Positions 1 to 51,293 of a stretch of DNA of 51,293 nucleotides are shown one piece after another. This stretch comes from Nitrospirota bacterium (lineage in GTDB: Bacteria > Nitrospirota > Thermodesulfovibrionia > Thermodesulfovibrionales > JdFR-85). Each line of letters begins with the position of its first letter. Within the stretch, counting starts at the first letter, position 1. The position numbers and the translations under genes are program-made. The stretch spans positions 1 through 51,293 of the forward strand of contig JAYWMQ010000005.1 of NCBI GenBank assembly GCA_035873375.1. Direction: 5' to 3'. The notes below the pieces were generated by a model. It was not told where the DNA came from. It was given only the letters and a program-made list of their open reading frames with translations, and did no database searches.

Positions 1-142
1 TTTAGAAGGTATTAACAGCCTGATCCAGGCAGCCAAGGCAAAGGCGCGAGGCTACCGCACAACACGTAATCTTATTACCATAATTTACCTCATTGGGGGA
101 AAACTTGATTTCCGTTTACCCACATGAATCAGCGAGGAACCA
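1..142 (+). mobile_element. ISL3-family insertion sequence, 3' end with transposase C-terminus
   Basis: Frame 2 is open from the window edge to a TGA at 125-127 and gives the last 41 residues of a transposase. The stretch contains SLIQAAKAKARGYRT, followed by an (I/L)IYLIGGKL segment. Both are hallmarks of the extreme C-terminus of ISL3-family DDE transposases, which end just inside the right inverted repeat. The bases after the stop, to roughly 142, probably include that terminal repeat, but its exact end cannot be fixed without the left end. The rest of the element lies outside the window, so I cannot tell whether the IS is intact. It marks the start of an AT-rich accessory stretch. Confidence 0.72.
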
Positions 143-681
143 ATAAAATTGATAAAATTCTATGGTTGATTTTTAATTTCAGAAAATCTCTTGTACAACA
201 TACCCCACTTGTCATCTTTATGTTTACTATTAACCCGGCAACTATTCAGAGAGACATATTCGTCAAAATCAACCACGTAAGAACTTGTTGTGAAACTCTT
301 GTTTTGTCACCCCCGAACTAAATTCAGGGCAGGCTCTGAACTTGTTTCAGTATTGTTTCAGGCTTGGCAAGGCGAATAGACTGCGTCTCATAAGTCATTG
401 ATTCTTAGAGATTCTGAAATAAATTCAGAATGACATATATCGTTTTTTTTCTGTTTGTGCAACAAACTTTTAACCAGCTAAAAACTCTGTATTTATTTGC
501 CGGTTTGCTAAAATAAAGTTTTAATAAAAACATACCAATAATTATAGACCAGGCACCGAAAAGTAATCGCAAGGAAATATTTGTAATCATGGGATTGCCC
601 TTTGTTTTTAATTTTTGAATTTAACGTCAAAATCTGCAGGGCGTATTACACATCCGCTGGGTTGTTAGAGTTGGTTATATT
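143..681. other. Intergenic region without a convincing gene
   Basis: About 540 bases of AT-rich sequence separate the IS end from the first gene. The only recognisable content is a copy of a dispersed repeat (listed separately) and a weak attC-like signature at 619-670. Short open frames on both strands have no ribosome binding site or family resemblance. Confidence 0.6.
311..431. repeat. Dispersed intergenic repeat, copy 1
   Basis: Two modules built on the words TTCAGG/CTGAA and TTCTGAA occur here. The second contains the inverted pair ATTCTGAA (411-418) and TTCAGAAT (424-431). A related block, beginning with the same GTCATTCTGAAT word on the other strand, lies at about 14821-14900, and a shorter relative at 23001-23023. 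Such CATTCTGAA/TTCAGG blocks are common intergenic repeats in many environmental genomes. No coding role is seen. Confidence 0.55.
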
Positions 682-1146
682 TCATAAATTCGGAAGGGGG
701 TATTCCGGGAATAATTTCTGCCATTCTTCTTTTGTATAATTCGCCCAGGGATTTTCAAAACCGGGGTTCGCGATAAGTTCTTCTTTCCTCCAGCTCAGCA
801 CATTCCGGAGCTCTTTTTCAAGTTCTCCGTAAAGATCGATTTGATTAATTGCAAATGTTTTTTTATCACCCCACTTTGAATACATTGTAAAGGTGTCATA
901 TTCACATATTTGCCAATAGCTGACTAATTGCACTGTTGCATCATCTTCCCGGTAAATTCCGACTCCTCCGATGCCTCCCTCAGGATGACGAAAACGAAAG
1001 CACCACCCTTTTGTGTCATGGTAATATTTGTCTATGTATAAATTGAATTTTTGTGCAAACTTATTAAGAATCTCCGCCCGGCTATCAAAAAATGCCCTGA
1101 TTTTATCCCATTCTTCTCTTGATGTAGTATAATCACCATTAGGCAT
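682..1146 (-). CDS. Hypothetical protein, 154 aa
   Basis: I do not recognise this family. The protein is soluble, acidic and aromatic-rich (many W, Y and F), with no signal peptide, membrane segment or Cys motif. It starts with ATG at 1146, and a plausible sigma-70 promoter lies 65-92 bases upstream. The composition resembles small cytoplasmic accessory proteins of defence islands and integron cassettes, but no catalytic motif is visible. It stands alone on the minus strand between the IS fragment and a divergently transcribed gene. Its AT-rich codon use differs from that of the downstream ABC-F gene, consistent with horizontal acquisition (inference). Confidence 0.6.
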   Translation of the reverse strand: MPNGDYTTSREEWDKIRAFFDSRAEILNKFAQKFNLYIDKYYHDTKGWCFRFRHPEGGIGGVGIYREDDATVQLVSYWQICEYDTFTMYSKWGDKKTFAINQIDLYGELEKELRNVLSWRKEELIANPGFENPWANYTKEEWQKLFPEYPLPNL

Positions 1147-1210
1147 ATTTTATAAACGCCTGATCTAACGTATAGTATACGATTTTCCGGCTTCCCACTT
1201 AATGATTAAA

Positions 1211-1238
1211 AGTATAGCACATCTTAAAATTTTCTCAA
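1211..1238 (-). promoter_or_regulatory. Predicted sigma-70 promoter for the 682-1146 gene
   Basis: On the minus strand, TTGAGA (1238-1233) is followed after 16 bases by TATACT (1216-1211), close to the consensus -35 and -10 hexamers. It points at the gene starting at 1146, leaving a leader of about 58 bases. Confidence 0.45.
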
Positions 1239-1347
1239 ACCCTTAATCCGTTTTTCTCCATTCCCGGCGTCTTTAATTTGTCTGAGATTTTCTTTGTATA
1301 TTGATGTTAAAATTGCGGGATACAAATACGGATTCAAAAGGGGTTAT

Positions 1348-1947
1348 ATGCAGAAAATACAGGATATTATTGAAGAGATAAACAATCTCGAAAAAAGATT
1401 ATCTTTGGAAATTCAGAAAAAAGAGAAGGAGTTCTCCTATGAAATTCATGGGAAGAAGGTCAGGTTTGAAGAAGAGGTCAAACAATACCATAAAGCTTTT
1501 GCAACAAAGACTTACAAGTATATAGTCAATGCTGATTGGTTAAGCATACTGACGGTTCCGGTAGTATGGTTTGGTATTGTTACAGCAGTTCTCCTGGATT
1601 CTTTTGTCACAACTTATCAGTTTATTTGTTTTCCGGTGTATAAAATCCCGAAAGTAAAACGGAGCGACTATATAGTGATAGATCGTCATGCCCTTAAATA
1701 CCTTAATGCAATAGAAAAGCTAAACTGCATGTATTGCGGGTATTTTAACGGCTTGATCGCCTATGTACAGGAAATAGCTGCCAGAACCGAACAATATTGG
1801 TGTCCGATCAAGCATGCCAGAAGAATCCGCAGCATTCACAGTCGCTACAGAAAATTCCTGGAGTATGGAGACGCAGAGGAATACCGGAAGAGAATCGAAG
1901 AGGTCAGAAGAGATTTTGCTGATATAAATGAAAATACAGGGGTTTAG
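1348..1947 (+). CDS. Conserved hypothetical protein with one hydrophobic segment, 199 aa
   Basis: This belongs to a conserved bacterial family of unknown function that I recognise from its core: a KKVRFEEEVK-type helix, a hydrophobic segment beginning LTVPVVWFG, then YCGYFNGLIAYVQEIAARTE followed by WCPIKHARR. The N-terminal 50 residues are likely coiled coil. The hydrophobic stretch (about residues 65-95) could be one or two membrane passes or a re-entrant hairpin. I chose the ATG at 1348 because AAAAGGGG sits just upstream; an in-frame TTG at 1294 would add 18 residues but has no ribosome binding site. The C-terminal half is basic. Context gives no functional clue. Confidence 0.75.
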   Translation: MQKIQDIIEEINNLEKRLSLEIQKKEKEFSYEIHGKKVRFEEEVKQYHKAFATKTYKYIVNADWLSILTVPVVWFGIVTAVLLDSFVTTYQFICFPVYKIPKVKRSDYIVIDRHALKYLNAIEKLNCMYCGYFNGLIAYVQEIAARTEQYWCPIKHARRIRSIHSRYRKFLEYGDAEEYRKRIEEVRRDFADINENTGV

Positions 1948-1997
1948 CCTTCGGTCTTCAGCCTATTAACCTAAGCACTTACAATCTGAGGTAAACC

Positions 1998-3890
1998 TTG
2001 ACAATACTAAGTCTGCAGAATATAAAGATAGCATTTGGCGGCCCTGAATTGATTGATGGAGTTACGCTTAATGTGGAGGCAGGGGAGCGTGTCTGCCTGG
2101 TCGGCAGGAATGGTGCGGGTAAATCCACTCTTGTCAGGATAATCAGCGGAGAAATTCTTCCTGATGCGGGTGAGGTTATATATTCCCAGGGACTGCGAAT
2201 TGCCTCTCTTCCCCAGCAAGTTCCCCATGACCTCAGTGGTACGGTATTTGACGTGGTCTCAGAAGGGCTGGGAAAGATAGTCGGCTTGATCTCTGAATAC
2301 CACCTGACAAGTCACCAATTGTCATCCGATCATAATGAAGGGGCACTCTTGAAACTTGAGCGGCTACAGCATGAAATAGAGTCTGAAGGCGGTTGGCACT
2401 CAGAGCAGAGGGTAGAGACCGTGCTCTCAAAGCTCAAGCTGGATGCCGATGCATCTGTTGCCGAATTGTCAGGGGGGCAGAAAAGAAGGGTTCTCCTTGC
2501 CAGGGCCCTTGTAAACGAGCCGGATCTCCTGCTGCTTGACGAGCCTACCAACCATCTCGATATTGAATCAATCAGGTGGCTTGAGGAATTTTTAAGCGCC
2601 TACAAGGGGGCCATCCTCTTCATAACTCATGACCGGAAATTTCTCCAGTCTCTCGCAACCCGTATAATTGAACTTGACCGCGGGAAGATAACCGACTGGC
2701 CCGGTGACTACTCAACCTATCTCAAAAGAAAACAGGCCCTGCTGGATGCCGAGACCACTCATAATGCACTTTTTGATAAAAAACTTGCACAGGAAGAGGC
2801 ATGGGTCCGTCAGGGCATAAAGGCACGCCGCACCCGGAATGAAGGTCGTGTAAGAGAATTGAAAGAGATGCGAAGAGAGAGGAGCAGGAGGCGTGAATTA
2901 TCCGGAAGCGCTAAAATGAATTTTAACGAAGCTGAAAGATCAGGAAAACTCGTGCTTGAGGCCGAGGGGATTGGCTGTACATTTGACGGGCGAAAACTTA
3001 TAGATAATTTTTCAACGGTAATTATGCGGGGAGACAAGATAGGGATTATCGGCCCCAATGGCTCAGGAAAGACTACTCTAATAAACATCCTTCTCGGCAC
3101 CATGGTACAGCATGAGGGTTCTGTCCGCATGGGAACTAAACTTGAGGTTGCATACTTTGATCAGCACCGTGCACAGTTGGATGACGAAAAATCCGTAATG
3201 GAAAACGTAGCTGACGGTGAGTACGTTACTGTAAACGGCATAAAAAAACATGTAATCGGCTATCTCCAGGACTTTCTCTTTCCGCCGGATCGTGCCAGAA
3301 TGTCTGTAAAGGTCTTGTCCGGTGGAGAACGCAACCGGCTTCTGCTCGCAAAGCTTTTTACACGGCCTTCAAATGTAATCGTCATGGACGAACCGACAAA
3401 CGATCTTGATATAGACACTCTTGAGCTCCTTGAAGAGATGCTGATGGAATATAAAGGGACGGTCCTGCTGGTGAGCCACGATCGGGAATTCCTGAACAAC
3501 ATTGTAACAAGTACGATCGTTTGCGAAGGCGGGGGCAGGATTGGCGAATATGTCGGGGGATATGATGACTGGCTGAGACAACGCGTGCCTGAGGCAGTGA
3601 ATCAGAAAGTGAAGGAGTCGGGAAAGAAAAGGCCCCGTCAAAAAAAGGAGGGGCCACGCAAACTCACATTTAAAGAAAACAGGGAGATAGAAGCACTCCC
3701 GGGCATGATCGAATCAATGGAAGCAGAACATGCGGTGTTTTACAGGAAATTCGCAGATCCTGAATTTTACAGAGGTGACGGGAACAAGGTGGCTGAGGCA
3801 AAATCGAAGATCGAGAAGCTGGAAAAGGATATTGCCGACGCTTATGAACGCTGGGCGCTGCTTGAGCAGATATTAAAGGAGTCCGCCTGA
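1998..3890 (+). CDS. uup: ABC-F family ATPase, Uup-like
   Basis: A 630-residue soluble protein with two ABC ATPase domains in one chain and no membrane segments, the ABC-F layout. The Walker A motifs are GRNGAGKS (36-43) and GPNGSGKT (starting near residue 352). Signature motifs LSGGQ and LSGGE and Walker B motifs ending in LLLDEPTNHLD and VMDEPTNDLD are all present. A basic linker joins the domains, and a C-terminal charged coiled coil (about 545-630) is typical of Uup rather than EttA. ABC-F proteins act on ribosomes, and Uup also affects transposon excision and branched DNA. The start is TTG at 1998, preceded by GAGGT; no ATG gives a full first domain. Confidence 0.93.
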   Translation: MTILSLQNIKIAFGGPELIDGVTLNVEAGERVCLVGRNGAGKSTLVRIISGEILPDAGEVIYSQGLRIASLPQQVPHDLSGTVFDVVSEGLGKIVGLISEYHLTSHQLSSDHNEGALLKLERLQHEIESEGGWHSEQRVETVLSKLKLDADASVAELSGGQKRRVLLARALVNEPDLLLLDEPTNHLDIESIRWLEEFLSAYKGAILFITHDRKFLQSLATRIIELDRGKITDWPGDYSTYLKRKQALLDAETTHNALFDKKLAQEEAWVRQGIKARRTRNEGRVRELKEMRRERSRRRELSGSAKMNFNEAERSGKLVLEAEGIGCTFDGRKLIDNFSTVIMRGDKIGIIGPNGSGKTTLINILLGTMVQHEGSVRMGTKLEVAYFDQHRAQLDDEKSVMENVADGEYVTVNGIKKHVIGYLQDFLFPPDRARMSVKVLSGGERNRLLLAKLFTRPSNVIVMDEPTNDLDIDTLELLEEMLMEYKGTVLLVSHDREFLNNIVTSTIVCEGGGRIGEYVGGYDDWLRQRVPEAVNQKVKESGKKRPRQKKEGPRKLTFKENREIEALPGMIESMEAEHAVFYRKFADPEFYRGDGNKVAEAKSKIEKLEKDIADAYERWALLEQILKESA

Positions 3891-3921
3891 AATACACATT
3901 AGTATTCGTGGGAAGAGACCT

Positions 3922-3970
3922 TGTGGTGCTTGCCACCCCTGTAGGCTCTGAATAAATGGGTGACACCACA
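3922..3970. other. Imperfect inverted repeat downstream of the ABC-F gene
   Basis: TGTGGTG (3923-3929) with GCCACCC close behind can pair with GGGTGAC and ACCACA (3958-3970), giving an interrupted stem around a 20-base loop. No T-run follows, so it is not a standard intrinsic terminator. Its role is unknown. Confidence 0.3.
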
Positions 3971-4021
3971 CATTGTAAAAATCAATGGCTATTATAATGG
4001 TGTGAAGGATATAATATTGTT

Positions 4022-4216
4022 ATGGACGGGAAAAAAAGATTAAATATAACGCAGGGCATTAGGGTCAGGATAGTACTAAAACAGGACCAGAAAAGCGGTA
4101 AATTAACTGAAGGAGTTGTCAAGGATATCCTGACAAACTCTCCTTCACATCCTCATGGCATAAAAGTAAAATTAGATAGTGGAAAGGTGGGACGAGTCAA
4201 AGAGATTTGTAAATGA
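4022..4216 (+). CDS. ywbE: YwbE family protein, 64 aa
   Basis: A small basic protein matching the YwbE family (DUF2196). It has the characteristic order of an N-terminal GIRVRIVLKQDQ segment, a TEGVVKDIL strand, the SPSHPHGIKVKL core and a final GRVKEI. The fold is expected to be an SH3-like barrel; the biological role is unknown. Its length is normal for the family. It opens a plus-strand run of small genes reaching to 5787, with a short gap to the next gene. Confidence 0.88.
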   Translation: MDGKKRLNITQGIRVRIVLKQDQKSGKLTEGVVKDILTNSPSHPHGIKVKLDSGKVGRVKEICK

Positions 4217-4246
4217 CACTCCGCATTGACGGTGACGCTTTATAAA

Positions 4247-4528
4247 ATGGAAATCTGGTTTTTATATTTAATAAGGTGCAAAGACGGGAGCTTGTATACG
4301 GGGATAACAACTGACGTGAAGAGGAGGTTCGAAGAGCATAGGGGCGGCAGCCGGGGCTCGAAATATTTAAGAGGAAAGGCGCCTCTGGAACTGGTTTTAA
4401 AAAAGAAGATAGGTGACAAAGGCCTTGCACTGAAGGTTGAAGACAGGGTAAGAAAGCTTACAAAGATCAAGAAAGAATTGCTTGTAGAAGGCAAAATCGG
4501 GATAAGGGAAATAAAACGGGTAATATGA
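4247..4528 (+). CDS. GIY-YIG nuclease family protein
   Basis: A 93-residue stand-alone GIY-YIG domain. The signature is WFLYLIRCKDGSLYTGIT at the N-terminus (YLI and YTG replace GIY and YIG), followed by the catalytic Arg in DVKRRFEEH and the G...KYLRG segment typical of the YhbQ/UPF0213 branch. These small proteins are implicated in DNA repair or processing of branched or damaged DNA. The ATG at 4247 fits the family start; a TTG at 4226 would add seven residues, and neither has a strong ribosome binding site. The C-terminal 25 residues are basic and helical. Confidence 0.85.
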   Translation: MEIWFLYLIRCKDGSLYTGITTDVKRRFEEHRGGSRGSKYLRGKAPLELVLKKKIGDKGLALKVEDRVRKLTKIKKELLVEGKIGIREIKRVI

Positions 4529-4559
4529 TTAATAAAATCACTGTAAAAAGGAGAAAACA

Positions 4560-4838
4560 ATGGCTAAAGCTGCTGCAAGTCACATTCTGGTAAAGACTGA
4601 GGAAGAGTGCTCAAACATCAAGAAACAGATTGAAGATGGAGCTGATTTTGCCCAGATGGCAAAGGAGCATTCCCAGTGCCCTTCGGGACAACAGGGTGGA
4701 GGGCTGGGTAAATTTTCACCTGGACAGATGGTAAAGGAATTTGATGAAGTCGTATTCAGCGAGGAAGTTGGAAAAGTGCACGGCCCGGTCAAGACCCAGT
4801 TTGGCTACCACCTTATTAAAATTACGAGCAGAGGATAG
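4560..4838 (+). CDS. ppiC: Parvulin-type peptidyl-prolyl cis-trans isomerase (PpiC-like)
   Basis: A single 92-residue rotamase domain without signal peptide, so cytoplasmic, like E. coli PpiC. Parvulin landmarks are the ASHILVKT strand near the N-terminus, FAQMAKEHSQCPSG with the conserved Ser/Cys patch, the GGLGKF turn, and the final TQFGYHLIKI strand with the active-site His. It catalyses prolyl bond isomerisation in folding proteins. AAAAAGGAG lies just upstream of the ATG. It sits in the same run of small genes as YwbE and GIY-YIG. Confidence 0.92.
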   Translation: MAKAAASHILVKTEEECSNIKKQIEDGADFAQMAKEHSQCPSGQQGGGLGKFSPGQMVKEFDEVVFSEEVGKVHGPVKTQFGYHLIKITSRG

Positions 4839-4846
4839 AAGTCATT

Positions 4847-5080
4847 GTGTCTTCCTGCAAACACACCATTCTCGAGCTATTGACTGACAAGAAGAACGTG
4901 CTGCGCTGCCGGCACTGCCATTTGACAATAAAGGCCGATGAACTTGGAGGGGGCTATTGTCCTGAATGTTATGAAATCAACGGCATTAAGAGGTTTGATT
5001 TTGAAGAAGTTGCAGCAAAAGAGACGGAAAAAGTGAGATACAGATGTGAAGACTGCGGTCTGGTAATAGAGATTGATTAG
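4847..5080 (+). CDS. Zinc-ribbon protein, 77 aa
   Basis: A small protein with three Cys pairs, CRHC, CPEC and CEDC, arranged as one or two zinc ribbons around an acidic middle. It probably binds zinc and acts as a nucleic-acid or protein adaptor; no catalytic motif is seen. The start is GTG at 4847 with AGAGGA just upstream, only 8 bases after the parvulin stop, so the two are likely co-transcribed. I do not recognise a named family. Confidence 0.7.
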   Translation: MSSCKHTILELLTDKKNVLRCRHCHLTIKADELGGGYCPECYEINGIKRFDFEEVAAKETEKVRYRCEDCGLVIEID

Positions 5081-5106
5081 AAAGGAAAAAGAAAGATGAG
5101 GCATTC

Positions 5107-5787
5107 ATGATCCCCTGGGAACTGATAGAATGCGCACCGGTACCCGGAAATGGAGGGGAGATTTGCCTGTACAGGCGCGACAAAGAATTTTCGATAAGGG
5201 TGAACGGTCATGAGCTTATGAACAGCCGCACTCATGGATCAGAGGAAGCCTTGGCAGAGCTTGCCTGTGAAAGGATCGCAGGAAGCGGCAGTCCCCGGAT
5301 ACTGATAGGGGGACTCGGCATGGGATTCACATTGGCATCGTCGCTTAAAGGGCTCGGCCCTGGTGCCCGGATAGTTGTATCCGAATTAGTCCCCGCAGTA
5401 GTAAAGTGGAACAGGGGACCTCTTGCCGGCCTCTCCGGCAACCCTCTTCAGGACAGCCGGGTCACTGTATGCGAAGTTGATGTGGGAGATGTGCTGAAGC
5501 AGAAGAAGAGGGTATATGATGCTATTTTGCTGGATGTGGACAACGGGCCTGAGGGACTGACGCGGGAGGGCAATGACCGGCTATATTCACAGGCCGGGCT
5601 TGAGACATCCTTTGCAGCGCTTCGGCCCGAGGGTGTGCTTGCTGTATGGTCAGCAGCACCAGACCGTGCCTTTGCAAGGCGTCTTCGCAGGTCGGGCTTT
5701 GATGTAGACGAGATGTGTGTAAGGGCACGCGGTTCCCGCGGTGGTGGGCGACATACAATCTGGATTGCGGTGCGCGGTTCCGGATGA
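5107..5787 (+). CDS. Spermidine synthase-like protein (SAM-fold), 226 aa
   Basis: A Rossmann methyltransferase-fold protein related to spermidine synthase. It has the GGLGMG nucleotide loop (about residues 63-68), an acidic strand end VVSELVP and a DAILLDVDNGPEG segment where true SpeE has the catalytic Asp motif. At 226 residues it is shorter than SpeE (about 280-300) and lacks the usual N-terminal tetramerisation strands. It may therefore be a divergent aminopropyl- or methyltransferase rather than SpeE itself. A GGAAAAAGAAAG tract precedes the ATG. A paralogue with the same architecture lies at 6806-7492 on the other strand. Confidence 0.75.
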   Translation: MIPWELIECAPVPGNGGEICLYRRDKEFSIRVNGHELMNSRTHGSEEALAELACERIAGSGSPRILIGGLGMGFTLASSLKGLGPGARIVVSELVPAVVKWNRGPLAGLSGNPLQDSRVTVCEVDVGDVLKQKKRVYDAILLDVDNGPEGLTREGNDRLYSQAGLETSFAALRPEGVLAVWSAAPDRAFARRLRRSGFDVDEMCVRARGSRGGGRHTIWIAVRGSG

Positions 5788-5809
5788 GGAATAAAACAAA
5801 TACTGCAAA

Positions 5810-6274
5810 CTACTCTTTAGCGTGATATTTAAGCTGTAGACCTTTTAGAAAATTACGCAGGACCTGATCCTTACATTCACGGTAGTGTTTATGCCCCGGC
5901 TTACGGAAAAACGCACTTAATTCGTGTTTGCTAATGCGCAACCCAGCCAGGTCCATAATTTCCAATATGTCTTCGGCTTTCAGGTTTAATGCAATTCTTA
6001 ATTTTCTGAAAATGATATTGTTAGTTAAACGCCGCTCGGGCTCGGGTTGCGGCCCTTCTTTTTTGCCCCGTTTATAGTTAATCAAACCATTCAGGAAAAT
6101 CGCCAGCTGAGTATCGCTACATTTCTGATACGCAGGATCGTCATCTTTTTTTAACCAATCGCTGATCTGCTCCCGCGTTACCTGACAACCAGCCAAGCCA
6201 AATATAGCAATCATTGTCGAATCGTCAAAGTCAAATGTATAGCGGATACGGCGCAAGATATCGTTATTGGTCAC
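5810..6274 (-). CDS. yehS: DUF1456 family protein (YehS-like)
   Basis: A 154-residue protein made of two repeated DUF1456 units. Each has an N(D/I)I-RK-R-L opening, a helix with (I)xLAGxx(I/V)(S/T), and a C-terminal FLxGL(I/Q) helix (about residues 3-70 and 86-149). It matches E. coli YehS in length and layout. The function is unknown. Translation starts at GTG 6274, with GGAG about 10 bases upstream. Downstream it converges on the SpeE-like gene with 22 bases between the stops. Confidence 0.88.
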   Translation of the reverse strand: MTNNDILRRIRYTFDFDDSTMIAIFGLAGCQVTREQISDWLKKDDDPAYQKCSDTQLAIFLNGLINYKRGKKEGPQPEPERRLTNNIIFRKLRIALNLKAEDILEIMDLAGLRISKHELSAFFRKPGHKHYRECKDQVLRNFLKGLQLKYHAKE

Positions 6275-6334
6275 AAGTATGCTCCGATCTAAACTGTAGT
6301 TGTGTCACAACGACTCACTACCTGGTTACCTATG

Positions 6335-6375
6335 GTCCTGTCATGCAACAACTTACGCATCTCACATGACAGGAC
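6335..6375. repeat. Inverted repeat with 11-bp perfect arms
   Basis: GTCCTGTCATG (6335-6345) is mirrored by CATGACAGGAC (6365-6375) around a 19-base spacer. It lies between the SWIB stop and the DUF1456 start on the minus strand. No T-run follows on either strand, so it is better read as an operator or RNA structure than as an intrinsic terminator. Confidence 0.55.
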
Positions 6376-6389
6376 ACCAGACTTTAAGC

Positions 6390-6716
6390 TTATTCTATAT
6401 TTGCGCCGACAATGGCAGCCATCTGCATCATGTCGATCGTCTGGCCCTCTTTCAGCTTTGTAAGGTCTGTGACCTTGCCTGATTTGCTTTTGGATTTTGT
6501 GTTTTTGAAGATCGGAAGCAATTTAGCATCAGCCACTATGAACTTGCCCGCGTTCTCAGGCTTTCCATTTGCAGTCTTTGTCTGAAGTTTATTTGCTTTA
6601 ATATATTCCCATAGTTTCTTGGTTATCTCTGTTCTTGGAAGCTCGGTTGCCCCCAGGAGATCCGCCAAATCATTTTTCAGCTTTACCGGTTTATTCAATC
6701 CCTTTGCTTCTGCCAT
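6390..6716 (-). CDS. SWIB/MDM2 domain protein, 108 aa
   Basis: A stand-alone SWIB domain. The opening KPVKLKNDLADLLGA is followed by LPRTEITKKLWEYIKANKLQ, then a basic PENAGKFIVADAKLLPIF-type segment with a Lys/Ser-rich insert, and a C-terminal hydrophobic helix. SWIB is best known from eukaryotic chromatin remodellers, but bacterial copies (also in Chlamydiae fused to topoisomerase) exist, probably as DNA- or chromatin-like protein adaptors. I place the start at the ATG at 6716, preceded by AAGGAG at the correct distance; a TTG two codons upstream is less likely. The partner is unknown. Confidence 0.88.
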   Translation of the reverse strand: MAEAKGLNKPVKLKNDLADLLGATELPRTEITKKLWEYIKANKLQTKTANGKPENAGKFIVADAKLLPIFKNTKSKSKSGKVTDLTKLKEGQTIDMMQMAAIVGANIE

Positions 6717-6805
6717 TTTCAACTCCTTCGTTCCTGTATTTTTTTATCAATCTGCTAAACTTGACCGTAAGTTTACTACAATGCAGCCAAATATAGCTAA
6801 TCTCA

Positions 6806-7492
6806 TCATGGATAGGAACCGGATTTTGTTGCAATGTATACAACATGCCTGTTCCCTCTGCCCGCTCGATGCCGCTTAAAGGCAAACCCGGCACGGACAA
6901 GTCGCCTTTCAAATGCCTTATCAGGGTCCTCGGACCAGACGGCAAACACACCTCCGGGCATCAGGGATGAGCCGCTCATCGCCAGGGCGGTCTCTCCGTA
7001 TAAATAGTCACCCCTTTCCTTGGCAGCCTCAAACGGCCCCTCATAGAGATCAAGGATAATGGCATCAAACCGGTTGTCTCCGCCGTTCATTGCACAGTTG
7101 CGGATCAGTGACGCCACATCAGCAATCTCTATGGTAACCCTGGGGTCATTAACCGCCCCGCCGGTAAGTGCGGCCATGGGCCCGCAACACCATCTGACGA
7201 CCACGGGGTTAAGTTCAGCCACAACCACGCCGGCACCTTCGGGGAGCTCATCGAGCGCCGCCTTCAGGGTACAGCCCATCCCCAGCCCTCCGATGAGCAC
7301 CCTGGGGGCTTTTTTATTGTTCAGGAGCTTGCAGGCCAGTTTCGAAAGCAGCACCTCGGATTGGCTGGCCCAGGAGTTCATCAGCACACGGCCGTCAATG
7401 GTTATAAGAAAATCAGATCCGTTCCTTTGTCTAAGTTCAAGAAAACCATCAGCGGTATCATTGCTGTCAATTGTTTGCCACGGTTTGGTCAT
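6806..7492 (-). CDS. Spermidine synthase-like protein (SAM-fold), 228 aa, paralogue of 5107-5787
   Basis: The same architecture as the 5107-5787 protein: a conserved N-terminal (F)LI(T)IDGRVLMNS strand, RVLIGGLGMG loop, VVVAELNPVVVRW, and DAIILDLYEGPFE in place of the SpeE catalytic segment. The C-terminus shares FAVWSEDPDKAFERRL. The two are clear paralogues or family members separated by only two genes. Like its partner it lacks the N-terminal part of canonical spermidine synthase. AGGGGAAG lies upstream of the ATG. Aminopropyl transfer is possible but unproven. Confidence 0.75.
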   Translation of the reverse strand: MTKPWQTIDSNDTADGFLELRQRNGSDFLITIDGRVLMNSWASQSEVLLSKLACKLLNNKKAPRVLIGGLGMGCTLKAALDELPEGAGVVVAELNPVVVRWCCGPMAALTGGAVNDPRVTIEIADVASLIRNCAMNGGDNRFDAIILDLYEGPFEAAKERGDYLYGETALAMSGSSLMPGGVFAVWSEDPDKAFERRLVRAGFAFKRHRAGRGNRHVVYIATKSGSYP

Positions 7493-7565
7493 CTATCGTA
7501 AGCTTCCCCTTTAAGCAGCGAGTTCCAAATTAGAGTTTCGGTATATCTTTCCATTTCAACACCTC

Positions 7566-7997
7566 TCACAAGACAGCATACCCGACAACAAAATAACGGA
7601 TCAGCTTTCCTGTTGTCACCAGCACCAGAAATACTGCAATGTTTATCCTTAGAGCACCCGCGGCAAAAGTCAGCGGGTCACCAATAATCGGGACCCACGC
7701 AAACAACAGGCTGGCAACGCCGTATTTCTCAAATCTCTTTTTTGCCCCTGCAAATTCATCCTCGGATACTCTTAAAATCCTGCGAATAAACAAACCACTG
7801 CCCCAAAGTCCGACCGCATAATTCAGACATGCCCCCAGGACATTCCCGACTGTTGCCACACCCACGGTCATCGCCGGATTATAACCATTTGCCAGGAGGT
7901 AACCAAGCACAACCTCCGAACTCAAAGGCAGTATCGTGGCTGCTAAAAATGAGGCTAAAAAAAGGCCAAGATAACCGAAATCTGTAAAAAATTCCAT
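7566..7997 (-). CDS. yqaA: YqaA family inner-membrane protein (SNARE-associated/DedA-like)
   Basis: A short DedA-superfamily membrane protein, 143 residues from the ATG at 7997. The N-terminus, FGYLGLFLASFLAATILP, matches the YqaA start. A Gly-rich GNVLGACLNYAVGLWG helix and the re-entrant FAWVPIIGDPLTFAAGALR segment follow, with a basic membrane-proximal loop. Four to five hydrophobic segments are visible. DedA/YqaA proteins are inner-membrane and linked to lipid flipping or envelope homeostasis. Two earlier in-frame ATGs (8033 and 8066) would add an unrelated polar stretch, so I prefer the later one. No partner gene is evident. Confidence 0.8.
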   Translation of the reverse strand: MEFFTDFGYLGLFLASFLAATILPLSSEVVLGYLLANGYNPAMTVGVATVGNVLGACLNYAVGLWGSGLFIRRILRVSEDEFAGAKKRFEKYGVASLLFAWVPIIGDPLTFAAGALRINIAVFLVLVTTGKLIRYFVVGYAVL

Positions 7998-8169
7998 TAA
8001 ATATTCATCCCTGTTGTTATAATAGTATTGCATAACAGCAGGGTTTGTTGCCTTGCAATTAAACACTTGTGGACGGCGTCACCAAGACACCACCCATTCG
8101 CCACCTCTTAAAGCTCGGAAACCTTTTCAGCGTGGCCCCCTCAGGCCACAGTTAGAGAGAGTTCCTGCT

Positions 8170-9186
8170 TCATTTTAGTTTTTTAGATTTAGTTGTTATA
8201 TCGGTAATCTGATATTGATATGTTCTCACAGCTTTAAGCTTTTTGTCGTCAAAAATGACATAGTTATTGCCGTTTGCAATTGAACTTTTATAAATAATTC
8301 CATGAAAACCTATATTTTTAAGCAATTCACAAAGGTATTGACTTGGAAGATATTCTAAATTTGCTTCCCGTGGTATTATTGGTTTTGACAGTTCATTTCC
8401 AAGAAGTGTAAGAAATGGCATATTTTTATAAATGAGTTCTAATTCGTTTTCTTCATTTAGTTCAAAAGGACTGATAGTGTTTTTAGGATCCCGCAAATCT
8501 GCCAATTCTAGATCTTTATTCATTATGAATTCAGCAATAGTGACAAATTCTCCTTTATTGCCCCTGATTTCGGAAATTGCTGTATCAACCGACGACGCCA
8601 AATAGAGGTAAGGTATTCCAATTGGATTGGCTCGCCCATTTGATACTAAATTCTTAAGTGGCTTGCTCATTTGTGAAATTTTGTATGGTTTATCAGAAGT
8701 GTTAATTCTTGCTCTGAAAAATATTTGGGAGCCTTTATTGAGCATTACGCCAATATGCTTGCCGAATGGCTCCAAATTACTCTTGACAGGGGCATTATTG
8801 GGAAAAAATCTATTTCTATGTTTTAATTCTTCTCTAAAATTTTCCCATTGCTCAACATTTTTTTGTTCTATTAAAAATACAGGTTTAAATTTAACTTTGA
8901 ACAGATCGTTATTGCATGAGATTGCTTTTAATAACTTTTGCTGCATACGATTTACGGTGATTGTAAAAACATTCCAATCAATTTGCAAAAGCTCATTAAG
9001 TGCAACCCCCTCTCGGTCTTTTTCATACAACTCCAGGAGAGGTTCAAATCGATCAAATAATTCTTCAGGCTTTATCAGTGTTGCATTATCTGTTTTGCAA
9101 AAGGAACACTTCCCTTTTTTGTTACTAACTGCGTTAATATGCTTCTGCAAAAAATTATCAGAAAAACAATTAGGGCAACAATTCAT
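8170..9186 (-). CDS. RES-domain protein with N-terminal zinc ribbon (HEPN/RES-type)
   Basis: A 338-residue protein with two parts. The N-terminus carries Cys3/4, Cys7 and CSFC (27-30), a zinc ribbon seen ahead of many RES proteins, then an all-helical region (about 38-125) of the HEPN/RES N-terminal type. The RES domain starts near 153 and shows the expected residues: FRAR (R158, R160), GRANP (184-188), LYLASS (194-199), the acidic E206 in SEIR, and C-terminal YLPSQYLCEL with IIYKSS and NYVIFD. RES toxins consume NAD+ or ADP-ribosylate targets. It is the last gene of a three-gene minus-strand operon and starts just after the sce7725 stop, so it is probably translationally coupled. No separate Xre/DUF2384 antitoxin, the usual RES partner, is adjacent. 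Confidence 0.85.
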   Translation of the reverse strand: MNCCPNCFSDNFLQKHINAVSNKKGKCSFCKTDNATLIKPEELFDRFEPLLELYEKDREGVALNELLQIDWNVFTITVNRMQQKLLKAISCNNDLFKVKFKPVFLIEQKNVEQWENFREELKHRNRFFPNNAPVKSNLEPFGKHIGVMLNKGSQIFFRARINTSDKPYKISQMSKPLKNLVSNGRANPIGIPYLYLASSVDTAISEIRGNKGEFVTIAEFIMNKDLELADLRDPKNTISPFELNEENELELIYKNMPFLTLLGNELSKPIIPREANLEYLPSQYLCELLKNIGFHGIIYKSSIANGNNYVIFDDKKLKAVRTYQYQITDITTKSKKLK

Positions 9187-9187
9187 A

Positions 9188-10138
9188 TCAACTTTCTCTG
9201 CTGATGAAGTTTGCCATTAATTCAATATGATGCTGCATAGAAAGCTTTTTAACATATCCAAGTCCGGGATAATGCTGCATCTTAAAAAGTTTAAGATATT
9301 CAGCGCACGCTCTTGATTTGAAAATTAGGGATTTAGGCTTATTTACTTTCTTTGCCAATTTTGCAAGAGCCTCAAGAAACTTTCCTCCAGGGTCGGTTGG
9401 AGAATCTGTCTGATCAGAAATAAAGTGATAGATAAACATATCATCATCATTGTCAAGGTACGTCATATGAATGGCAACAGCATATGCAGGACCACCGGTC
9501 TCTGTGTAATCGTCACCAACAATTAAATAATCACCGAATCCATCCATTCCTTCATCAGGAAAGGTAATATGTAAATCAGAAAAATGTTCATTAGATGGAT
9601 AGTGTGCATTCTTTTTTTGTGGTTTAAAGCCGTCCCTGATTAAAATTCTTTTGATTCCATCTTTTTTCAAATACCTTTGATATAACTTTCCGGCAAATCC
9701 ATCAATAAAAATATGGGTTTTAATATTTTCATATCCATCTATTGCGGCAGCAAGCTTTTTGCCATTAGTATACCCATAATGCAGAATAGAAAAGTTAAAA
9801 TTACGGTGTTTTTTTAGTAGCGCAACTAAATTGTCAATATTTGATTCAGCATGAAGCATGTAACCAACCGATATATTTTTTAACTTTTTAAATTTATCTT
9901 CGATAAGTTCCGTTAAAATGCTCGAAGAAGGTACAGGCTTCTGTCCAGCTATAGGATTCACTATAAGAGTACAATCAACACTACTTTCGTTCATAGCTTT
10001 TATTGAGCGTGTTAACGCTGCAAAGTCGCTTTTTACCGGTTCGATAATTGGATGGATGTTATTATTTGCTAAAAACTCGGCATTATCCCGAAGCAATATC
10101 AGTTCAAACTGTTTTCCCCTTAAATATGGATAATACAT
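9188..10138 (-). CDS. sce7725 family protein (T4 beta-protein-like)
   Basis: A 316-residue protein that opens with YYPYLRGKQFELILLR and HPIIEPVK, the recognisable start of the sce7725 family, which is related to the phage T4 beta protein. Alternating beta strands and helices suggest a TIM-barrel-like fold (inference). A DYLIVGDDYTETGGPAYAV segment near residue 200 carries conserved acidic residues. Biochemical function is unknown. sce7725 genes are typically found beside sce7726 genes, as here. It is preceded by AGGAGG and lies 11 bases after the upstream gene. Confidence 0.82.
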   Translation of the reverse strand: MYYPYLRGKQFELILLRDNAEFLANNNIHPIIEPVKSDFAALTRSIKAMNESSVDCTLIVNPIAGQKPVPSSSILTELIEDKFKKLKNISVGYMLHAESNIDNLVALLKKHRNFNFSILHYGYTNGKKLAAAIDGYENIKTHIFIDGFAGKLYQRYLKKDGIKRILIRDGFKPQKKNAHYPSNEHFSDLHITFPDEGMDGFGDYLIVGDDYTETGGPAYAVAIHMTYLDNDDDMFIYHFISDQTDSPTDPGGKFLEALAKLAKKVNKPKSLIFKSRACAEYLKLFKMQHYPGLGYVKKLSMQHHIELMANFISRES

Positions 10139-10149
10139 GTAATTTCCTC

Positions 10150-11052
10150 CTAAGCCGGCTTCGGAATGATTACTGAGCCAATGTTGCTTGTAAAGTTAGA
10201 CATTAATGCCCGCATTTTTGCCTTTTCACTACAAATACTCAATGCATAGGCAGATAATGAGGCAGGAGCTTTAGTAATGAATTCCTTAAGCACCTTCGTA
10301 TTATTTCGTTTTCGAAGAGTATTCATCGTTAAATAATGTGCTGTTTCGGGAGGAATTTTACAGAAAAGTTTTTTGCACTCCCGGTATATTTGAGTGTTCG
10401 GGACATTCGGTGCTATTTCATAGAATTCTTCGACAATTTTTAGATATTCTTTTTTTCTGAGAGAATCGAACAATGTGTCCATGTGTATGTTTTTCTTATT
10501 TGATTTTGATTTTCTGATTGTTGATATAGTGTTTCTATCGGTTAATACCTGGATGCCGACTGCGTCGGGTAGTATTGATTTAAGTTTTGTTGCCTGGGAA
10601 TTAGAGGTTATGACATTAATATGGTCAAAAATCTGATAGTAAGCTTTTACCTGGTTTTCGAGACGTGCAAAAGAATCGAATTCAGATTTTATCTCGTAGA
10701 CTGTTGATGTCCCATTTATCACTACTGCGTCAGCCTTACATTTGCCAACACGGAATTCTGTTAGCATATGTGAAGTGTTCAAGGAATGCTTGCCGAGTAG
10801 GATTTTATTGGCTATTGCATTCTTATAAATATATTCATTTCTGTAGTTTTTGAAGAGAATGTTGTAAATCCAGTCAAAAAACTGAGAAAGTGACATGGAA
10901 TGATCTATTTGTTCAAGAATGCCACTGTTTGTGCATACCTCATACAAGTAAGCGGAATATCCTTTGTGAGAAAGGCTATCCATCACAATGGACGAAAATA
11001 TCCGGCTTACTGCTGGCAAGTATTTCCGATTTATTATTTCTTTAGTTTTCAT
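10150..11052 (-). CDS. sce7726 family protein, predicted PD-(D/E)XK nuclease fold
   Basis: A 300-residue protein of the sce7726 type. The core shows E99 in LTEFRVG, D108 in KADAVV, and E120-x-K122 in VYEIKSE, spaced as in PD-(D/E)XK nucleases, followed by SFARLENQVKAYY and a VIT strand. The first 80 residues are helical and the C-terminal third is basic. Family knowledge pairs it with sce7725; nuclease activity is inferred from the motif only. It is the first gene of the cassette. A TATAAT on the minus strand (11069-11064) lies just ahead of the ATG and would leave a very short leader. Codon use is AT-rich compared with the flanking genes. Confidence 0.8.
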   Translation of the reverse strand: MKTKEIINRKYLPAVSRIFSSIVMDSLSHKGYSAYLYEVCTNSGILEQIDHSMSLSQFFDWIYNILFKNYRNEYIYKNAIANKILLGKHSLNTSHMLTEFRVGKCKADAVVINGTSTVYEIKSEFDSFARLENQVKAYYQIFDHINVITSNSQATKLKSILPDAVGIQVLTDRNTISTIRKSKSNKKNIHMDTLFDSLRKKEYLKIVEEFYEIAPNVPNTQIYRECKKLFCKIPPETAHYLTMNTLRKRNNTKVLKEFITKAPASLSAYALSICSEKAKMRALMSNFTSNIGSVIIPKPA

Positions 11053-11417
11053 TGCCTACCGGTATTATATAAAATCATCCCATCTTAATAAAAATATATT
11101 GGCTTATATCCACCCCAAAAAGCAAAACTTGAATAATACTTCAATTTTCCACTATTTATTTTGATTTTTCTAAAGGCTTCCATTACCCCCCGTGTCAGGA
11201 TAGATATCCGGTAACCTGAGTCGTATATTCAACCTTACATGAAGCTGAAAGATAAAGATAATAAAAGACATGGGTGAAGAGCAGTGAGCGGTGTCTACAT
11301 ATTTCAGAAATTTAATTCATCTCGTAGGCGGCGTCACACATCTACCATCCAAATCCGGTATAATTAAGAGTAGCTTTTAGCTTGGAAACAACTTAAAAAG
11401 GGCAGTAAGGTGAATAC
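11053..11417. other. Divergent intergenic region between the RES cassette and the DEAD-box gene
   Basis: These 365 bases separate two divergently transcribed units. On the minus strand, TATAAT at 11069-11064 points at the sce7726 gene, with a weak TTTATT -35 17 bases away. On the plus strand, TATAAT at 11359-11364 could be the -10 of the helicase promoter, but its -35 is poor. No gene or gene remnant was recognised. Confidence 0.45.
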
Positions 11418-12701
11418 ATGAAATTTGAAAAGTACCGGATATCAGAGACAATTAAGAAGAATCTTGACCTGATGGGTTTTAAAAACCCTACTAATATACA
11501 GTTCAAGTCCATACCCTCGATCCTGAAAGGCGAGGATGTCCTGGCGATTGCACAGACCGGGACCGGGAAGACGGCTGCCTTTGCTATTCCCATTATTGAC
11601 ACGATCCACAGGGAGAAGAGCAGCAAGCGGTCCCTTGGGATCAAGTGCATTGTCATGGTTCCCACGCGTGAACTGGCAATGCAGATCGGGGAGGTCTTTG
11701 AAAAGCTTGCGCGGCATACAAAGGTCAAGTCCTTTGCCCTGTACGGCGGGGTCGAGCAGGACCGGCAGGTCAAAAGACTTCAGGACGGAATAGACATACT
11801 TATTGCGACCCCTGGACGGATGTTTGATCTCATCAAGCAGGGCTTCGTTGACCTTTCACGAATCAGGACCCTTGTGCTTGATGAGGCCGACCATATGCTT
11901 GACATCGGGTTTATTGATGACATCAAGTATGTAAAGAGGAAGCTTACGAACAAGCATCAGACACTCTTCTTCTCGGCCACGATCAACAAGGAGATTAAAA
12001 AACTCGCCTTCTCGCAGGTCAGGAGCTCTGCAATACGCATCCAGATAGCGCCTGAGAACCCTGTCTCAAAGAATGTCTCGCACTTTGTCATGTTTGTGGA
12101 GATGGATGACAAGAGGTTCTTCCTTGAGAGGTTTGTCAAGGATAATCCGGAAAGCAAGATAATCGTATTTGTGAGGACACGGGTCCGTGCCGAACGGGTA
12201 GCAAAGGCCATGGAGAGGGTGCAAATAGAGACGGTTACTCTCCACGGAGACAAGAAACAGGACGACCGGTCCGAGGTGATGAAAAAGTTCAAGGAGGGCA
12301 GCTACCGCATCATGATTGCCACGGATATCAGTGCCCGCGGGATTGATGTGCCTGATGTCGATTACGTAATCAACTATGATCTTCCGGACAAGCCCGAAAA
12401 TTACGTGCACAGGGTTGGAAGGACCGGCCGCGGCGTCAATCTGGGGGTAGCGATCTCTTTCTGCAGCAAGGAAGAAAAGGGACTTCTTGAGGATATACAG
12501 CAGCTCATCAATAAAGATATCGAGGTCATAACGCTCCACAAAGCAGACTATGAAGACATTGTCAGCTCACCCGCAGAGGAGCTCAACCTGCAGGAGTTGA
12601 TCGATAAACATGAGCAATGGGAAGCAGACAGGAAGAAAAAAAAGAAAAAATCCCCGAAGACAGCAAAGAAGAAAAATAAAAGCCGGAGTGTGAACAGATG
12701 A
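11418..12701 (+). CDS. DEAD-box ATP-dependent RNA helicase
   Basis: A 427-residue DEAD-box helicase. The Q-motif region (NPTNIQFKSIP), motif I AQTGTGKT, PTRELA, motif II LDEADHML, motif III SAT, ATDISARGID and motif VI HRVGRTGR are all in order over about residues 20-350. The C-terminal tail (about 385-427) is Lys-rich, with long KKKKKK runs typical of RhlE/CshA-type RNA-binding tails. The likely role is unwinding of structured RNA in decay or ribosome assembly. It ends in an ATGA overlap with slyX, so the two are translationally coupled. A second DEAD-box gene lies at 32517-33776. Confidence 0.95.
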   Translation: MKFEKYRISETIKKNLDLMGFKNPTNIQFKSIPSILKGEDVLAIAQTGTGKTAAFAIPIIDTIHREKSSKRSLGIKCIVMVPTRELAMQIGEVFEKLARHTKVKSFALYGGVEQDRQVKRLQDGIDILIATPGRMFDLIKQGFVDLSRIRTLVLDEADHMLDIGFIDDIKYVKRKLTNKHQTLFFSATINKEIKKLAFSQVRSSAIRIQIAPENPVSKNVSHFVMFVEMDDKRFFLERFVKDNPESKIIVFVRTRVRAERVAKAMERVQIETVTLHGDKKQDDRSEVMKKFKEGSYRIMIATDISARGIDVPDVDYVINYDLPDKPENYVHRVGRTGRGVNLGVAISFCSKEEKGLLEDIQQLINKDIEVITLHKADYEDIVSSPAEELNLQELIDKHEQWEADRKKKKKKSPKTAKKKNKSRSVNR

Positions 12702-12904
12702 ATGAAGACCGTTTATTGGAGATTGAAACAAGGATAGCCTTTCAGGAAAACACGATAAAAGACCTGAGCGATACCGTCTACAATCAGCAGAAACAGATAG
12801 ATGCCCTGCACGAGACCCTGAAACAGCTCATTGACCGGTTCAGGGTCTCATCCACTATATCCTCCGGAGGAGACCTGAAAGACGAAAAACCGCCGCATTA
12901 TTAA
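12698..12904 (+). CDS. slyX: SlyX family protein
   Basis: A 68-residue coiled-coil protein matching SlyX: an N-terminal RLLEIETRIAFQE heptad region, TIKDLSDTVYNQQKQID, a second helix LHETLKQLIDRF, and the C-terminal PPHY signature. SlyX proteins form small helical bundles; the function is unsettled. The start codon overlaps the helicase stop by four bases. Confidence 0.92.
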   Translation: MNEDRLLEIETRIAFQENTIKDLSDTVYNQQKQIDALHETLKQLIDRFRVSSTISSGGDLKDEKPPHY

Positions 12905-12913
12905 ATGAGGAGG

Positions 12914-13795
12914 TCAACGAGCGGCCCTTTGTCGTCCGACGGAGTAAGTTTTAGCGGCTTTTCTGAGCTCCCGCAGCATATTCTGGACCAGATCTTTCCC
13001 GAGTCTTTTTGAAAAACGCATCTGATCAATATATCCTGAATCCTTTGTAATCCTGATTATATCGGTCTTGTGAATTACATTATGAGGCGGAAGGTTGCAC
13101 TGTTTTGCATACTTATCCCTGATATCGAAAACCTTCCGGAAGAATTTTTTCTCGTCATTCTGAAGGCTGTTGTATCCACTTATCTTTTTGTATTTATCTT
13201 CCGGGGCCCTCGTATAATCCTTGTTCTGTATCTGCAGGTTCTTCAGGAGATAGATCTCCATCAATTTCTTTACGTACAGTTTTGCCAGAATGATGTCTTT
13301 CAGTTCAAGCAGATGCCTTACATCATTGAGCGCGTAATCAATCGCCTCTTCGGCAATAGGCCTTTTCGTCCAGTTATACTGCTGATATTTCCTCTTCTTC
13401 CCCAGGATTATCCCGAGCTCAGATGCAATTATGGAATGAAGGTCCTTCTTTTCATATTTAAGAAGCTCGACTGCGGGTCTTAAATCCAGTATTGATTTTA
13501 TCTCTATCCCGGCAGAGTTTTTCAGCAGCGACAAATCGCTTCCAGCATCATACATTACTTTCAGAACGTTTGGATTCTCAAAGAGAAGCTTAAGGGTATT
13601 ATTGCTTATATTGAACGGATCAATGATTACATGGTTCACTCCATCAAAGATCTGCGCCAGGCACAGCTTTTCTCCGTAGGCATGACAATTACACTCCGCT
13701 TCTATATCCAAAGCGATAATGTGAAACTCTTTCTCCTCAAACTTCTCCAGGTACGACCGTAGCCCGGCTCCATCTTCAATGTTAATATAACTCAC
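12914..13795 (-). CDS. rnd: Ribonuclease D-like 3'-5' exonuclease
   Basis: A 293-residue protein with a DEDD-type 3'-5' exonuclease domain (about residues 15-185). Acidic residues of Exo I are in ALDIEAE, Exo II in VMYDAGSDLSLL, and Exo III in EAIDYALNDVRHLLEL, which fits the DEDDy Tyr-Asp pattern. A helical C-terminal region (about 195-280) resembles an HRDC module. This is the RNase D layout, with a role in 3' trimming of stable RNAs. It is somewhat shorter than E. coli RNase D (about 375), with probably one HRDC-like domain rather than two. It converges on slyX with only nine bases between stops. Confidence 0.88.
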   Translation of the reverse strand: MSYINIEDGAGLRSYLEKFEEKEFHIIALDIEAECNCHAYGEKLCLAQIFDGVNHVIIDPFNISNNTLKLLFENPNVLKVMYDAGSDLSLLKNSAGIEIKSILDLRPAVELLKYEKKDLHSIIASELGIILGKKRKYQQYNWTKRPIAEEAIDYALNDVRHLLELKDIILAKLYVKKLMEIYLLKNLQIQNKDYTRAPEDKYKKISGYNSLQNDEKKFFRKVFDIRDKYAKQCNLPPHNVIHKTDIIRITKDSGYIDQMRFSKRLGKDLVQNMLRELRKAAKTYSVGRQRAAR

Positions 13796-13974
13796 AACAA
13801 TCTCTTATCCAGCATTAGTTAATGTCCTTTGTCGGGGTCTTACCCCGAGTTCTTTCTTGTAAATTATACCATAAAAAAGAGTCTCAACCGTTAAACAGCC
13901 CGTAAGCGGAAGACATTTCAAGTGATAAACCGCTTGAAAGGGCCTGTTCCATACCTCTCAGGGACTATGGCTGA

Positions 13975-14091
13975 ATTGATTATTTATTCAACAATGCCGG
14001 CATCGCGATAAACGGGGAATTTCAGGACATGACTCTGGAGCACCGGCAACGAATCCCTGAGGTCAACATAAAGCAGAAAGCATACTGGTGA
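13975..14091 (+). pseudogene. Short-chain dehydrogenase/reductase remnant
   Basis: A 38-codon open stretch bounded by stops encodes YLFNNAGIAINGEFQDMTLE followed by a RIPEVNIK segment. This is the NNAG strand and following helix, ending in the (D)VN motif, of classical SDR oxidoreductases, a mid-protein piece (about residues 80-115 of a 250-residue enzyme). There is no start codon, no N-terminal TGxxxGIG nucleotide-binding motif upstream and no YxxxK active site downstream. It is a decayed fragment. Confidence 0.6.
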
Positions 14092-14267
14092 ATTTACAGA
14101 TTGTTCCTCTGAGTTATTCCCGGTTCTACGTTGTAAACATCTTTGTCCCGCCATTCAAAGCAGATGCTCCAACGTACGTTAATAAAGAGGGAGGAATTGC
14201 ATTTATACTATTGTAACAAATCTGTAATTCTGGAGGCACTTGCAATATTCGCAGTTGTCCCGACAGG

Positions 14268-14303
14268 CAATTGACAAGAAAATAAAATAAAGCTTGTCAA
14301 TTG
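14268..14303. promoter_or_regulatory. Inverted repeat, probable operator
   Basis: CAATTGACAAG (14268-14278) and CTTGTCAATTG (14293-14303) form perfect 11-bp arms around an AT-only-like 14-base spacer. The right arm overlaps the -35 hexamer of the adjacent promoter, an arrangement expected for a dimeric repressor or redox regulator. No regulator gene is next to it. Confidence 0.6.
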
Positions 14304-14322
14304 GCATTAATTTTGGTATATT
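14294..14322 (+). promoter_or_regulatory. Predicted sigma-70 promoter for the 14407 gene
   Basis: TTGTCA (14294-14299) and TATATT (14317-14322) are separated by exactly 17 bases. The expected transcript start is near 14329, leaving a leader of about 78 bases before the ATG at 14407, which has AAGGAGG upstream. Confidence 0.6.
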
Positions 14323-14406
14323 TACAGAAAGAGGGAACCGGAACCATCAAAGAAAAGCTCATCGAATTATTAACTTCTAAATGGCATAAGGAAAGGAGGG
14401 TGTAAG

Positions 14407-14721
14407 ATGGCTACAGTGAGAAAGGATTTTGATTCCTACAAGGTCTGGTATTACAGCGGACATCCGTACGAAGCGCTAATATATTGCTACCAGGGGGGCC
14501 ACTATGTTGGAAGGGTAGTCTTTTTTAAGGAAGCCTCTCCGATTCCTCCGAATGCGAACTACTCAAGTGGGCCATCAATCCACTATCCACTTAGTCGGTT
14601 CAATGACATCATTTCAATTCTGCGCTATGAAAAGCCCCTTTATCTTTTCCTGAACCTGGACAATCTCATTGGAATCATAGCGACTGCACAGCAGGAGCCA
14701 GTTGGAGAGGAGGAGTCATAG
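14407..14721 (+). CDS. Conserved hypothetical protein, 104 aa
   Basis: A small soluble protein rich in Tyr and Phe, with no signal peptide. Recognisable blocks are KVWYYSGHPYEALIYCYQGG, GRVVFFKEASPIP, SIHYPLSRFNDIISILRYEK and LFLNLDNLIGIIAT. I recall similar uncharacterised proteins in environmental bacteria but no assigned function; the fold looks like an alpha/beta sandwich. AAGGAGG lies directly upstream. It is transcribed alone from a promoter overlapped by a palindromic operator, so expression is probably conditional. No neighbour suggests a pathway. Confidence 0.75.
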   Translation: MATVRKDFDSYKVWYYSGHPYEALIYCYQGGHYVGRVVFFKEASPIPPNANYSSGPSIHYPLSRFNDIISILRYEKPLYLFLNLDNLIGIIATAQQEPVGEEES

Positions 14722-14820
14722 TCAGCGTAAAGATGGTTGCTTGGGTGTTAATAAACCGGCAAATAAATGAGGAGGATTTAGCTTGTTAAAAGATTGTTCC
14801 ACAAACAGAAAAAAACGTTA

Positions 14821-14900
14821 TATGTCATTCTGAATCCCAGATCAGGTTCGGGAAATCTCTATGATACAGAAACGGATAGATCCTGAATCAAGTTCAGAAG
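14821..14900. repeat. Dispersed intergenic repeat, copy 2
   Basis: It starts with GTCATTCTGAAT, continues through a CAGGTTCGG word and ends with CCTGAATCAAGTTCAG. It shares its building blocks with the 311-431 copy in the opposite orientation. Its right edge abuts the surviving part of hicB, which suggests that the repeat replaced the front of that gene. Confidence 0.5.
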
Positions 14901-14904
14901 ACTA

Positions 14905-15009
14905 CACAAGGGCTTAAAGAATATTCAAGAGGCTACTGAAGTGTATATTGAAAGTCTGAAAGAACACAATGAACCTATTCCTCCGTCTATAGATGAAGAA
15001 ATTGTATAG
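14905..15009 (+). pseudogene. hicB: HicB antitoxin remnant (C-terminal end)
   Basis: The last 34 codons of a HicB-type antitoxin survive, in frame to a TAG at 15007-15009. The peptide GLKNIQEATEVYIESLKEHN followed by EPIPP is the characteristic helix and tail after the HicB partial RNase H-fold domain. Everything upstream, including the start, is missing and is replaced by the dispersed repeat. Confidence 0.75.
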
Positions 15010-15017
15010 GTAGTGGT

Positions 15018-15060
15018 ATGAGCACACTTCCACGAATATCAGGTCGTGAGGTAGCTAAGC
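15018..15060 (+). pseudogene. hicA: HicA toxin remnant (N-terminal end)
   Basis: An ATG at 15018, eight bases after the hicB stop, begins MSTLPRISGREVAK, which matches the start of HicA mRNA interferases. The similarity ends at the pgk 3' end, so the double-stranded RNA-binding-like core and catalytic His are gone. Gene order hicB then hicA with short spacing confirms a former TA pair. Confidence 0.75.
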
Positions 15061-15061
15061 G

Positions 15062-16294
15062 TCACTCGCTCTTCTTGTCGGTAAGTACGGCAATCCCCGG
15101 GAGTTCCTTGCCTTCGAGGAGCTGCAGGGTTGCACCGCCGCCGGTTGAGATAAATGATATGCTGTCTGATACCCCGGCCCTGTGAACTGCAAGGTCTGTA
15201 TCTCCTCCGCCCACAATGGTGAGGGCATAGGCATCTGCTATTGCGCGGGCCACGGCAAACGTTCCGCGGGAGAAGGCATCAATCTCAAAGACACCCATCG
15301 GTCCGTTCCAGAGGATGGTCTTTGCATTCTGAATGGCCTCGGAGAAGAGCTTTGCAGTGGCGGGTCCAATGTCAAGGGCCTTCCACCCCTTTGGAATCTC
15401 AAGGGTAGGAACCGTCTTCGTCTCAGCCCCGGGGTCAAGGCTCTGTGCTATTACACAATCCACGGGAAGATAGAATTTCACACCCCTGTCTTTCAGTTTG
15501 ATCCTGATTCTCTGGGCCATCTCCACCATATCCTCTTCAACAAGCGAATCACCAACCTCGTATCCCATTGCCTTGATAAATGTAAATGCCATGCCGCCGC
15601 CGATCAGTACCTTGTCTACATTTGACTCAAGGTTTTCGAGCACCCCTATCTTTCCGGATACCTTTGCACCGCCAAGAATGGCCACAAAGGGTCTGACCGG
15701 ATTGTTTACTACACCCTTGAGGTATTCTATCTCTTTTTTAAGGAGAAAACCTGCTGCAGCAGGGAGGAATTTCGGGACGCCAACAATGGATGCGTGGTTT
15801 CTGTGGGCAGTCCCAAAGGCGTCGTTAACGTAGAAGTCTGCCAGGGAGGCAAGGGCCTTTGCAAACTCTTCGTCGTTCTTCTCTTCACCCGGATGAAACC
15901 TCAGGTTTTCAATTACAACCACATCTCCTGGCTGCATCTTGTCAATAATGTTTTTGACCTGTGGTCCGATACAGTCAGGGGCAAAGATAACATCCTTGTT
16001 AAGAAGCCTTTTGAGCCTTTTTGCAACAGGTGCAAGGCTGTAACGAGGGTCGGCCTTGCCCTTTGGTCTGCCAAGATGTGAGGCGAGTATAACCTTTGCC
16101 CCCTCGTCAATGGCATAGTTGATGGTTGCAAGGGCTGAGCGGATCCGCCGGTCATCTGTAATGTTGAGATTTTCATCAAGTGGGACGTTAAAATCAACAC
16201 GAACAAATACCCTCTTGCCTTTGAGGTCAAAGTCCTGTATGGTAAGTTTGCTGAGGATGTCCCTTATTGGTGCAGGACTGATTCCAGTTGCCAT
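15062..16294 (-). CDS. pgk: Phosphoglycerate kinase
   Basis: A full-length 410-residue Pgk that transfers the phosphate of 1,3-bisphosphoglycerate to ADP. It shows [44 protein letters not shown], the hinge-side [15 protein letters not shown], the NGPMGVFE nucleotide loop, and the C-terminal GGGDT(D). GGAGGC precedes the ATG at 16294. About ten extra N-terminal residues precede the family core. It lies downstream of gap in the same direction with a short gap, a common glycolytic pair, and its stop abuts the hicA remnant. Confidence 0.97.
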
Positions 16295-16357
16295 TATTGC
16301 CTCCCGTTGTCAACTGCAGACTATATTAATTTACAGCATTAATGTACAACAATATCT

Positions 16358-17377
<1,020 letters not shown>

Positions 17378-17471
17378 TCAAGGAAAATGAACTTTTAAGG
17401 AGACAAAGCCTCCGTTATTTAACAAGCGGTCAGGAATAACTGCAGTAAATGAGACTGCCTGTTGCCTACCG

Positions 17472-18722
17472 CTACTGAAGCCTGTTTATAACAAAACCAG
17501 TTAGTATTTTTGGAAAAAAGTATGTTGACTTTGGAGGCATTCTCAGACAGGCAAGCGCCACTCTCTCCACATCCTCCACCCTTGTGGGATTAAGAAAGAA
17601 AGCCGCCTGATAGCTGCCGTCCCTTACCTTCGAAAGACAGACTCCGGGCTCCATTTCATAGTCAACCCCCTCAACATTATACAACTTTTTAAAGATTAAT
17701 TCATGCAGAAGCGTTACGTCAAGCCCTCTCAGAGGTTCCGGTACGTCCGTAAGGTCTTCACCCCTGTAAAGGAGGATAAAGTGTTTGTCCACACCGTGAA
17801 CTGCAAGCCCTATGGCATGCTCAAGCCCTGCTATTTCTGCGCTGATGTCCCTGTCAGCATCTATTGACCTGATTTCAAAGAATTTCTCTAGGGGGCTCAG
17901 AAATCCGGCTGTCCCGGTATCAGCCAAATTCCCGACAAGCCTGTGGGTCGGCAGTACTGTAAGCCCCCCATCAGCCATGTTTACAAGGTACATCATGACA
18001 TAATTATAGGGCTCTGTGCCTGTATGTGCAGGATTTTTTGCCTTCATCTCCTTCTGATACGTAAGGGCCGTCTCATATCTGTGATGTCCGTCAGCTATAT
18101 ATATGGCGTTTCCTTTCAGCTCCTTACAGATTATCCTTACGTCATCAGGGTCGTCAATTATCCACATCCTGTGCTCTGCACCCGTGAGGTCCGTGGCTGC
18201 TATGTAGGGGGATGTTGAAAGGCACTTGTCAAAGATATCGAGGTATCCCCTCCTTTGGCTGTTATAGATGGAGAAGATAGGGCTCAGGTTGGCATTACAG
18301 TGGTGCATGAGGGTTAGCCTGTCTGCCTTTGGCTTTGAGTGGGTGGCCTCATGGGGGTATATACCGTCACAAAGCTCTGTTATCCTGACCCTGCCAAAGA
18401 GCCCTCTCATTACCTTTTTTTCATTCCCCACAGTGTACTCTGCCTCGTAAAGATAGAAGGAGGGGGTTTCGGTCTCCTTCAAAATCCCCTCGGATAACCA
18501 GTCGTTGAGGTATTTGCCGGCCCGGGTATAACGATTTTCTGAATCATTATCTCCCTCAAGGTCTTTTCCGAAGTCGATTTTTACAATGTTATAGGGACTT
18601 TTGGAATAAAGTGCATCCTTTAATTCAGGGGTGATGACGTCATAAGGGGGTGAGACAACATCTTCACCCTTGACCCTGCTGGTATCGTAGAGGACTCCTC
18701 TGAATGGTAAAATTTCTGTCAT
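17472..18722 (-). CDS. DUF1015 family protein
   Basis: A 416-residue member of the DUF1015 family, frequent in anaerobes and of unknown function. Family landmarks are ILPFRGVLYD near the start, SPPYDVI, SPYNIVKID, FGRVRI, HEATHSKPKADRL, the central YIADGHHRYETAL and the C-terminal LRMPPKSTYFFPK. The ADGHHRYE block carries invariant His/Asp residues that suggest a metal or phosphate site. I start it at the ATG at 18722, which has AAGGAA at the right distance and matches the family N-terminus; the upstream ATG at 18770 lacks a ribosome binding site. It lies upstream of gap on the same strand. Confidence 0.9.
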   Translation of the reverse strand: MTEILPFRGVLYDTSRVKGEDVVSPPYDVITPELKDALYSKSPYNIVKIDFGKDLEGDNDSENRYTRAGKYLNDWLSEGILKETETPSFYLYEAEYTVGNEKKVMRGLFGRVRITELCDGIYPHEATHSKPKADRLTLMHHCNANLSPIFSIYNSQRRGYLDIFDKCLSTSPYIAATDLTGAEHRMWIIDDPDDVRIICKELKGNAIYIADGHHRYETALTYQKEMKAKNPAHTGTEPYNYVMMYLVNMADGGLTVLPTHRLVGNLADTGTAGFLSPLEKFFEIRSIDADRDISAEIAGLEHAIGLAVHGVDKHFILLYRGEDLTDVPEPLRGLDVTLLHELIFKKLYNVEGVDYEMEPGVCLSKVRDGSYQAAFFLNPTRVEDVERVALACLRMPPKSTYFFPKILTGFVINRLQ

Positions 18723-18883
18723 GGCATCAATTCCTTGTTCTTCGGTATCAGGAAAAAATTCCTGATTCATCTAAATTATCAATTAGAGACTGAATATGTT
18801 AGCATTTAAGGAAATCTAAATTCAATCAGGAGCAAAAAAAAGATTGGAGGAATGGAGTGTTGGAGAGATGGAGGAAGACGATT

Positions 18884-18895
18884 CCGGTATACCGG
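18884..18895. repeat. 12-bp perfect palindrome upstream of glnE
   Basis: CCGGTATACCGG lies 56 bases before the glnE start, followed by two CTTCATG words (18903 and 18927). It might be a regulator site, but no known consensus is matched. Confidence 0.3.
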
Positions 18896-18950
18896 TTTTA
18901 TCGCTTCATGCAGACGTTATCACTTCATGTATAGTTAAGGATAAGAGGCC

Positions 18951-21737
18951 ATGCCGATTGATGAAGGATTGCATAAAAGGATAGAGGCACTCGCCCTTGA
19001 TACGCCTGACCCGGCAAGGGCGGAGAGGAATGCCCTCAGTCTCCTTGAACGTGCCCCGGCAGGGCCCTTTCTTCCATATCTTGCGGATATTTGCAGGCTC
19101 TTTGCTGTAAGCCAGTTTCTTGCAATTTATAGCATTGCCAACCCGGAGGAGCTACTTTCCGCTCTTAAGGAGACAAAGCGGCCCATTTCAAGGGACCTGC
19201 TTCTTGAAAGGATAGGTGAGGAGATTGCACCTGATGAGCAGCGGGATATTGAGGCCATGATGAAGGCCTTGCGAGGTTTTAAGAAGCGTTACCTGCTCAG
19301 GATTACCCTCAGGGATCTCGCAGGTGAAACCGGCATCCTCTCCTCAATGGATGAGCTCACATCACTTGCAGAGGCACTTATCTCCCTATCCCTTCAGTGG
19401 TCCCTCAGGATTAACCACCAAAGATTTGGCGAGCCTGCAAACGCAGTAATCACGGTTATCGGGCTTGGGAAATTAGGGGGCGCTGAGCTCAACTACAGCT
19501 CTGACGTTGACTTGATTGCTGTCTACAGCCAAGGAGATGATCAGACCTCAGGTATCCTGAACCCTTCGGGGGTAAGGGTAAACAGGATAAGCAACCATGA
19601 ATTCTATTGCAGGGTTGTAGAACTCCTCAACAGGATGCTCTCACTCCCTACAGACGATGGGATTGCTTACAGGGTTGACCTGAGGCTCAGGCCACAGGGA
19701 CAGAAGGGGGAGCTGACACTGCCGCTTGACTCCTACAGGACATATTATGAATCGTGGGGCCGTACATGGGAGCGCATGGTACTTATCAGGGCCAGGCCAA
19801 TAGCCGGAGACCTGGGGCTTGGGCGGAAATTCATGGAGGCAATCACTCCCTTTGTCTGGAGAAAAAGCCTCGATTTTTCCGAGATAGAGGAGATACGCGG
19901 GCTCAAGAAGAGGATAGATTCAACATTTTCAAGGGATGACATAAAGCGCGGCTATGGCGGTATCCGGGAGATAGAGTTCTTTGTGCAGACCTTTCAGCTT
20001 ATCTATGGAGGTGACAACAGGGGGCTCAGGACCCACCGGCTATTTAACGCCATACAGGTGCTGAGATGGTTGAAGTTGGTGCCGCAGGAGGACCTTACAA
20101 TACTCTGGGACAATTACCTGTACCTGAGGAGGCTTGAGCATTATCTCCAGATGAAAGAAGACCTCCAGACCCATACCCTCCCGGCATCCGGGCAGGAGAC
20201 GGAGGTGCTTGCGAGGAAGATGGGGTTTCCCTCAGCCGCTGAATTTCTTGCAGACCTGCGTTTGAGGCGTATGCAGGTAAAGAATATGTATAACTCCCTG
20301 CTCGGCACGGAAGAAGACCTTCATGCCGAGGCCCTTGCATTGCTCGAGGGTGACCTTGCCGATGATGAGCTTATGGGGTATCTGTCATTCAGGGGAGTAA
20401 AGGCTCCGCAGGCAGGCATTATACACCTGCGGAAGGTGAGGGAGCAGATGAGGACGTTTAAAACACAGAAGGAAAGGGCCGTCCTGAGAAGGGTTGTCCC
20501 GCAATTTCTGGAGAAGGCTTTTAATGCAGAGAGTCCTGACAGGGTTTTAAAGGGACTTGAGAGTTTCATTGCAGTGCTTGGAGAAAAAGAGGCGTACCTT
20601 ACAGGGGTGGCAGAACATAAGGGGCTGATTGATGCAATGGTCAAGCTATTCTCCCTCAGTTCATACCTTACAAGGGTCTTTTTGAGCAGTAACCGGTACC
20701 TTGATACGCTGGTTGAGGGATTAATTATAAGGAAGTCAAAGAAGCAGGTGGAGGAAGAGCTAAGGAGGAATGTCCGGTTTGGAGAAGGGGTTATGGAGGC
20801 TATCGGGGAGTACAGGAGGGCTGAAGATATCCGTCTGGGTCTTTTTTTCCTCATGGATGTCCTGACAATACATGACCTGCTGAGGTACCTCTCACACCTT
20901 GCAGACGCTGTCATAGGGATAATCCTTGAGAGAATAAATAATGATCAAGGTTTTTCAATAATTGGCCTGGGAAAACTCGGCGGAAGGGAGTTAACCTTTG
21001 GCTCTGACCTCGATATAATCTTCCTCTCGGATATTCCGGGTGGAGTAAGGACTGCAGAGAGTGTAATAAAGACCCTCACCACATACACTGACAAGGGGAT
21101 GCTTTACAATGTGGACGTGAGGTTGCGGCCGGATGGTTCAAAGGGGGCCCTTATCAAGGATCTCGGGGGGTACAGGAACTACTATCTCAGGAGCGCCCAC
21201 CCCTGGGAGCTGCAGGCACTCCTGAGGGCAAGACCTGTTGCAGGGGATCTGAGGGCAGGAAGGGCATTTATGGAGATGGGAAGGGAAGTGTTGATGCAGC
21301 GGGGAAAAGAGGTAAAGAGGGAGGATATCCATGCAATGAGAGAGCGGATAGTACGCGAGTTGTCACAGGAGGCAGCGGGCATGGATATCAAGCTCGGGCC
21401 GGGGGGGATTGAGGAGATAGAGTTTCATGTCCAGTTTCTACAGCTTCAGCATGTGAGCGAAAGCCCGGAGATACTGGTTCAAAACACCCCTGTGGCGATT
21501 AACAGGCTGGCCAAAAAGGGGATACTGAATGCCAAAGAGAGAGAGACCCTCTTTAATGCATATGAGTATTACAGGAGGCTTGAGACCTTCCTGAGATTAA
21601 ACGAGGAGAATGTGATTGTAAGGGATACGGGGATTGCAGCGCTGGCAGGGATATTTATGGGGCACAGGAGCAGGGAAGATTTTTTGACCCGTTTGGGAGA
21701 GCTCAGAAGCTCAGTCCTGAAAATCACGACTCAGTGA
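18951..21737 (+). CDS. glnE: Bifunctional glutamine synthetase adenylyltransferase/deadenylase
   Basis: A 928-residue GlnE with the duplicated architecture. Nucleotidyltransferase domain 1 has GLGKLGGAELNYSSDVDLI (171-189), whose acidic triad removes AMP. Domain 2 has GLGKLGGRELTFGSDLDII (from about 672), which adds AMP. Each is followed by a helical GlnD-PII-uridylyltransferase-like domain with RGYGGIREIEFFVQ or KLGPGGIEEIEFHVQ. It adjusts glutamine synthetase activity in response to PII. The length is normal. The substrate gene, glnA, follows 86 bases downstream but is broken. Confidence 0.95.
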   Translation: MPIDEGLHKRIEALALDTPDPARAERNALSLLERAPAGPFLPYLADICRLFAVSQFLAIYSIANPEELLSALKETKRPISRDLLLERIGEEIAPDEQRDIEAMMKALRGFKKRYLLRITLRDLAGETGILSSMDELTSLAEALISLSLQWSLRINHQRFGEPANAVITVIGLGKLGGAELNYSSDVDLIAVYSQGDDQTSGILNPSGVRVNRISNHEFYCRVVELLNRMLSLPTDDGIAYRVDLRLRPQGQKGELTLPLDSYRTYYESWGRTWERMVLIRARPIAGDLGLGRKFMEAITPFVWRKSLDFSEIEEIRGLKKRIDSTFSRDDIKRGYGGIREIEFFVQTFQLIYGGDNRGLRTHRLFNAIQVLRWLKLVPQEDLTILWDNYLYLRRLEHYLQMKEDLQTHTLPASGQETEVLARKMGFPSAAEFLADLRLRRMQVKNMYNSLLGTEEDLHAEALALLEGDLADDELMGYLSFRGVKAPQAGIIHLRKVREQMRTFKTQKERAVLRRVVPQFLEKAFNAESPDRVLKGLESFIAVLGEKEAYLTGVAEHKGLIDAMVKLFSLSSYLTRVFLSSNRYLDTLVEGLIIRKSKKQVEEELRRNVRFGEGVMEAIGEYRRAEDIRLGLFFLMDVLTIHDLLRYLSHLADAVIGIILERINNDQGFSIIGLGKLGGRELTFGSDLDIIFLSDIPGGVRTAESVIKTLTTYTDKGMLYNVDVRLRPDGSKGALIKDLGGYRNYYLRSAHPWELQALLRARPVAGDLRAGRAFMEMGREVLMQRGKEVKREDIHAMRERIVRELSQEAAGMDIKLGPGGIEEIEFHVQFLQLQHVSESPEILVQNTPVAINRLAKKGILNAKERETLFNAYEYYRRLETFLRLNEENVIVRDTGIAALAGIFMGHRSREDFLTRLGELRSSVLKITTQ

Positions 21738-21763
21738 TAAGGCAGGGTCAGGAGCGAAAGGAG

Positions 21764-21802
21764 ATCGGTCGAATCGGTCTGATCTGACCGATCTGACCGA
21801 TT
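21764..21802. repeat. Short repeat cluster between glnE and glnA
   Basis: The word ATCGGTC(T)/GACCGAT recurs four times in both orientations. AATCGGTC (21772-21779) mirrors GACCGATT (21795-21802). It could form a hairpin in a glnE-glnA transcript; no T-run follows. Confidence 0.45.
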
Positions 21803-21823
21803 AAAGACAAAGGAGGTCAGTCC

Positions 21824-22830
21824 ATGGAGAGACCACGAGACAGTAAGGACGTACTGGAGCTTGTAAAGAAACATAACGTGAAATTTATAAGGCTCTGGTT
21901 TTCTGATATCCACGGTATGCTCAAGAGTTTTGCAATGCCTGTTGAGGAGCTTGAATATGCCTTTGAGGAAGGCATGGGGTTTGATGGCTCGTCAATCAAG
22001 GGTTTTGCCCGTATTGATGAGAGCGACATGATTGCCCGTCCGGACCCTGCGACTTTTGTCCTCCTGCCATGGAGGCCTAAGGAAAAGGCCGTTGCCCGTA
22101 TGTTCTGTGACATTTATGAGCCGGACGGAACTCCATACAAGGGAGACCCCAGGTATGTCCTTAGAAGGAATATCGAGAAGGCAAGTGAAAAGGGTTACAC
22201 GTTTTATCTCGGTCCCGAGCTTGAGTTCTTCTATTTCAGAACGGAGAAATCACCCGAGATCCTTGATGCAGGCGGTTATTTTGACTATCCGATGGATGCT
22301 GCCGAGGACCTGAGACGGGAGACCATCCTGGCCCTTGAGGCGATGGATATCAGGGTCGAGTATTCGCATCACGAGGTGGCCCATTCGCAGCATGAGATAG
22401 ACCTCAGATATAGTGACGCTCTCACCATGGCGGATACGGTGATGACCTACAGAGTAACGGTCAAGGAGATTGCAAGGAAGTACGGAGTATACGCCACGTT
22501 TATGCCAAAACCGCTATTCGGTCAGAACGGCAGCGGCATGCATACGCACCAGTCCCTCTTAAGGGGATAGAGCGGGGATATTCCCTGCGGGAACCGGCAG
22601 AGCTGGATGTATACCACCTTACAGATACAGAAAGGCTCGGGTTGGGGATTGAGCAGCTCCCGGGAAGCCTGATAGAGGCCATCGAGCATGCCGAAAAGAG
22701 TGATCTTCTCAGGGAGACCCTTGGAGAGCACGTCTTTAATGAACTTATCCTGAGCAAAAAGATAGAATGGGATGACTACCGTGTCAGGGTCTTCCCGTAC
22801 GAGATCGAGACCTATCTTCCAATGCTGTAG
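21824..22830 (+). pseudogene. glnA: Glutamine synthetase, internally deleted and frameshifted
   Basis: The first 247 codons are a good type I glutamine synthetase N-terminus (start ATG at 21824, AAAGGAGG upstream): the GFDGSSIKGFA loop, LGPELEFF, and GSGMHTHQSLL. The frame then ends at TAG 22568-22570. The family C-terminus resumes in the -1 frame from about 22561, with GIERGY, then GIEQLPGSLIEAIEHAEKSD and the end of the protein at 22830. Compared with a 444-residue homologue, about 100 residues are missing, including the NRSALIR substrate region and the NPYLA adenylylation-side segment. The product cannot be a working enzyme. An assembly collapse is a possible alternative. Confidence 0.88.
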
Positions 22831-22907
22831 TTTTTTGCAGGTTGTTGTCCGGATGGAAATATGGTCAAGAGTTACAGGGATGTTTGTTGAAACAGCAGGT
22901 TTTTGCC

Positions 22908-22983
22908 TGGTGGACGGTAGGGGGGTCGAACCCCCGACCTCCAGAGTGCGATTCTGGCGCTCTCCCAGCTGAGCTAACCGCCC
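22908..22983 (-). tRNA. tRNA-Ala (anticodon CGC)
   Basis: A complete cloverleaf on the minus strand: acceptor GGGCGGT pairs with ACCGTCC with a G3:U70 wobble, the identity element of tRNA-Ala. D-arm GCTC/GAGC, anticodon stem CCAGA/TCTGG around loop ATCGCAC, T-loop TTCGACC, discriminator A and an encoded CCA. The anticodon CGC reads GCG codons. Plus-strand frames crossing it give only spurious peptides. Confidence 0.95.
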
Positions 22984-23093
22984 AAAAAGCGACTGTATGT
23001 GTCGTACTGAACCTTATTCAATATACTATAATATCATAAACTCTTAAGGTATTTATATTGTGGCTGTTCAATCAACCGGGGGCACAACAGATA

Positions 23094-23531
23094 TCAATAT
23101 GAGACGAGAGTTTTATCCGGAAGGTCCTGTCTGTGACACCTGAGGCAGAAGTTTTTCTCCATAACAATCCTTCTTAAATAAACCTTCTTCTTGAGGATGG
23201 GCATATAAATAGTGGAGTGAAAGGTGTGACACGTAATGCACATCAGCCTGCCATCACTGCTTAAGGGCATGTCTTCGGACAAAGCAGGCATTACTTTAAC
23301 TCCCACCGGATGGGAAAAGAGCGTTCTCTCTCCCTGATGGCACCTCAAACATATGCTGTCAGTGGCATCATTAAATTCCGGAGATATCTCGTTGAGGAAA
23401 AGAGTCTGGTGACATTCCGAACACCGTATTGCTGTATTCAATATAATCTCATTATGCGGTCCTGTGCCACGGGCAATCAGAGGAAATGCCAGGCATGAAA
23501 GGAACAAGATGAAAAATATCAAAACCCTCAT
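23094..23531 (-). CDS. Tetraheme cytochrome c family protein
   Basis: From the ATG at 23531 the protein has 145 residues with an N-terminal signal peptide (VLIFFILFLSCLAFPLIA) and four CXXCH heme sites: CSECH (37-41), CLRCH (61-65), CITCH (98-102) and CLRCH (119-123). Extra His residues could serve as distal ligands. The motifs are the doubled-CXXCH type common in periplasmic electron-transfer proteins of anaerobes. An upstream in-frame start would add a non-hydrophobic stretch and is unlikely. No redox partner is adjacent. Confidence 0.85.
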   Translation of the reverse strand: MRVLIFFILFLSCLAFPLIARGTGPHNEIILNTAIRCSECHQTLFLNEISPEFNDATDSICLRCHQGERTLFSHPVGVKVMPALSEDMPLSSDGRLMCITCHTFHSTIYMPILKKKVYLRRIVMEKNFCLRCHRQDLPDKTLVSY

Positions 23532-23702
23532 AATTATATTGACTTCAAGCCTTGTGGAAAAGTTTTTGGTATTGTGCCAGGTATGAATACCGTCTATACC
23601 CCAGCTACTATCGGACAAAGTTCCTATAAACTTTAACCTTTAATCCTGAAATAAAGAATTGCTCCACCCCGGAAATTTTAATTTTTCCAATTTTCTGCTA
23701 AA

Positions 23703-24623
23703 ATGGTAACTGTATTGCGCATAATGGTAAGAATGATGGAAAAGAGCAATCCCTTAAAGATATTTAGCCCTCAAAAGGAACTCGCCGGAGCTGTTACCCT
23801 GGACCTTAATGGTCTGGTCAGGAAGGCTGTTTCTTTGTTGGAGTATCAGATGAGGGCCAGGAATATTCCCGTCTCTGTATGCCTGCACAAGGATCCACTT
23901 TTCGTTAAAGGTGACTTCCATCTCTTATCGCAGGCCCTGCTCCATATGCTGCTGGGTATCATAAAGTCCTTTGAAACCTATGAGGGAGAAAAACAGCTTA
24001 TGGTCTCAACTGTCAAACATGAGGGAAAAGCCGTATTAAACCTCAGTGACTCCATTCTTGACTCCCCGGACGAATTGTTCGATATTTTTAAATCACACGA
24101 TATTCCCGGAAAGATGAGAGGCCTCGGCACTCCGCTTGCCCACAGGATTATAAAAATTCACGGGGGAGCGATGGCCTTAAAGCTCTCAGGGAAAGGCCGA
24201 AGTTTTCGCATCGAACTCCCGTTATTCAAGACCCGCCCTGTCACAAAGGTGAACGGCTCGTTGAAGATCCTCGTTGTTGACGACGATGCAATTGTTGTTG
24301 ATGTATTCAGGGAGTTTCTGGAACTCCTGGGACATGAAGCTACGGTTATGTGCTCACCTCTGAAGGCACTTGATCTGCTGGTTAAAGAAAGGTTTGATTT
24401 TGTTCTTGTTGATTTCAGGATGCCGGAGATGAACGGGATAACCTTTATGCAAAAGGCAGAGGAATTTATTGATAAGGACAGACTTTGGCTGCTGACCGGT
24501 GATATTCTTTCATTTGAAGTGGAGTTGCTGAAGAAGAGAGGCAATATAAGGATACTAGAAAAACCGGTAAGCATTGAAAGGTTTAAAACCCTGTTTGACA
24601 ATTCGCCGGGAGATGCCCAGTGA
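23703..24623 (+). CDS. HATPase-receiver fusion protein (atypical two-component protein)
   Basis: A 306-residue protein whose N-terminal half (about 30-185) resembles the ATP-binding domain of histidine kinases, with FHLLSQALLHML as a divergent N box and MRGLGTPLAHRIIKIHGG near the G2 box. The C-terminal half (about 195-300) is a receiver domain with DDD acidic pocket in LVVDDDA, phospho-acceptor Asp in FVLVDFRMPEMNG, Thr in LLTGD and Lys in ILEKPV. No HisKA dimerisation helix with phospho-His is visible, so autophosphorylation is doubtful. The start is uncertain: several ATGs lie within 35 bases, and I give the longest. It overlaps the HDOD gene by four bases. Confidence 0.78.
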   Translation: MVTVLRIMVRMMEKSNPLKIFSPQKELAGAVTLDLNGLVRKAVSLLEYQMRARNIPVSVCLHKDPLFVKGDFHLLSQALLHMLLGIIKSFETYEGEKQLMVSTVKHEGKAVLNLSDSILDSPDELFDIFKSHDIPGKMRGLGTPLAHRIIKIHGGAMALKLSGKGRSFRIELPLFKTRPVTKVNGSLKILVVDDDAIVVDVFREFLELLGHEATVMCSPLKALDLLVKERFDFVLVDFRMPEMNGITFMQKAEEFIDKDRLWLLTGDILSFEVELLKKRGNIRILEKPVSIERFKTLFDNSPGDAQ

Positions 24624-25441
24624 GAGATATACAAAAAGATATCAGCGGTCTGAAGACCCTTTCAACCATACCTGTTGTAATGAAAAGGCTTTTGGAGACT
24701 ATCAGTGACGAGAATTCATCATTCGTTGAACTTTCCGAGATAATACAACATGACCAGAGCCTTTCCGAGAGGGTGGTGGCAATAGCCAATGCCCCGTATT
24801 TCTGGCATTCAGGTTTGATAAATAACCTTGAGCAGGCAACCCTGCTTTTAGGTTACGACCTCGTCAGGAGTATCGCTATCAGCATATCCGTCTTCGATCT
24901 CCTTGACAAGGACGAGGCCAGAAGGATGAGGGAACTATGGGCTCACAGCTATGAAGTCGGCATCATCGCCGGGCTCCTCTGCGATAAGGTGCCTGTTACC
25001 TCAGGGGCTGTATGCTTCCTTGGTGGACTTTTGCATGATATCGGAAGGGTTATCTTTTATACCCTTTATGCCCCTGAATACAGGCCTATAATGTTTGATG
25101 AAGCGGTCACCGAAAAAGAAACAGGGCTCTTTGACGCTGACCACAGCGCTGCCGGGGGATGGTTTCTGGAGTATTCCCTCTTTCCAGAGGAGATAATCTC
25201 TGCAGTGAGGCATCACCATAGCCTGAAGGGATGCGAAAGACACAAGGGGATAGCCATCACTGTGCATCTTGCCGAGGCGCTCTCATCTCTTCTTAGTCCG
25301 AGAAACGAGGCTGACGGTTTCTGGAGCAAGGACAAGGAAAGGCTCTTTTATAAAAGCGGTCTTAAAAAAGAAGACATGGAACACATTGGAACAATAGTCA
25401 GAAAAGAATCCCCGCTTGTTAAGAACTTTTTTGAGATGTAA
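24620..25441 (+). CDS. HDOD domain protein
   Basis: A 273-residue HDOD (HD-related output) domain protein. Recognisable stretches are LSTIPVVMKRLLE, IIQHDQSLSERVVAIANAP, the HD-like core GGLLHDIGRVIFY and HSAAGGWFLEYSLFPEEI with VRHHHS. HDOD proteins act as signalling outputs, often with two-component receivers, and usually lack HD phosphodiesterase activity. A GTG start overlaps the upstream receiver gene by four bases (GTGA), so the two proteins are made together and probably form one pathway. Confidence 0.88.
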   Translation: MRDIQKDISGLKTLSTIPVVMKRLLETISDENSSFVELSEIIQHDQSLSERVVAIANAPYFWHSGLINNLEQATLLLGYDLVRSIAISISVFDLLDKDEARRMRELWAHSYEVGIIAGLLCDKVPVTSGAVCFLGGLLHDIGRVIFYTLYAPEYRPIMFDEAVTEKETGLFDADHSAAGGWFLEYSLFPEEIISAVRHHHSLKGCERHKGIAITVHLAEALSSLLSPRNEADGFWSKDKERLFYKSGLKKEDMEHIGTIVRKESPLVKNFFEM

Positions 25442-25486
25442 CAAGACCCCGCCCTTCATTGCATAGTTTCTTAATTAATAATTCTA

Positions 25487-25515
25487 TTGACATTTTAACT
25501 CTCCGGAAGTATAAT
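25487..25515 (+). promoter_or_regulatory. Consensus sigma-70 promoter of the DsrE-like gene
   Basis: TTGACA (25487-25492) and TATAAT (25510-25515) match both hexamer consensuses perfectly and are spaced by 17 bases. The expected start is near 25522. The roughly 98-base leader contains AAGGGC (25535-25540) and GCCCTT (25564-25569) arms that could fold, and AAGGAGG before the ATG. This suggests strong constitutive expression, perhaps tuned by the leader. Confidence 0.8.
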
Positions 25516-25620
25516 TAAAGTATGACCCTGAAAGAAGGGCTGTCCTTAATGTGGCAGAAGCGTGCCCTTACAGGATAGTCAAGGGATTTCCCGATCGAAT
25601 AAAACTTTAAGGAGGCAGAA

Positions 25621-26106
25621 ATGTCTGAAGAAAAAAAGAAGAAAAGGATGGCGATAATTGCCAGCAAGGGGACAATGGATATGGCCTATCCGCCACTTAT
25701 ACTTGCTTCCACTGCTGCAGCTATGGATGTTGAAACAGCAATATTCTTTACTCTCTATGGTGTGGATATAGTGAACAGGAAAAAAAACGGCAAGCTCCAG
25801 GTGGCCCCTATAGCAAACCCCGCAATGCCTTCACCAATACCTGTGCCTAATATACTCGGCATATTGCCCGGCATGACCTCGATTGGAACAACCATGATGA
25901 AGGGAATGATAAAGAAGATTAACTGGCCAAACATCCCTGAACTTATTGATGCGTGCAAGGATATCGGGGTCAGGATGATAGCCTGCGCCCCCACGCTTGA
26001 GATGACAGGGGTGAGCAAGGACAACCTTATTGAGGGTGTTGAAGTTGCCGGGGCTGCCGAGTTTTTAAACTTTGCCCTTGATGCGGATATAACGCTGTTT
26101 ATATAA
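25621..26106 (+). CDS. DsrE/DsrF/DrsH-like family protein
   Basis: A 161-residue protein of the DsrE/F-like peroxiredoxin-type family. It has MAIIASKGTMDMAYPPLILAS at the start, a second strand with AIFFTLYGVDIV, an M-rich middle (NILGILPGMTSIGTTMMKGM) and a C-terminal RMIACAPTLEMTGV with the conserved Cys, then DAD. Related proteins act in sulfur transfer or sulfane-sulfur signalling. It is monocistronic: a perfect promoter and a strong terminator enclose it. Confidence 0.85.
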   Translation: MSEEKKKKRMAIIASKGTMDMAYPPLILASTAAAMDVETAIFFTLYGVDIVNRKKNGKLQVAPIANPAMPSPIPVPNILGILPGMTSIGTTMMKGMIKKINWPNIPELIDACKDIGVRMIACAPTLEMTGVSKDNLIEGVEVAGAAEFLNFALDADITLFI

Positions 26107-26113
26107 GTTTTAC

Positions 26114-26141
26114 CCTGCAGAAACAGGTTTTTACCTGCAGG
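26114..26141. other. Small inverted repeat downstream of the DsrE-like gene
   Basis: CCTGCAG (26114-26120) mirrors CTGCAGG (26135-26141). It may add structure to the 3' end ahead of the main terminator. Confidence 0.3.
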
Positions 26142-26172
26142 AATAGAGTTATCTCCCCTCCAAATCCTTGCA

Positions 26173-26203
26173 GGCCCCCCCCCGCTGAGGGGGCCATTTT
26201 TTT
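26173..26203 (+). terminator. Intrinsic terminator
   Basis: GGCCCCC (26173-26179) and GGGGGCC (26189-26195) form a G+C-rich stem, followed after one A by seven Ts (26197-26203). It terminates the DsrE-like transcript and sits between this gene and the convergent ftsH. Confidence 0.9.
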
Positions 26204-26226
26204 AATCTCCGGCCATTCACCGTTTC

Positions 26227-28110
26227 TTATCCTTTTGACTCCATTATTATGCGATCCACATCCTCTCTGTCCAGAACTTCATCCTTTATAAGCGCCTTTG
26301 CTAAATCATCAAGGACCTGCCTGTTCTTCAGTAATATTTCTTCGGCCTTTAATTCTGCATCAGTTATGAACCTTCGTATCTCCTGGTCCATAAGCCATGT
26401 CATCTCTTCACTGAAACGTTTAGGCTGGGCAAGCTCTCTTCCTAAAAACGGATGTTCTTCTCCCCTTCCAAGATTCAGGGGACCAACCTTATCACTCATA
26501 CCCCACTGGGCAACCATCTTCTCTGCAAGGGAAGTTGCTTCTTTCAGGTCATTCTGTGCACCCGTGCTCACATCATTAAAGACCGTCTTTTCGGCAACCC
26601 TTCCGGCAAGGGCTACGCTCAGTTTGCTCATAAGGTATGTCCTGGGATAATAATGCCTGTCTTCTTCGGGCAGGAGCTGAGTTACACCCATAGCCATTCC
26701 GCGAGGCAGGATGCTGACTTTGTAAATTGGATCGGTATTCGGAAGCTCATAGGCAACAAGTGCATGTCCTGCCTCATGGTATGCGGTTATCCGTCTTTCC
26801 ATTTTGCTGATAGGTTCTTCCCTTACAGTTCCCATAAGTATTTTATCCCTTGCCTCGTCAAAATCACTTGCATCTATTTTATCTTTTTTCTTTCGTACCG
26901 CAATAAGGGCAGCCTCATTCACAAGGTTTTCGAGGTCTGCGCCCGTCATGCCCGGAGTTCCTTTTGCAATGCTTTCAAGGTCAATATCGTCCGCCGGTAC
27001 CTTATCCCTGATATGAATCTCAAGAATGGCCTTACGATCCCTCCACCCGGGCCTGTCAATAACGATATGCCTGTCAAAGCGGCCCGGCCTGAGAAGGGCA
27101 GGGTCAAGGACATCCGGCCTGTTTGTCGCCGCAATAACAATTACCTCTTCGTGAGACTCAAATCCATCCATTTCACTTAAAAGCTGATTCAGCGTCTGCT
27201 CCCTTTCATCATGCCCTCCCCCAAGGCCTGTTCCACGGGTGCGCCCGACGGCATCAATCTCGTCAATAAAAATTATGCTTGGCTGTGAGGCCTTTGCCTT
27301 ATGGAACATATCCCTGACACGGGCGGCCCCTACGCCTACAAACATCTCTATAAACTCGGATGCACTGCTGCTGTAAAAAGGAACACCTGCTTCACCTGCT
27401 ACCGAGCGTGCAAGGAGGGTTTTTCCTGTGCCGGGGGGGCCGACTAAAAGCACGCCCTTGGGGACTCTTGCCCCAAGTTTTTTGTATTCAGAGGGATTCT
27501 TCAGGAATTCTACCGTTTCCTTCAGCTCCTGTTTTACATTCTCCATCCCGGCCACATCCTTAAAAGTTACCATGGGTTTTGTGACATCATAGAGTTTGGC
27601 CTTGCTTGAACCAAAGGAGAAGAGCCCGCCTGGACCTCCCGGACCCTGTTGTGCTTTCTTCATTATGAAGACCCAGATGCCGATGATCAGGACCCACGGC
27701 AGGATCCCGAGCAGGAACTTCCCGAAAAAAGAGACCTCCTCCGGAGGTTTAACATTTATAACCACACCCTTGTTTTCAAGTTCTGAAAGGAGTCCCTCGC
27801 CCTGAAAGGAGGGGAGAAAGGTACGGAAGTATTTTGCATCTGCAGATTCTTTTTGGCCCGGCAAAGGTATCTTGATTCCCTTGACAAACTCCCCGCTGAC
27901 CTGCAGATCCTTGATGGTTACGGATTTTATGTTCCCTGCATTGAGTTGTTCAATAAAGCGGCTGTAACTGATCTCATACTGTTCCGGGACTTCCGGGTGA
28001 TAGAATTGTCCCCAGAAGAATAAAAAGACGACAATGAGTAAAAGGGCAATGCCGAATCTCCATTCCGGCCTTTTAAGCTTGTCAGTTATGGTTTCCTTGA
28101 TGTCAGTCAT
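26227..28110 (-). CDS. ftsH: ATP-dependent zinc metalloprotease FtsH
   Basis: A 627-residue membrane-anchored AAA protease. A transmembrane helix (about 18-34), a periplasmic FtsH_ext domain (about 35-128), and a second helix (about 132-150) lead to the AAA module: Walker A GPPGTGKT (224-231), Walker B IIFIDEID, pore motif FVGVG, and the SRH. The zinc site HEAGH (445-449) starts the peptidase domain. It degrades misfolded or regulatory membrane and cytosolic proteins. The length is typical. The gene converges on the DsrE-like gene across the shared terminator. Confidence 0.97.
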
Positions 28111-28287
28111 ATATTAACCGCTGTTGTGTCCTGCTGTACTATAGTCTACTCCCAGCACCTCACCTATTTCAATCCCCCCTTGAACCACACATTCTTACGT
28201 TGTTACTTTTATAAAAAGCTATCATCAGGAAAAGAAGCGATATGACAGAGTCCTCACTATCTCTGGCAAGGGTTTTTATTGCCGCCC

Positions 28288-30300
28288 TCAGTCTTCGAGT
28301 TTCGCCATCAGGTTGGCATATAACTTCTTCACGTAGGCCTTCTCCTCTTCGGGGTCGAGTTCCTCAAACCTGTCAATCCGGCTGATTACCTCTTCAGGTA
28401 TCTCCTCTAAAAACCTGGAGGGCTCAGAACGCGTCTTCTTTCCATACTTCAACCTCTGCGCTGTATACGTAATGTAGAGCTCGTCCATTGCCCTGGTTAT
28501 TCCCACATAGAAGAGCCTTCTTTCTTCCTCTATCCCTTTATCCGCTGATTTCCTGTGCGGCAGTATATCTTCCTCCGTGCCTGCGATAAATATCACGGGG
28601 AACTCCAGTCCCTTTGAAGAGTGGAAAGATATCAGGGTTACACCCCGACCCCCCTTTTCCTCCTTCTCTTTAATCAGGTCTGTGAGTGCCATTGTCTCAA
28701 GAAACCCGTGAAGGGAGGGCGAGTCCTCCCCCGATTCATAGTGGGTTATGGAATCGACTAATCCATTGAGGTTTTCTATCTTTCTGAAAGCCGTTTCAGG
28801 GGTTTTATAGAGCTTGATGATATAATCCCTGTAATCAATCTCATCGATCAGGGCCTTGAGGGTCTTGCCCATCTCACTGCCCTTACTGAAGATATCCCGG
28901 TAACGGCTGATAAGTTCAAAAAGGAGTTCAGCCGAGGTGGCCGCCTTTTGGCTCAGGCCATCAACTCCGGCTGCCTTCCCGAAGGCATCAAGAAGACCTG
29001 TGGAATCGGCCCGCGCGTGATCCAGAAGCAGTACAAGGGCTGCCGGCCCGATTCCCCTCTTTGGTGCGCCGGCTGCCCTCAGGAGGCTCTGGTCGTCTGT
29101 GGGGTTTGCTATAATCTTGAGCCAGGCCGTGAGGTCCCTGATCTCCTTACGTTCGAAATAGCTCGTCCCGCCAACTACAGAGTAGGGGATTCTCTGCCGC
29201 CTCAGGGCCTCTTCAAAAGGTCTTGAGAAGATATTTGCCCTGTAGATGACAGCGATATCCTCTGCCGGCATATTCTTTTCACACATTATTATCGAGATCT
29301 TGTTGACTATCCAGTCTGCCTCGTCCTCTGTATCAACGGCTTTGAATATATTGACCTTCGGGCCGTCGCCCCTGTCTGTCCAGAGGGATTTCTCCATCCT
29401 CCTGCTGTTGTTCCCTATCACCCCGTTTGCCGCCTTGAGGATATGGCCGACGGAGCGGTAATTCTGTTCGAGCCTTACCGTTACAGTGCCCGGGAAGTCT
29501 TTTTCGAAATTGAGGATATTACTGATGTCAGCGCCTCTCCAGCCGTATATGGACTGGTCGTCGTCCCCGACTACGCAGAGGTTTTTTCTCTCTCCAGCGA
29601 GGAGTTTGATAAAGTCATACTGAACGCGGTTCGTATCCTGATACTCATCGACCATCAGATACCTGAACCGCTCCCTGTAACGTTCGAGGACGTCTGGATG
29701 CTCTCTGAAGAGTCTCAGGGTGAGCAGGAGCAGGTCATCAAAGTCGAGGACGTTCATGGACTTCAGTGCCTCAATATACCGGGGATAAATCATTGCCATG
29801 GCCTCTTCTATCGGATCTCCGGATACAGCGGCATCCGGGGGGGCGAAATCATTCTTTATCCTGCTGATCCTCTCCAGGAAGGATTCGGCCTTAAAACTCT
29901 TGTCGTAGAATTTAATGTCCGACAGTATGCTTCTCAGCAGAGAAACCTGCTCCGAGGTGTTGTAGATGGTAAAATCCTTTCTGTATCCTATGTGTTCGAT
30001 CTCCCGCCTAAGGATCCTGAGGCAGAGGGAATGAAATGTTGAGATAACGGGTGTGGCATTTCTGCCGCTTACCATGGACTTCACCCTTTGCTTCATCTCC
30101 CTTGCAGCCTTGTTGGTAAAGGTGACAGCCAGAACGGACCCGGCCCTCACACCCGTGTGTATCAGGTAAGCGGTCCTCATGGTTATTACCCTTGTCTTGC
30201 CGGAGCCTGCTCCGGCAAGGATTAGAAGCGGGCCATCGGTATGCATGACCGCCTCCTTTTGCCTGGGATTGAGACGTGACAGTTTTGTGTATATATCCAT
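28288..30300 (-). CDS. pcrA: UvrD/PcrA-type ATP-dependent DNA helicase
   Basis: A 670-residue superfamily 1A helicase. Q motif LNPRQKEAV, Walker A AGAGSGKT (29-36), motif Ia TFTNKAAREMKQR, motif II DEYQDTN, motif III GDDDQSIYGWRGA, motif IV YRS, and motif V/VI TLISFHSSKGLEFP with VGITRAMDELYIT are all present. It unwinds DNA in repair and displaces proteins from DNA. Slightly shorter than E. coli UvrD (720), lacking the disordered C-terminal extension but with the usual domain order. AAAGGA lies upstream of the ATG. It could equally be called uvrD. Confidence 0.95.
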   Translation of the reverse strand: MDIYTKLSRLNPRQKEAVMHTDGPLLILAGAGSGKTRVITMRTAYLIHTGVRAGSVLAVTFTNKAAREMKQRVKSMVSGRNATPVISTFHSLCLRILRREIEHIGYRKDFTIYNTSEQVSLLRSILSDIKFYDKSFKAESFLERISRIKNDFAPPDAAVSGDPIEEAMAMIYPRYIEALKSMNVLDFDDLLLLTLRLFREHPDVLERYRERFRYLMVDEYQDTNRVQYDFIKLLAGERKNLCVVGDDDQSIYGWRGADISNILNFEKDFPGTVTVRLEQNYRSVGHILKAANGVIGNNSRRMEKSLWTDRGDGPKVNIFKAVDTEDEADWIVNKISIIMCEKNMPAEDIAVIYRANIFSRPFEEALRRQRIPYSVVGGTSYFERKEIRDLTAWLKIIANPTDDQSLLRAAGAPKRGIGPAALVLLLDHARADSTGLLDAFGKAAGVDGLSQKAATSAELLFELISRYRDIFSKGSEMGKTLKALIDEIDYRDYIIKLYKTPETAFRKIENLNGLVDSITHYESGEDSPSLHGFLETMALTDLIKEKEEKGGRGVTLISFHSSKGLEFPVIFIAGTEEDILPHRKSADKGIEEERRLFYVGITRAMDELYITYTAQRLKYGKKTRSEPSRFLEEIPEEVISRIDRFEELDPEEEKAYVKKLYANLMAKLED

Positions 30301-30327
30301 GGATGTTTATATTTCCTTTTCCTGTAG

Positions 30328-30425
30328 GGGCAGACCCCTGTGTCTGCCCTCTTTGTTTTTCTCTTTGTTTTTCTGTCTGCCCTCTCTGTTTTTTCAATGC
30401 CCGGCAGGTTTTCCCATGCCCGGCA
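30328..30425. repeat. Inverted and direct repeats between uvrD/pcrA and maf
   Basis: GGGCAGAC (30328-30335) mirrors GTCTGCCC (30342-30349) with a 6-base loop. The words CTCTTTGTTTTT and GTCTGCCCTCT(C/T)TG then recur, and ATGCCCGGCAGG occurs twice (about 30399 and 30415). The GGGCAGACC...GTCTGCCC block resembles dispersed extragenic palindromes of environmental bacteria. It lies upstream of the helicase gene. Confidence 0.55.
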
Positions 30426-30488
30426 GGAATACCGGAGCAAGACATCGGACGGTCTATATTAAGGTTTTTCCTTTAATAAGGCAATCCA

Positions 30489-31073
30489 TCACTGCTTCAG
30501 AACATAAACCCCGAACTTTTTGAGGCTTTCAGTCAGGGCATACAAGGGAAGGCCCATTACGTTGAAAAAATCCCCGTCGATTTTCCTGACAAAAACCGCT
30601 CCAAGACCCTGAATTGCGTATGCACCGGCCTTATCAAGGGGTTCTTTTGATCTCACATATGCGATTATCTCTTTCCTGTCGAGTTTCTTGAAATAGACCT
30701 TTGTCTCCACTGATTTTGACAATCTTTTACCGCCGTCACCTGTATCCATGATGGTAAAGCCGGTGATTACCGAATGTGCCTTTCCGCTCAGCGCCCCCAG
30801 CATCTTTTCTGCTTCTTTTGCAGTATGGGGCTTGCCTAAAAACCTGTCCCTGAAGACGATAAACGTGTCTGCCGCTATGATTATCGCGTTTTTGTATCTA
30901 TGCGCAACAGATTCCGCCTTTTTGCGCGACAGAAATCTTGCAAGCTCACGGGGTCTCAGCGACAGATCAAGGTCCTCTTCGTAATCACCCTCACTGACGG
31001 CGAATTTCAGGCCTGTTATTCCCAGTATCTCCCTTCTCCTCGGCGAGGCTGATGCAAGTATGATCTTTCTCAT
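30489..31073 (-). CDS. maf: Maf family nucleotide pyrophosphatase
   Basis: A 194-residue Maf/YhdE-type protein with the N-terminal ILASASPRRREIL substrate loop, ILASAD-type acidic site here as IIIAADTFIVF, KA-rich SGKAHSVITGF, and the C-terminal DKAGAYAIQGLGAVFV with the DGDFFNVMGLPL end. Maf proteins hydrolyse dTTP, UTP or modified nucleotides to monophosphates, a house-cleaning and cell-division-linked activity. The exact substrate class is not clear. The gene faces away from the flavoprotein at 31152. Confidence 0.93.
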   Translation of the reverse strand: MRKIILASASPRRREILGITGLKFAVSEGDYEEDLDLSLRPRELARFLSRKKAESVAHRYKNAIIIAADTFIVFRDRFLGKPHTAKEAEKMLGALSGKAHSVITGFTIMDTGDGGKRLSKSVETKVYFKKLDRKEIIAYVRSKEPLDKAGAYAIQGLGAVFVRKIDGDFFNVMGLPLYALTESLKKFGVYVLKQ

Positions 31074-31151
31074 GACAGGTATATTAACCTAATTAATGGT
31101 AAAATAATAGACAATCTATGGACATAATAACAATAAATAAAAATAACGGCC

Positions 31152-32423
31152 ATGCAGACGGAAAAATATGATCTTGCAATAATCGGGGCTGGACCTGCGG
31201 GTATGATGGCCGCATTACGTGCATCTGAATGCGGAGCTAATGTTGTTCTTTTAGAGAAAAACAGTATCCCCGGGATAAAACTGTTAATGACCGGCAAAGA
31301 AAGATGCAACATAACCAATGCCGAACCCGATGTTCGAAAATTTGCAGATAATTTAGGGAAAAACGGCAGGTTTCTCCTGAGCGCCCTCTATCATTTCGGT
31401 ATAGAGGAGACGATTGATTTTTTTCATAAAAACAATCTGAAAACAAAGATCGAACGCGGCGGCCGGGTATTTCCTGAAAGTGATAAGGCAAAGGACGTGC
31501 ATGGGCTTTTTCTCAGACTCATCAAAGAAAACAGGATTACCCTGCTTACCAGCTGCAGGATTAAAAAAATATCTCAAAGACAGAACAGAATAGAAAAGAT
31601 TATTCTTGATAATTCCGGGATTAAGGCAGAGAATTATCTCCTCTGCACAGGGGGCCTTTCCTATCCCCGGACAGGCTCTACCGGGGACGGTTATACCTGG
31701 GCAAGGCAGATGGGGCATACGATAATAAAGCCCGAACCTGCACTTACCCCGATATCAGTAAAGGAAAAATGGGTAAAAGAACTGGAAGGGTTAAGCCTGA
31801 AGAATGTGCGGGTCTCTGTTTATCAGGGTAATAAAAAACAGGATGAACGCTTTGGCGAGGCCCTGTTTACCGGTTCCGGCCTGAGCGGGCCGATAATCCT
31901 GGATATGAGCAAGTCAACAGGAAAGATACTCGTCAACGGCAAGGCGGATTTATTCATTGATTTCAAGCCGGCCCTGGATTTTAAGGTCCTGGATAAGAGA
32001 ATCCTGCACGATCTGGAAAAGTACGGCAACAGGTCAATAAAGAATATACTTCCCGAACTGCTTCCCAAAAAGCTGATCCCTGTAATTCTTGAACTGGCAG
32101 GGATAGAACCCGAAAAGAAGGGTCACTCCATAACAAGGGAGGAACGTAAAAAACTGAGGTTACTTTTAAAGGAATTCCCATTGACAATAGAAGGCCTGTC
32201 AGGATTCAGCAAGGCAATCATCACTGCCGGGGGTGTAAGTTTAAAAGAGATTGATCCAAAAACCATGAGGTCAAGAATAATAAAGAATCTGTACTTTGCC
32301 GGTGAAATCCTGAACCTGGACGGACCTACCGGAGGCTATAATCTGCAGGTTTGCTGGAGCACGGGATATCTTGCAGGAGAAAGTGCGGCCAAAAGCACAG
32401 AAGTTGGAAAGGAAGCGATATGA
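31152..32423 (+). CDS. HI0933-like NAD(P)/FAD-dependent flavoprotein (BaiN/RdsA type)
   Basis: A 423-residue flavoprotein. FAD Rossmann motif IIGAGPAGMMAALRASE is at the N-terminus, LLMTGKERCNITN matches the characteristic SGxGRCNxTN block, then GGLSYPRTGSTGDGY, the insert domain with FTGSGLSGPIILDMS, and the C-terminal AGEILNLDGPTGGYNLQ with CWSTGYLAG. The family includes BaiN and flavin-dependent oxidoreductases of uncertain substrate. The function here is not defined. It is divergent from maf across a 78-base gap. Confidence 0.9.
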   Translation: MQTEKYDLAIIGAGPAGMMAALRASECGANVVLLEKNSIPGIKLLMTGKERCNITNAEPDVRKFADNLGKNGRFLLSALYHFGIEETIDFFHKNNLKTKIERGGRVFPESDKAKDVHGLFLRLIKENRITLLTSCRIKKISQRQNRIEKIILDNSGIKAENYLLCTGGLSYPRTGSTGDGYTWARQMGHTIIKPEPALTPISVKEKWVKELEGLSLKNVRVSVYQGNKKQDERFGEALFTGSGLSGPIILDMSKSTGKILVNGKADLFIDFKPALDFKVLDKRILHDLEKYGNRSIKNILPELLPKKLIPVILELAGIEPEKKGHSITREERKKLRLLLKEFPLTIEGLSGFSKAIITAGGVSLKEIDPKTMRSRIIKNLYFAGEILNLDGPTGGYNLQVCWSTGYLAGESAAKSTEVGKEAI

Positions 32424-32516
32424 TAGAGACTGAACGGTACGGTTTTTTCACACATAAAAACAATCTCTCTTGTTGCCGCTTTATGAAATGGTCGAGCTTA
32501 AGGTATAGTATAGGTA

Positions 32517-33776
32517 GTGAAATTCGAAGAACTGAGCATCCATGAAAAGGTCCTTGAGGGAATCAGGGCCGCGGGATTTACCGAATGCACCCCTGTTCAG
32601 GCGCAGACACTGCCCCTGGCACTGCAGGGCAAGGACATTGCGGCACAGGCCCAGACGGGCACAGGCAAGACCGCAGCCTTCCTGATTCCTGTATTCTCGC
32701 GCATGCTTGAAGTGCCGCCTCAGGCACGAGGCTCATCCCCCCGTGTACTCATCATTGCACCGACAAGGGAACTCGTTATTCAGATAGAGGCAGAGGCGAA
32801 ACTGCTGGGAGGTCCGTCCGGGTTCAGGATTGTCTCTGTCTTCGGTGGCATCGACTATCATAAGCAGCGTGAGGAACTCGCAAAAGGCGTTGATGTGCTG
32901 ATAGGCACGCCGGGCCGGCTTATAGATTATCTGAAGCAGCGGGTCTATAGTCTGAAAAAGACACAATTCCTTGTAATAGATGAGGCTGACCGCCTCTTTG
33001 ACATGGGCTTCATCAGCGACCTCCGGTTCATGCTCAGGAGGATGTCTCCATACGACAAACGGCAGTCCATGCTCTTTTCCGCAACTCTTACCACCCGTGT
33101 GCTTGAGCTGTGCTATGAACACATGAACATGCCGGAAAAGGTCTCTGTGACGCCTGAAAATGTCACGGTGGAACTGATCAAACAGGAGATTTATCACGTT
33201 GGTGCGTCCGAGAAGATCGGCCTTCTCATCGGAATCCTCAGGCGTGACCCCAATGGCCGCTATCTGATCTTCTGCAATACCAGGGCGGCAACCGAACGCC
33301 TTGAAAGGGTACTTAACGCCAATGGTTTGCCAACTGCCGCTATTACAGGAGACCTTCCCCAGAAGAAACGGATGAAGGTGCTCACCCAGTTCAGGGATGG
33401 CACCCTGCCGATCCTTGTGGCAACTGACGTGGCGAGCCGGGGACTGCACATTGACGGGGTGACGCATGTGATCAATTACGACCTTCCCCAGAACCCGGAG
33501 GACTATGTGCATCGTATCGGCAGGACCGCCAGGGCAGGAGCAGACGGCATGGCGATAACCCTTGCCTGTGAGAAATACGTCCATTCCCTTGCTGACGTTG
33601 AAAAATACATCAGGCAGAAGATACCGCTCATGCCGCTGACGGATGAAATGATCGTCACCGATTACCGGAAAGTAGCAGGGCGGGCCAGGAAGAAAGAAAC
33701 CCAGCCACAGAGGAAAAGGGCAAAGGCGCCAACGCGAGGAAGGGTAACAGGACGAAAGGTCCAAAGACCCAAATAA
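32517..33776 (+). CDS. rhlE: DEAD-box RNA helicase, RhlE-like
   Basis: A 419-residue DEAD-box helicase. The Q-motif (ECTPVQAQTLPLAL), motif I AQTGTGKT, PTRELVIQ, motif II VIDEADRLFD, motif III SAT, ATDVASRGLH and HRIGRTARAG are in order. A short, basic, Arg/Lys-rich tail (about 390-419) fits RhlE/RhlB-type RNA binding. The GTG start at 32517 aligns with the family N-terminus (KFEELSIHEKVL). Its stop overlaps the tex start (TAATG), suggesting coupled expression of two RNA-related proteins. Confidence 0.93.
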   Translation: MKFEELSIHEKVLEGIRAAGFTECTPVQAQTLPLALQGKDIAAQAQTGTGKTAAFLIPVFSRMLEVPPQARGSSPRVLIIAPTRELVIQIEAEAKLLGGPSGFRIVSVFGGIDYHKQREELAKGVDVLIGTPGRLIDYLKQRVYSLKKTQFLVIDEADRLFDMGFISDLRFMLRRMSPYDKRQSMLFSATLTTRVLELCYEHMNMPEKVSVTPENVTVELIKQEIYHVGASEKIGLLIGILRRDPNGRYLIFCNTRAATERLERVLNANGLPTAAITGDLPQKKRMKVLTQFRDGTLPILVATDVASRGLHIDGVTHVINYDLPQNPEDYVHRIGRTARAGADGMAITLACEKYVHSLADVEKYIRQKIPLMPLTDEMIVTDYRKVAGRARKKETQPQRKRAKAPTRGRVTGRKVQRPK

Positions 33777-36052
33777 TGGAGCTACTGAACCCATCGCATA
33801 TTCAGATAATCGCAAAAGAACTTGCCGTAAAACCATCTCAGGTCAAGTCAACAGCCGCGCTGCTTGATGAAGGTGCGTCGGTGCCGTTTATCTCCCGTTA
33901 CCGGAAGGAGGCTACCGGGAGCCTTGACGAAGTCGCAATTGCCGCCATCAGGGACAGGCTTGAAAAGCTGAGGGAACTGGACAAGCGGCGTGAATCCATT
34001 ATAAAATCCCTTGAAGAGCGGAAACTGCTCACAGATGATTTAAAGGCAAGGATTGAAGGGGCGGAATCCATGGCCGTACTTGAAGATATTTATCTTCCAT
34101 TCCGCCCCAAACGCCGCACACGTGCCACTATAGCGAAGGAGAAGGGGCTTGAGCCTCTTGCCTTAAGGATTTTTGAACAGGCTGAAATGGACCCGGAAGC
34201 CGAAGCAGTGGCTTTCCTGGACGCTGAAAAGGGGGTTGCCTCTGTTGACGAGGCCCTTGCCGGTGCCCGGGACATCATTGCCGAATGGGTAAGCGAGGAC
34301 CAAAGGGCGCGGGAGAGGATGCGCGGACTCTTTTGGGCTAAAGGCATCATGCGGTCGAAGGTGATCAAAGGGAAAGAGGAAGCGGGGATAAAGTATAAAG
34401 ACTATTATGAATGGGAGGAGCCTGTGTCAAAGGCCCCTTCACACAGGGTCCTGGCCATCCGGCGCGGTGAGAGCGAGGGGTTTCTCAGCTTCCGGATAAC
34501 ACCGTCTGAAGATGAGGCCCTGAGCATACTCGAGGAGCTCTTTGTAAAAGGCAGCGGGCCGGCATCAGAGCAGGTGAAATCCGCTGTCCGCGACAGTTTT
34601 AAACGGCTGCTCTCTTCCTCCATGGAGGCCGAGACACGCCTTGAAGTCAAGAAAAAGGCGGATGAGGAAGCGATACGTGTCTTTGTTGAAAACCTTAGAC
34701 AGCTTCTGCTTGCCCCGCCCCTTGCCAAAAAGAACCTGCTCGCCATTGACCCTGGTTTCAGAACCGGGTGCAAAGTGGTCTGCCTTGACCGGCAGGGAAA
34801 ACTGCTGCATAACGATACAATCTATCCCCATTTTTCCGATAAGGGGTCTTTTGAGGCTGCCGAAAAGATCAGGGACCTCTGCAGCCGCTTCGGTATCGAG
34901 GCGATAGCCATTGGAAACGGCACTGCCGGAAGGGAGACCGAGTCTATTATCAGGGGCATTGGCCTTTCCGGGGAGATTAACGTGGTGATGGTGAACGAGA
35001 GCGGGGCATCCATCTATTCGGCGTCAGAGGCGGCACGGGAAGAATTTCCCGACCACGACGTGACCGTCCGCGGTTCGGTCTCGATCGGACGGAGGCTCAT
35101 GGATCCCCTTGCCGAACTGGTAAAGATAGATGCCAAGTCCATCGGGGTCGGGCAATACCAGCATGATGTGGACCAGGCTGCACTGAAAAAAAGCCTTGAT
35201 GACGTGGTTGTCAGCTGTGTCAACCGGGTGGGGGTAGAGGTGAATACGGCAAGTAAACAGCTCCTCACTTATGTATCCGGATTGGGACCACAACTTGCAA
35301 AGGGCATTGTGGATTACAGGAACGAACACGGACCATTCAGGGCACGGAATGAACTTGTGAAGATCCCCCGCCTTGGGCCAAAGGCCTTTGAGCAGGCGGC
35401 AGGATTCCTCCGCATACGGGACGGCGAAAACCCTCTTGACGCCTCTGCTGTCCACCCCGAAAGCTATCATATCGTTGATGCCATGGCACGGGATCTGGGA
35501 TGCTCGGTATCCGACCTTATGAGGGACGAGGAGCTCAGGAAAAAGATCGACCTTTCACTCTATGTGACTGACAAGGTGGGTATGCCGACCCTGCTCGATA
35601 TCATGGACGAGCTGGCCAAGCCGGGCCGGGATCCCAGAGAGCAGTTTGAGTCCTTCAGGTTTGCCGAAGGTGTGGAAAAGATCGATGACGTGAAGCCCGG
35701 AATGAAGCTTCCCGGAATAGTTACCAACATCACTGCATTTGGCTGTTTCGTGGATATCGGGGTCCATCAGGACGGACTTGTCCACATCAGCGAGCTCTCC
35801 GGCAGGTTTGTGAAGAGCCCCGGGGATGTAGTGAAGGTCCATCAGAAGGTTACTGTTACGGTACTGAACATAGACCTGCAGCGGAAACGGATATCCCTCT
35901 CGATGAAGAACGGAGAGCCCGGAACAAAAGCTTTGCGTAAAAAAGAAGAGGTAAAGGCGGCTCCAAAGGCCGTGTCAAAGCGTGAGAAAAAGGAAAAAAG
36001 TCCAAGCCGCTTTTCAAATAACCCCTTTTATGAGGCGTTCAGGAAAAAGTAA
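33776..36052 (+). CDS. tex: Tex family RNA-binding transcription factor
   Basis: A 758-residue Tex protein with the complete order of domains: helical N-terminus with VPFISRYRKEATGSLDE, a central YqgF-like RNase H fold (LLAIDPGFRTGCKVV and IAIGNGTAGRE), a HhH pair (LPQLAKGIVDYR), and a C-terminal S1 domain (GMKLPGIVTNITAFGCFVDIG, about 643-712) followed by a basic tail. Tex is a conserved RNA/ribosome-associated factor, essential in some bacteria. The start overlaps the DEAD-box stop by one base. The length is normal. Confidence 0.95.
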   Translation: MELLNPSHIQIIAKELAVKPSQVKSTAALLDEGASVPFISRYRKEATGSLDEVAIAAIRDRLEKLRELDKRRESIIKSLEERKLLTDDLKARIEGAESMAVLEDIYLPFRPKRRTRATIAKEKGLEPLALRIFEQAEMDPEAEAVAFLDAEKGVASVDEALAGARDIIAEWVSEDQRARERMRGLFWAKGIMRSKVIKGKEEAGIKYKDYYEWEEPVSKAPSHRVLAIRRGESEGFLSFRITPSEDEALSILEELFVKGSGPASEQVKSAVRDSFKRLLSSSMEAETRLEVKKKADEEAIRVFVENLRQLLLAPPLAKKNLLAIDPGFRTGCKVVCLDRQGKLLHNDTIYPHFSDKGSFEAAEKIRDLCSRFGIEAIAIGNGTAGRETESIIRGIGLSGEINVVMVNESGASIYSASEAAREEFPDHDVTVRGSVSIGRRLMDPLAELVKIDAKSIGVGQYQHDVDQAALKKSLDDVVVSCVNRVGVEVNTASKQLLTYVSGLGPQLAKGIVDYRNEHGPFRARNELVKIPRLGPKAFEQAAGFLRIRDGENPLDASAVHPESYHIVDAMARDLGCSVSDLMRDEELRKKIDLSLYVTDKVGMPTLLDIMDELAKPGRDPREQFESFRFAEGVEKIDDVKPGMKLPGIVTNITAFGCFVDIGVHQDGLVHISELSGRFVKSPGDVVKVHQKVTVTVLNIDLQRKRISLSMKNGEPGTKALRKKEEVKAAPKAVSKREKKEKSPSRFSNNPFYEAFRKK

Positions 36053-36315
36053 GCTGAAAACAAGGGTCTCTTCCTTACATATTCAAGAATGACAGCCAGT
36101 CACCGTTTGCCGGTAATCCCCCGTTTAATATGCCTTTACTGCTGTAATTGTTACTCAATTCCATCCATATCGTATCTTCAGACAGCTTTCATGAGACCCC
36201 GTCTTCACGAAAACATCATTTTTTCTTCATAGTCTGTTCAAACTTCAGCAGTATCATAACACATAGTCAATTAACACGTGTATTGCAGACAGAAGAAAAT
36301 AAGGAGGAGAAGTAA

Positions 36316-37431
36316 ATGAAAAAAAAGAACATCAAAAAAGATCCTATATGTAATATGGACGTCAATGCAAAGAATGCCATTACAACGGAATGTGACGGTG
36401 TGATCTACTATTTCTGTTCCGAAGGGTGCAGGGAGAGGTTTCTGAATGAAAGGGTTTGCAAGCTTCCGCGTACATCCTATGACCTCATAATTATTGGAGG
36501 CGGGCCTGCGGGCCTGACAGCGGCAGTATATGCAGCAACACTGAAGATGGAGGCATTTCTTATCACCCGGGACCTTGGCGGGCAGGCCGTTGACAGCACA
36601 AAGATTGAAAATTATATGGGTTTTGACTTTATAACAGGTCCCGAACTTATAAAAAAGTTCAGGGATCAGCTTATCGATTCCCACTATATTGACCATCTCA
36701 TGAGTGATGTTGAGGAGATAGAGCCTGTTGAAGGCGGGTTTAATGTTACTACATCAGAGCTCAAGAAGTACTTCACAAAGACCCTGCTTATTGCTACGGG
36801 GATGACAAGAAGGAGTCTGAAAGTGCCGGGTGAGGAGGAGTTTCAGAGAAAAGGCGTCTTTTACGGGAATGTCCAGGATATCTCGCTTGTACAGGGAGAA
36901 GACGTGGCAGTAATCGGTGGTGGAAACTCGGCAATGCAGATCGTTGAAAACCTGCATACCGTTGCCAGGAATATATATATTATTTCCGATACCAAGCTCT
37001 CGGCAGACCCTGTGATAATCGAAAGGATTAACCGTTACAGAAACGCCCATAAAAAGGGACCCTTCTCCGCCATTTATCCAATCCGTTATTACGAGGGATA
37101 CAAGGTTGTTGAATTTTCAGGAAAGAAGACACTATCCAACATAACGATCAGAAAGATAGCCGAGAAGGAAACGCTTGATTTGCCTGTCAAGGGCGTATTT
37201 ATTGCGATAGGGTTACAGCCAAATTCCTCGATCGTCTCTGATCTTGTTGAACTTAATAACAGGGGCGAGATTGAAATAAAGCCTGACTGCTCAACTTCCT
37301 GTCCGGGTATATTTGCCGCCGGAGATATTACAAATGCCTTTGGCAAGCGGATAATTATTGCCTCCGGCGAAGGGGCAAAGGCGGCCCTGGCAGCAAGGCA
37401 GTACATACTTGACCTCAGGAAGGCCGGCTAA
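36316..37431 (+). CDS. YHS domain fused to a thioredoxin-reductase-like flavoprotein lacking the CXXC pair
   Basis: A 371-residue fusion. Residues 8-45 form a YHS metal-binding domain with Cys12, Cys34 and Cys38 (KDPICNMD and YYFCSEGC). From residue 55 the chain is a class II pyridine-nucleotide oxidoreductase: FAD loop GGGPAG (61-66), NAD(P) loop GGGNSA (201-206) and C-terminal IFAAGDI. In true thioredoxin reductase a CATC pair precedes the NADPH loop; here the same place reads FYGNVQD (182-188), so the disulfide centre is absent. AAGGAGGAG precedes the ATG. It may be a reductase handling a metal delivered by its own YHS domain (inference). Confidence 0.85.
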   Translation: MKKKNIKKDPICNMDVNAKNAITTECDGVIYYFCSEGCRERFLNERVCKLPRTSYDLIIIGGGPAGLTAAVYAATLKMEAFLITRDLGGQAVDSTKIENYMGFDFITGPELIKKFRDQLIDSHYIDHLMSDVEEIEPVEGGFNVTTSELKKYFTKTLLIATGMTRRSLKVPGEEEFQRKGVFYGNVQDISLVQGEDVAVIGGGNSAMQIVENLHTVARNIYIISDTKLSADPVIIERINRYRNAHKKGPFSAIYPIRYYEGYKVVEFSGKKTLSNITIRKIAEKETLDLPVKGVFIAIGLQPNSSIVSDLVELNNRGEIEIKPDCSTSCPGIFAAGDITNAFGKRIIIASGEGAKAALAARQYILDLRKAG

Positions 37432-37513
37432 AGTGATGCCGGGCATCCCTATGATGTACCCTGCTTGCAAATAGCAGGTAAAAGCAAAGGAAGACAACCA
37501 AGGAGATACTCTT

Positions 37514-38530
37514 ATGTCAGAATTACGGCAGGATCCGACTACCAACGACTGGGTTATCATAGCTAAAGAACGGGCAAAACGGCCCCATGAGTTTAAAAAA
37601 GACAATATAACCAGGCCTTACTTTCCGGCCCACAGCGAGAGCTGTCCATTCTGTCCGGGAAATGAACACAGGACACCTGAAGCAAAGGTTGTTTATGGAG
37701 AACCCGGCAAGTGGAAAACGCGTGTTGTACCAAACAAGTTTGCAGCATTAACGCATGAGGGTAATGCTGTAAGAGAGGAGTGGAAACTTTTCAGAAAGAG
37801 CCCTGGATACGGCAACCATGAGGTCATTATCGAAACACCGCGGCATGACAATTTTATCCCTTTCATGAATGATATAGACGTAGAAGGACTCATCAGGGTA
37901 TACAGGGACAGGTACCATGCCCTGAAAAAAGACCCTGCGATCAGAACGGTTATTATCCTTAAAAACCATGGCCGGGGGGCGGGAACATCCCTTGAGCATC
38001 CACACTCTCAGGTTGTTGCATCCCCGATAGTCCCGCCATTTGTTCGCAGGCGGTATGAGATAGCCATACAGCATTACGACAACACAGGGCGTTGCATCTA
38101 TTGCGATCTGCGGGAGAATGAGCTTGAGGCATCAGAGAGGATTGTGGCTGAAACAGATTATTTTGTTGTAATACACCCCTTTGCGTCACGTTATCCTTTT
38201 GAGACATGGCTTATGCCAAAGGTGCATAACTCATCTTTCGGGAACATCTCGGACGAGGAAATAAAAGACCTCTCACGTGTCCTGAAAGACGTTCTGATGA
38301 AACTCTATGCCAGCCTTGAAAACCCGGATTACAACCTGGTTATTCATACGGCCCCTGTGGATGACGAACATAAATCGTATTTTCTCTGGCACATTCAGAT
38401 AATCCCGCGCCTCACCCTGGCAGCAGGGTTTGAGCTGGGTTCAGGTATATCTATCAACGTTGCGCTGCCGGAGGAGACCGCAGCATTCATCAGAGATTTC
38501 GAGGTTAAAGATTCGGGGTTGTTGGAATGA
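37514..38530 (+). CDS. galT: Galactose-1-phosphate uridylyltransferase family protein
   Basis: A 338-residue GalT-fold (HIT superfamily) enzyme. Zinc-type Cys pair C44-x2-C47 (SCPFCPGN), the NKFAAL strand, GYGNHEVIIETPRH, the active-site triad in SLEHPHSQ (H162 and H164), and the C-terminal pseudo-repeat with FLWHIQIIPR are visible. HPHSQ instead of the E. coli HPHGQ is seen in archaeal and thermophile-type members, some of which use ADP- or UDP-glucose. It catalyses nucleotidyl transfer to or from sugar-1-phosphate. It ends in a four-base overlap with the next gene, so it is translated with it. Confidence 0.85.
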   Translation: MSELRQDPTTNDWVIIAKERAKRPHEFKKDNITRPYFPAHSESCPFCPGNEHRTPEAKVVYGEPGKWKTRVVPNKFAALTHEGNAVREEWKLFRKSPGYGNHEVIIETPRHDNFIPFMNDIDVEGLIRVYRDRYHALKKDPAIRTVIILKNHGRGAGTSLEHPHSQVVASPIVPPFVRRRYEIAIQHYDNTGRCIYCDLRENELEASERIVAETDYFVVIHPFASRYPFETWLMPKVHNSSFGNISDEEIKDLSRVLKDVLMKLYASLENPDYNLVIHTAPVDDEHKSYFLWHIQIIPRLTLAAGFELGSGISINVALPEETAAFIRDFEVKDSGLLE

Positions 38531-39657
38531 AGGATAAAGAGAGTGTAAACATCATCGGCGCCGGTCCCGGATCACTGGTGGCAGCTATTGTCCTTCGCAG
38601 GCACGGGTTTGCCGTGAAGGTTTTTGAGATGTCGCCTGATGTCGGACACCGTCTGAGCGGGGATTTTCAGGGTGTTGAAAACTGGAGTTCTGAAAAAGAC
38701 GTTACGGAAATACTCGGGGAGATTGGAATCGGGATAAATTTCCTGTGGATGCCCTATCACGAGGGAACAGTATATGCGCCTGAAATGAACCCCGTTGAAG
38801 TAAAATCAGGCAGGCCAATCTTCTATCTTGTCAGGAGGGGCAGCATGCCCGGAACACTTGACTGGGGATTAAAGGAACAGGCATTGTCGCTGGGGGTAGA
38901 GATTATATTCAACCACCGCCTCGATAACCTTGAAGGAAAGGCCATAGTGGGAACCGGACCCAAGGGGGCTGATGCCGTTGCTGTTGGTATAACCTTTAAC
39001 ACAAAGATGCCGGATAAGGCAGTTGTGGTACTTGATGACAATATAGCCCCAAAGGGCTATGCCTATCTTCTTGTAAAGCAGGGGTATGCAACAATGGCCA
39101 CCGTCCTTTACAGGGAGTTTAAAAAAGCAGATGATTACTTTGAAAAGATGCTGGTTTTTTTCGGGGACAAGATGGATCTGGGTATCAAAAACAGGAAAAA
39201 GTTTGGAGGTTATGGAAACTTCTTTATTCGTGACAAGCAGACACGTAATGAAAAAATTTATATTGGTGAGGCTGCCGGTTTTCAGGACTGTCTCTGGGGA
39301 TTTGGGATGAGATACTCGATGTTGTCAGGCTATATAGCTGCAAAAAGCTTTATAGAGGACTCGGATTACGACCTGCTCTGGCAAAAGGAACTTAGGCCCA
39401 TGCTTGAAACATCCCTCGTTAACCGCTATCTCTTTGAAAGGATTGGCCATGCCGGTTACAGGTATCTGATTAAATGTTTTGGCCGGGGTGATCCCGCAAA
39501 AGTTCTCAAAAAACATTACAACCCTTCTTTTTTAAAGAATCTTCTGCTTCCACTTGCAAAAAGGAGATATGAAAGCAGGGTCAGGGACCTGAGCTGCAGC
39601 CGTAAAGACTGCACATGTGTATGGTGCAGGTGCGGAACAAAAAAGGTGTGTCCATAA
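38527..39657 (+). CDS. FAD-dependent oxidoreductase (geranylgeranyl-reductase-like) with Cys-rich tail
   Basis: A 376-residue flavoprotein of the GGR/FixC type: FAD-binding IIGAGPGSLVAAIVLRRHG (G11, G13, G15), a VFEMSPDVG acidic strand, and the C-terminal GEAAGFQDCLWGFGMRYSML segment that contacts the flavin. The last 20 residues contain six Cys (three CxC/CxxC-like spacings), unlike the usual family end, and could bind metal or Fe-S. Its substrate is unknown. It overlaps galT by four bases and the EgtD-like gene by one base, and so belongs to the same operon. Confidence 0.82.
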   Translation: MKDKESVNIIGAGPGSLVAAIVLRRHGFAVKVFEMSPDVGHRLSGDFQGVENWSSEKDVTEILGEIGIGINFLWMPYHEGTVYAPEMNPVEVKSGRPIFYLVRRGSMPGTLDWGLKEQALSLGVEIIFNHRLDNLEGKAIVGTGPKGADAVAVGITFNTKMPDKAVVVLDDNIAPKGYAYLLVKQGYATMATVLYREFKKADDYFEKMLVFFGDKMDLGIKNRKKFGGYGNFFIRDKQTRNEKIYIGEAAGFQDCLWGFGMRYSMLSGYIAAKSFIEDSDYDLLWQKELRPMLETSLVNRYLFERIGHAGYRYLIKCFGRGDPAKVLKKHYNPSFLKNLLLPLAKRRYESRVRDLSCSRKDCTCVWCRCGTKKVCP

Positions 39658-40631
39658 TGGAGACTGTAAATTATATAAATCCTACATATCATGACGATTT
39701 AAAAGAGGATGTCCTGTCCGGCTTGACAGCACCACAAAAGTTTATTCCCAGCAAATACTTTTACGATGCCCGGGGCTCAGACCTCTTTGAAAAGATTTGC
39801 TGTTTGCCCGAGTACTATCCAACACGTACGGAGCTGTCTATATTAAAGAGCGCTGCTCCGTCTATAATGCATTATTTCACGGATGGTGATATTGTTGAGT
39901 TGGGGGCAGGCGCAAACTGGAAGATCAGGACGCTGCTGGATATTGTCCCGAAAAACAAATTATCAAACATGCGGTATGTGCCTGTGGATGTCAGTGAGGC
40001 AGCCCTGGAGGCGTCAACTGAAGAATTACTGAGGATGTATCCCGAACTGAATCTGCTCGGTATAGTTGCCGATTTTACCAGACATATGGAGATGATACCT
40101 CATGGCCGGGAGAAACTGTTCGTCTTTTTTGGCAGCACCATAGGTAATTTCAAGGAAGATGAGCGAGACCTTTTCCTGAAAAATGTTGCCGGCTCCATGG
40201 GGGAGGGGGACCGTTTTCTGCTCGGGATTGACATGTTGAAGCCTCGGGACATATTGGAACGCGCCTATAACGACTCCTCGGGCGTTACGGCAGAATTCAA
40301 CAAAAACATTCTTAATGTTTTAAACAGGGAGCTGGGGGCTGATTTTGATTTAGACCACTTTGATCACCGTGCAGTCTTTAATACAGAAAAAGAACGGATA
40401 GAGATGTATCTGCAGGCTAACGTTGATGTGGCTGCAGAGATAGGTTCCCTCGGCTTAACTGTCAAGCTGGAGGAGGGTGAACGCATTCTCACCGAGGTTT
40501 GCAGGAAATTCACTAAAGGCAGTGTGGACCGGATGGCCTTCAATGCCGGGCTGAATGTCAGTAAATGGTTTTCAGATCCAAAAGGTTGGTTTTCCCTTGT
40601 AGAGATGGAAAGCGGGAATAAAGGAGGGTAA
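39657..40631 (+). CDS. egtD: EgtD-type histidine N-alpha-methyltransferase
   Basis: A 324-residue SAM-dependent methyltransferase of the EgtD family. Signature stretch IPSKYFYDARGSDLFEKIC followed by LPEYYPTRTE (32-59), the SAM loop ELGAGANWK (81-89), YVPVDVSEAAL, FFGSTIGNF and LLGIDMLK are present. EgtD makes hercynine, the betaine of histidine, in ergothioneine synthesis; no EgtB is in the window. I use the ATG at 39657, which overlaps the upstream TAA and has AAGGTG before it; an earlier ATG at 39615 lies inside the previous gene. Its setting next to copper genes is unusual. Confidence 0.9.
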   Translation: METVNYINPTYHDDLKEDVLSGLTAPQKFIPSKYFYDARGSDLFEKICCLPEYYPTRTELSILKSAAPSIMHYFTDGDIVELGAGANWKIRTLLDIVPKNKLSNMRYVPVDVSEAALEASTEELLRMYPELNLLGIVADFTRHMEMIPHGREKLFVFFGSTIGNFKEDERDLFLKNVAGSMGEGDRFLLGIDMLKPRDILERAYNDSSGVTAEFNKNILNVLNRELGADFDLDHFDHRAVFNTEKERIEMYLQANVDVAAEIGSLGLTVKLEEGERILTEVCRKFTKGSVDRMAFNAGLNVSKWFSDPKGWFSLVEMESGNKGG

Positions 40632-40634
40632 GTT

Positions 40635-40814
40635 ATGGAATGGGTCAGGGCAAACTGGTTCTGGATAATACTCTTTGCGGTATTTATCGGAATACACCTC
40701 TTTGGTCACGGAGGTGCGCATGGGGGCCATGGAGGGAAAAAAGAGGGGGATGAACACAAAGGACATGCCGCCGGTTCACAGGCAAAAAAGGAAGGGGGTG
40801 GAGGATGCCATTAA
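40635..40814 (+). CDS. Small membrane protein with His/Gly-rich tail
   Basis: A 59-residue protein too short for most gene callers: ATG at 40635 with AAGGAGGG upstream, TAA ending at 40814. One transmembrane helix (WVRANWFWIILFAVFIGIHL, about 3-22) is followed by a soluble tail rich in His, Gly and Lys that ends in Cys-His. Such DUF2933-like peptides accompany heavy-metal transporters, and the tail probably binds copper or another soft metal (inference). Its stop overlaps the next gene by ten bases. Confidence 0.75.
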   Translation: MEWVRANWFWIILFAVFIGIHLFGHGGAHGGHGGKKEGDEHKGHAAGSQAKKEGGGGCH

Positions 40815-41074
40815 ATATAAGAGTGGTCAGCTGGTCTCTGGGTATCTTTACGGCAATTTCATTCACCCTCTGTGTCCTTTACGGATTGATAGTTCCCAAA
40901 AGCCTGCACGGAATGGCGATGTTTCTTGAGGCAATGCTTCCTGCTTTCAAGTGGCTGACTTTTGGTGGATTCATTCTCGGTCTTGTTGAGAGCTTTCTTT
41001 ACGGAATATATACCGGAGTTGTCTTTGTACCGGTATATAATTTTATTAACCGCAGGTGGGGAGCAGGAGGTTAG
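40805..41074 (+). CDS. DUF5676 family membrane protein
   Basis: An 89-residue protein with two transmembrane helices (about 8-28 and 48-75). The order [35 protein letters not shown] and [14 protein letters not shown] matches DUF5676 proteins, which often sit in copper/heavy-metal operons between transporter and accessory genes. The first ATG overlaps the previous gene by ten bases. The role in metal handling is unknown. Confidence 0.82.
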
Positions 41075-41078
41075 AGAG

Positions 41079-43565
41079 ATGAAACAGGCAATTGTCCCGT
41101 CAGCTACAACCGGGGTAAGTGGAGAACATAAAGGAGAGGTCAGGATTGAGCTGCCTATAACAGGAATGACGTGTGCCTCCTGTACGGCAACGATAGAGAA
41201 AGCGCTGGCCTTAATAACCGGCGTCAGTCAGGCAAATGTCAATTTTGCCTCTCAGAAGGCATTTGTCTCATATGATCCCGACCGTGTCCGGATAAGGCAG
41301 ATTATCAAGGTAATCAAGGATAGCGGGTACGATGTCGGCTCGGAAAAGGTCACCCTGAAGATCAGCGGGATGACATGTGCCTCCTGTGTCAGGAAGATCG
41401 AGGATGCCTTAAAGGGGTCGCGCGGGGTCATTTGGGCAGAGGTAAACCTTGGCTCCGAAAGTGCTGCTATCGAATATCTGCCTTCAATGACGGATATGAA
41501 ATCACTGAAAAAAACCATAGAATCCGTTGGGTACAAGACTGGGACTGAAGAGTCGCAGTCTAAAGAGGAGGACTCAAAAGCACGGGAATACAGGTCACTT
41601 ATCAGGCGGTTCATGGTTGCCGCTATTATATCCCTGCCCGTAATCGTGGTCAGCTACCCCAAATTCTTCCCGGTGCTCAAGGATATGGACATGGATACTT
41701 TGAGGCTGCTCTGGATAGGTGCGAGTATTCTTACCGTACCTGCCCTTATCTATTCCGGAAGCAGTTTTTTCAAGGGTGCAGTTGCAGCCTTCAGACACCG
41801 CTCTGCTGACATGAATACATTAATCGCTCTCGGCACAGGAATGGCCTGGCTCTTTTCGACCGTTGTGGTCCTCTTTCCCAGGCTCTTTCCCGAGAATGCC
41901 CGGGAGCCTTATTTCGACGTTGTCTCTGTGGTTATCGCCCTGGTAGTGCTGGGCCAGGCTTTGGAGCTGAGGGCCAAGGGCAGGACATCAGAGGCCATAA
42001 AGAAATTAATGGGACTCCAGGCCAAGACAGCACGGGTAGTAAGGAACGGCAACGAGATGGACATTCCGATAGAGGAAGTCCTGGTTGGTGACAAGGTGAT
42101 AGTACGTCCAGGGGAGAAGATACCCGTAGACGGAGTGCTTGTTGAGGGACGATCAAGCGTGGATGAATCCATGCTCACCGGGGAGCCCCTGCCTGCTGAG
42201 AAGCAGGAGGGGGATGAGGTTATAGGCGGAACAATCAACAAGACAGGGGCATTTAAGTTTAAGGCCACAAAAGTCGGAAAAGACACGGCCCTTGCCCAGA
42301 TTATCAAGATGGTGCAGGAGGCACAGGGCTCCAAGGCCCCTATACAGAAACTGGCCGATACAGTCAGCGGATACTTTGTTCCTGCGGTGATGGTTATAGC
42401 AGTGACGAGTTTTGTTTTATGGTATGACCTTGGCCCCGAACCGCGTATCATCCTGGCATTGCTCGGGGCGGTGACTACATTGATAGTGGCATGTCCATGC
42501 GCACTCGGTCTTGCAACACCGACTTCGTTGATGATAGGGGTCGGAAAGGCTGCAGAAAACGGGATACTGATAAGAAACGGTGAGGCCATACAGGTTGCTT
42601 CCGCACTTGACACCGTGGTGCTTGACAAGACAGGCACCATCACCATCGGGAAGCCGGCGCTTACGGATGTGATAGTTACAGGAGAAGCCAATGAGAAGGA
42701 TGTTGTCAGGTTTGCGGCAGCCCTTGAGAAGAACTCCGAGCATCCACTGGCAGAGGCGATACTTCAGGGGGCCAAAATCCGGGACATTGTCCCCTCTGAT
42801 CCGGAAGACTTCAAGGCCATACCCGGACACGGGGTAGAAGGCATTGTGGACGGGCACCGGATAAACCTTGGCAACAGAAAACTTATGGACAGGATCGGGG
42901 CTGACCTCGGTGTTCTTGAAAAAGATTCTCATACGCTTGCCGATGAAGGAAAAACCCCTATCTTTATTTCCATTGACGGCAAGGCTGCCGGCGTCATAGC
43001 AGTCTCTGATCCCCTGAAGGAGGATTCCATCGAGGCAATACAGGGGTTGAAAAAGCTGGGGGTAGATGTGGTCATGATAACAGGTGACAACAGGCGGACC
43101 GCAGAGGCCATAGCCAAGAGAGTGGGGATTGAGCGGGTGCTTGCAGAAGTCCTGCCTGAAGACAAGGCAAGGGAGGTACAGAAACTGCAACTGGAAGGCA
43201 GAAAGGTCGCCTTTGTAGGTGACGGGATCAATGATGCCCCCGCACTTGCCCGTGCGGATGTGGGAATGGCGATCGGTACCGGTACGGATGTGGCGATAGA
43301 AGCATCAGACATAACCCTTATCAAGGGCTCGCTCCTGGGAATACAGGCGGCATTCAGTATCTCAAAGGCCACGATGAAGAACGTAAGGGAAAACCTCTTT
43401 GGCGCCTTTTTCTACAACACAGCGCTCATTCCCGTAGCTGCGGGAATTCTTTACCCCCTGTGGGGTATTACCATGAATCCCATCCTTGCAGGTGCAGCCA
43501 TGGCCATGAGTTCTCTGACTGTTGTGACTAATGCAAACAGACTCAGATTTTTGAAGGTGAGGTGA
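41079..43565 (+). CDS. copA: Copper-translocating P1B-type ATPase
   Basis: An 828-residue heavy-metal ATPase starting at ATG 41079 (GCAGGAGG upstream; a longer frame would begin inside DUF5676). Two HMA domains have GMTCASC (C32/C35 and C100/C103). Eight membrane helices enclose the actuator motif TGE, and the transport site is Cys472-Pro-Cys474. The phosphorylation motif DKTGT begins at Asp516, and TGD and GDGINDAP complete the hinge. The CPC motif and two CxxC sites make it a Cu(I) exporter (CopA). It lies in the copper module with DUF5676, cupredoxin and YHS genes. Confidence 0.96.
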
Positions 43566-43568
43566 GAT

Positions 43569-43940
43569 ATGGATAAAATAATTGTAACAGCAGCAGGTAT
43601 TTTTACCATAGGATGGGTCATCTGGTTCTTTCTGTTTTCCAAAAAAAAGGAGTACAGGGCAGCAGTATCATCAGGTGTTCAGGAAGTAAGCATAAAAGTG
43701 AAAGGAGGGTACACCCCGGACTTGATAGTTGCAAAGGCAGGAAAACCCCTCAGGCTGCTCTTTACACGGGAGGAAGAGGCATCCTGTACGGAGATGGTTG
43801 TTTTCGGGGCTTTTAACAAGTCAGCAAAACTACCCCCTTATAAGGAGGTAGCGGTAGAGTTGTTGCCGGAGAAGCCCGGAGAGTATGACTTCTCCTGTCA
43901 GATGGGTATGATCAGAGGTAAACTCATAGTTGAAGAATAA
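43569..43940 (+). CDS. Membrane-anchored cupredoxin-domain protein
   Basis: A 123-residue protein with an N-terminal transmembrane anchor (about 4-23) and a cupredoxin-like EfeO-type domain. Copper ligands are suggested by CTEM (C73, M76) and CQMGM (C110, M112, M114), set between strands typical of small blue-copper folds. It may bind or deliver copper on the periplasmic side of CopA (inference). Its start lies three bases after the copA stop. Confidence 0.82.
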   Translation: MDKIIVTAAGIFTIGWVIWFFLFSKKKEYRAAVSSGVQEVSIKVKGGYTPDLIVAKAGKPLRLLFTREEEASCTEMVVFGAFNKSAKLPPYKEVAVELLPEKPGEYDFSCQMGMIRGKLIVEE

Positions 43941-43958
43941 CAAAGGAGGTAATACATT

Positions 43959-44114
43959 ATGCATAGAGACCCGGTTTGTGGAAGGAAGATGAATCCCAAC
44001 AAGGCCCACATCACAATTGAGCACGGGGGCAGGAAATATTATCTCTGCTGCCCCTTGTGTCAGGCAGAGTTCGAAAAGAATCCTGAAAAGTATATAAAGC
44101 AGGAAAAAGACTGA
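43959..44114 (+). CDS. YHS domain protein, 51 aa
   Basis: A short YHS protein: DPVCGRKM (Cys7), then Cys30, Cys31 and Cys34 in YYLCCPLC, and a C-terminal helix with NPEKY. YHS domains bind metals and commonly partner with CopA and heavy-metal reductases. AAAGGAGG stands just upstream of the ATG at 43959. The same domain is fused to the flavoprotein at 36316, so the two ends of the region may share a metal-handling role. Confidence 0.85.
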   Translation: MHRDPVCGRKMNPNKAHITIEHGGRKYYLCCPLCQAEFEKNPEKYIKQEKD

Positions 44115-44316
44115 GTACGGAGTCTGAACGGGTCTGCCCCCTTGCAGGATTTAGTATGCAGGAAGGTGAAGGGGCAGGCCTGCAGATTTACATGTAGTGG
44201 ATACTTTGTTAGTCCCGGCAATAAAATAGTTTGTTATGCACCGTGCATTGGGGGGAATCCGGAACCCCGGCTGTTTTCCAGGCGAAATCCCCCCGATATT
44301 CATGTTATAGTATTAC
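44115..44316. other. Structured intergenic segment between YHS gene and Endonuclease Q
   Basis: It contains TGCCCC(C)TT/AAGGGGCA arms (44135-44143 and 44169-44176) and a second pair GGGGGGA (44250-44256) with TCCCCCC (44288-44294). No T-run follows either stem. They could be a terminator-like structure for the copper operon or a leader of the next gene; no known riboswitch consensus was recognised. Confidence 0.4.
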
Positions 44317-45588
44317 ATGCGTTTTGTTGCAGACCTGCATATTCATTCAAAACATTCGAGGGCAACCAGCAGGGAGATGTCCCCTGAGAGGCTCTGGAAG
44401 TGGGCGCAATTAAAGGGTATCACCGTTATCGGCACAGGTGATTTTACGCATCCAAAATGGCTTGACGAGCTGCAGGAGAAGCTTGAACCGGCAGAAAACG
44501 GCCTCTTCAGGCTTAAAGAGGAGTTCAGGACAGATGACGTTCCTGACTCCTGCAGGGCAGACGTCCTGTTTCTCCTCTCTGCCGAGATAAGCTGCATTTA
44601 CGGTAAAGGCGGCAGGACACGGAAGATACATTCCATTATATTTGTCCCTGACTTTAGTGCTGCAGCAAGAATAAACACCGCCCTGTCAAAGATAGGAAAC
44701 CTTAATGCCGATGGAAGACCGATACTCGGGCTGGATGCAAGAAAACTCCTGAAGATCGTAATGGATGCATCCGCTGATGCCATGCTCGTCCCTGCCCATG
44801 CATGGACCCCCCACTTCTCAGTCTTCGGCGCAATGTCCGGCTTTGACTCTCTCGAAGAATGCTTTGAGGAGTTGACCCCGCATATTCATGCCATAGAGAC
44901 CGGGCTTTCCTCAGACCCCCGGATGAACCGGCGGCTTTCACAGCTTGACGGTATAACCCTCATATCCAATTCCGATGCCCATTCACCCGCGAAAATCGGT
45001 CGTGAGGCCAATATCTTCGACACAGACGTCTCCTACAAATCCATAATGGAAGCCATCAGAACAAAAAAGGGGTTTTCAGGAACCATAGAGTTCTTTCCTG
45101 AAGAGGGGAAATATCATTATGACGGTCACAGGGTTTGCCGTGTGAGTCTCTCCCCGAAGGAGACAATAAAGTATAACTACCTCTGCCCTGTATGCGGTAA
45201 AAGGGTGACGGTAGGGGTAATGCACAGGGTTGAAAAACTTGCAGACAGGGAAGACGGTTTTGGCCTGTCAGGCTCACCGGGCTTCCACTCCATCATCCCC
45301 CTGCCGGAGATTATATCCGAGACCGTAAAGGTCGGTGTTAACAGCAAGAGGGTGAATAAGGAATATTTCAGCATCCTGGAGAGCCTCGGCAATGAATTCA
45401 GGATCCTTATGGAGACATCTCTTGAGGATATCGGAATGGCTGGCTCACCCCTTCTTCGGGAGGCAATCTCGAGAGTACGCTCGGGAGATGTTTATATTGC
45501 TCCCGGATTTGATGGCGAGTTCGGGAAAATAAGGATTTTTGAGAAGGTCGAGAGGGAAGAGATTAAGGGACAGAACATGCTTTTTTGA
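44317..45588 (+). CDS. Endonuclease Q family PHP-domain nuclease
   Basis: A 423-residue protein with a PHP metal site at the N-terminus (DLHIHSKHSRATS), GTGDFTHPKW, EISCIYGKGGR, HAWTPHFS, ETGLSSDPRMNRR and ISNSDAHSPAKIGREAN. A zinc finger, CPVCGKR with a further MHRVEKLADR helix, follows, as in EndoQ. EndoQ, known from Archaea and some bacteria, nicks DNA 5' of uracil, hypoxanthine and AP sites. This suggests a repair route for deaminated bases. It converges on yajD with a 16-base gap. Confidence 0.88.
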   Translation: MRFVADLHIHSKHSRATSREMSPERLWKWAQLKGITVIGTGDFTHPKWLDELQEKLEPAENGLFRLKEEFRTDDVPDSCRADVLFLLSAEISCIYGKGGRTRKIHSIIFVPDFSAAARINTALSKIGNLNADGRPILGLDARKLLKIVMDASADAMLVPAHAWTPHFSVFGAMSGFDSLEECFEELTPHIHAIETGLSSDPRMNRRLSQLDGITLISNSDAHSPAKIGREANIFDTDVSYKSIMEAIRTKKGFSGTIEFFPEEGKYHYDGHRVCRVSLSPKETIKYNYLCPVCGKRVTVGVMHRVEKLADREDGFGLSGSPGFHSIIPLPEIISETVKVGVNSKRVNKEYFSILESLGNEFRILMETSLEDIGMAGSPLLREAISRVRSGDVYIAPGFDGEFGKIRIFEKVEREEIKGQNMLF

Positions 45589-45604
45589 TAATGCAGATTC
45601 CGGC

Positions 45605-45940
45605 CTATCTTTTATCACTGAAATAATCACCAAGCAGTCCCCTGGAGTGTTCGTCCTCATGGCAGTAAACACAGAGATTTTCCCAGTTGGAACCATTCGG
45701 TGGATTATTCCTGGGATTTCCGTCCCTATGGTGGACGGTCAGGAGATGCCTGTCTTTATAATCAAACTCTCTTGCACATTTGGCGCAGATAAGCCCGTGA
45801 ATCTTCAGTGAACGTTCCCTGTAACTGGTGGCAGGGGAGCTCTTCTCCTTTAATTCCCTGACAATATCAGCAGCAGACTTGTTGCTCTTTATCTTTTCAG
45901 GCCTTTGTTTTTTGTATGTTTTATTTCTTTTGCTTTGCAT
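45605..45940 (-). CDS. yajD: YajD family HNH nuclease
   Basis: A 111-residue HNH-domain protein. Basic N-terminus, then SLKIHGLICAKCAREFDYK, TVHHRDGNPRNN with the HNH core, and NLCVYCHEDEHSRG with the paired CXXC. The order matches E. coli YajD. HNH proteins of this type are metal-dependent nucleases, target unknown. It converges on the Endonuclease Q gene. Confidence 0.92.
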   Translation of the reverse strand: MQSKRNKTYKKQRPEKIKSNKSAADIVRELKEKSSPATSYRERSLKIHGLICAKCAREFDYKDRHLLTVHHRDGNPRNNPPNGSNWENLCVYCHEDEHSRGLLGDYFSDKR

Positions 45941-46099
45941 TTCAGTATATTTCCTGCCCCTGGTTACATAAGGAATTCAGGTGGCAAAATACCCTGCCGC
46001 ATCCCGTCCCGTGTTTTTGTTCCATATATTCAGGATATCAGGCTTTAATCCAAATGTCAACGGACCCGGCATGACCTTCAAAACCAGAAGAGCCATAAA

Positions 46100-46453
46100 T
46101 TATTTCGTTGCCTTATTTGCACAATAAATACACAAAAAAGATGTTGGATCGAATTCAAGGCGTTTAAGGGCAATTTCTTCCCCGCATTGAAGGCAATAGC
46201 CGAACTCGTCTTTATCAATTCTTTTTAAAGCAGCCTCTATCCGTTGCAGTTTAATACTCCTCCGGCGCCTGGATTCAATGGACATAGCTTGTGCCTGTAA
46301 AGCGTCCATTCTTGATAGACGGCCAACCCTGGTTTGATCGAGTTCTACTGTCTGGGCCCCCTCATTGCCCATTCGTTCTATCTCCTGCAGTTCATTGCGG
46401 ATTTTGAGTAATTTCTCCCTGAATGAGGCTATATCAATGCTGGATTTATTCAC
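46100..46453 (-). CDS. DksA/TraR C4-type zinc-finger protein
   Basis: A 117-residue DksA/TraR-family protein. A coiled-coil hairpin (about 5-80) with MDALQAQAMSIESRRRRSIK is followed by a zinc finger CLQCGE and FLCIYCA. These factors enter the RNA polymerase secondary channel and tune transcription, often with ppGpp. The coil tip lacks the classical Asp pair in an obvious position, so it may be a TraR-like modulator rather than true DksA. A 19-base hairpin precedes the start. Confidence 0.85.
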   Translation of the reverse strand: MNKSSIDIASFREKLLKIRNELQEIERMGNEGAQTVELDQTRVGRLSRMDALQAQAMSIESRRRRSIKLQRIEAALKRIDKDEFGYCLQCGEEIALKRLEFDPTSFLCIYCANKATK

Positions 46454-46472
46454 ATGGTCTCCTTGTCATACC

Positions 46473-46491
46473 CCTACGTTGTAAACGTAGG
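46473..46491. promoter_or_regulatory. 8-bp hairpin/palindrome upstream of the DksA-like gene
   Basis: CCTACGTT (46473-46480) pairs with AACGTAGG (46484-46491) around a 3-base loop. It starts 20 bases upstream of the ATG at 46453 and may be an operator or an mRNA hairpin. A partial copy of the sequence occurs near 14126. Confidence 0.4.
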
Positions 46492-46567
46492 AATGGTTTT
46501 ATTATATCAGTTTTATCTGTCTCATGGCTGGATTTTGGCCATGACCCGGCAACACCCAACTGCGCTG

Positions 46568-46990
46568 CTATTCTTCAAAACGTCTAACTGCCCTTCTCAG
46601 GAGTTTGTTCTTGCTGCGGCGCTGTTTGGCCTCCAGACGGCGTTTTTTTGATTGAAGCGTCGGCCTTGTCTTGCGACGGACTTTTGGCCTCTCTGCTGCC
46701 TTGCGGATCAATTCAACCAGCCTGTCGATTGCGTCCTGGCGGTTCTGCTCCTGTAAACGGAACCGCCGGGCATCAATGACCAGGGTGCCGTCTGCGGTAA
46801 TCCTCCTTCCGGCAAGACGGATAAGACGCTCCCGAACATCAACGGGCAAGGAAGAGTTTTTAACATCAAACCGAAGTTGAACGGCCGTAGCGGTCTTGTT
46901 AACTTTTTGCCCACCCGGCCCTGAAGCACGGATGAACTTCAGATGAATTTCGCTCTCGTCAATCGAGATGCCTTCAGTGATATGAATCAT
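46568..46990 (-). CDS. arfB: Alternative ribosome-rescue factor ArfB (peptidyl-tRNA hydrolase)
   Basis: A 140-residue ArfB/YaeJ protein. The catalytic GGQ loop is SGPGGQKVN (GGQ at 26-28), followed by TAVQLRFDV and the basic C-terminal tail rich in Lys and Arg that enters the mRNA channel of stalled ribosomes. It releases nascent chains on ribosomes without a stop codon. The length matches E. coli ArfB (140). Confidence 0.95.
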   Translation of the reverse strand: MIHITEGISIDESEIHLKFIRASGPGGQKVNKTATAVQLRFDVKNSSLPVDVRERLIRLAGRRITADGTLVIDARRFRLQEQNRQDAIDRLVELIRKAAERPKVRRKTRPTLQSKKRRLEAKQRRSKNKLLRRAVRRFEE

Positions 46991-47163
46991 GTTTCTATTT
47001 TACCCTTTACTGAAAAGATATTCATCTCCTGGTCTCAAATAGAGAGGGGAAGAAATGTTCCGGCTGGACCATGCTGCTGTATCTCAGGCATGTAAGAGGG
47101 ATGAAGACAGGAAGGAGGTGTGAAAGCAGTTAGTTATGTTGAATGTTGAGACCTGCCCCCTAT

Positions 47164-48471
47164 TCAAACTGACTTCAATGTCCCCGTCCAGGTTTCAAAG
47201 GCAGGAAAATCTTTTTTTCTTTCCTCTTTTCTATAAAAAATAGTGTAGGTAAGGGTTTTCCAGCCAATGAAACCCAAGCCTTCTTTGCTTTTGCGGTATC
47301 TGGTACGCCATGTGCCTGTATTTAAATAGACCTGTTCCTTTGGAGCAGGCCCTTCTATAACACGTATAGGTGCCTGGAGGGGTTCATGGGTGTGACCATA
47401 GACAATATATCTTATCTGACTATCCAGGTGTAGATACTCCTTTGGTGCGGCCTCTAAAAGGTCATCCCCGACAAGACTGTTTTTCACTTTCTCTAAAAGG
47501 GGCATTAGTTTTTCAAGAGGAAATATCTTGAATTTTTCAAGAAGATATAGTGCAGACTGGATTTTATCCGCCTCATCCAGAAAGTCATACCATTTATCAT
47601 GATGGTCATACCATTTCTTTACGAACTCCAAATCATTAAATTCCCGTATCACTTCATCAACTGCATCCTCAATAACTTCCTTTAAAGAAAGGTTCCTCTT
47701 TACCTGGTAGAGCAGCCATTCCAGGGTAGCTGAAAACGGCCTGACATTTTCAATCTCTTGCAGGTTTCTTTTTAAGGCATGTTGCTCCTTTTTCGGTAAT
47801 TTTTTGATTTCTTTCCTGTTCATTATCTTCCACGGAAGCTTTGCTATCAGTTCTGTAGTTATAGGATCACCAATGGGCATCCTCATGTAATCTTCATGAT
47901 TATAAGAAACCCCTCCCTCATAATTAAATTTGTCATATTCATGACCATGTCTGGCAAAGACACCATAGGAGATATCTTCAAAGCAGTGCTCAAACGGGAT
48001 ATTGCGAGAGGGGATTCGAAGCCACTTGCTTACCTTTTTCCTCAGGCTTTTATATTTGTTACACAGTCTATCGTGATTTCCGGGAATATAGATTCTCTCC
48101 GGTTCAACCGGAAGATCAAACTCCTCTTTTAATTCACCCTTCAAAAGATTAAAGGTTTGCTGATTTTTCTTTATTATTTCATCAAATATAGTATTTGCAT
48201 GGGTTTCAATCCCTTTTTCATCATTTCCCCAGGGCCTCTTACTGACAGGAATCTTTCTGCCCTTATGTTTAAACCACATTTCCGTCCTGAGCAAGTCAAA
48301 GATATCTCCCAGGAAGACAATTTTAATCTCTTCTACCGGCCTTCCTTTTTTAGTCATCCAATCAACTGCACCTTTAATATCTTCAAAGAAGATTCGAAAG
48401 GCATCTGCCGGAACGTTATGCTCTCCGGCACTTCCATCAACAAAATGAAGGTCACTGATAAAAATGAGCAT
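47164..48471 (-). CDS. Calcineurin-like metallophosphoesterase
   Basis: A 435-residue protein with metallophosphoesterase motifs in order: ISDLHFVDGS (1-14), LGDIFDLL, GNHDRL, ARHGHEYD and YGHTHEP near the end. A long helical insert (about 210-330) separates the second half and is not part of LpxH-type enzymes. The dimetal site is complete, so it is probably an active phosphatase or phosphodiesterase; substrate unknown. A short open frame overlaps its start. Confidence 0.88.
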   Translation of the reverse strand: MLIFISDLHFVDGSAGEHNVPADAFRIFFEDIKGAVDWMTKKGRPVEEIKIVFLGDIFDLLRTEMWFKHKGRKIPVSKRPWGNDEKGIETHANTIFDEIIKKNQQTFNLLKGELKEEFDLPVEPERIYIPGNHDRLCNKYKSLRKKVSKWLRIPSRNIPFEHCFEDISYGVFARHGHEYDKFNYEGGVSYNHEDYMRMPIGDPITTELIAKLPWKIMNRKEIKKLPKKEQHALKRNLQEIENVRPFSATLEWLLYQVKRNLSLKEVIEDAVDEVIREFNDLEFVKKWYDHHDKWYDFLDEADKIQSALYLLEKFKIFPLEKLMPLLEKVKNSLVGDDLLEAAPKEYLHLDSQIRYIVYGHTHEPLQAPIRVIEGPAPKEQVYLNTGTWRTRYRKSKEGLGFIGWKTLTYTIFYRKEERKKDFPAFETWTGTLKSV

Positions 48472-48640
48472 ACTTTACCCCCTTTTCCATCAATCGGCCT
48501 GCCATGTATGAAAGAGATATCTCGCTTTTTGCAAGTTCATCGAGAGCAGGACGGTTTTTTTTGACAAAATCATTCACCTGTTCAACATAATCCCTGTCGA
48601 TTCCTCTATTAAATCTTCTCCCCCAAAAAGAATCACTATT
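48472..48640 (-). other. Possible gene remnant or tiny ORF overlapping the metallophosphoesterase start
   Basis: On the minus strand a stop-bounded stretch reads FWGRRFNRGIDRDYVEQ, then VNDFVKKNRPALDELAKSE and ends SYMAGRLMEKG; it finishes inside the next gene. A GTG near 48577 could start a 41-residue product, but its ribosome binding site is weak. The charged, helical composition looks protein-like, so this may be a decayed gene or an overlooked small ORF. A second frame over the same bases is also open, so the case is not decided. Confidence 0.3.
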
Positions 48641-48700
48641 CTGTCACGATTCAAGGGCCAAAAAACCTGATACCAAATACCTTCGCACCTTGCACAGTTT

Positions 48701-49180
48701 TTATTCTTCCACAATGAGCAGTGTCAACCCGCAATCACCGCACTCAACCGCATTGGCGCCCACGGGAGAACTGCATGCAGGACATTTCCCCTCGCTGACC
48801 AGTTCCTGTGACTCCCTGATCTCCGGATGGACCTCGGCAAAGTATTCCTCAATGCACTCCTGTGCCCGCTCGGCATCCTCCTCAGAGACCAGCAACTCCC
48901 AGGTATCACCGCAGCAACCCTTGTTGCATGAGTCCTCAGCATGAACGGTGCAGGAGATACCCGAATCGATGACAACATGATAGAGCTCATCAATCCATTT
49001 CAGGTCGCCCTTCCTGATTGCTACGGAATTCTGAACGGTCTGCGCCATGAGCCGCGCCCTTGCCTCCTGAGCCGCCTTGTTCTCTTCAGGGCTTAGAAGA
49101 AGAGTGCCGCAGTCGGCGCACTTCTCGATATGCGCAAAGTACTCGGTGGAGCAATCAGGACAGATCTTTATCTGTCTCAT
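48701..49180 (-). CDS. Protein with zinc ribbons at both ends (DUF2007-like core)
   Basis: A 159-residue protein with a zinc ribbon at each end: CPDC and CADC at the N-terminus, CPAC and CGDC at the C-terminus. Between them is a region resembling the small signal-transducing DUF2007 fold, with ELYHVVIDSGISCTVHAED, an acidic Cys-rich SCNKGCCGD loop and WELLVSEEDAERAQECI. It probably binds zinc structurally; the extra Cys loop is unusual. ATG at 49180 is preferred. Confidence 0.7.
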   Translation of the reverse strand: MRQIKICPDCSTEYFAHIEKCADCGTLLLSPEENKAAQEARARLMAQTVQNSVAIRKGDLKWIDELYHVVIDSGISCTVHAEDSCNKGCCGDTWELLVSEEDAERAQECIEEYFAEVHPEIRESQELVSEGKCPACSSPVGANAVECGDCGLTLLIVEE

Positions 49181-49647
49181 GGCATGAGACCAAGGCGGGA
49201 TTTTCTTAGAGTTCTTATTCTCAGGAATTTAATCAGCAAGATATAATCCTCCTATTCATATATAGTTTAACGAAGATTAATAAAAACGTCAAATCATACT
49301 TGAACTGAGTGACCCCGGATGCACCACATTAATATTGACAACATCAGGCGTTCTTTTGAAATAAACTCTCTAATTTTGAACCACTCTCTTTGAGGCCTAC
49401 GGTATTGTTATGCCCACAAGTTCATCCCCCTTTGAGCCTTAGCAATACACCATTGTCAGCATCTCAGAATCGGTTGCCTTCTGATGCCGTTTGAAGCTGA
49501 TATACAGGAAATCTGCCTCTTTGTCATAATCTATCCACATCTTGGTTTCAGGTAATCTGAGAGATAATCTCATGGAATTTTATTAATTTTATTTTTTCTG
49601 ACCCGTCAATTGGTTTGCATAGTGGGTATCAACGGAAGTTGCTCAAA
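49181..49647. other. Intergenic region with a DUF2283 remnant
   Basis: About 465 AT-rich bases between the zinc-ribbon gene and the RelE-type toxin. The only recognisable coding sequence is the DUF2283 remnant at 49379-49573. Short frames elsewhere carry no family features. Confidence 0.5.
49379..49573 (-). pseudogene. DUF2283 family protein remnant with two in-frame stops
   Basis: From an ATG at 49573 the frame reads MWIDYDKEADFLYISFKRH, matching the YDxEAD-LYI start of DUF2283 proteins. It then meets TAA, continues with GDELVGITIP, meets TAG, and ends with ASKRVV, which resembles the family's E-x-LVGIEIL-ASKR end. All three pieces lie in the same frame, so only the two stop codons (and small losses) disrupt the gene. 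DUF2283 genes often pair with DUF4258 toxins; none is found here. Confidence 0.65.
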
Positions 49648-49929
49648 TTAGCTCAGCTTCTTGATAAATTTCGCAACGTCTTTCTTGCTTAGAACTCTTA
49701 AAACAACAATCTCGTTACCGTCAATCATATAAAATACCCTGTACTTATCAATTCTCAACCTGTAAAAATCTGCATTTGTTCCCTTAATCTTCCTGATTAA
49801 TTTGCCCTTCGGAAAAGGGTTTTCCTTAAGAACGTTCATGCCATTTGTAATTTGTGTACAAATGCGGTCGCTGAAACCATCAAGGTCTTTTACAGCCCTG
49901 AGAGAAAGGATAATTTCGAAATTATCCAT
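49648..49929 (-). CDS. relE: RelE/ParE-type toxin
   Basis: A 93-residue toxin of the RelE/ParE superfamily, starting at ATG 49929. Features are LSLRAVKDLDGFSDRI, NPFPKGKLIRKIKG, the RLRIDKYRVFYMID core and a C-terminal VLSKKDVAKFI helix. The YRVFYMI strand is the catalytic or binding face in this family. RelE cuts ribosomal A-site mRNA; ParE poisons gyrase; which one applies cannot be told by sequence. It overlaps the antitoxin end by eight bases. Confidence 0.88.
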   Translation of the reverse strand: MDNFEIILSLRAVKDLDGFSDRICTQITNGMNVLKENPFPKGKLIRKIKGTNADFYRLRIDKYRVFYMIDGNEIVVLRVLSKKDVAKFIKKLS

Positions 49930-50185
49930 GCCTCTTTTTTCTGTTGGCAAGGTAGTCTTTTAGTTTTATACCATCTTTACGTTTATACTCTTGCCGTGCC
50001 TCCTCAAGGACATCAAGAAGTTCCGGGCTTTGTTCGAGCAAATAATCATCGAAATCCTCCTCCGAAATTGCTGTTATTATTGCCCTTGGCTTACCCTTTG
50101 ATGTAATAATCACTGCCTCCTTCTCAGCTGTTCTGAGTATCTCGGACGTCTTATTCTTAAGTTCCCTTACATTTGCAAACTTCAT
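49922..50185 (-). CDS. Phd/YefM-type antitoxin
   Basis: An 87-residue antitoxin: the N-terminal MKFANVRELKNKTSEIL is a DNA-binding strand-helix start, with AVIITSKGKPRAIIT typical of the Phd/YefM fold and a helical toxin-binding C-terminus. It neutralises the downstream RelE-type protein and represses the operon through palindromes just upstream (50199-50218). The frame and length are normal, so the TA pair looks intact. Confidence 0.9.
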   Translation of the reverse strand: MKFANVRELKNKTSEILRTAEKEAVIITSKGKPRAIITAISEEDFDDYLLEQSPELLDVLEEARQEYKRKDGIKLKDYLANRKKRHG

Positions 50186-50198
50186 CTTTCACCTCTAT

Positions 50199-50218
50199 GT
50201 AGCTACATTTATAGCTAC
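50199..50218. promoter_or_regulatory. Probable Phd operator
   Basis: GTAGCTAC (50199-50206), itself a perfect palindrome, is followed after five bases by TAGCTAC (50212-50218). The pair lies 14-33 bases upstream of the antitoxin start, the usual place for Phd/YefM autoregulation. Confidence 0.65.
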
Positions 50219-50489
50219 TATGACATATCATCAGGGTTATGTCAACACTCTCAACTCCTTCATTTGGAGCAGCCCTTGCAGAACCTTCTCATATCCTTTC
50301 CACTCCAAACAATCATCCCATTTTTGCTATCTTCTTTTGTTGTCAAAAGTAAAATAGTCATCATAAGCAGCCTCTTCACTTATAAAACCCTCTTTTACCT
50401 TCGAATCAAATTCGAACACATCTTTAACACCATACTTCTTCGTCAGTAGAATGTCACGCAAAGTTCGTCCCCTTCAAAGGCCCCGATAG
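50219..50489. other. Intergenic region with a possible gene remnant at 50327-50461
   Basis: On the minus strand an open stretch of 44 codons (50461 to 50327) contains LLTKKYGVKDVFEFDSKVKE and ISEEAAYDDYF. It has the look of a small accessory gene, but it begins at a TTG right after a stop and has no ribosome binding site. I do not recognise a family. A plus-strand frame over the same bases is unlikely to be real. Confidence 0.35.
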
Positions 50490-50960
50490 TTAGAGAATGT
50501 TAGCCAGCAATTTGGAGCCAGAGTCTGGCATCCGGTCTCCCTTGGTCATCTCGAAGAACCAGTAACGTGTATTGAACTCAACCGCGGGATTGAGCTCCAG
50601 TGCCGCAAGCGGGAACTCGATATGGTAAGTAGCACCACTTACAACGGGTGTCCCCGAGTACTTCAGGATGTCGTACAGACCGGGGCTGGATTCTTTGGAA
50701 ACTGTAAAGGATCCGGCTCCGCAGCGAACTAAAAAATCCGCATCCCCATCACTGTCATGATCGAAATAGTAGAAGAAGTCCATTGATGAGTAGTTACTGT
50801 AGAAGACGATATCGGTTATTACATTAACGCGATTGTGAGTAACGGTTGAGCTTTTGAAGTCAATGCCGTCGGGGACGCCCGATTCGTTCGGATCAACACA
50901 CCCTGCCAGGAAGAACACTAAGCCAAGAACCGGCAGAGCGATAAAGACCTTTTTTTTCAC
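50490..50960 (-). CDS. Lipoprotein of unknown function, 156 aa
   Basis: A predicted lipoprotein: basic N-terminus KKK, a hydrophobic VFIALPVLGLVFF segment, then lipobox LAGC with the acylated Cys. The mature part contains an acidic repeat-like DHDSDGDADF and an RCGAGSF strand, consistent with an extracytoplasmic beta-rich domain. The GTG at 50960 is the likely start (GAGAGGA upstream); the longer frame to 51032 would put about 24 extra residues before the signal peptide. No homologous family is recognised. Confidence 0.7.
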   Translation of the reverse strand: MKKKVFIALPVLGLVFFLAGCVDPNESGVPDGIDFKSSTVTHNRVNVITDIVFYSNYSSMDFFYYFDHDSDGDADFLVRCGAGSFTVSKESSPGLYDILKYSGTPVVSGATYHIEFPLAALELNPAVEFNTRYWFFEMTKGDRMPDSGSKLLANIL

Positions 50961-51032
50961 AAGATATCTTCCTCTCTCGTTAAACCTCCGAATTATATGC
51001 TGGAACTGCAATAGTTTAGTGAGTCTATTCAT

Positions 51033-51293
51033 CTTACACCTCCCAATATTCTTGCAGCCTTAATTGAACTGCTTTATTTTCTTCCTCGTCGATAGTTCTG
51101 CATAGTGTGCAACAGGGTGTCCTCAACGTCCCCTTTTCCAGTTAAACCGTGTACAAAACCTTAACGGTGCTTTATAAAACACCTACTACGTTAGTCTGAC
51201 TACAGCATTACATTATTGGTAGCTTAGGTAAAGGTAAAATTCACATCCGGGTTGTATTTCTTGGCAGATAATAAGCACCATTTTTTATAAGGC
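51033..51293. other. Intergenic end of the window
   Basis: Upstream of the lipoprotein gene, about 260 bases run to the window edge. On the minus strand one short stretch (about 51078-51141) reads GKGDVEDTLLHTMQNYRRGR and ends at a stop; it might be the tail of a lost gene, but there is no start. Nothing else is recognised. Confidence 0.35.

Follow-up and report, generated by a model that had tools for sequence, protein, structure and literature searches.

Three genes packed together on the minus strand of a Nitrospirota contig (JAYWMQ010000005.1, assembly GCA_035873375.1) combine a RES protein with members of the sce7725 and sce7726 families. Do these genes form one unit, and could that unit defend its host against phages? 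A preliminary description, made from the DNA letters alone, had proposed a candidate defense or toxin-antitoxin (TA)-like system. We refer to the whole stretch of 51,293 nucleotides that was analyzed as the window and to the three genes as the trio.

10150..11052, minus strand: sce7726-family protein, 300 aa; PD-(D/E)XK nuclease-like core; NCBIfam NF033832, 7e-60
9188..10138, minus strand: sce7725-family protein, 316 aa; predicted TIM barrel; NCBIfam NF033831, 3e-97
8170..9186, minus strand: RES protein, 338 aa; zinc ribbon, HEPN/RES-NTD1-like region, RES domain; Pfam RES, 3e-14
6332..11332, no strand: 5.0-kb block including the trio, missing from the equivalent place in a genome of the same family, G011 (blastn)

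The open reading frames and the family matches agreed with the layout first described: sce7726 is followed after 11 bases by sce7725, which is followed after 1 base by the RES gene. The RES and sce7726 genes are each present in a single copy in this genome. None of the three window proteins contains a hydrophobic, transmembrane (TM)-like segment.

The trio is passed on as a conserved operon

An alignment of sce7725 was scanned against the contigs of about 85,000 genomes and returned 390 relatives. We kept the best 80 loci, which are those most similar to the window, and ran HMMs of the three families on them. The order sce7726-sce7725-RES, on one strand as in the window, was found in 78 of these 80 best loci of the 390 relatives; the other two lie at contig ends, one lacking RES (L013) and one lacking sce7726 (L029). 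Gaps between the genes in these loci were mostly 20 bases or less, and in two loci (L067 and L072) the RES gene was split into two frames.

A second sampling drew genomes evenly from phyla, independently of their similarity to the window. sce7725 was above the cut-off in 14 of 395 Bacteroidota genomes, 13 of which carried the trio, and in 4 of 396 genomes from the window's own phylum, all 4 with the trio. The Pseudomonadota sample, searched by sce7726, gave 14 genomes of 398 above the cut-off: 4 trios and 10 convergent cII-Beta pairs of the phage P4 type. Every complete trio was co-directional. The pairwise distances of the three proteins were also correlated (r of 0.87 to 0.90, against a maximum of 0.16 in shuffles). 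Conserved versus random co-occurrence of the three families had been set beforehand as a test of the preliminary description, and the co-occurrence proved conserved. The three genes are thus inherited together as an operon. That three unrelated genes lie side by side here by accident has a vanishingly small probability; this reading is refuted by the conservation of gene order across phyla, and the correlated divergence of the proteins also speaks against it.

Predicted folds and active sites of the three proteins

The RES protein had been described as a RES domain with an N-terminal zinc ribbon. Both parts are present, but that account was incomplete: between the zinc ribbon (C4, C7, C27, and C30) and the RES domain (about residues 155 to 326) sits a HEPN/RES-NTD1-like region (residues 22 to 129), whose match to the Pfam HEPN/RES N-terminal domain 1 (1.5e-5) falls slightly below the curated cut-off. 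R158, R160, R185, Y195, E206, S301, and N308, together with the four cysteines, do not vary among 81 homologs where ungapped. The motifs originally named for this protein and for sce7726 (E99, D108, E120, and K122) are likewise non-varying in the 81 homologs at ungapped positions.

An AlphaFold2 model of the RES protein (pLDDT 94) was closest, within residues 132 to 336, to the solved structures of MbcT (Z 12.6), NatT (Z 11.4), ParT (Z 10.0), and Xre-RES (Z 9.1). The active-site residues of NatT are R23, R82, Y93, S184, and N193 (PMC11535050), and the invariant residues of the window protein agree with this set; by order and spacing, NatT R82 and Y93 probably correspond to R185 and Y195. A RES model with an NAD pocket had also been named beforehand as a test, and the model has the MbcT/NatT fold with the active-site residues present. 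In predicted fold and active-site residues, the RES protein therefore corresponds to the NAD+ phosphorylase toxins. ParT is a good structural match too, and the RES protein might instead ADP-ribosylate one defined target, in the way that ParT modifies Prs, rather than drain NAD+. Since the NAD+ phosphorylases MbcT and NatT match slightly better, although fold alone does not set the reaction, we hold this to be quite improbable. RNase activity of the HEPN-like region was considered and dropped: the R118-H123 pair of the HEPN RxxxxH motif is kept in only 34 of the 81 homologs, so that such activity is unlikely to be essential.

In sce7726, the kept residues are E99, D108, E120, K122, D126, R130, Q134, and Y138, from which the motif set E99, D108, E120-x-K122, and Q134xxxY138 can be read. 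E99, D108, E120, and K122 are conserved wherever aligned, in CII of phage P4 as well. P4 CII matches NF033832 at 2.5e-44, and the window protein matches this model at 7e-60, both well above the cut-off; the window sce7726 begins with some 70 extra residues that have no counterpart in P4 CII. The ExK motif with a downstream QxxxY recalls RecB-like nucleases at the level of motifs. The original call of a predicted PD-(D/E)XK nuclease is borne out by these conserved residues, and computation places sce7726, as a putative nuclease with the full PD-(D/E)XK motif set, in the family of P4 CII. A profile match of sce7726 to Helicobacter CagY (positions 198 to 289, outside the nuclease core) was set aside as probably a repetitive-region match.

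The AlphaFold2 model of sce7725 (pLDDT 92) is a TIM barrel. Many unrelated TIM-barrel enzymes are level with one another as matches, at Z 11 to 12.7; because so many kinds tie, no reaction can be assigned to sce7725, and a catalytic reading was dropped. Its best viral match is an uncharacterized Gordonia phage protein. The preliminary description had called it a T4 beta-protein-like sce7725; the family assignment stands, but the better label is phage P4 Beta (PF14350), and sce7725 has no match in Pfam, that family included. In an hhalign comparison with 16 Beta proteins, the N-terminal 63 columns aligned at an E value of 5.7e-4 and a probability of 30%, and the Beta profile matched the sce7725 of one trio at 3e-4 in a small search set. 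These alignments hint weakly at homology between sce7725 and P4 Beta.

Relation to P4 gop-beta-cII and to RES toxin modules

The P4 gop-beta-cII system gives protection from lambda and P1, and its Gop protein is toxic when Beta is missing (Rousset et al. 2022, PMC9122126). In both systems a member of the sce7726 family, CII in P4, stands beside a second protein; that of P4, Beta, has an N terminus with a weak resemblance to sce7725, and P4 adds a toxic third gene. That gene is gop in P4 and RES in the trio; Beta falls in PF14350, by which sce7725 is unmatched; and P4 beta and cII are convergent, as in 10 of 10 Beta-cII pairs of the Pseudomonadota sample, whereas the trio is co-directional. P4 Gop has 133 aa, with stretches of hydrophobic residues near the N terminus and a polar C-terminal portion, and gave no RES match. 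With Gop absent and gene orientation different, we do not count the trio as a gop-beta-cII member. Because sce7726 is of the CII family and Gop is toxic without Beta, the trio nevertheless looks like the logic of gop-beta-cII with a RES effector. The placement of sce7726 in the CII family of a tested system is independent support for the tie to defense first proposed. In PADLOC-DB 2.0.0 (E up to 1), the model "cll," a name that we read as cII of gop-beta-cII, matches the window sce7726 at 5e-20, and the RES and sce7725 proteins had no matches.

In P4-type convergent cII-Beta pairs, an ImmA/IrrE (Peptidase_M78) gene often abuts Beta (L106 2952-3953, L163 2868-4133, L164 6591-7475, L165 6922-8108, L167 3401-3943, L168 2997-4102, and L169 6867-8058; L164 is barely below the Pfam cut-off). 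At several of these loci, the gene upstream of ImmA/IrrE encodes a small protein that recalls Gop and has a TM-like segment. P4 gop-beta-cII may derive from such an arrangement of four genes by reduction.

RES-Xre TA modules (MbcTA, NatRT, ParST, and P. putida RES-Xre) share the RES fold and catalytic residues with the trio. They differ in their partners: the trio pairs RES with sce7725 and sce7726, with no Xre, MbcA, or ParS antitoxin among the three genes, and its RES protein additionally carries a zinc ribbon and a HEPN/RES-NTD1-like region. As had been noted, no dedicated RES antitoxin is adjacent either, the neighbors in the window encoding a VTT protein and a DEAD helicase (Pfam).

Solo RES proteins on enterobacterial plasmids (L127 and L128) also combine HEPN/RES-NTD1 with RES and are 24 to 25% identical to the window protein, but they are longer (457 to 499 aa), with an extended C terminus, and have no adjoining sce7725 or sce7726. 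Related, mostly longer plasmid RES genes without sce7725 or sce7726 were seen at L127 2968-4467, L128 2980-4353, L129 3543-4628, and L130 3435-4763; such solo-RES matches are common on Enterobacteriaceae plasmids.

Transfer, surroundings, and proposed function

The preliminary description had suggested a transferred island from the AT-richness of the region, and both the composition and the transfer found further support. GC content is 34.4% in the trio against 47.1% in the remainder of the window, and the trio was AT-richer than its own flanks in 43 of 45 loci, by a mean of 7.7 points. Among 61 relatives, sce7725 occurs in one, the window's own genome. In G011, the sequences matching window positions 5810-6331 and 11333-12904 align 177 bp apart, with the flanks joined without the block; in a genome of the same genus, G003, the contig stops at the helicase gene and is uninformative on the empty site. 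The block 6332-11332 also carries SWIB, spermidine-synthase-like, and VTT genes, and the trio may therefore have arrived alone or together with them. In the window, two similar spermidine-synthase-like genes lie in opposite orientation (5107-5787 and 6806-7492), one of them inside the block absent from G011.

A quick tree of sce7725 mixes phyla in strongly supported clades, and the 14-row clade around the window spans several phyla; contamination of metagenome-assembled genomes (MAGs) can add to this mixing. The trio of one Nanoarchaeota MAG (L034 4614-5585) is nearly identical to those of Sulfurimonas MAGs, reflecting either bin contamination or very recent transfer. The trio also occurs in a Salmonella houtenae region that resembles an ICE, on Shinella and Moraxella plasmids, and in viral-collection contigs; megablast with the Lelliottia trio gave no match in E. 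coli genomes.

PADLOC model names numbered 149 near the trio, compared with 12 for control regions taken from the same genomes. A single HsdS-like protein supplies 75 of the 149, so the count overstates the enrichment. Pfam families near the trio included integrase (4), relaxase (3), resolvase (2), and ArdA (2), none of them among the listed control families; these are small numbers without a statistical test. The proposed enrichment in defense islands is no more than suggestive: PADLOC-type flanking genes exceed the control, but by an uneven count.

Beyond gene content, we infer every step of the following mechanism. sce7725 and sce7726 would hold the RES enzyme inactive, with sce7725 most likely its direct partner; sce7726, as a sensor of nucleic acid or as a nuclease, would signal infection. 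Once disturbed by a phage or by foreign DNA of another kind, the two partners would release RES, which would split NAD+ with phosphate, so that NAD+ is drained and growth halts before phage release. The trio would then work like P4 gop-beta-cII, a soluble NAD-depleting effector replacing the membrane toxin Gop; on this analogy, the RES cassette would be toxic and would defend against phage by abortive infection. That the trio is a single, horizontally mobile toxin-regulator cassette, in which the partners hold RES inactive until infection sets off NAD+ splitting, we judge evenly balanced between true and false. The wider proposal is a tentative one, to which we give somewhat less than an even chance: the trio would be a widespread anti-phage system still without a name, with its RES NAD+ phosphorylase under the control of a PD-(D/E)XK sensor and a TIM-barrel regulator, built on a CII and Beta-like core with interchangeable effectors.

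Carriage on ICEs and plasmids also fits a TA addiction cassette that stabilizes plasmids, ICEs, and genomic islands, with RES as toxin, sce7725 and sce7726 as a two-part antitoxin, and no dedicated anti-phage role. Most RES toxins characterized so far belong to TA systems and have no demonstrated role in immunity (PMC11535050), and RES is lost or broken in places where sce7726 and sce7725 look intact (L067 and the pairs L122 to L126). This reading leaves the conserved nuclease-like third component, with its full motif set, unexplained, and the CII relative belongs to a cassette with measured phage protection. A Glutamicibacter plasmid, moreover, carries an intact-looking orphan RES gene beside an insertion sequence, without sce7725 or sce7726, which speaks against a toxin in constant need of neutralization. 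We consider addiction unlikely.

The same orphan, like the solo long-form RES proteins on plasmids, favors a different relationship, in which RES is silent alone and is switched on by the nuclease-TIM barrel pair on meeting foreign nucleic acid; the invariant nuclease motifs also suggest an active sensor or enzyme. P4 favors restraint, its Beta partner suppressing Gop toxicity, and the orphan RES may merely be without a promoter. Activation, too, seems to us improbable. The preferred reading, restraint of RES in a phage defense, is weakened by this orphan RES as well, by the weak link between sce7725 and P4 Beta, by the convergence of Beta with CII in P4, by the uneven count of PADLOC-type flanking genes, and by NatT, another RES toxin, for which tests on over 50 phages showed no effect (PMC11535050).

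According to a 2024 study (PMC11535050), known NAD-draining phage defenses use TIR or SIR2 domains, and immunity had not been linked to any RES TA system. RES in immunity is not a new idea, because a 2022 survey already lists RES-clade domains among those deployed by prokaryotic immune systems (PMC9503650); what is new here is the conserved RES cassette and its tie to CII. A literature search, with bioRxiv and most subscription papers outside its reach, found no paper naming the three-gene system. If the defense reading is true, this would be a first case of a RES effector shown to act in immunity. CII and a Beta-like protein would then serve as a general core for sensing, with swappable effectors: RES in the trio, Gop in P4, and, in many chromosomes, an ImmA/IrrE protease together with a membrane protein. 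A conserved cassette that joins RES to a relative of a tested P4 defense protein makes the question of RES in immunity directly testable, and sce7725 and sce7726, widespread families of undefined role, gain a concrete role that can be tested.

The sce7726-sce7725 pair can stand without a RES effector, as in viral-collection contigs (L122 to L126) and in one Bacteroidota genome (L223). Among the former are L122 586-2417, L123 5108-6930, L125 958-2903, and L126 1130-2904; the L126 pair adjoins an integrase-like ORF, and the L123 pair precedes an ATPase-like gene and one further gene. Convergent with the Bacteroidota pair is a gene for a 241-aa protein with hydrophobic stretches (L223 2495-3220), which may serve as a different membrane effector. 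On a contig classified as Listeria phage (L206 6108-7957), sce7725 occurs without sce7726 or RES, directly after a 295-aa ORF that resembles another nuclease; its neighboring transporter genes look bacterial, not phage.
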